Of a DNA stretch of 28,332 bases, positions 1 to 28,332 are shown in pieces. The stretch is from a virus: the IMG/VR virus record IMGVR_UViG_3300036832_000230, positions 1 through 28,332 of that record, one strand, 5' to 3'. The notes under the pieces were generated by a model. It saw only the letters and a list, made by a program, of their open reading frames with translations, was not told the DNA's origin and did not search any database. The position numbers were made by a program, and so were the translations under genes. Position 1 is the stretch's first letter, and each line of letters opens with the position of its first letter.

Positions 1-1
1 G

Positions 2-457
2 AGCGTCGGCAAGGGCCTCGACCATTGGTGCAAACTGCTGCGAACGAAGAAGGCAGAGCGCGGCTTCGACTATCGTTGCCACCTCCTGCCGCACGACATC
101 GAGCATCGAGAAATTTCTTCGGCCAGATCGCGCCGCCAAACCCTGGAGGACCTGATCCCGCACGATGAGCCGATCATCACCGTGCCGCGCATCTCATCGA
201 AGGAAGACAGCATCAACGCAGCCCGCTCGATGCTCGGCTCGTCTTGGTTCGACGCGGTTAAATGCAAGACCGGCTTGGCGATGCTGCGCGGCTACCACAA
301 GTCGGCGATGGGTCAGCCGGTGCACGGCCCTGGGCCGCACTCACATGGGGCCGACGCCTACCAGACTGCAGCCGTCGGCTTTCATCTGGTGACCGGCCTC
401 AGCGCCTCGCTATTGAGACGCGGCGCCATGCGGCGCCGCATCCGAGGCGTGATCTAA
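2..457 (+). CDS. terL: Terminase large subunit, C-terminal nuclease part (5' partial)
   Basis: Phage DNA-packaging motor subunit, of which only the last 151 residues are in the window; the frame is open from the left edge. The visible part fits the RNase H-like nuclease domain that cuts the concatemer during packaging. Family-like blocks are LPHDIEHREISS, SRRQTLEDLIP, a WFD followed by a GL..LRGYH stretch, and SHGADAYQTAAVGF near the C-terminus. The ATPase domain lies outside the window. The stop TAA shares bases with the stop of the minus-strand gene that follows, so the two genes converge with a four-base overlap. The family call rests on motif recognition, not on a search. Confidence 0.85.
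   Translation, partial: SVGKGLDHWCKLLRTKKAERGFDYRCHLLPHDIEHREISSARSRRQTLEDLIPHDEPIITVPRISSKEDSINAARSMLGSSWFDAVKCKTGLAMLRGYHKSAMGQPVHGPGPHSHGADAYQTAAVGFHLVTGLSASLLRRGAMRRRIRGVI
420..439. other. GC-rich hairpin at the terminase/PEP-CTERM junction
   Basis: GCGGCGCC (420-427) and GGCGCCGC (432-439) form a perfect 8-bp stem with loop ATGC. It lies just beyond the PEP-CTERM stop in that gene's direction of transcription. No T-run follows on either strand, so it could slow polymerase but is not a standard intrinsic terminator. It is also part of the terminase coding sequence. Confidence 0.3.
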
Positions 458-1164
458 AGAGCGAAACGCTGGCCGCGCTTCCGCATGCCGAGGAAGCTCA
501 AGGACGCCATGCCGATCAAGAGCATCGCCCAGGTCGATGGCTCCGGCACCCCACTCTCCATTGCCTGATTAAATCCAGTCACGCTGGCGCCGCCCCTCAA
601 CGCCAACGACGCCATCTCGGTCATCGAGAAGGGACCGCTCGCATCGAAGGCCGTGATCCGCGATCCGCTGAAGCTATCTGGATCGGTGACCGGCACGCCG
701 CTGACGCTCTCCAGGAGCGAGCCGGGCGTGTTGAGCGGATTTGCTCCCTGCGTGTTCGCCGTGTCGGCGAAGAACGACAATGTCGAAGTCCCTGAGCCGA
801 TCGCCGAATTGAAGGTGAGCGAACCGCTCGATCGGATGAAAGTGACCGGCGCGGCGAAGTCCGTATCACTGGCCAGGAGCGAGACGGTGATCGGCACGGC
901 GCGCGTGTTCTCGATATTGCTCGACGAGAGTTGCAGCTCGTTGGGATGCAGCGACGATTGCGCCAGGGTGAGCTGAACGAACGCGCCGCCAACCGTCTGA
1001 TCGATGGTGAGAAGGTTCTTCACGCCGCCTGAGACATCGCAACTCAATTCCCCATCGAAACAGGTGAAGGTCGAGCCGCCGGAGCTGATCGAGAGCTGCA
1101 GCGTGGCGTGCGCGGGCGCTGCAGCAAGCATGAGCGCAGCGAGAGAAACGAGAAGCTTGTTCAT
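454..1164 (-). CDS. Secreted PEP-CTERM sorting-signal protein (phage cargo gene)
   Basis: A 236-residue exported protein. It starts with a signal peptide (MNKLLVSLAALMLAAAPAHA, cleavage likely after AHA) and ends with a full PEP-CTERM tripartite signal: VPEPSTWAML, a hydrophobic helix of about 14 residues, and the basic tail MRKRGQRF. In bacteria with exosortase such proteins are exported, cut at the PEP motif and anchored or released at the cell surface, often with exopolysaccharide. The body is Ser/Thr/Gly-rich beta-type sequence with two cysteines (CFDGELSC). It is the only minus-strand gene on the left side and sits between terminase and portal, normally adjacent late genes. This is what a moron (independent cargo gene) looks like. 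I saw no exosortase here, so it must rely on the host's. Confidence 0.85.
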   Translation of the reverse strand: MNKLLVSLAALMLAAAPAHATLQLSISSGGSTFTCFDGELSCDVSGGVKNLLTIDQTVGGAFVQLTLAQSSLHPNELQLSSSNIENTRAVPITVSLLASDTDFAAPVTFIRSSGSLTFNSAIGSGTSTLSFFADTANTQGANPLNTPGSLLESVSGVPVTDPDSFSGSRITAFDASGPFSMTEMASLALRGGASVTGFNQAMESGVPEPSTWAMLLIGMASLSFLGMRKRGQRFAL

Positions 1165-1422
1165 TTGGATGGGACCCCTGGTGACGACAATCCGCCCCCC
1201 TTAATAGCGAGGCTATCCCGGTTTTGCGACGATGTCATGTTGGCGTCTTTTTCCCACCATTTCGGCTTGAGCCAATATGCGCCCTTCGATCGATCGCTCC
1301 TCAGCCACGCGATCATCGGAGGCATGACAGGACCAATGAAATCAGGGTAAGGTCTGCCCGCATTGGTCTGCTCTGAGGGACCGGCTGACCGCCGGTTGGT
1401 TCTCCTCGGAGCTGGATGCAAC
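1165..1422. other. Divergent intergenic region between PEP-CTERM gene and portal
   Basis: About 258 bases without a convincing gene, between the minus-strand PEP-CTERM start and the plus-strand portal start. It should hold the PEP-CTERM promoter and possibly one for the structural genes. I looked for -35/-10 pairs on both strands and found none with good spacing; TATTAA (minus, about 1202-1207) is a possible -10 without a good -35. A CGATCGATCG palindrome lies near 1288-1297. Confidence 0.4.
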
Positions 1423-3738
1423 GTGGCCATCGAACGCCTCTTCACCTTCAAGGACGGCGATACCGCCAGCGGCGCCCCATCATCCTACGATCCCGGCGAT
1501 CCCGCTTCCTACCAGCAATTCATCCACGCGATGATCAGCGATGCGAACGACTACGAGAATGACGTTCTCGCAGCCAAGCGCGATGAAGCGCAAAAATATT
1601 ACTACGGCATGCTGCCGTCGCTGAACGGCTCAAACTCGCCCAGCGACACGCTGATCGTCGAAGACCCCAACGCGACTTATGAGGACATCCTCGGCCCCAG
1701 CGAAGGCCCGACGCGCAGCTCGTTCGTCTCCACCGACGTGCGCGACGCCATCCTCACCATGCTGCCGAGCTTGGTCAGAATGTTCGCAGCGAGCGAGAAC
1801 GTCGTCTGCCTTGTGCCGCGCACCGAGGCAGACGAGGCGATGGCCGAGCAGGCGACGACCTACGTCAACTATTGTTTCTGGCAAGACAATGCTGGCTTCC
1901 TGACGCTGTACGGCGCCTTCAAAGATGCGCTCACCGTCAAGACCGGCTTCGTCAAATGGTGGACCGACACGACCCGCCAGACCAAGCAGAAGCAATTCCA
2001 AAACATCAGCCAGGAGCAGCTCCAGATGCTGCTCGGCGAGGACCACAACGCCAAGGTCGTTCCCGGCTCGCTGAAGTCCAACCCAGACAATCCAGGCTTC
2101 CTCGATGTCCTGATCCAGAGCATCGAGTCGAAACCGATCACCCATGTCGAAGGCGTGCCGCCGGAAGAGATGCGGCTCGATCGTTACGCGCGCCGCTTCA
2201 ATCAATCGCGCATCGTCGGCCATGAGCGCATCGTCACCCTCGATGAATTGACCGCGATGGGCTACGAGCGCGACCTCGCCGCCAACTTCCTGCAAAGCTC
2301 CGACGTGCAGAACTTCACCATGGAGGCGATGATCAGGAACCGTGGTCGCGGCATGGCGACCCGCGTCGGCGACGGCGTCCTTTATGGCGAGTTCTACATC
2401 AAGGCCGACGCCGACGGCGATGGCGTAAGTGAGCTGCGCTACATCTGCACCATGGGCGAGAACCATGCGATCGTCCGCGACCAACCGGCCAATCGGATCA
2501 AGTTCGCCCTCTTCAGTTGCGATCCGATCGGCCACACGATCGTCGGCGACTCGATCGCCGATCTGACGATCGACATCCAACGCATCAAGACCAACATGAC
2601 GCGCGGCGTTCTCGACAGCTTGGCCGAGTCGATCAACCCGAAGACCGTCGTCAATGAACTGGTCACCAATCTCGACGACGCCTTGAACGATGATTTGGGC
2701 GCGGTGATCAGAACCAGGGGCGATCCAGGCAACGCGGTGCAGTTCGCCACGACGCCGTTCGTCGGCCAGCAAGCTTTGCCGATCCTGGAATACCTCGATG
2801 CGGTGCAGTCGAAACGCACCGGCCTCAGTGATGCTGCGAAAGGGTTGGACCCGAAGGCGCTGCAAAGCTCGACCATGATCGGCGTCGAGGCGGTGATCAA
2901 CGGCGCGCAGGAAAGAACCGAACTGGTGGCGCGCGTGTTGGCGGAAACCGGCTATCGCGATTTGTTTCATGGCCTGTTCAACGAAATCGTCGAGAACGAG
3001 AACCAGCAACGCACGCTCAAGATCAACGGCAAATGGCAGACCTACAACACATCGATGTTCGACGCTGACATGTCGGTCGAGGTCAACCCGACATTGGGCA
3101 AGGGCAGCGACACGGTGAGGATGATGACGCTGCAGCAGATCAAGCAGGATCAGGCGCAGGTCTACCAGACGTTCGGGCCGTCCAACCCGGTCGTCGGCAT
3201 TCCAGAGATGATGAACACGATCAGCGATATGCTGGCGATCGCCAACATTAAGAATGTCAGCCGGTACTTCAAGACGCCAAGCCCGCAGGTTCTGCAGGCG
3301 ATGGCCTCCGCGCCGCATGAGCCTGACGCGATGACGATCGCCGCCAAGGCGAATTACGAGCGCGTCAAGATGCAGACCGCGCAGGCGATGGGCGAGCAGC
3401 AGTTCAACATCCAGAAGCAGGCCCAGGACGAGGCCTTCAGAAGGGACCGCCTCGCCCAGGAGCATGCCTATCAGGCCGATCAGATCAGGGTGCAGGAAGC
3501 CAAGATCGCGCTCGACCATCAGGTCGACATGGCGCAGATCGCCGCCGACATGGCGCAGGCCTCTGTGGCGCAGCCCGGCGAGCAGAAGCCGCCGCCGCCT
3601 CCTCAGGCCCCACAGATGCCGAGCGCGCCCCAAGGCCAGCCAGGAGCGCCCCCTGGCCCGCCTGGGCCGCCCCCACCTGGAGCAGGACCAGGACCGCCAG
3701 GGCCGATGGCCTTGCCTCCCAAGCCAGCCGGGCAGTAG
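1423..3738 (+). CDS. Portal protein (P22-type)
   Basis: The dodecameric ring at the capsid vertex through which DNA enters and leaves. From the GTG at 1423 it is 771 residues, close to the 725 of P22 gp1. Family-like blocks are FVSTDVRDAILTMLPSLVRMF (about residues 100-120), YVNYCFWQDN and FKDALTVKTGFVKWW. A long charged helical region rich in Q, A and D (about 640-715) matches the C-terminal barrel of P22-type portals. The last 50 residues are almost only Pro, Gly, Gln and Ala, an extra tail. I chose GTG 1423 because GGAG lies upstream at 1408-1411 and the product starts MAIERLFTF; an in-frame TTG at 1363 would add 20 residues without a clear ribosome binding site. A strong terminator follows directly. 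Confidence 0.88.
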   Translation: MAIERLFTFKDGDTASGAPSSYDPGDPASYQQFIHAMISDANDYENDVLAAKRDEAQKYYYGMLPSLNGSNSPSDTLIVEDPNATYEDILGPSEGPTRSSFVSTDVRDAILTMLPSLVRMFAASENVVCLVPRTEADEAMAEQATTYVNYCFWQDNAGFLTLYGAFKDALTVKTGFVKWWTDTTRQTKQKQFQNISQEQLQMLLGEDHNAKVVPGSLKSNPDNPGFLDVLIQSIESKPITHVEGVPPEEMRLDRYARRFNQSRIVGHERIVTLDELTAMGYERDLAANFLQSSDVQNFTMEAMIRNRGRGMATRVGDGVLYGEFYIKADADGDGVSELRYICTMGENHAIVRDQPANRIKFALFSCDPIGHTIVGDSIADLTIDIQRIKTNMTRGVLDSLAESINPKTVVNELVTNLDDALNDDLGAVIRTRGDPGNAVQFATTPFVGQQALPILEYLDAVQSKRTGLSDAAKGLDPKALQSSTMIGVEAVINGAQERTELVARVLAETGYRDLFHGLFNEIVENENQQRTLKINGKWQTYNTSMFDADMSVEVNPTLGKGSDTVRMMTLQQIKQDQAQVYQTFGPSNPVVGIPEMMNTISDMLAIANIKNVSRYFKTPSPQVLQAMASAPHEPDAMTIAAKANYERVKMQTAQAMGEQQFNIQKQAQDEAFRRDRLAQEHAYQADQIRVQEAKIALDHQVDMAQIAADMAQASVAQPGEQKPPPPPQAPQMPSAPQGQPGAPPGPPGPPPPGAGPGPPGPMALPPKPAGQ

Positions 3739-3764
3739 GCTCTCCACCTCCTTTGGGATCACTC

Positions 3765-3791
3765 GGCCGCCTTCGGGCGGCCTTTTCTTTT
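3765..3791 (+). terminator. Intrinsic terminator after the portal gene
   Basis: GGCCGCC (3765-3771), loop TTCG, GGCGGCC (3776-3782), then TTTTCTTTT. A perfect 7-bp GC stem with a UUCG tetraloop and a T-rich tail, 26 bases past the portal stop. It should end or attenuate transcription before the scaffold and capsid genes, so these may have their own promoter or rely on antitermination. Confidence 0.85.
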
Positions 3792-3809
3792 GCCGCAAAT
3801 CGAAGTATT

Positions 3810-3863
3810 CATGGAAGCAACCAAAGAAGATGTCATCGGGATATCTTCATGGTTGCCGCCATG
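3810..3863. repeat. 54-base imperfect dyad between terminator and next gene
   Basis: Arms read CATGG-AA-GCAACC-AAA-GAAGAT and ATCTTC-AT-GGTTGC-CG-CCATG, an 11-base loop between them. Seventeen positions pair in three blocks (5, 6, 6) separated by short symmetric or near-symmetric mismatches. It fills almost all the gap between the portal terminator and the start codon at 3874. It could be an operator for a dimeric regulator or an RNA hairpin in the leader of the scaffold/capsid transcript. Confidence 0.55.
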
Positions 3864-3873
3864 AACTTGAGAC

Positions 3874-4155
3874 ATGTCGGCGCTGGGCAGTACGGACAAC
3901 GTCGAGAGCTTAAGCCAGCGTCGGGAACTCTCTGACGCCGCCCAGGTCTTGCTCGCCGACAAAGCCTTCAGCCACGCCCTGCTTGAATTGCGCAAACGCT
4001 GGTTCGGCGAGCTGATGCTGCTGCCGCACGCCAGCCCGAAGCAGGATGAATTGACCGCCCGCATCCGCGCGCTTGAAGCCTTCGGGACGGAACTCGCCGC
4101 GCTGGCGGAAAGCTACCGCAACGATCTGAAGATGAAGGCCCGCCATGCCTCCTGA
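3874..4155 (+). CDS. Small alpha-helical protein between portal and scaffold
   Basis: A 93-residue protein, mostly charged helix, with ALLELRKRWFGELMLL and later ELTARIRALEAF. I do not recognise a named domain. The start is an ATG directly after the large dyad. Its last 11 bases overlap the scaffold start at 4145, so the two are translationally coupled. Small helical genes are usual between portal and scaffold in phages with SU10-type capsids, so an assembly role is plausible but not shown. Confidence 0.65.
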   Translation: MSALGSTDNVESLSQRRELSDAAQVLLADKAFSHALLELRKRWFGELMLLPHASPKQDELTARIRALEAFGTELAALAESYRNDLKMKARHAS

Positions 4156-5266
4156 TGGCGAGAGCGGCCTGGACGAGGTCCGCGACGCCTTTGCCCAGGA
4201 AATCCCTGGCGCAACTCGGCAACGCGACCAGAGCGGGCGCTTCGTCTCGACGGCCAAGGCAGAGCCGATCTTCCAAGAGCGATCGGTCGAAGGCGACGAT
4301 CGCGGCGACACCTCGGACGGCGGGGCTGATCCCCGCTTTCTGGAGCAGGAGAGGAGAGTTGCAGATGGCCGGTCTGAAGAAGGGAGCGCCCCTCCAAAGA
4401 GGGTTCCCGCCGCCGACGGCGAGTCCGAAGCCGAACCCGATCTCCCAGAGCGGATTGGCGAGGAGCCAGATGCCGATCCCGATGCCGACAAAAAGCCCGG
4501 CGAAGAAGAAGACGCCTCCCCCCGGTACAAGGTTCAGGTAGACGGCCAGGAGCTGGAGGTCAGCCTCAACGAGGCCCTCCGAGGCTACGTCAGGGAAGAG
4601 ACTTTCAACCATCGCATGAACCGCATGGTTGAGATCGCCAAACAGGTCGACGCGCGCGCCGCCGAGGCGCAGGCCGCCCGCGACGGCTACATCCAGCTCT
4701 GCCACAACCAGGAGCAGGAGTTCGCCGCGCTGATCCCGCCGGAGCCAAACTGGGACCAACTGTTCGCAACCAACCCGCAGGGCGCGCATCAGCTCCAGAA
4801 GAACTACCAACACGTCTACGGCACCATCAACACCATCCGGCAACGACGCGCCCAGGCGCAGCAGGAGGCGATGAACGATCACGCCCAGCGCACCGCTGGC
4901 TATGCGCGGGCCGAGTTCGACAAGTTCAAGGCCAAGAACAAGCTCACCGATCAGCAATCGGTCGACAAGGCGCTGCAGTACATGCGCGCGACGGCGCTGG
5001 AGCTGGGCTTCAACGACGACGAGATCGGCACGACCTACGACGAGCGCATGCTGACCGCCCTGCATTGGGCGGCCAAGTTCCGCAACATGATGAGGAACAA
5101 GCCCCTGCCGGTGCAGCCAGACAAGGGCGTGGCGCTCGCTCCAGGCTCGGCGCAACGCATCGGCAACGGCGCCGCGCGCGGCATGAACGACGCCCAGAGA
5201 CGGCTCGCAGCCACCGGACGTGTGGACGACGCCGCCCTGGTGATGGCCCAGCTCATCCGCAGGTGA
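4145..5266 (+). CDS. Scaffolding protein (probable)
   Basis: Likely internal scaffold for procapsid assembly, 373 residues, directly upstream of the major capsid gene. The N-terminal 120 residues are strongly acidic and disordered (Glu, Asp, Pro, Gly). Next comes YKVQVDGQELEVSLNEALRGY, a motif I associate with this scaffold-like family, then a helical, Gln/Ala-rich region, and a C-terminal part with AATGRVDDAALVMAQLIRR. The acidic start, helical core, position and size fit a P22 gp8-like role. No protease motif is visible. Function is by position and composition. Confidence 0.7.
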   Translation: MPPDGESGLDEVRDAFAQEIPGATRQRDQSGRFVSTAKAEPIFQERSVEGDDRGDTSDGGADPRFLEQERRVADGRSEEGSAPPKRVPAADGESEAEPDLPERIGEEPDADPDADKKPGEEEDASPRYKVQVDGQELEVSLNEALRGYVREETFNHRMNRMVEIAKQVDARAAEAQAARDGYIQLCHNQEQEFAALIPPEPNWDQLFATNPQGAHQLQKNYQHVYGTINTIRQRRAQAQQEAMNDHAQRTAGYARAEFDKFKAKNKLTDQQSVDKALQYMRATALELGFNDDEIGTTYDERMLTALHWAAKFRNMMRNKPLPVQPDKGVALAPGSAQRIGNGAARGMNDAQRRLAATGRVDDAALVMAQLIRR

Positions 5267-5401
5267 GCCAATAAATCCGGGTCAACCGGAGCTTTACTGT
5301 CTGGCATAGCCAGAGACCCCATAGTCTAGCCGTTCGGGCTAGAGACTAGTCCAGCCTATTCGCTGGAGACAATCTCTCTTTGCCCGAAAGGATCAACTCC
5401 A
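5267..5401 (+). promoter_or_regulatory. Structured leader of the capsid gene: four tandem hairpins
   Basis: Four short stem-loops follow one another: TCCGG/CCGGA (5276-5290, loop GTCAA), TCTGGC/GCCAGA (5300-5314, loop ATA), TCTAGCC/GGCTAGA (5325-5343, loop GTTCG) and TCCAGC/GCTGGA (5350-5367, loop CTATTC). None has a T-run behind it, so they are not ordinary terminators. After them comes AAAGGA (5387-5392), nine bases before the capsid GTG. They may protect or process the capsid mRNA or control its translation. Confidence 0.65.
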
Positions 5402-6391
5402 GTGGCCAACACTACCAAAGTATCAGCCGCGTTTACTACGTATAACGCGACCGCAAACCGAGAAGACCTCAGCAACGCCATCTACAACATCGACCCATTT
5501 GACACTCCTGTTATGTCAAGTGCAAGAAGGCGTAATGTAAAGAACCGTATCTTCGACTGGCAGACCGAGTTCTTGCCTCTGGTTAACCTTGGCAATGCTC
5601 AGGTTGAAGGCTTCCAGCTCAATAATGCCCAGTCTACCCCGACCATCCGCCGCAACAATACTACTCAGATCAGTGAGCGCGACGCCACCGTGTCGGGTTC
5701 GCAGGAGGAGGCCGACGCGGCGGGCAAGGGTTCGGAGATGAGCCATCAGATGGCTCTCGCCGCCAAGGTCCTCAAAAGCGACATGGAGTCGATCCTGTGC
5801 AGCCGCCAAGCCCGCAATGACGGCAACGACACGGGACCGGCGGCGCGCACGACCGAAGCCATCGGACACTGGCTCGGCCGAGCGGTCGACAAGAACTCGA
5901 CCGTCGCCGCCGCGATCGCGCCCGGCACGGTAGTCACTGGCCTGCCGGTGGCGTCGACCGATCCGTTCCCGGTTCCATCAACGCCGGTCACGATTACTGA
6001 GGCTATGCTCGGTGACGCGATGCAACAAAGCTATGTCAACGGCGGATCACCGTCTATGTGGATAGTTCCGCCAGGGCCTAAGCGTACAATCAGCTCGTTT
6101 GTCGGCCGCTCGACTACACAAGTCTTGGTGGGCAAGACTGAAGTGGTTTCGACGATCGATGTGATCGCGACCGATTTCGGTAGAGTGAAGGTTGCGCCAA
6201 GCCGCTGGCTTCCGGTGGATGTCGGCTACTTGCTCGACCCAGACTATCTCGCCGTCGCCTTCTTCCGCGCCTTTAGGCAATTCTTGATGGCGCGGGTTGG
6301 CGACGCTGAGACGAGGATGATCGTCACTGAGTGGGGCGTGGAAATGAGAAATCCACTGGCCCACATCATGTTCAACGGCATCAAGAAGTGA
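5402..6391 (+). CDS. Major capsid protein (SU10 / DUF5309 type)
   Basis: Main shell protein, 329 residues, the usual size for this family. Characteristic blocks are the start (AAFTTYNATANREDLSNAIYNIDPFDTPVMSS would be the typical opening; key parts are NREDLSNAIYNIDPFDTP), then WQTEFLPLVN, EGFQLN, ISERDATVSGSQEEADAAG, MWIVPPGPKRTISSF and a C-terminal GVEMRNPLAHIMFNGI. The start is GTG, with AAAGGA nine bases upstream. The stop overlaps the next gene's GTG by four bases. The first third and a patch near 6000-6150 use more T- and A-ending codons than the GC-rich middle and the neighbours, giving a patchwork look. Confidence 0.9.
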   Translation: MANTTKVSAAFTTYNATANREDLSNAIYNIDPFDTPVMSSARRRNVKNRIFDWQTEFLPLVNLGNAQVEGFQLNNAQSTPTIRRNNTTQISERDATVSGSQEEADAAGKGSEMSHQMALAAKVLKSDMESILCSRQARNDGNDTGPAARTTEAIGHWLGRAVDKNSTVAAAIAPGTVVTGLPVASTDPFPVPSTPVTITEAMLGDAMQQSYVNGGSPSMWIVPPGPKRTISSFVGRSTTQVLVGKTEVVSTIDVIATDFGRVKVAPSRWLPVDVGYLLDPDYLAVAFFRAFRQFLMARVGDAETRMIVTEWGVEMRNPLAHIMFNGIKK

Positions 6392-6510
6392 GCGACGCCC
6401 CCGCGCTGACGCGCGACACGATCGTCGAGCTGGCCGAGATCAGGCTGATCCTGGCGCGGCTGGAAAAGCTGATGGTCAAGATCGCCCTGAGCCTGGGGAT
6501 CGCACAGTGA
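6388..6510 (+). CDS. 40-residue helical protein after the capsid gene
   Basis: Starts at a GTG that overlaps the capsid stop (GTGA) and ends in a TGA that overlaps the next gene's GTG in the same way. The product is one amphipathic helix, with TIVELAEIRLILARLEKLMV as its core. It has no recognisable domain. The two four-base overlaps are the best evidence that it is translated; the reading frame alone is too short to prove it. Confidence 0.5.
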   Translation: MSDAPALTRDTIVELAEIRLILARLEKLMVKIALSLGIAQ

Positions 6511-6806
6511 CCGAACACCGCTGGACCTATCGCGATAGCGATGGCGTCCGGCGGACGCTCATCACCGACGACGATCGGCCTGACCGGCCGGTCGTCAAGA
6601 CCGAGCAGGTCCTCGACGAGGTCCTGGCCTCGGTCGAGCGCGATCGGGAGATCATGTCGAACAGCGGCGTCAACAAGCTCCTCGCCCGCATCCCGATCGA
6701 GGTCTACGAGCGTAGCGTCCATGAAGGCTGGGACGAGGGCGACTGGAAACGCTACCTCAATAGCTCCGAGGCCGCGCCGTTCAGAATATGGCGGGGGACG
6801 GTCTAG
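6507..6806 (+). CDS. Conserved small phage protein downstream of capsid
   Basis: A 99-residue acidic protein from GTG 6507, coupled to the gene before it by a GTGA overlap. It has VVKTEQVLDEVLASVERDRE, then IPIEVYERSVHEGWDEGDWKR and a tail ending FRIWRGTV. I recall similar proteins next to SU10-type capsid genes in alphaproteobacterial prophages, but no function. A minor head role is possible from position alone. Confidence 0.7.
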   Translation: MTEHRWTYRDSDGVRRTLITDDDRPDRPVVKTEQVLDEVLASVERDREIMSNSGVNKLLARIPIEVYERSVHEGWDEGDWKRYLNSSEAAPFRIWRGTV

Positions 6807-9103
6807 TGGCTGGCTGGGATGACAGCATCTTTGGCAACCTGCCGCCGCCGCGACAGCCATGGCCGCCCTTCGACCCGAACGCCGCGCCGCCGCAACAATT
6901 GCCTGGATCGCCGCCGCGCCCTCAGCCGCCGCCCAGCCAAGGCCTGAGCCAGGACCTGTTCCCGGTCCATCCGCTGGAGGTCCTGGCTGGTCTGCAGCAT
7001 CTCTACGCGCAGGGCATGGGCGACGCCGCAGGCTATCTCGCCGGTCATACGCCGCTCGATTTCATGGGCGCCCCACCACAGCCCGCAGGCGTTCAGCAGA
7101 GCGCCCAAGGCTTCGGCCGCGACATCACCGGGATCATCGACAAGCCGGGCGAACACATATCCTCGCCCGGCGGCGCCACGCACGCCCTCGACCCGTCGCT
7201 GGCGATCTTCGCCGGGCCGCTCGCCAAGACCGCCGATTTGCAGGCGCTGCAGACGGCTCAAACCATGGCGAAGCAGGGCCACGACGCCGAGAGCATCTGG
7301 AACAAGACCGGATGGTTCCAGGGCGGCGACCAGAAGTGGCGCTCCGAAATCCCCGACACGACGGCGACGGTCAAGTCCCAGCGTAACAGTACGGCGGGGG
7401 ACATCGTCAACCATCCCGACCTCTTTGCCGCCTACCCCGATTTGGCGAAGACCGAGATGCGAACCAACATCGGCGGGGTTGGGACGAGCGGCGGCTATTC
7501 GCCCGGCGGCTGGCCGGAGGGCATGTCGGAGCCGGATATCAAGTCTGCGGTCGAGGCGGCGACAGGCAGGCCTGCGGAGGACATGTTTTCTTCCCCACGG
7601 GACATCTGGCGCCCGCCCGAACAGATCAACGCCAACGCTCAGACCATGTCGGACCTCCGCACGACTAGTCTGCATGAGCTTCAGCATGCGGTGCAGGAAC
7701 GGGAGGGCTTCGCACCGGGCGGTAGTCCCAATGACTTCCTCGATCAGTTCGGCGGCGATTACCAGCCAGCCTTCCGCAAATATCAGCAGCTCCCTGGCGA
7801 GGTCGAGGCGCGCAACGTCGAGGCGCGCTCCGGCATGACGCCAGACCAGCTCCGAGAAAATCCGCCGTGGCTGACATCCGATGTCAGCGAAATGCTGCGG
7901 CAACCTGACGCCTCCCTCACTCGTCTGCGCGGCGGTCAGGCTGAGAAGGTGACCGCGCCCTCAATCCTCAGCCGCGCCAACCCGACCTCGGACGACATCA
8001 ACGCCATCATGCAGAGCGTCGCCAGGACCAAGGCCACGCCATGGCCGACTGCGCAGAACCCGATCTTCGACCAGTCGCTGGAGGCCGCCCAGCGCACGTC
8101 GGATGTCGTGCCGCAAATCTCCCGCGCCGCCGATATTCCGAGGCCTGCGCCTGGGCAGGCGCTGCCTGAGAAAGGCCGCGTGCAGCAGATCATGGATGCG
8201 CGCGGCCCGATCTCCGATCGCATCGCCAGCGACCTGCAGCCGATGGTCGATCGCAACGATCCGATGCTGCACTTCTACTCCACCGCGCCGATCACCGATC
8301 AAATGCAGAAACAAGGCCTCCTCAGTCCCGACGAGGCCAATCAGTTCATGCGCGACTGGGCTGGCCAGGGCGCGGCGACCAGTCCGCGCACCGCGACGCC
8401 GACGAACATGCGCAACTCCAGCCTGCTCCAGTATCGCCGCGCCATCGGCTCGCCGCTCGATCGGCCAACCTGGGAGGCCGAGGGCAACGCGCCCGGTTTC
8501 CCGATGATGGGCATGCACGTCGATCTGGCCGATCAGTTCGCCAAGGGAACGGAGAACATCAACACCAATCCGAAGCCGACGTTGTTCCGCGACGCCTGGA
8601 GCGGCAACACATCCGATGTCGTCGCCGACACGCACAACATCCGCGCCACGCTGCGCGCCTACGATCAGGACAATCCAGGCCAATTGCATCCGAGCTGGTT
8701 CTCCAGCCCCCAGGCCTATCAGGACTACAAGGCCAATGGCGGCTTCGGCCAAGGGCCGCTCGATGTCGGCGCCATCAAGGACACGCTGGGCGATGCGACG
8801 CTCAAAGGCGTCCGCAAACAGGTCGAATACGGCCCGATGAGCGATCCCTGGCGCGATGTCGGCCAGAAGCTCGGCATCTCGCCGGGACAGGCGCAATCGG
8901 GCGGCTGGTTCAACTACGGCCCGCAGACCGGACTGCGCTCGCCGCCGAAGACGCTGCCGATGCTGCTCAACGACCAGATCGAGCATACGTCGCGCGTCCT
9001 CGGCATCCCGCAGGAGAAGGTCCTCGACTGGTGGGCGAACAAGAAAATCCCGCTCGCCGAGAACGCCGTGCGCGGCGTCGGCCCACAGACAAACATCGGA
9101 TGA
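6806..9103 (+). CDS. Large polyvalent-type protein with zincin-like (HELQH) domain
   Basis: A 765-residue multi-domain protein. Residues 1-60 are proline-rich. About 170-350 form a domain with SIWNKTGWFQGGD near its start and a metallopeptidase motif HELQH (290-294, HExxH), followed by EGFAPGGSP and GEVEARN (E332/E334 could be the third ligand). This resembles the LPD23-type domain of phage polyvalent proteins. The C-terminal 250 residues form a second globular part (VADTHNIRATLRAYD, IPQEKVLDWWANKK) that I cannot name. A virion protein that enters the cell with DNA is the likely role. I chose GTG 6806 because GGGGGA lies eight bases upstream and it overlaps the preceding stop; ATG 6788 in the same frame would add six residues. 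Confidence 0.75.
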   Translation: MAGWDDSIFGNLPPPRQPWPPFDPNAAPPQQLPGSPPRPQPPPSQGLSQDLFPVHPLEVLAGLQHLYAQGMGDAAGYLAGHTPLDFMGAPPQPAGVQQSAQGFGRDITGIIDKPGEHISSPGGATHALDPSLAIFAGPLAKTADLQALQTAQTMAKQGHDAESIWNKTGWFQGGDQKWRSEIPDTTATVKSQRNSTAGDIVNHPDLFAAYPDLAKTEMRTNIGGVGTSGGYSPGGWPEGMSEPDIKSAVEAATGRPAEDMFSSPRDIWRPPEQINANAQTMSDLRTTSLHELQHAVQEREGFAPGGSPNDFLDQFGGDYQPAFRKYQQLPGEVEARNVEARSGMTPDQLRENPPWLTSDVSEMLRQPDASLTRLRGGQAEKVTAPSILSRANPTSDDINAIMQSVARTKATPWPTAQNPIFDQSLEAAQRTSDVVPQISRAADIPRPAPGQALPEKGRVQQIMDARGPISDRIASDLQPMVDRNDPMLHFYSTAPITDQMQKQGLLSPDEANQFMRDWAGQGAATSPRTATPTNMRNSSLLQYRRAIGSPLDRPTWEAEGNAPGFPMMGMHVDLADQFAKGTENINTNPKPTLFRDAWSGNTSDVVADTHNIRATLRAYDQDNPGQLHPSWFSSPQAYQDYKANGGFGQGPLDVGAIKDTLGDATLKGVRKQVEYGPMSDPWRDVGQKLGISPGQAQSGGWFNYGPQTGLRSPPKTLPMLLNDQIEHTSRVLGIPQEKVLDWWANKKIPLAENAVRGVGPQTNIG

Positions 9104-9110
9104 GCGTCAC

Positions 9111-9245
9111 ATGGCCTTCACGCTCTCAATCGACAGCAGGCTCGCCCCTCCGAAGCCGTCGCAGGCGGGGGCTAAGGGACCATCGATCGCGACGGCAATC
9201 TTGAGGAGCCAACCTAATGCCGCAAACCTATCTCGTCGTCGTTGA
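9111..9245 (+). CDS. Possible 44-residue protein (doubtful)
   Basis: An ATG eight bases after the polyvalent gene opens a short frame with the product start MAFTLSIDSRLAPPKPSQ. It overlaps the start of the proline-rich gene at 9217 and has only a weak upstream GGATGAG. It could equally be non-coding spacer of the 113-base gap. Nothing in the sequence points to a function. Confidence 0.25.
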   Translation: MAFTLSIDSRLAPPKPSQAGAKGPSIATAILRSQPNAANLSRRR

Positions 9246-9774
9246 GCCGATTAATCCCGGCCAGCCTCCCGTCGGCGTCATGCCGCCGATCTTCTACCCG
9301 CCTGTCGGCGGCGGGGGCGCTCCCACTCATCCGTGGGTTCCGCCGGGCGGTTACCCCAGCCATCCATGGGTGCCGCCTCCTGGCTCGCCTACGCATCCGA
9401 TCCCTCCAGGCGTGTGGCCGCAGCCTCCAGGCGGCGGCGGTCAGCCCCCTGGCATTTGGGGAGGTCGTCCGCCGTGGATCGACAACACGCTGCCCGGCAA
9501 TCAACCGGGGATCGACAATTCCCTGCCCGGCAATCAGCCCGGCATCGACAATTCCCTGCCGGGTAGCGGCAATCGTCCGATGCCTCCGATCTACTTCCCT
9601 GATGGCGGCAACGTCGTCATGCCGCCGATGGCGCCCGGCGGCGAGCCGACGCACCCGATCGAAATCCCGCCTGGGTCCTGGGTCCTGCCGCCTCGGATCG
9701 ACAACTCTCTGCCCGGCAACCAACCGGGAATAGACAACACCCTGCCGCCTGTCGAACCGCAACCGAAGGGCTGA
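9217..9774 (+). CDS. Proline/glycine-rich repetitive phage protein
   Basis: A 185-residue protein, preceded by TTGAGGAG eight bases before ATG. It opens with MPQTYLVVVEPINPG and then is almost entirely Pro, Gly, His and Trp in short repeats: THPWVPPGG-like units in the first half, then five copies of IDN(S/T)LP, four of them followed by G. I recall such proteins as common in this place in alphaproteobacterial phages with no known function. The sequence is too low in complexity for a fold prediction. A virion spike, linker or adhesin would fit. Confidence 0.7.
   Translation: MPQTYLVVVEPINPGQPPVGVMPPIFYPPVGGGGAPTHPWVPPGGYPSHPWVPPPGSPTHPIPPGVWPQPPGGGGQPPGIWGGRPPWIDNTLPGNQPGIDNSLPGNQPGIDNSLPGSGNRPMPPIYFPDGGNVVMPPMAPGGEPTHPIEIPPGSWVLPPRIDNSLPGNQPGIDNTLPPVEPQPKG
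9478..9750 (+). repeat. IDN(S/T)LPGNQPG coding repeats
   Basis: Five copies of an 11-residue (33-base) unit: 9478, 9511 and 9544 in tandem, then 9697 and 9730 in tandem after an interruption of 120 bases. DNA copies differ at third positions (AATTCCCTG, AACACGCTG, AACTCTCTG), so the protein repeat is kept while the DNA drifts. This argues for selection on the peptide. Confidence 0.75.
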
Positions 9775-9776
9775 AG

Positions 9777-10028
9777 GTGTTGGCGCCGCAGAGCCGCTCC
9801 TCCCACTGGCTCTGCGGCGTTGCTCTCATTCTTTTGCAGGCCCCCGATGGTCATCCGATCTGGATCAACCCGAATGAAATTCTGGAGCTGCACGACGCGC
9901 GCAGCGAGCATCGTGGACACTTTGCGCCGGGGACAAAATGCCTGATCCAGATGGGCGACGGCAGAACGATCTTGACCGGCGACGCCTGCGACGCGGTCAT
10001 TCAAAAAACCTGGGCCGTGCATCCATGA
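9777..10028 (+). CDS. Small FlbD-like-fold protein, unknown function
   Basis: An 83-residue frame from GTG 9777. The conserved-looking part is the last 60 residues: HPIWINPNEILELH and GTKCLIQMGDGRTILTGDACDAV. This pattern (Asn-Pro followed by hydrophobic strand, then a Gly turn and strand) resembles the small FlbD-like beta fold. The first 20 residues are encoded by a strong hairpin (9784-9819), so the true start may be downstream, for example TTG 9834. It overlaps the next gene by ATGA. Confidence 0.55.
   Translation: MLAPQSRSSHWLCGVALILLQAPDGHPIWINPNEILELHDARSEHRGHFAPGTKCLIQMGDGRTILTGDACDAVIQKTWAVHP
9784..9835 (+). terminator. Long hairpin with T-rich tail after the proline-rich gene
   Basis: CGCCGCAGAGCC (9784-9795) and GGCTCTGCGGCG (9808-9819) make a perfect 12-bp stem with a 12-base loop. 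Downstream is TTGCTCTCATTCTTTT, T-rich but broken. It starts ten bases after the stop at 9774. It could be a partial terminator that sets a step-down in expression after the proline-rich protein, or a translational hairpin over the start of the next gene. Confidence 0.5.
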
Positions 10029-10210
10029 TCGCGCTCGCCTTCACCTGCGCAGCGTGCAGCGGATCGTTCGACATCCCGCCGCGCCCTCAAGTCATCGAGG
10101 CCGCGCCGATCGTCGATGAGCCGACGCCGAAGTGCTTCGTTCGGGCGCGTCGCTTCAACGGTCTGGTGCAATTGCCCTGCGTCGATCTCATCCGCCAGAC
10201 GAGAGGATAA
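10025..10210 (+). CDS. Small exported or lipoprotein-like protein
   Basis: A 61-residue product. It starts MIALAFTCAACSGSFDIPP, which resembles a very short signal with a lipobox-like CAAC, followed by a proline-containing tail. A short proline-rich lipoprotein in a late operon could be an outer-membrane spanin subunit, but the N-terminus has no basic residues and no inner-membrane partner overlaps it. It begins in an ATGA overlap. Treat the lysis idea as weak. Confidence 0.45.
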   Translation: MIALAFTCAACSGSFDIPPRPQVIEAAPIVDEPTPKCFVRARRFNGLVQLPCVDLIRQTRG

Positions 10211-10213
10211 GCC

Positions 10214-10429
10214 ATGATCATGAGCCTGCTCACCCTCGTCGTTTATATCCTGATCCTGGGGCTGCTCTATTGGCTCTGCGATTATCTGCTGGGTCTGTTC
10301 CCGCTGCCGGAGCCGATGAACCGGATCGTGCGCGCGATCGTCATCGTCGTCCTGGTTCTCATCCTGATCTCGATCCTGCTCAACGTGCTTGGCGCAGGAT
10401 ACGACCTTGGCCTTCCCCGCTTCAGATAG
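10214..10429 (+). CDS. Small two-helix membrane protein (Thivi_2564-like)
   Basis: A 71-residue protein with two transmembrane helices: about 4-28 (SLLTLVVYILILGLLYWL) and 39-59 (RAIVIVVLVLILISILL), joined by a proline-containing loop (FPLPEPMNR). The layout matches small membrane proteins called Thivi_2564 family in phages. Such proteins are sometimes taken for holins, but no function is proven. GAGAGGA precedes the ATG by six bases. No endolysin gene is adjacent. Confidence 0.65.
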   Translation: MIMSLLTLVVYILILGLLYWLCDYLLGLFPLPEPMNRIVRAIVIVVLVLILISILLNVLGAGYDLGLPRFR

Positions 10430-10439
10430 GAGTTCACCC

Positions 10440-10628
10440 ATGGCCAAATACAAGCGCGGCTTCACCGCCAAAGAGGGGCATCCCTCCGATGAGCGTCCGC
10501 CCAATCTCAAAGGGCGCGTCTACAATGAGTTTCGTCCAGAGGTTGTGCGCGGCTCGACCATGCCGCCGCCAACCCGCGATACTGAAGAGCCGCGCATGAG
10601 CAAGCGGCTCGGCAAGCGCAGGCGATAA
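10440..10628 (+). CDS. Small basic protein
   Basis: A 62-residue, strongly basic protein ending MSKRLGKRRR. It begins at ATG 10440, with AGGAG (10428-10432) seven bases upstream, which decides against an earlier in-frame start. No domain is recognised; the Lys/Arg-rich ends suggest nucleic-acid contact or packing inside the virion. Confidence 0.6.
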   Translation: MAKYKRGFTAKEGHPSDERPPNLKGRVYNEFRPEVVRGSTMPPPTRDTEEPRMSKRLGKRRR

Positions 10629-10632
10629 TCCG

Positions 10633-12432
10633 ATGCCGATGACGGCGCCCCTGTTCCAGGCGCGGGCGCAGAACGTCTACAACAAATATTCGCCCCTGTT
10701 CTCCGGTTCGGCGCTGTCGTCGATCTTCAGTGGTTTGGCCAGCGCCGTCACCGCCGACGCTGCGAATAATCACGACCTCACCGTCACGGCGCCGGGCGGA
10801 ACCCTGTCGCCATCGTCCTGGCCCGATCAGCCGACCCGTGAACTGGAACTCCTGATCAACCGGGGACGTAACGACCTTGGCGCGACGGCCATGGGATCGA
10901 TCCTGACCGCAATCGCCAGCGGCGGCGCTCCTCCGTTTACGCTGCCCGGCACGCCGACAGCCGCCTACTCGATGCGCAGGATCGTGTCGGGCTACGCCGG
11001 AAAGGCGATCAAGGTTCGCCGCTCATCGGACAACGCCTCGCAGGACATCGGGTTCGCCGCCAATGGCTGGCTCGACATGGCCGCCGCCTCGGCTTTCGCC
11101 GCTGGCTCTACGCTGTGGATCGACACTTGGTATGATCAGGGCGCTGGCGGTCTTAACGCCAAGGCTGCGACAACGAGCGCCCAGCCGCAACTGAACGTGA
11201 TCGGCGGCGTCCCGTATATAGCGTTTGGCGCAAACCAGAACGTCATGCTGCTGGCGGCGGCGTCCGTCGGCGCGCTTGCTCTCACAGGCGATCAGACCAT
11301 CGGCATCGTCTGCCAATGCGGCAGCGATGTCGGTCAGGTCCCTGTCGCCTGTTCGGATGGCAGTTCGGGATGGGCGCTGTTTTTCAACGGCGTCGGCACA
11401 TCGGCGCCAGGACCAAATCCGGCCCACGTGGTCTATTGGGGCAGCGGGGGATCGGTGATCGATCCGACGCTGATGTTTCCATCTCTGTCGCAGCCGTTCC
11501 GGTACATTTCGACGAGAGCGTCGGGGGCGGTGAAGACCTACACCAACGGGGCGCAAACCGGATCAGGCACGGCTACGAACAACGCCTCTCCCACTCCCCT
11601 CTCGATTGGTTCTCTCGCAGCGACGCTGCAGTTCAGTGGTCTGATTGGCGAGATTTTCATCTATTCGTCGGCCCTCACTCCAGCCAATATTTCGACGATT
11701 GACGCAAACCAGAACACAGCGTTTCCGGCTCTCGGCTTTCACACGCCGTATAGCGGGACCGCCTGCCTGCAGTTCGGCAATAGCGAGCAACTGAGCTTTG
11801 GCAATGTGCTCCAGTATGAGCGCACTCAGGCCTGGACGATGTGGGCTGCGGTCCAGCTCTATTTTTCGCCGCCGCTGTCCAGCGCCACATGCATTATGAC
11901 CAACGTGCCGGTCACCGGCACCGGCTATCCCGGCTATGAGCTATGGATCGGCGAGGAGGGGACGCTGCGTGTCCGCCTCATCTCCAACATAGGCACGCCC
12001 AACTATCTCGATGTCAGGGGCTCGACCAATGTCTGCGACGGCAAGAAGCACATGGTTGTCGCCACCTACGACGGCAGCTCGACCCCGGCAGGCGTCAAGT
12101 TCTACATCGACGGCGTTCTGGACACTTCGGTGACGGTGGCTCAACCCCTCACCGCTACGATTGTCGCCAGCGGTCAAGCCTTCATCGTCGGCTCGCAGCA
12201 GGGCATGGGCGGCCTCTATCTCAACGGCGCCCTGAGCTACTTCCAGCTCGATAACATCGTGCGCTCGGCGGCAGTCATCGCGCCGGTCAAGAATGGCGCG
12301 ATCCCGCCGAAGGATGCAAACACGGCGATGTGCCTGCCGCTCAATGAGGGGTCTGGCGCTGCGGTCCATGACACGTCCACCAGCGCCTTCACCGGGACGC
12401 TGACATCATCCAGCAATTGGCTCACGCCATGA
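10633..12432 (+). CDS. Virion adhesin with arabinofuranosidase-like and LamG-like domains
   Basis: A 599-residue protein. Residues about 110-350 match the pattern of the arabinofuranosidase B catalytic-like fold seen in phage structural proteins: AYSMRRIVSGYAGKAIKVRR, then a DTWYDQGAGG block and QPQLNV. The second half (about 375-570) is a LamG/concanavalin-like jelly roll: QLSFGNVLQY, WTMWAAVQLYF, GKKHMVVATYDGS and VKFYIDGVLD are typical strands. The likely role is glycan binding on the outside of the virion. No catalytic activity can be claimed. The stop overlaps the adaptor start by ATGA. Confidence 0.75.
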   Translation: MPMTAPLFQARAQNVYNKYSPLFSGSALSSIFSGLASAVTADAANNHDLTVTAPGGTLSPSSWPDQPTRELELLINRGRNDLGATAMGSILTAIASGGAPPFTLPGTPTAAYSMRRIVSGYAGKAIKVRRSSDNASQDIGFAANGWLDMAAASAFAAGSTLWIDTWYDQGAGGLNAKAATTSAQPQLNVIGGVPYIAFGANQNVMLLAAASVGALALTGDQTIGIVCQCGSDVGQVPVACSDGSSGWALFFNGVGTSAPGPNPAHVVYWGSGGSVIDPTLMFPSLSQPFRYISTRASGAVKTYTNGAQTGSGTATNNASPTPLSIGSLAATLQFSGLIGEIFIYSSALTPANISTIDANQNTAFPALGFHTPYSGTACLQFGNSEQLSFGNVLQYERTQAWTMWAAVQLYFSPPLSSATCIMTNVPVTGTGYPGYELWIGEEGTLRVRLISNIGTPNYLDVRGSTNVCDGKKHMVVATYDGSSTPAGVKFYIDGVLDTSVTVAQPLTATIVASGQAFIVGSQQGMGGLYLNGALSYFQLDNIVRSAAVIAPVKNGAIPPKDANTAMCLPLNEGSGAAVHDTSTSAFTGTLTSSSNWLTP

Positions 12433-13055
12433 CCGACTTCGCTGACCTTCAACTGCAAATCAAGGAATGGGCCAATCGCACCGATTGGTCCGACACGTTG
12501 ACGATCTCGTACATCCGCATGGCCGAGAGCAAATTCAACAAGGAGCTGCGCACGGCGCAGATGATCCAGTTCGACGACGGCGTGATCACCGCGCGCTGCG
12601 CCACGCTGCCCGACGATTGGCTGGCGATGGACTTGGTGCGCGTCGCCAACTCAAACGGCGCTGATGGCTTCCTGCCCGCGCGCTACAAATCGCGCGACGA
12701 GTTTTTCAATCTCACCGACAAAAATTCAGCGATGTACTACACGCTCGTCGGCACGGTGATGTTCTTCGGCGGCGCCCCCGATCCGGTCGATGGGACCGAG
12801 TACAAGATCGCTTATTACGGAGAGGTGCCGCAGCTCTCCGACACGACGACGAGCTGGATTTATACCAAGCATCCGCAATTGTATTTGTTCGCCGCGTTGA
12901 TGCACGCGGACCTGCACGCCGTCGGCGAGGAGCAGCAGGCCGCCAATCTGAAGAGCCTCGTCGAGGACGAGATCAACAAACTCAACGTCGCCCATATGGG
13001 ATCGAAGGCGAGCGGATCGCGCGTCACCATGCCGCGCAATCGGAGCTTCGGATGA
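12429..13055 (+). CDS. Head-tail adaptor protein (SU10/P22 gp4-like)
   Basis: A 208-residue protein with the typical opening MTDFADLQLQIKEWANRTDW, an ISYIRMAESKFNKELRT helix and the later DGTEYKIAYYGEVPQLSD and HPQLYLFAALMHADLHA. This is the pattern of phage adaptor proteins that bind below the portal. The ATG at 12429 overlaps the previous stop (ATGA), preferred over an in-frame TTG at 12417. It ends in another ATGA overlap. Confidence 0.8.
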   Translation: MTDFADLQLQIKEWANRTDWSDTLTISYIRMAESKFNKELRTAQMIQFDDGVITARCATLPDDWLAMDLVRVANSNGADGFLPARYKSRDEFFNLTDKNSAMYYTLVGTVMFFGGAPDPVDGTEYKIAYYGEVPQLSDTTTSWIYTKHPQLYLFAALMHADLHAVGEEQQAANLKSLVEDEINKLNVAHMGSKASGSRVTMPRNRSFG

Positions 13056-13303
13056 CAGGCGCGCGGGGATGGGACCCAGACCCGTGCATCGGCAATGCCG
13101 GTTGGACGCCGCCCACCGTCTGCCGCAGGCCTTATGGTCGTCAGGCCTACGACACTGGGCCTTATGGTCGATGCCAAATCATCGGCGAGATCATCTGGGG
13201 CGAGAGCATGCGCCTGCCGCCCTTCACGCCTGAGCTGCCGTGCGCGCCGTTCTCCGCGCAGGCCCCAGCCGCCCCCATGCCATGGAGGCGGGCGCGTGGC
13301 TGA
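13052..13303 (+). CDS. Small hypothetical protein
   Basis: An 83-residue protein, rich in Pro, Cys and Gly, starting in an ATGA overlap with the adaptor gene and ending eight bases into the fibre gene. It has a 10-residue internal repeat ([10 protein letters not shown] then PYGR), caused by the 13-base direct repeat GGCCTTATGGTCG at 13128 and 13158. I see no known domain. The overlaps on both sides support translation. Confidence 0.5.
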
Positions 13304-15005
13304 CAGCTTCACCCACAACTACAACCTGACCAAGCCTGACCCAGGCGCGTCAGACGATACCTGGGGCGATAAGCTCAACGCCGATCTCGACATCATCGAC
13401 GGCCAGCTCAAGGTGGCGAGCGATCGAGCGCCAGGACCGCAGGGTCCGCAGGGCGTGCCTGGACCTCCTGGCGCCACAGGTCCGCAGGGACCGATAGGCC
13501 AGACAGGGCCAGCAGGCCTGCCCGGCGCCGACGGTCAGCCCGGCGGCCCTGGTCCGCCAGGGGCCGACAGCACCGTCCCAGGGCCACAGGGGCCTCAAGG
13601 AGCCACGGGAGCGCAGGGGCCGCAGGGTAACCCAGGGCCGACTGGCGCGACCGGCTCCCAGGGGCCTGCAGGCTCGACTGGGGCGACAGGGCCGCAGGGA
13701 CCGGCGGGCGCGACGGGACCGCAAGGCCCGGCCGGCCCTGTCGCCGAAGCGCCCACCGACGGGCAGCAATACGCGCGGCAGAGCGCGGCCTGGAGCGTCG
13801 TCACGGGCGGCGGCGCGGCCCCATCCAACGCCAATCCTGCGATGGACAGTGTCGCTGCGCCGGGAACGGCGACGCTCTATGCGCGCGGCGATCACGTTCA
13901 CCCGAGCGACACGTCGCGTCTGGCGCTCAGCGGCGGGACGCTGACCGGCCGCCTGTTTATGGCCAACGATCCGGCCGTCTCGGCGCCCTTGGAGACGGCG
14001 ACGCAGCGCTATGTCGTGTCGAACATGCCGGGCGAGAACAAGCTCATCAACTCAGACATGCGGATAGACCAGCGCAACAACGGCGCGGCGGTGAACAATG
14101 TAGCGGGAAGGAACTACTCCGCTGATCGATGGGCGGGGAACACCACCGCCACGGCGAATATTTTCAGCATGCAGCGATTGGCGACCGGCGGTCCTGCTGG
14201 GTTCCCATATTTTATGCGCTGCACGGCCTTGGCCAACACCACGCCGGGTTCGGCTGACACCTACATGCTCACGCAAACCATCGAGGCGGATGTCGTCGCC
14301 GACATGGGGTTCGGCGCGGCTGGCGCTTCGGCCTGGAGCCTCCAGTTTTGGGTGCGGGCGAGCGTCAGCGGAAACTACAGCGGATCTGTATGCAACGACG
14401 CTGGCACGCGCTCCTATCCGTTCAGTTTCGCCATTTCCACGGCAAATACTTGGCAGCGCATCGCCATCCAAAATCAGGCGGGCGACACGGCGGGAACGTG
14501 GGTCGGCTCCGGCGCGGGCCTTGCGATGTTCCTACGCTTCGATCTTGGGTCGGGCGCAACCATGCGTTCCACGCAAGGCAGTTGGCAGGCCGGAAATTTC
14601 ATCGGCGTCACCAGCGCGCAGAGCATCGTCGCCACCAGTGGCCGCACGCTCGACATCACCGCGATCAAGTTTGAAACCGGGGCCTATTGCACGCCTTACG
14701 TGCGCCAGACGATTGCGAAGAGCTTGGCCGACTGCCAGCGATATTACACCTCGATAGGAAACCAGCCGATCTGGTCTGGCGCGACTACGACCAGCCAGAC
14801 ATTTTACACTTGGGCTCAATTTCCGGTGCTGATGCGCGCCGCGCCGACGCTGACCGTGGCCGATGGCGGCGTCTCCGGTTTCCCGGCTGGCCTTCCGACG
14901 ACGCAAAACCTCTCGTCGCTTGCTTTCCAAGCTCTCAAGACTGCGAACGCGACCTTGGCCACGGGCTTTTATGTTTTCTCCTACAAAGCCGATGCGGAGC
15001 TTTGA
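13296..15005 (+). CDS. Tail fibre with collagen-like domain
   Basis: A 569-residue fibre. Residues 1-40 ([28 protein letters not shown]) are shared with the next fibre and probably dock to the tail. Residues 47-148 are Gly-X-Y triplets, with one break near 89-96 ([11 protein letters not shown]), so they should form a collagen-like trimer stalk. The remaining 420 residues are beta-rich and include [16 protein letters not shown], a common phage head-domain opening, and YNYSADRW-like sequence; they probably carry receptor binding. Start is GTG 13296 with GGAGG seven bases upstream, which decides against earlier in-frame starts. Confidence 0.82.
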
Positions 15006-15009
15006 TCCC

Positions 15010-15198
15010 ATGACCTACACGCAAGTTTGGAACGCGATGCAAGGCAAGGCCAGCGATCAGATGATCCAGCGCGACGAGGACGGCGCGGTCATCCCGTTCG
15101 ACGAGCTGAACGCCGACTATCAGATCTATCTCGCATGGCTCGACGAGGGCAACGAACCGACGCCAGCGACGGACCCGCAAGAGGTCGCCCATGGCTGA
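15010..15198 (+). CDS. Small fibre-associated protein
   Basis: A 62-residue acidic protein with [20 protein letters not shown] and the tail motif [10 protein letters not shown]. The motif YxxYLAWLxxGNxPxP recurs in small proteins beside tail fibres and at the end of fibre chaperones. It lies between the two fibre genes and overlaps the second by eight bases. An assembly role is likely from context. Confidence 0.65.
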
Positions 15199-16006
15199 CT
15201 CGACCACAACCAACTTCGCTCTCGTCAAGCCCGACGTTGGCTCCTCGCAGGACAGTTGGGGCGACAAGCTCAATTCCGACCTCGACCTCGTCGACTCGAT
15301 CATGCGCGCCTGCATGCCGGTGGGATCGAGCGTCGATTTCTGGGGAGCGACGGCGCCGTCTGGCTGGCTGTTCTGCGACGGGACCGTCTACCAGATTGCA
15401 ACCTATCCGAAGCTCGGCGCGCTCCTTGGCAATAAGTTCGGCGGCGACGGCACGACGACCTTCGCCGTTCCACCGGTGATGAAGAACGGCGCGGTCACCA
15501 TCGGCGCAAATGCGACCTACGCGCTCGGCGCGACCGGCGGCGCGGCGACGGTGACGCTCGACGCGACGATGATCCCCTCGCACGCCCACGTCGTGAACGA
15601 TCCGACGCACAACCATGTCATCAACAATCCGGCGCATGGCCACACCGTCAGCGATCCGACGCACAACCATGCTCAGTCCGCGCACGCGCACAGCGCCTCG
15701 CAGGATGCGCACAGCCACGCTCAGGGCGGCAACGTCATCACCGGAGCAGGCGGCAACATCACGGCGGGGTCTGGCTGGGCCTTCGGCGCGGCGCGCACCG
15801 ACAATCAGCAACCGAACGTCTATGTCGGGGCGGCCAACGCCAACATCAGCGCGGCTGCGACCGGCATCGCCGTCGCCAACGCCACGACCAGCATCAGCGC
15901 CAACGCCGTCGCGACCGGCATCTCGCTGCAGGCTACCGGCGGCGGCTTGGCGCACCAGAACATGCCGCCCTACGTGGCCTGCAACAAGATCATCAGGGCC
16001 GCCTGA
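15191..16006 (+). CDS. Tail fibre with collar domain and histidine (HxH) needle
   Basis: A 271-residue protein. Residues 1-38 repeat the docking module of the previous fibre ([20 protein letters not shown]). A phage tail-collar domain follows (about 43-100: [24 protein letters not shown]). Then come six HxH motifs at 131, 140, 149, 158, 165 and 174, mostly nine residues apart. In T4 gp37 the same motif, from three chains, holds a line of metal ions in a needle. The end repeats Ala, Asn, Thr and Ile, then [15 protein letters not shown] 20-base direct repeat (15598-15617 and 15652-15671) shows the needle grew by duplication. Confidence 0.8.
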
Positions 16007-17586
16007 TGCCAGGGCAACTGCAGCCGCTTGAACTTCCGCCGGGCGTCGTCGCCATGCCGACGAAGCGCATGCGGTCGAGCAATTGGTCCGAGGTCAATGC
16101 GGTGCGCTGGATCGAGGGGCAGATGCAGCCGATCGGCGGCCAGGAGCTGCTTACCTACGCGACGCCGTTCGCATCGCGGGTCCGCCGCATCCATACATGG
16201 ACGGACCTGTCGGGGCAGACCTACGTGGCCTACCTCTGCGAGACGAACGTCTATGTCGACAAGCAGGGGACGCTGACCGAGATCACGCCGACGGGCGGCA
16301 TGGCGCCGCCGCCTGTTCCGGTGGGCGGCTATGGCACGGGCTTGCATGGCAAGGGGCTGTACGGCAAGGCGCCGCGCCCTGGCGCAGGCTCGGAGATTTC
16401 ACTCACCATCCTGCCGCCGGTCTACTCGATGGACAATTTCGGCCAGCTCCTGGTCGTCATGACCTCGTCCGACGGCAGGCTCTTGTGGTGGGACCCGACC
16501 GCCGCCGCCGGGACATTGCTCACCCAGATCCCGGCCTCAGGCGGCGGCGGCCTATCGGGCAAAAGCCCGCTCGGCCGAGGCTTCGTGATCACGCCCGATC
16601 GGTTCGTGCAAATCTTCGGCATGTACAACGACGGCACGACCGGCGGCCCGATCGCGCCGGGACGCCGCCTTGGTTGGTGCGACCAGGAAGACCCGACCGA
16701 CTGGAATTTTTCTTCGGTGACCAATCAAGCCGGTTTCATCGACATCGAACCGGCAAGCCCGATCGTCACCGCGCAGGCCGGGCGCGCTGGCTTCGTTCTC
16801 CTGTTCACCGGCAAGCGCGCCTATGTGAGCCGCTACCTCGGTCTGCCCTATGTCTATAACGCGGAGGTGCTGGCCGACGACGTGACGCCATGGTCCCCGC
16901 AGTCGATCGCCACGACCTCGCAGGCGATCATGTGGATGTCGCAGCAAGGCTCGTACACTTTCGACGGCACGTCGATCACGCCGGTCCCCTGTCAAATCCG
17001 CACCTGGATCACCGACGACATCGACATCATGCAGGCGCGCTTCCAGGCCTGCGCCGCGCATCTCGGCGCGTTCAATGAGTTCTGGTGGTTCTTCCCGCAG
17101 AAAGACTCGCCGTTCAACACGCGCGCCGCCGTCTTCAATTACCGTGAGGGCTGGTGGTCGCAGGCGCGGATGCCGCGCTCGGCGGCGATCACATCGAGCT
17201 ACACGCAATCGTCGATCTTCGCCGACGGCCTGCAGGCCTACCGGCATGAGAGCGGCCAGTTCTTCAACGATTGCGATCTGCCCTGGGCCGACAGCTTCTC
17301 GCTCAACCTCAGTAGCGGCGGCAATCTCACCACGCTGAAGCAGATGCTGATCGACCTCGATGGCGATCCGGCGAACCTGCAATATCAGCTCTACACCCGC
17401 ATGACCCGGCTGGGGAAAGAGGTCGAGGGGATGACCGCGCCGGTCACCATCCGGCCCGACGGCTTCCTCGACTTCCGCACGACGGCGCGCGATATGCGCC
17501 TCAGATGCAGCGTCATCGCCAACCCGGTGACGCCGTTCACGCTCGGTCAATCGATGATCGATGTGGCGCAGAGGGGGCAGAGATAG
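16006..17586 (+). CDS. P22 gp10-like tail/DNA-stabilisation protein (tail tube closure)
   Basis: A 526-residue beta-rich protein. The opening LPPGVVAMPTKRMRSSNW followed by NAVRWIEGQMQPIGGQ is typical of P22 gp10-like proteins that close the short tail after packaging. Later features are GYGTGLHGKGLYG, SYTFDG, and GAFNEFWWFFP near residue 360, consistent with a beta-propeller. It starts in a TGATG overlap with the fibre and ends in a TAGTG overlap with the HNH gene. Confidence 0.75.
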   Translation: MPGQLQPLELPPGVVAMPTKRMRSSNWSEVNAVRWIEGQMQPIGGQELLTYATPFASRVRRIHTWTDLSGQTYVAYLCETNVYVDKQGTLTEITPTGGMAPPPVPVGGYGTGLHGKGLYGKAPRPGAGSEISLTILPPVYSMDNFGQLLVVMTSSDGRLLWWDPTAAAGTLLTQIPASGGGGLSGKSPLGRGFVITPDRFVQIFGMYNDGTTGGPIAPGRRLGWCDQEDPTDWNFSSVTNQAGFIDIEPASPIVTAQAGRAGFVLLFTGKRAYVSRYLGLPYVYNAEVLADDVTPWSPQSIATTSQAIMWMSQQGSYTFDGTSITPVPCQIRTWITDDIDIMQARFQACAAHLGAFNEFWWFFPQKDSPFNTRAAVFNYREGWWSQARMPRSAAITSSYTQSSIFADGLQAYRHESGQFFNDCDLPWADSFSLNLSSGGNLTTLKQMLIDLDGDPANLQYQLYTRMTRLGKEVEGMTAPVTIRPDGFLDFRTTARDMRLRCSVIANPVTPFTLGQSMIDVAQRGQR

Positions 17587-18059
17587 TGCAATTGCGCGAT
17601 CCAGTGAGCTTCTTTGAAGCCAATTACATGCCCGAACCGAACTCAGGCTGTTGGGTATGGCTGCGCGGCCTCAACAAGGATGGCTATGGATCGATGTCCC
17701 TGAGGTCGCGCTCCCAAACGACACATCGGTTTGCTTGGCGGCTCTATCGGGGACCGATCCAGAAGGGAGTGTGCGTCTGTCATCGATGTGATGTGCGGGC
17801 GTGCGTGAACCCTGATCATTTGTTCTTAGGCACGCCCAAGGACAATGACGCCGATATGCGGGCCAAAGGCCGTGCGATTTTGCCGCGTCCTCGGCATGGC
17901 GAACTCAATGGACGAGTTAAGCTCAGGGCAAACGATGTCGCGGAAATTAGACGCCGGAAAAAGAGTGGCGAGAATTTGAGGACACTCGCCAAAGAATACG
18001 GCGTCACTCGGTTCACAATCTGCAAGATCGCTTCTGGCGCACGATGGGGGCAACGCTGA
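17586..18059 (+). CDS. HNH homing-type endonuclease
   Basis: A 157-residue protein. Residues about 20-95 are an HNH_3-type nuclease: GCWVWL, HRFAWRLYRGP, CHRCDVRACVNPDHLFLGT (the core H..C..C..NPDHL). The C-terminus (about 105-155: HGELNGRVKLRANDVAEIRR, LAKEYGVTRFTICKIASG) is a helix-turn-helix modular DNA-binding domain often linked to such nucleases. Start GTG 17586 overlaps the previous stop, and the end overlaps the next start. It is AT-richer than its neighbours and breaks the run of tail genes, so it looks like a free-standing mobile gene fitted in without loss. Confidence 0.85.
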   Translation: MQLRDPVSFFEANYMPEPNSGCWVWLRGLNKDGYGSMSLRSRSQTTHRFAWRLYRGPIQKGVCVCHRCDVRACVNPDHLFLGTPKDNDADMRAKGRAILPRPRHGELNGRVKLRANDVAEIRRRKKSGENLRTLAKEYGVTRFTICKIASGARWGQR

Positions 18060-18301
18060 TGCCGCGCCTGATGAACGCGCCGACGCTTCCGCAGACGCCC
18101 GGCGTCAGCGGCGAGCTGGCCGACTATCTGCGGCGCTTTGCGCTATGGGCGCAGAACTCGTTCAACCAGACGGTGCAAACCAATAGCGCGGTGACCGGGC
18201 TTCTCATCCAAAGCACGACGACGAACACCGTTTGGAGGATCACGATCGACGACAGCGGCGTCCTGCATCAGACCCAGATCACGCCGGGACATCCGACATG
18301 A
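18059..18301 (+). CDS. Small tail-region protein, unknown
   Basis: An 80-residue protein from ATG 18059 (TGATG overlap with the HNH gene). An N-terminal amphipathic helix (ELADYLRRFALWAQNSFNQ) is followed by beta sequence VWRITIDDSGVLHQTQITPG. This type of short protein is common in tail regions. A virion role is likely from context; the end overlaps the next gene by ATGA. Confidence 0.6.
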   Translation: MPRLMNAPTLPQTPGVSGELADYLRRFALWAQNSFNQTVQTNSAVTGLLIQSTTTNTVWRITIDDSGVLHQTQITPGHPT

Positions 18302-18651
18302 TCGGCTACGAGCAAAAGATGGAGCGCGTCCTCGATCGCATGGGCGGCCTGTATGTCCTCGACGACATCCTGACGCGCATTGCCGATGGACGCATGCAAT
18401 CTTTCGCCGTCGGCAATTCATGGGCGATCACCGAGGTCCAGCACTATCCGCGCGCCCGGCAATTGCAGGTCCTGGCGATCGTCGGCGATCTTTGCGACAC
18501 GGCGGCGCTCAACGACAAGGTCCTCGACTTTGCGCGTAAGATCGATGTCGGCCTCGTCTCGACGCATGGGCGTCGAGGATGGCTTGACCATGGCCACGCG
18601 CTCGGCTGGAAATTGAAGAGCCGGAGTTTCCTCTGGCAAAAGGAGTTGTGA
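18298..18651 (+). CDS. Small phage protein of GNAT-like pattern
   Basis: A 117-residue protein: RIADGRMQSFAVGNSWAITEV, a strand-rich middle, and THGRRGWLDHGHALGW close to the end (LWQKEL). I recall this pattern (IADGxxQ.W...TEV, GRxGW, xKxL) in small phage proteins with a proposed acyltransferase-like fold; enzyme activity is unproven. It starts in an ATGA overlap and precedes the ejection-type proteins, as a small core protein would. Confidence 0.6.
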   Translation: MIGYEQKMERVLDRMGGLYVLDDILTRIADGRMQSFAVGNSWAITEVQHYPRARQLQVLAIVGDLCDTAALNDKVLDFARKIDVGLVSTHGRRGWLDHGHALGWKLKSRSFLWQKEL

Positions 18652-18652
18652 C

Positions 18653-20089
18653 ATGGGCAGCGGCGGATCGACCGAGCAGCAGTCCAATCAGCAGCAAGTC
18701 TCCCAGGTGCAATTGCCGCCATGGGTCAATCAAGGTGCCCAGCAGAACTACGCTCTGGCTCAAAACGTAGCGTCGAGGCCTCTTACTCAATTCAGTGGTC
18801 AGCAGGTTGCGGACGTTGGGCCGCAGATGCAGCAAGCCTGGAATTTGGCTGCGACATCTGGCGCGCAGGGCGCTGACCAATTCAACGCATCGCAGGCCGC
18901 TTATCTCACCGCAGCGGGAACGCCAGCGACGCAGGTCACGCCGCAGCAACTCTCGCAGGCCAATCTGCAGCCCTATATGAACCCGTTCCAGCAGCAGGTG
19001 ATTGACTCGACCAATGCGCTGGCGCGTCAGCAGCTCGGTCAGCAGCAGTCTGGCATCCAGGGGCAAGCCTCTGCGGCGAACGCCTATGGCGGTTCTCGAC
19101 AGGGCGTGCAGCAAGGCGTGGCCCAGGCTCAGGGCGCGCTCGGCATGGCCAACACCAATGCGCAATTGCAGTCGCAAAACTTCCAGCAGGCGCAGCAGGC
19201 GGCGACCGGCGACATCACGCGCGACCTCACCGCGCAGCAAGCGAACCAGCAGGCCAATCAGGCCAACATCAATTCGCTGATCCAGGCGGGCAGCGGCTTG
19301 GGCGCGCTCGGCCAGGACGCGCAGACCAATCAACGTCAGCAGTTCTTGGAGCTGTCGACCGCTGGCGGCCAGCAGCAGCAGCAGGCGCAGAACCAAATCA
19401 ACGCGCAGATGAACGCCTTCAATCAGGCGCAGCAGTACCCAGGTCAGCAGCTCGGCGTCCTGCAGTCGGCGCTCGGCATGACGCCCTACGGCTCGACGAC
19501 GATGGGCGCGTCATCGGGGCAGCAGACGACGACGCAGAACCCGTCGCTCGCCTCCGACATCTTCGGCGGCTTGCAATCGCTCGGCGGAATGTTCGGCTCC
19601 GGCGGCCCGCTCTCCGGCGTGACGAGCGCATTGATGGGCGGCTCCGATCGGCAGCTCAAGACCGACATCACCAAAGTGGGCGTGCATAAGCCAACCGGCT
19701 TGCCGATCTATAATTACCGTTACCAAGGTGATCCAAAGAGCTATCCGAAAGTGACCGGCCCGATGGCCGAGGACGTGATGAAGGTCGCGCCGCATGCGGT
19801 GACGACGATCGGCGTGCATCAGCCGACGGGTCAGCCGATGCATGGCGTCGACATGGGCGCGCTCAACGCCGCTGGCTCAGGCGGCCCTCCCGGCGGCATG
19901 CCGAGCTTGCCCGCGCTCAGGCCGCGCGCGATGCCAGGAGCGGGCGGGGGGATGACGACGCGCGTTCCCGGCGCGCTCGCCGGGCCGCAGCCGATGGGCA
20001 TGATGGGCGCGATGGGGGCCAACATGCGCCCGCAGAAGATGCGTCCGCCCGCGCGCATGCCGAGAATGAGAGGGGCGCTCGGTGGCTGA
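18653..20089 (+). CDS. Glutamine-rich virion protein with S74-like tail domain
   Basis: A 478-residue protein. Residues 1-300 are strongly Gln/Ala/Asn-rich helix (long QQ runs, LPPWVNQGAQQNYALAQN). Residues 331-385 match the peptidase S74 / chaperone motif: SDRQLKTDI with Ser331 and Lys336 in the places of the catalytic pair, then GLPIYNYRYQGD and MAEDVMKVAPHAV. The last 90 residues are Pro/Met/Gly-rich. In phages such proteins are usually annotated as fibre-domain proteins; here the helix-rich body and its place before the lysozyme gene suggest an ejection protein. AGGAG lies upstream. Confidence 0.7.
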   Translation: MGSGGSTEQQSNQQQVSQVQLPPWVNQGAQQNYALAQNVASRPLTQFSGQQVADVGPQMQQAWNLAATSGAQGADQFNASQAAYLTAAGTPATQVTPQQLSQANLQPYMNPFQQQVIDSTNALARQQLGQQQSGIQGQASAANAYGGSRQGVQQGVAQAQGALGMANTNAQLQSQNFQQAQQAATGDITRDLTAQQANQQANQANINSLIQAGSGLGALGQDAQTNQRQQFLELSTAGGQQQQQAQNQINAQMNAFNQAQQYPGQQLGVLQSALGMTPYGSTTMGASSGQQTTTQNPSLASDIFGGLQSLGGMFGSGGPLSGVTSALMGGSDRQLKTDITKVGVHKPTGLPIYNYRYQGDPKSYPKVTGPMAEDVMKVAPHAVTTIGVHQPTGQPMHGVDMGALNAAGSGGPPGGMPSLPALRPRAMPGAGGGMTTRVPGALAGPQPMGMMGAMGANMRPQKMRPPARMPRMRGALGG

Positions 20090-21557
20090 CATCTACGGCG
20101 CCATCCCCGACGTAGACAGTCGCGGCATTGCTGGCCAGCTCGGCAAATTCAGGCAGTGGAACGCTGACCCTGTCGGCGGCGAGTCGGCGAACCTCGGCAA
20201 GATCAATCCGCAATTGGCGGCAGTGATCGCCCAGGCGCGGGCCGACAATCCAAAGCTGAACTTCGTTCTCGGCTCAGGCGCTCGCACCGCGCAGCAGCAG
20301 GACCTCGCCCACAACTGGGGTTGGTCGCCGATCGGCGCAAAGGGCGGCGGCGATGCGGCTGTTCATATGCAGGGCAACGCCGCCGATCTGTGGCCCCTGG
20401 ACGCTAACGGGCAAGTCAACTTCGATGCAGGCGCGCAGAAGGCTGTGAGCGATGCGATGAAGGCCGCCGCCGCCAAGCTCAACATCAACCTGACTGCGGG
20501 CGGCGACTGGAAGCATCCCGACGCGCCGCATTTTGAGATGACCGGCAATCCGACATGGACGCCGCCGCCGACTAGTTCGGCCGCGCCTGCGCCGGGGACG
20601 ACGATCAATTCGAACGCCGTACCGCAGCCTGCCGCCGCCGATGGCGACATGCTGACGAGGTTGAAGGCCGGGATCGCGCAGAAGGAGAGCGGCGGCAATT
20701 ACTCCGCGCTGGGGCCGGTGACGAAGAGCGGCGATCGCGCTTACGGCAAGTATCAGGTCATGGGCGCCAATGTCGGCCCCTGGACGCAGGCCGCCCTCGG
20801 CAAGTCGATGACGCCGCAGGAGTTCGCCGCCAATCCCCAGGCCCAGGAGTCCGTCGCCAACTACCAGCTCGGCAACTACCTCAAGCAATATGGTCCGCAG
20901 GGCGCAGCCGCGATGTGGTTCAGCGGCTCGCCAAACACGACATCGAGCGCCAAGGATGTCCTGGGGACCAGCGTCAGCAAGTATGTGCAGGACACGGCTG
21001 GAACGCTCGGCCGCAGTCCCACCGGGTCAACCGCCGTCGCTTCGGCCGCGCCCGGCATGACGATCAACAGTTCGCCGGTCGCGGCTGCAGCTCCGGCGGC
21101 CCCAGGCGCTCCGGCTCAAGGGCAAGGCACGCTGCCGGGCTTCACGCCCGGCTCTCCGGCCGCCAAGTCGATGGCGGACGCGACGAAGTCGTTCACCAGC
21201 GGCGGCGCTGCGCCTGAGACGAAGCCGTTCAACCTTCAGCCGATCAGCGGCGGGGCGGCTTCGGGCGGCCCGATGATGCTGGGGCCGGGCGGGCAGAACA
21301 CGATGGGCCAGCGGCTCGCCCAGGCGAGCCTCGCCCAGCAGGGCTTCCAGATGGCGCCCTCGATCGCGGGGGCGCAGTCCTTCACTCCGACGCTCGGCCC
21401 GATGGCGCAGCAGCCGATGGTGTCGCCGGGGGGCGCGACCGGCATGCCCATGATGCCCGGCACGACGCTCAACTCGCCTTCGGCATTGCAGCAAGCGATG
21501 ATGTCGGGATCGTTCGATCCCTACAACGTGTACGCTGCTCAACAAGCAGGGAGCTGA
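20082..21557 (+). CDS. Two-domain virion murein hydrolase: M15 peptidase plus transglycosylase
   Basis: A 491-residue protein. Residues about 55-155 carry an M15-type zinc peptidase: GSGARTAQQQ, then H95 and D102 in VHMQGNAADLWPL, and H150 in DAPHFEM as likely metal ligands. Residues about 185-290 form a lytic transglycosylase: E202 in GIAQKESGGNY and YGKYQVM. Thus it can attack both peptide and glycan parts of peptidoglycan. The last 190 residues are Gly/Pro/Ala/Met-rich. It lies among ejection-type genes and has no signal peptide, so a role in opening the wall during DNA entry is more likely than release. GTG 20082 has GAGAGGGG upstream and overlaps the previous gene. Confidence 0.78.
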   Translation: MADIYGAIPDVDSRGIAGQLGKFRQWNADPVGGESANLGKINPQLAAVIAQARADNPKLNFVLGSGARTAQQQDLAHNWGWSPIGAKGGGDAAVHMQGNAADLWPLDANGQVNFDAGAQKAVSDAMKAAAAKLNINLTAGGDWKHPDAPHFEMTGNPTWTPPPTSSAAPAPGTTINSNAVPQPAAADGDMLTRLKAGIAQKESGGNYSALGPVTKSGDRAYGKYQVMGANVGPWTQAALGKSMTPQEFAANPQAQESVANYQLGNYLKQYGPQGAAAMWFSGSPNTTSSAKDVLGTSVSKYVQDTAGTLGRSPTGSTAVASAAPGMTINSSPVAAAAPAAPGAPAQGQGTLPGFTPGSPAAKSMADATKSFTSGGAAPETKPFNLQPISGGAASGGPMMLGPGGQNTMGQRLAQASLAQQGFQMAPSIAGAQSFTPTLGPMAQQPMVSPGGATGMPMMPGTTLNSPSALQQAMMSGSFDPYNVYAAQQAGS

Positions 21558-21559
21558 CG

Positions 21560-22213
21560 ATGGCCAACGATCCGAACGCTCTGACGAACATGTGGATGAT
21601 GAACCCCAGCATGTTCGACCCGACGCAGCAGAGCAATCAATTCAGCCAATACAACAACGCGCCGATGCCGTGGCCGCCGACGTACAACACCGGCCCGGCC
21701 GGAGGCCCGGTCAACGCCGCCACCGGCCAACCGATCCAGAGCTTCCAGGATTGGCAGAAGGCCAACCCTGGCGGGACGACGATCAACTCGACGCCCGCTG
21801 CTCCGCAGCAGCAACCTGATATGACGGCGATGCGCAACGCCGCCCTGACCGGACAGCCTGGAGCCGCGCTTGCCTACGGAGCCAACTTCGCCCCACAGGG
21901 TTCGCCGCCGGGCATCCAGCAGATGTATGGCCAGAACTTCGCCGCGTTCACACCAAAACAGAATTGGCAGGCCCCTGCTGCTGCGCCGCAGCAGGCCCAA
22001 CCGCAGGCCTCGGCGCCGCCGAACAATTGGATGGCGGCCATCAACGCCTTGGCGAACCCAGGCAAGGTGCAGACGCAGGGCGCGACCGTGCCGATGCAGA
22101 GCGGCTCGCAACCAGCCGGAGGCGTCAATCAGGCGTGGCTGCAGGGGATCGGGAGCGGAGCTGGCATGAACCAAAATTTCATCGGCGCGCTGCGCGGCAT
22201 CCAGGGGAGGTAA
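21560..22213 (+). CDS. Low-complexity virion protein, unknown
   Basis: A 217-residue protein, rich in Gln, Asn, Pro, Ala and Met, without a clear domain. It shares the style of the C-terminus of the gene before it (TTINS appears in both), which hints that both derive from related ejection proteins. GGGAG precedes the ATG by six bases. The function is not visible in the sequence. Confidence 0.6.
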   Translation: MANDPNALTNMWMMNPSMFDPTQQSNQFSQYNNAPMPWPPTYNTGPAGGPVNAATGQPIQSFQDWQKANPGGTTINSTPAAPQQQPDMTAMRNAALTGQPGAALAYGANFAPQGSPPGIQQMYGQNFAAFTPKQNWQAPAAAPQQAQPQASAPPNNWMAAINALANPGKVQTQGATVPMQSGSQPAGGVNQAWLQGIGSGAGMNQNFIGALRGIQGR

Positions 22214-22217
22214 TCCA

Positions 22218-23780
22218 ATGCCGGGTCTTGCTGATCTGCTCTACCTCGGCCAGCCTGACCCGGCGCGGCAGGTGGCGGCCATGCTGGCCGGGCGACAGGC
22301 TCCAGGCGGCCCTCAGGGGCCTGCTGGACCGCCTCCAGGGCCTGCAGGGCCTCCTGACCCCAACGCCCCCGCTCCCGACGCCCAGCCGGTCGCTGCGGCC
22401 CCCCAGGGCGCTCCTGCGGCCCCTGCCGTCGCTCCAGGGGCGCCGCCGCCCCCAGGCACGCCTCCGGCGCCGACGGCTTACCAGTCCTCGCCCGACATGT
22501 CGGCGAGCTACAACACCCTCGCCAACCCGCCGAACCTGATGAGCCTATACGCGCAGATGTACGAGCGCGATCGGGCGTCGGACCAGATCAATCGCGGCTT
22601 CGCCCTGATCGCCGCCAACCACTCATCGCCGGAGATGGCGCGCAACATCATGCAGAGCGTCTCCGGCAATAGCGATAGCAGCTCGATGGTGGGCAACCTT
22701 ATGTCGCTCTACGGCGCCCAGCAGGGCATGGCGGCGCAGCAGGCGATGCTCGGCCAAGTCCCGGCGATCGCCGCCAAGCTCAACATGCCGGAAGCGGTCG
22801 TGCGCGCCGAGATCATGGCCGGTCGCGGTCCCGATCTCGTCAAGAGCCTGGAGCCGACGACGACCGAGCGCGACATCCAGGGCAAGCATGACATCTTCAT
22901 CAAGAGCGCCATCGCCCAAGGGCAAGACGCAAACTCGGCCGAGGCGGATTGGCAGAAGAACCATCTGCCCTTCCTGATCGACGCAGGCGGCGGCGGCGAC
23001 GCCGCGACCAGGAGCTGGCAGACTGAACGGATCATGTGGAACCGCGACCATCCCGGCGAGGCCGTGCCATGGGGGACCGACACGCCGGAGAATTTCGCCC
23101 TCTACCAGCAGGACCAGAAGAAGCGGCAGGACAACATCGACACGGCGGCGGCGTCGTTCGGGCAGTACGACAACGGGCTTTCGGACGTGCGGACCAAGGT
23201 CACCGCCATCCAGAGCAATCCCGAACTTCTCAAGAGCGTCCTGCAGAACCCGCTGCTGGTTTCCGCCGTGAAGACCGGCCGTGAGGGCGGCCTGGGGAAC
23301 ACCCTGTCGGCCGACGCTCAAAGCGCCCTGGCGCACGCTACGCCTGAGCAGAAGAAGCTCGTCAACGACATCCTCGACCTGAGCGATCCAGGCTACATCA
23401 AGAGCCTGCAAGGCCGGTCATCGAACATCACGCATGGCGACATTCCGGCGATCACCAGCGCGCTCGACGCGCTCGGCCGCCTGGGTACGCCGCCGAAGCA
23501 GTACGGCGACATGCTTTCCAGCGCGCTCGATGCGGTCGACAACGCCCGCGCCAACAACTACGGCGCTACCAACCAGCTCGATCTGATCCCCGACGATGAT
23601 CTGCGCAAACGGGTCAATAAGGCCTACCTGCCGGGCGGCGCGGGCTTTGTCGGCCAAGGCAAGCCGATGCCGCCCGATGAACTGGCGGCGGCGAAAAAAT
23701 CGATCGCCGACGGGACGCCAAAGGCGACGGTCATCGATCTCTATCAGCGCCATGGTTACAACACGAAACCGATCGGGTGA
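22218..23780 (+). CDS. Probable internal virion (ejection) protein
   Basis: A 520-residue protein. Residues 1-95 are a Pro/Ala/Gly-rich disordered region. The rest is helical: NLMSLYAQMYERDRASDQ, MQSVSGNSDSSSMVGNLM, a LQNPLLVSAVKTG region, and C-terminal DELAAAKKSIADGTPKATV. The latter sequence style (short helices ending in a Gly-Tyr tail) is usual in internal proteins. It follows the murein hydrolase in a set, like the P22 gp7/gp20/gp16 group. GGGGAGG is seven bases upstream of ATG. Confidence 0.65.
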   Translation: MPGLADLLYLGQPDPARQVAAMLAGRQAPGGPQGPAGPPPGPAGPPDPNAPAPDAQPVAAAPQGAPAAPAVAPGAPPPPGTPPAPTAYQSSPDMSASYNTLANPPNLMSLYAQMYERDRASDQINRGFALIAANHSSPEMARNIMQSVSGNSDSSSMVGNLMSLYGAQQGMAAQQAMLGQVPAIAAKLNMPEAVVRAEIMAGRGPDLVKSLEPTTTERDIQGKHDIFIKSAIAQGQDANSAEADWQKNHLPFLIDAGGGGDAATRSWQTERIMWNRDHPGEAVPWGTDTPENFALYQQDQKKRQDNIDTAAASFGQYDNGLSDVRTKVTAIQSNPELLKSVLQNPLLVSAVKTGREGGLGNTLSADAQSALAHATPEQKKLVNDILDLSDPGYIKSLQGRSSNITHGDIPAITSALDALGRLGTPPKQYGDMLSSALDAVDNARANNYGATNQLDLIPDDDLRKRVNKAYLPGGAGFVGQGKPMPPDELAAAKKSIADGTPKATVIDLYQRHGYNTKPIG

Positions 23781-23783
23781 GCG

Positions 23784-24503
23784 ATGCCTCTGACCGACAA
23801 GCTCAAGACCTGGACCCAGCCTGCGCCGACGCCGCAGGAGCTTGGCGGCGCGCAGCAGCAGACCGGCGACGCTCAGACTGGGGGCGGGCAGCAGCAGACC
23901 GGCGGTGGCGCGGCCCAGCAGCCAGCCAGTCTCTCGGACTTTGGGATCGTCGCCGGGAACGAAAACCTGATGGGGACGATCCCCTATCTCAGGACGCAGG
24001 CCGAGGCGGCGCGGCAGCGGCTCGGCCCGGCCGGGGCGGCTGCGGCGGAAATGACGGGCGCAGCCACCAGTCCGACCAACATCTTGTATCGGGTCCCCTT
24101 CGCCGGTCCTGGCCTTGCAGGCGGCCTGCACGAAGGCATCAAGGCCTATAACGCGCAGCCGAACTGGATACCGACTTGGTCTGACGCGGAGAAGATCGGC
24201 GCGGCGACGGCTGAGGGCGCGGGGGCGGGCTACGCCGGGGCTGGCGTAGCCAAGGCGCTGACCAAGCCTGATCTGTACAAGTGGGGCGGCGGCCTGCTTG
24301 GCGCCGCCGCCACCCATCAGTTCCTCCCGTCCTGGTTTCCCGGTCAGGAGCTGCTGGGCGCGACGGGCGCGTATAACGCCGCCAAACAGGGGGCTGACTG
24401 GACCGCCAACAAACTCGCCAACCCTGCGGCCCAGCAGGCTATCAAGAACTTAATCCAGGGCGGCAACGCCGCCACCTGGAACCAGTGGCAGGCTGGATCG
24501 TAG
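23784..24503 (+). CDS. Probable ejection protein, last late gene
   Basis: A 239-residue protein. The first 55 residues are Gln/Gly-rich. Later there are weakly hydrophobic small-residue helices (AATAEGAGAGYAGAGVAKAL, GGGLLGAAATHQFLPSW), a pattern seen in membrane-inserting ejection proteins. It ends three bases before the end of the converging minus-strand gene, without room for a terminator. The ribosome binding site is weak (GGGTGAG). Confidence 0.6.
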   Translation: MPLTDKLKTWTQPAPTPQELGGAQQQTGDAQTGGGQQQTGGGAAQQPASLSDFGIVAGNENLMGTIPYLRTQAEAARQRLGPAGAAAAEMTGAATSPTNILYRVPFAGPGLAGGLHEGIKAYNAQPNWIPTWSDAEKIGAATAEGAGAGYAGAGVAKALTKPDLYKWGGGLLGAAATHQFLPSWFPGQELLGATGAYNAAKQGADWTANKLANPAAQQAIKNLIQGGNAATWNQWQAGS

Positions 24504-24505
24504 GG

Positions 24506-24718
24506 TCATCCTATCCAGGCGTGGCCCAGGACGACCAGCCAGCCGAGGCCGACGACTGCGGTTACGATCCACAGCGTTCGGAGGCTCGGCCCTGGCTTCG
24601 GCGGCTTCGCCGTCGGGAACAAGGCGGCGGCCTCCGGCCGCTTCGGCGCGTCGAGCATCTTGACGATGACGCTCGCCAGAAAAGCGGTGACCAGGAGCGA
24701 GAGCAAGGCATGCATCAT
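24506..24718 (-). CDS. Small two-helix membrane protein
   Basis: A 70-residue protein with helices about 4-20 (LLSLLVTAFLASVIVKML) and 48-68 (TLWIVTAVVGLGWLVVLG), joined by a Pro/Lys-rich loop (APKRPEAAALFPTAKPPKP). Two helices plus a polar loop fit the general shape of a class II holin, but it is not beside a lysis enzyme. It is the last gene of a minus-strand series of ATGA-coupled genes and meets the late operon tail to tail. Confidence 0.6.
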   Translation of the reverse strand: MMHALLSLLVTAFLASVIVKMLDAPKRPEAAALFPTAKPPKPGPSLRTLWIVTAVVGLGWLVVLGHAWIG

Positions 24719-24873
24719 GTTGACGCCTTCCGCAGGAGCTTGGCGAGCTGGTCGCGCTCACGCTTGTTGAGGGCGAAGGGCCGACGCTGAAGCTGCGCCA
24801 GGAGCGCGGCCTCGGCTTCGGTCAGTCCCCGGCGTAAGCCAGGGACCTTGTCGGCGGGCCAGAGGGCGTTCAT
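24715..24873 (-). CDS. Small basic protein
   Basis: A 52-residue product starting MNALWPADKVPGLRRGLTEA and continuing as a charged helix (KRERDQLAKLLRKAST). Both ends overlap the neighbours by ATGA, so it is coupled to the membrane proteins on each side. I see no known domain. Start chosen at ATG 24873 because of that overlap. Confidence 0.55.
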   Translation of the reverse strand: MNALWPADKVPGLRRGLTEAEAALLAQLQRRPFALNKRERDQLAKLLRKAST

Positions 24874-25073
24874 TTCGGTTGCCCTCCGAACAGCGGCGCG
24901 TCGAGGTGGACGTTGATGGTCTGCGGCTGATGCCCGATCCAGGTCGAGAGCGCGATCACTGAGGCGGTCATGATCGCCGCCGCGCCGATGATCGCGGCGA
25001 GCGCCTTCCACGGCTCCCACCGCGCCTGAGCGCGGTAGAGAGCGAGCTGCGCCTCTGCGAGTTCGTCGGTCAT
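24870..25073 (-). CDS. Single-helix membrane protein
   Basis: A 67-residue protein: N-terminal amphipathic helix (ELAEAQLALYRAQARWE), one membrane helix (about 22-43: WKALAAIIGAAAIMTASVIAL) and a short soluble tail (TINVHLDAPLF). GAGGG lies about five bases upstream. Without a cysteine lipobox or a murein-binding part I cannot place it as spanin or holin; a small inner-membrane accessory is all that is shown. Confidence 0.6.
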   Translation of the reverse strand: MTDELAEAQLALYRAQARWEPWKALAAIIGAAAIMTASVIALSTWIGHQPQTINVHLDAPLFGGQPK

Positions 25074-25080
25074 CGCGCCC

Positions 25081-25275
25081 TCAAAAGCTCTGCCGGGCAA
25101 GCCACGCAGGAATATGCGCGCTCTCGGCATAGACGCCGTGGGTGGCGATCCACTCAATCTTGGATTTGGGCAACCAGACCTTACGGCCCTGGGGCGCCGA
25201 GAAGAGGACCGCCTTGGCAGTTTCACGTTCGACGTGGTCGCGGGTCAGGCCGGTATCAACAAGTTCTTTAGACAT
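25081..25275 (-). CDS. Conserved small phage protein (KVWLPKSKIEW type)
   Basis: A 64-residue protein. It has ETAKAVLFSAPQGRKVWLPKS followed by HIPAWLARQSF. The pattern ETxKAxLF..GRxVWLPKS...IPxWLA is familiar from small phage proteins with no known function. Translation starts at ATG 25275, with AAGGGA about eight bases upstream. That ribosome site lies just beneath the structured leader at 25298-25369, so its expression may depend on that structure. Confidence 0.65.
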   Translation of the reverse strand: MSKELVDTGLTRDHVERETAKAVLFSAPQGRKVWLPKSKIEWIATHGVYAESAHIPAWLARQSF

Positions 25276-25297
25276 TTTGCATTCCCTTACCAGTTGC

Positions 25298-25369
25298 GTC
25301 AGGACCGGCATGCGAAGCCAGCATGCAAGGCAGGGAGCGTCTCCCTCGGCAAAGCCGGGCGGTCCTGAC
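25298..25369 (-). promoter_or_regulatory. Cloverleaf-like structured leader
   Basis: A 10-bp outer stem (25298-25307 with 25360-25369, GTCAGGACCG / CGGTCCTGAC) encloses three perfect hairpins: GCATGC/GCATGC (25308-25326, seven-base loop), AGGGAG/CTCCCT (25332-25346, loop CGT) and CGGC/GCCG (25347-25357, loop AAA). Both strands give the same fold. On the minus strand it ends nine bases before the AAGGGA site of the gene at 25275. It is not a tRNA: there is no T-loop motif and the arms have wrong lengths. Confidence 0.55.
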
Positions 25370-25377
25370 CAACGTCA

Positions 25378-25402
25378 TATAATGATGGCTCGGTTCCATT
25401 GA
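25378..25402 (-). promoter_or_regulatory. Weak possible promoter for the structured leader
   Basis: On the minus strand TTTCAA (25397-25402), a spacer of about 17 bases and TATATG make a poor sigma-70-like pair. Transcription would begin near the base of the cloverleaf. On the plus strand the same spot has a perfect TATAAT (25378-25383) but no -35 element. I give it little weight. Confidence 0.25.
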
Positions 25403-25406
25403 AAGT

Positions 25407-25587
25407 GTGCGGGATGTCCAAATGAAAAGCTCAATGGTTTCTTTGGGGCCTAAAATCCCGCACATCCTCGGAAAGGCCCGGTTTTCCTCAAAAGAGGGCT
25501 TCCGCATCGGAAGTCGGTGCGGGATTTAGGCCCAATGATTTCAGCATCTTAGGCCTCAGTTTTTGGGGTCCGAATTTTGTGCGGGAT
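25407..25587. repeat. Four copies of GTGCGGGAT
   Basis: Exact copies lie at 25407-25415 (+), 25455-25463 (-), 25517-25525 (+) and 25579-25587 (+). The last two extend into longer similarity (minus-strand reading AATCCCGCAC then TTCxGA) and are 62 bases apart. The last copy lies in the end of the zinc-ribbon gene, the others in the gap. Iterated short motifs of this kind serve as binding sites for replication or regulatory proteins. Confidence 0.65.
25446..25533. repeat. Large branched dyad in the 25.5 kb gap
   Basis: GGGCCTAAAATCCCGCAC (25446-25463) pairs with GTGCGGGATTTAGGCCC (25517-25533), 17 bp with one bulged A. The 53 bases between contain the hairpins CCTC/GAGG (25486-25497, loop AAAA) and CTTCCG/CGGAAG (25499-25513, loop CAT). 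The layout, a long outer stem around short hairpins, repeats that of the cloverleaf 80 bases away. No T-run follows. The 25276-25555 gap contains no gene that I trust. Confidence 0.6.
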
Positions 25588-25909
25588 TTTCCTCGTCCAA
25601 GATCGAGGGCCGAAGAAGCCTTTCTTTCAGCGCGGCGAACTGCTCCTGCTCGTGCTTTTTCTTGGCCAGGAGATCGGGGCCGCGCGCCGCGCAGATCGCC
25701 GCCAGGGCGGGGGCCCTGGGCATGCGCCAGATGGCCTGCGAGACACGGATACGCTCGTCCTCGATCGCCTTCGGATTGATGCGCGCCTCGATGACGACCT
25801 CGTTGCAGGCGTCGCAGCAGCGACCGCTCTGGGAGAGCGGATAGGGGTTGTTGCCGATGCGTTCGCAGACGCCGCCGCACAGGCAGCAGCGCGGTTCATG
25901 CTTGGTCAT
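25556..25909 (-). CDS. Zinc-ribbon phage protein
   Basis: A 117-residue protein. The N-terminus holds a four-cysteine zinc site: CCLCGGVCERIGNN, then GRCCDACNEVV. This C-x2-C ... CCxxCN pattern with a GNNPYPLSxSG loop is a recognisable small phage family of unknown role. The remainder is a charged helix (KKKHEQEQFAALKERLL). DNA or RNA binding is plausible. It begins in an ATGA overlap with the small membrane gene before it; its tail runs into the repeat region. Confidence 0.72.
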   Translation of the reverse strand: MTKHEPRCCLCGGVCERIGNNPYPLSQSGRCCDACNEVVIEARINPKAIEDERIRVSQAIWRMPRAPALAAICAARGPDLLAKKKHEQEQFAALKERLLRPSILDEENPAQNSDPKN

Positions 25910-26004
25910 CCGAACACACTCCGCGCCCAGAAGTAGGTCCCCAAGATGAGCATCAGCAGCAGCGCCCAGGCGGGGACCGCGATTGGCGTTCGCAACCATT
26001 CCAT
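25906..26004 (-). CDS. 32-residue single-helix membrane protein
   Basis: A tiny frame from ATG 26004: the product is one transmembrane helix (about 8-26: IAVPAWALLLMLILGTYFW) with a basic end. GAGGAGG lies seven bases before this ATG; an ATG at 26010, two codons upstream, sits too close to it. The end overlaps the zinc-ribbon start (ATGA). The strong ribosome site and the overlaps on both sides are the evidence that it is real. Confidence 0.55.
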   Translation of the reverse strand: MEWLRTPIAVPAWALLLMLILGTYFWARSVFG

Positions 26005-26006
26005 TG

Positions 26007-26294
26007 TCATGCCTCCTCGGTGAGCTTCGCTTCGCAGCCGAACTTGTGCAGCGCGTCGACGATCTTGGCGGCGCGGCGCCTCAGATCGCGCGCGATCACG
26101 TCGCGGATTTCCTTCGACGCCTCGGCGCTCAGACCATCAAAGGCAATGGACACCACTCCGCTGGTCCCTTGCTTGACCACGCCATGCAGGCTCTCAAGAA
26201 CGACATCCTTGATCTCTTTGCGCTGGGCGTGGAGGGCGTCCAACCGGCGGTAGAGTTCCTGAATTTTTTTGATGTCGGTCGCGGTCAGCGTCAT
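26007..26294 (-). CDS. Small helical protein, unknown
   Basis: A 95-residue protein with an N-terminal coiled-coil-like helix (DIKKIQELYRRLDALHAQRK), a short beta part (GVVSIAFDGL) and a second long helix (KEIRDVIARDLRRRAAKIV). GGAGG lies four bases before the ATG. No domain is recognised; this is the usual appearance of a small regulatory or accessory phage protein. Its stop overlaps an upstream ATG of the next gene. Confidence 0.6.
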   Translation of the reverse strand: MTLTATDIKKIQELYRRLDALHAQRKEIKDVVLESLHGVVKQGTSGVVSIAFDGLSAEASKEIRDVIARDLRRRAAKIVDALHKFGCEAKLTEEA

Positions 26295-26334
26295 CGGGCC
26301 TCCGGTCAAAAATCTATAAGGGGAGAAAACAATT

Positions 26335-26601
26335 TCACAGCGCCTCCAGGTACTCAGGCTCAAGGCTCGTCAAAATGATCGAGTGATAAGCGCGGCCATA
26401 CGGTCCCCAGACGACAAGCATGCCGAAGCTGCCGAACCCGATCACGATGAAATCAGTGTCCATCATCACAGCTCCTCCCATCAGCTCGGCGTCGCCGGTC
26501 ACGACCACGCCCCGAAGGTCCTCCAATGCGACAGGGGCCGCCAGCTCTTTCGAACTGACGGCCCCATCGCCTACCGGGATGATGGTGAGCGCGCCTCGCA
26601 T
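26335..26601 (-). CDS. Small hydrophobic protein downstream of integrase
   Basis: An 88-residue protein whose ATG overlaps the integrase stop (ATGA). It is beta-rich and hydrophobic, with MMDTDFIVIGFGSFGMLVVW and a tail YHSIILTSLEPEYLEAL. No signal peptide, no clear membrane helix and no recognised domain. Coupled translation with the integrase is the main support. Confidence 0.55.
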   Translation of the reverse strand: MRGALTIIPVGDGAVSSKELAAPVALEDLRGVVVTGDAELMGGAVMMDTDFIVIGFGSFGMLVVWGPYGRAYHSIILTSLEPEYLEAL

Positions 26602-27734
26602 CAGGCGCTGCGAGCGAAGAACGCCTCGCCGCCCTCGGCGGCTTTCTTGTCGTTGAAGCTCTTCACGTACTTGGCCGCAACCGCGATGGTCAGGCCGAAG
26701 TGCGCCATGATGTGCTTCTCACTGGCGCCAGCCTCCAGAGCGCGCGTGATGGCGGTATGGCGCAGGCCGTGCGCGGTGCAATCGGGGATGCCGATCTCAT
26801 CGCAGGTGCGCGCCATCCAGCCGCTGACGTAGCCAGCGTCGAGCTGCTCGCCGGTCTTCTCGGCGCCGAAGAACGTCGTCTTGCCGCATGGGCCAGCGTC
26901 GATCGCCGCCTTCAGCGAAGGCGTGACCGGAACGGTGAAGCCCTTGCCGGTCTTCTGCCGTTTGGTCGAGATGCACAGCTCGCCCTTCGGGTTGGTGAAC
27001 AGGTCCGAGGGAGCTGCGGCGCAGGCGTCGACGCAGGCCATGCCGAGCTGCATCAGCTCGTAGATGATCCGGCCGCGCGTGCCGATCGGGAAGGCGTTCT
27101 CCCAGACGCGCTGATTGGCAGGCGTCCAGGCGATATGGCCTTCCTCCTCGTCGCTACGGTCGTGGCGCTTGACGCCGACGGCCGGGTTCACCAGGACGAG
27201 CCTGCCGTCGAGGGCCTTGCTGGCCTCAGAGCTGCCCGCCCATGCGTACAGGGCCTCGATGACGGCGACGGCCTTGTTGGCCATCGCCTTGGCGTCTGGG
27301 TCCGCATCGCGGATGTCGATCACGTCCTGGCTATTGATGGCGCGGAACGGCACATCGCCCTGCTTTAGGCCGATGCGGGTCAAGATGGTGCGATGCTGCT
27401 TCTTGGTGGCGTCGCGGAAGCCCTTGCCGGTCTTGGCCGCCATCCAGGCGAGATAGGCGTCGATCAGCCACTGCAGGCTCGTCGGATCGGTGCGGCCAAC
27501 CTTGACCGTCTTCTTCGGCGCGGCGGCGTTGGGGCGGCCATAGAGGGCGGCGCGATAGGCCTCGATGAAGCCCACCGAGTTCGGCTCGCCGAGGATCGGA
27601 ATGCGCTTCTCATGGCCGAGGCGGAAGTAGTATTTTTTGGTCCCATTGCGGTGATCGATCTCGCAGTGGAGGCCTTTGCGACGCACCATGGTTTCCCGAT
27701 CGGCGTCGCTCAATTTGCGTGAAAAAGTAGTCAT
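26601..27734 (-). CDS. int: Tyrosine integrase with a substituted catalytic arginine
   Basis: A 377-residue phage-type tyrosine recombinase for site-specific integration. The N-terminal arm domain covers about 1-80 (GTKKYYFRLGH), the core-binding domain about 85-180 and the catalytic domain 200-360. Visible active-site parts are K261 or K264 in RQKTGKG, H322 and R325 in AHGLRH, H345 in MAHFG and the nucleophile Y356 in KYVKS. The first arginine, expected in the TGxR motif, is missing: the sequence is LGMACVD, with A233 (codon at 27036-27038) at its place. The gene is full length and has no frame break. Start ATG 27734 follows the upstream stop directly. Confidence 0.88.
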   Translation of the reverse strand: MTTFSRKLSDADRETMVRRKGLHCEIDHRNGTKKYYFRLGHEKRIPILGEPNSVGFIEAYRAALYGRPNAAAPKKTVKVGRTDPTSLQWLIDAYLAWMAAKTGKGFRDATKKQHRTILTRIGLKQGDVPFRAINSQDVIDIRDADPDAKAMANKAVAVIEALYAWAGSSEASKALDGRLVLVNPAVGVKRHDRSDEEEGHIAWTPANQRVWENAFPIGTRGRIIYELMQLGMACVDACAAAPSDLFTNPKGELCISTKRQKTGKGFTVPVTPSLKAAIDAGPCGKTTFFGAEKTGEQLDAGYVSGWMARTCDEIGIPDCTAHGLRHTAITRALEAGASEKHIMAHFGLTIAVAAKYVKSFNDKKAAEGGEAFFARSA

Positions 27735-27739
27735 TTCCC

Positions 27740-27973
27740 TTACCAGTTCTTCCAGTCACGTGCCTCCCGCTTTTCACTCAGCTCAGGGCTGTCGGCATCC
27801 GGTGCGGGAGGATGGAACCGAGCCAACTTCTCCATGTAAGCGTCGTCCAGCGGGATTACAACGGATGTATCCCCGGCGATCTCCAGGCGCACGATCTTCG
27901 CCCCCATGTACTTGGCGGCGCGGATCAGCCTGACGTAGTCCCGCTGCAGCGGGCCTCTGGCTTTAGTGGGCAT
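27740..27973 (-). CDS. Small protein upstream of integrase
   Basis: A 77-residue protein. The middle, DYVRLIRAAKYMGAKIVRLE followed by AGDTSVVIPLDD, matches a short helix-plus-strands pattern common just before integrases in alphaproteobacterial prophages. It might be a recombination directionality factor, but it has no recognisable winged-helix motif. GGAGG lies six bases upstream; it overlaps the previous gene by eleven bases and ends five bases before the integrase. Confidence 0.6.
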   Translation of the reverse strand: MPTKARGPLQRDYVRLIRAAKYMGAKIVRLEIAGDTSVVIPLDDAYMEKLARFHPPAPDADSPELSEKREARDWKNW

Positions 27974-28292
27974 CAGGAGCCTCCAGGGCGGCCTTCAGCA
28001 GGAGGCGGCCCTTTGCCTCATCGTCGGCCTCGCCCCCCTCCACGTCGGCCCTGGCGAGGCCTGGGAGGGGCATGTCAATCCCGAAATTCGGGAGTTCGTC
28101 GGGAGTAGCGAACCGGCTCGCTACAGTGCTGGGCCGGTTCGCTACAGCGTTTCGGACAGAAGGGAGTTTCTGCCCTACTCCGCACCGCTGCGCCCAGGGG
28201 TAGGCCCAGTGGCTATAGCGGTGACAGGCCTTCGCCTGGGCGGGCGTCTGGACCGTCAGGGCGAGCGTCAGGGCCAGGGCGATCGATTTCAT
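27963..28292 (-). CDS. Secreted protein with CHRYSHW motif
   Basis: A 109-residue exported protein. It has a signal peptide (MKSIALALTLALTVQTPAQA, cleavage likely after AQA), then ACHRYSHWAYPWAQRCGVG. The mature domain with Cys-His-Tyr-Ser ... Tyr-Pro ... Arg-Cys is a pattern I recall from small alphaproteobacterial and phage proteins, with one likely disulfide. The rest is disordered (Pro, Ala, Asp, Glu). As a secreted product in the lysogeny arm it may act on the lysogen surface, but no function is known. GGAG lies seven bases upstream. Confidence 0.65.
   Translation of the reverse strand: MKSIALALTLALTVQTPAQAKACHRYSHWAYPWAQRCGVGQKLPSVRNAVANRPSTVASRFATPDELPNFGIDMPLPGLARADVEGGEADDEAKGRLLLKAALEAPDAH
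28105..28145. repeat. 13-bp inverted repeat inside the secreted-protein gene
   Basis: GTAGCGAACCGGC (28105-28117) and GCCGGTTCGCTAC (28133-28145) are perfect inverted copies around a 15-base spacer. TCGCTACAG also occurs twice in the same direction (28118 and 28139). It lies in the coding region for the disordered part of the secreted protein. It could be an operator-like site, a hairpin in the mRNA, or a repeat inserted in flexible coding sequence. Confidence 0.6.
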
Positions 28293-28332
28293 TCCTCGAC
28301 TCCAAGAGTTTGCGCACCGCGACCACGATCGT
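28289..28332 (-). CDS. C-terminal end of an upstream gene (partial, doubtful)
   Basis: One minus-strand frame is open from the right edge and ends GAQTLGVEE-stop in an ATGA overlap with the secreted-protein start. All genes on this arm are joined in this manner, so it is probably the end of another gene. Only about 14 residues are seen, so nothing can be said about it. Confidence 0.35.
   Translation of the reverse strand, partial: DRGRGAQTLGVEE

Follow-up and report, generated by a model that had tools for sequence, protein, structure and literature searches.

The window analysed here, a virus record from IMG/VR with 28,332 bases, carries near its left end what is very probably a true, selected and mobile phage-borne PEP-CTERM gene. 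On balance, this is best read as an accessory "moron" gene that would supply a substrate to the exosortase of the host, and by which a protein of the phage's choosing may be placed on the host envelope. The features concerned are:

2–457, plus strand: terminase large subunit, C-terminal fragment at the contig edge (phrog_2472; L012 homologue)
454–1164, minus strand: phage PEP-CTERM protein gene, family A, 236 aa (ORF call, PF07589, viral homologues)
457–549, minus strand: PEP-CTERM sorting signal, residues 206–236, comprising VPEPSTWAM, hydrophobic helix and basic tail (PF07589, TIGR02595)
550–1104, minus strand: mature ectodomain, residues 21–205, predicted beta-sandwich (AlphaFold, composition)
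1105–1164, minus strand: putative signal peptide, residues 1–20, MNKLLVSLAALMLAAAPAHA (read by eye; A18 and A20 invariant)
1161–1430, minus strand: small ORF of 89 aa, conserved, which precedes the PEP gene on its strand and runs antisense within the terminase–portal gap
1423–3738, plus strand: portal protein, its start placed at the GTG at 1423 by comparison with homologues (phrog_1216, E 3.5e-118; alignment)
4145–5266, plus strand: scaffolding protein (phrog_3927)
5402–6391, plus strand: major head protein (phrog_1328)
26601–27734, minus strand: tyrosine integrase, indicating temperate potential (phrog_1, E 7.7e-26; PF00589 at 26.0 bits, slightly under the cut-off of 27.1)

The PEP-CTERM protein

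A sequence-only reading of this DNA had proposed the gene, and ORF calls bear out its coordinates, strand and reading frame. The complete C-terminal motif that it described was recovered by both PF07589 (residues 206–230, 27.1 bits against a Pfam cut-off of 20.7) and TIGR02595 (23.5 bits, cut-off 16), and corresponds to a helix at residues 209–235 in the AlphaFold model; the score with the PEPxxWA-CTERM model (NF035944) was 27.7, under the curated cut-off of 35. The N-terminal signal peptide that had been claimed was likewise found, by eye, as residues 1–20 with an AHA end, of which A18 and A20 are invariant among 44 homologues, and the model places a helix at residues 2–13 within it.

The structure, predicted from 44 sequences (mean pLDDT 83, pTM 0.76), consists of the N-terminal helix, approximately 12 strands and the C-terminal helix. 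Foldseek returned likeness at the level of fold only, to jelly-roll sandwiches with TM-scores of ~0.3–0.4, the best matches including carbohydrate-binding modules, a hyaluronan-binding module and tail-fibre domains; carbohydrate binding by the ectodomain would be compatible with such a fold, which does not demonstrate it. Ser, Thr and Asn make up 32% of the mature part, versus 17% in the other proteins of the window, Lys and Arg are few, and Cys35 and Cys42 are invariant in the aligned family A ectodomains. A PDB sequence search with the protein found nothing. Removed from its tail, the ectodomain gave no NCBIfam match, so the FxDxF and PepA-type matches of the whole protein were attributed to the tail and rejected as an identity for the ectodomain.

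This arrangement of tripartite C-terminal tail, N-terminal signal peptide (read by eye) and Ser/Thr/Asn-rich ectodomain is that of the PEP-CTERM/exosortase (EpsH, XrtA) sorting system defined by Haft et al. 2006 (PMC1569441), in which a composition rich in Ser, Thr and Asn and poor in Lys and Arg was described, and in which the word "phage" is absent. The present protein shares with those substrates the signal peptide, the PEP motif followed by helix and basic tail, and an ectodomain that is rich in Ser/Thr and has no known relatives, but differs from the chromosomal system in being encoded by a phage that has no exosortase of its own, and in belonging to an ectodomain family not found in the bacterial genomes covered by a pattern scan. 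The gene differs also in its upstream region, where a sigma-54 site, as in many proteobacterial PEP-CTERM genes, showed no clear excess over shuffles.

Genomic setting in the window

That the gene is phage-borne, as had been asserted, is supported by the content of the record, whose genes run from the terminase fragment through portal, scaffold, major head, and tail and ejection genes to an integrase near the end. Its placement on the opposite strand between terminase and portal also holds: the right flank is the portal gene (phrog_1216), and the left is identified as the terminase large subunit because its full-length homologue in L012 matches PF03237 and phrog_2. The PEP gene lies tail-to-tail with terminase, the two stop codons overlapping (454–456 and 455–457), and upstream of the divergent portal gene; the integrase is far from it within the window.

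The small ORF at 1161–1430 gave no Pfam or PHROG match, and has in-frame homologues in ~20 related phages, with the PEP gene present or absent. Its core reads RPYPDFIGPVMPPM...YWLRPKWW, and distant copies lie at L085:10347–10481 and L097:18770–18922. A scan for sigma-70 promoters and terminators around the PEP gene gave nothing beyond chance, and a conserved block upstream of portal, considered as a promoter, was rejected since it recurs in too few loci. Elsewhere in the window, 27963–28292 (minus strand), near the integrase, encodes a small protein with a signal-peptide-like N-terminus, which has homologues in other PEP-CTERM phages and no Pfam or PHROG match, and an HNH-like ORF sits among the structural genes at 17505–18059 (plus strand), a relative of which adjoins the PEP gene in L001/L013.

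The PEP gene occupies the terminase–portal gap in 8 records, the window included. This gap is regarded as a cargo slot: Ochrobactrum phage OH has terminase directly adjoining portal, and many relatives show either a short gap or other ORFs within it. By eye, the gap in L112, L113, L127, L138, L140, L172 and L174 contains HNH endonuclease-, DNA methyltransferase- and endolysin-like ORFs, which marks it as an apparent hot spot for insertion among these phages. The PEP gene is absent at the same site in close relatives, as expected of a moron.

Relatives, selection and mobility

The possibility that the gene is seen only in this genome, which would have told against the sequence-only reading, is excluded by a search of the protein and its position in relatives, in which family A homologues were found in 52 IMG/VR loci. 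Once a handful of almost identical pairs and a single degraded, fragmentary locus are allowed for, ~45 of these are distinct. Aligned members show 38–86% identity with a mostly intact tail, PF07589 being matched by 43 of 44, and pairwise dN/dS values of 0.08–0.32 indicate purifying selection. Across the 44 sequences P207 and E208 never change and W212 is kept in >90%, while the hydrophobic helix is free to vary, a pattern that points to recognition rather than mere anchoring. Given this conservation, and that 14 control genomes yielded 0–1 sub-threshold PEP-CTERM match, chance origin of the tail is excluded.

Outside IMG/VR, no family A member was detected in 84,980 GTDB genomes by a scan with two 8–9-residue patterns, which distant relatives could escape, and tblastn found no relatives among INPHARED phages or PLSDB plasmids. 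Within the viral records, the gene occupies several sites in several phage lineages: after portal, beside integrase, or near tail-fibre/endolysin (lysis), helicase/replication or recombination genes. The family A gene tree mixes these positions, requiring 21 changes, with labels assigned by hand, against the least possible 7.

Family A is accompanied by other PEP-CTERM genes. In 8 records a second, adjacent gene encodes an ectodomain unrelated to family A, and a family B ("ITVENIGSI") was identified in portal relatives, at 52 loci. Profile comparison aligned A and B mainly in the signal peptide and tail, and the structure prediction for family B was of low confidence. Among 14 records selected by portal, each of at least 30 kb and not picked for the PEP gene, 8 gave a PEP-CTERM match over the cut-off. 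No credible PEP-CTERM case emerged when the retrieved portions of six relatives with annotation were searched by regular expression; the two pattern matches were discarded, neither having a hydrophobic helix or a signal of this type. The tagged genes in ~100 other virus contigs suggest that phages may routinely remodel the host surface.

Exosortase and host

Exosortase (PF09721) was found neither in the window nor in the 91 other phage records searched, so any such enzyme must come from the host. The host exosortase probably handles the phage protein. The hosts themselves are probably Alphaproteobacteria, on the evidence of portal relatives: the best named-host matches in INPHARED are Ochrobactrum and Sinorhizobium phages (36–40%), and plasmid matches are limited to Sinorhizobium/Ensifer remnants (~26–32%), with no relatives of the window's portal found in GTDB genomes. 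A primase-like protein of another PEP-CTERM phage lineage points to Rhizobium phages. The samples that yielded the PEP-CTERM phage records are presumably soil, from their IMG sample series.

Proposed role and alternatives

In an infected cell or lysogen, the PEP-CTERM protein would be exported via the Sec route and retained in the inner membrane by its tail. Host exosortase would then cleave at the PEP motif, and the beta-sandwich would be passed to the outer surface or the exopolysaccharide. Display would be most likely in the prophage state, and the added surface protein may alter adhesion, the matrix, or the access of competing phages; an effect on biofilm may also be envisaged.

The sequence-only reading had cast this as lysogenic conversion, which is favoured but unproven. 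In its support, the gene is accessory and recurrent, the phage has an integrase, and across integrase-bearing records a PEP gene of family A or B lies within 1 kb of the integrase in 11 of 24, where random placement expects 2.8, a figure to be taken as enrichment rather than strict probability because the records are related and the events not independent. Within the sample, however, lysogeny does not look general: a tyrosine integrase was recognised in 10 family A records out of 47 (window included) and, for family B, in 15 out of 35, and a check of 22 records for a serine recombinase gave one. Many of the 37 family A records in which no tyrosine integrase was seen are fragments, but several span 41–64 kb, and such long records speak against a prophage role throughout the sample. 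That the protein acts mainly in the lysogen is about as likely as not. In one record of 52,042 bases (G062; L120/L184/L211), two integrase genes each lie beside a family B PEP-CTERM gene, an arrangement that may represent two tandem prophages, a duplication or a joined assembly.

The main rival is that the exosortase substrate acts in lytic infection, blocking or masking a receptor against competing phages (superinfection exclusion) or aiding release from the matrix, and is not a lysogeny gene. This is possible, though rather unlikely: the many records of 41–64 kb without a recognised integrase accord with it, as does the co-direction of the PEP gene with tail-fibre and lysis genes in several phages, whereas the enrichment beside integrase and the antisense orientation to the packaging genes in the window argue against it. 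Late-region placement is moreover shared by morons of temperate phages, such as bor and lom of lambda. Lambda Bor and Lom are envelope proteins of lysogenic conversion, and the PEP gene is like theirs in being a scattered, phage-specific addition that encodes an envelope protein and sits amid late genes or close to integrase, and unlike them in that an exosortase sorting signal replaces lipoprotein or outer-membrane barrel signals.

It is improbable that the tail serves simply as an anchor in the inner membrane or periplasm with exosortase uninvolved. A C-terminal helix with a basic end would suffice for that purpose, but it is the Pro and Glu of the motif that are invariant and the helix that varies, and unrelated ectodomains carry the same PEPxxWA tail. 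Less probable still is a virion decoration protein, exported and assembled onto particles, or a carbohydrate-binding part of head or tail; the jelly-roll type sandwich and the weak matches to carbohydrate-binding modules and tail-fibre domains invite the idea, but those matches reach TM-scores of ~0.4 at most, and a signal peptide with a C-terminal anchor is wrong for a virion assembled in the cytoplasm. Least probable of all is a host gene caught by accident, as passenger DNA or in a chimeric assembly and without phage function, for although PEP-CTERM proteins are normally chromosomal, the gene recurs under purifying selection in viral contigs that number in the dozens and come from many samples, is found in none of the scanned genomes, and shares a stop-codon overlap with terminase.

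Relation to known systems and significance

No study of phage-borne PEP-CTERM proteins was found in full-text searches, whose coverage leaves out most subscription journals. One related report lists, among viruses of Yellowstone hot springs, 13 TIGR03118 proteins with a terminal exosortase-interaction domain as host-derived (PMC11003980); these are also viral, but belong to a different family and are given one sentence, with no study of function, position or family. In Zoogloea, PEP-CTERM proteins are needed for floc formation according to Gao et al. 2018, as cited in PMC12642866, and are likewise tied to exopolysaccharide and aggregation, but are chromosomal.

Work on exosortase sorting has so far treated it as a chromosomal system, found in bacteria that form exopolysaccharide, and most of its many substrates have no known role. 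It is about equally plausible as not that soil phages, probably of Alphaproteobacteria, keep a pool of exosortase substrates that is specific to phages, exchangeable and varied in ectodomain, as a general takeover of PEP-CTERM sorting to dress the host surface and matrix. If so, this selected pool would tie exosortase sorting to phage–host conflict and open a new route to lysogenic conversion via the envelope of soil bacteria, with compact, single-gene proteins that would be well suited to measuring both exosortase processing and the benefit it may confer.
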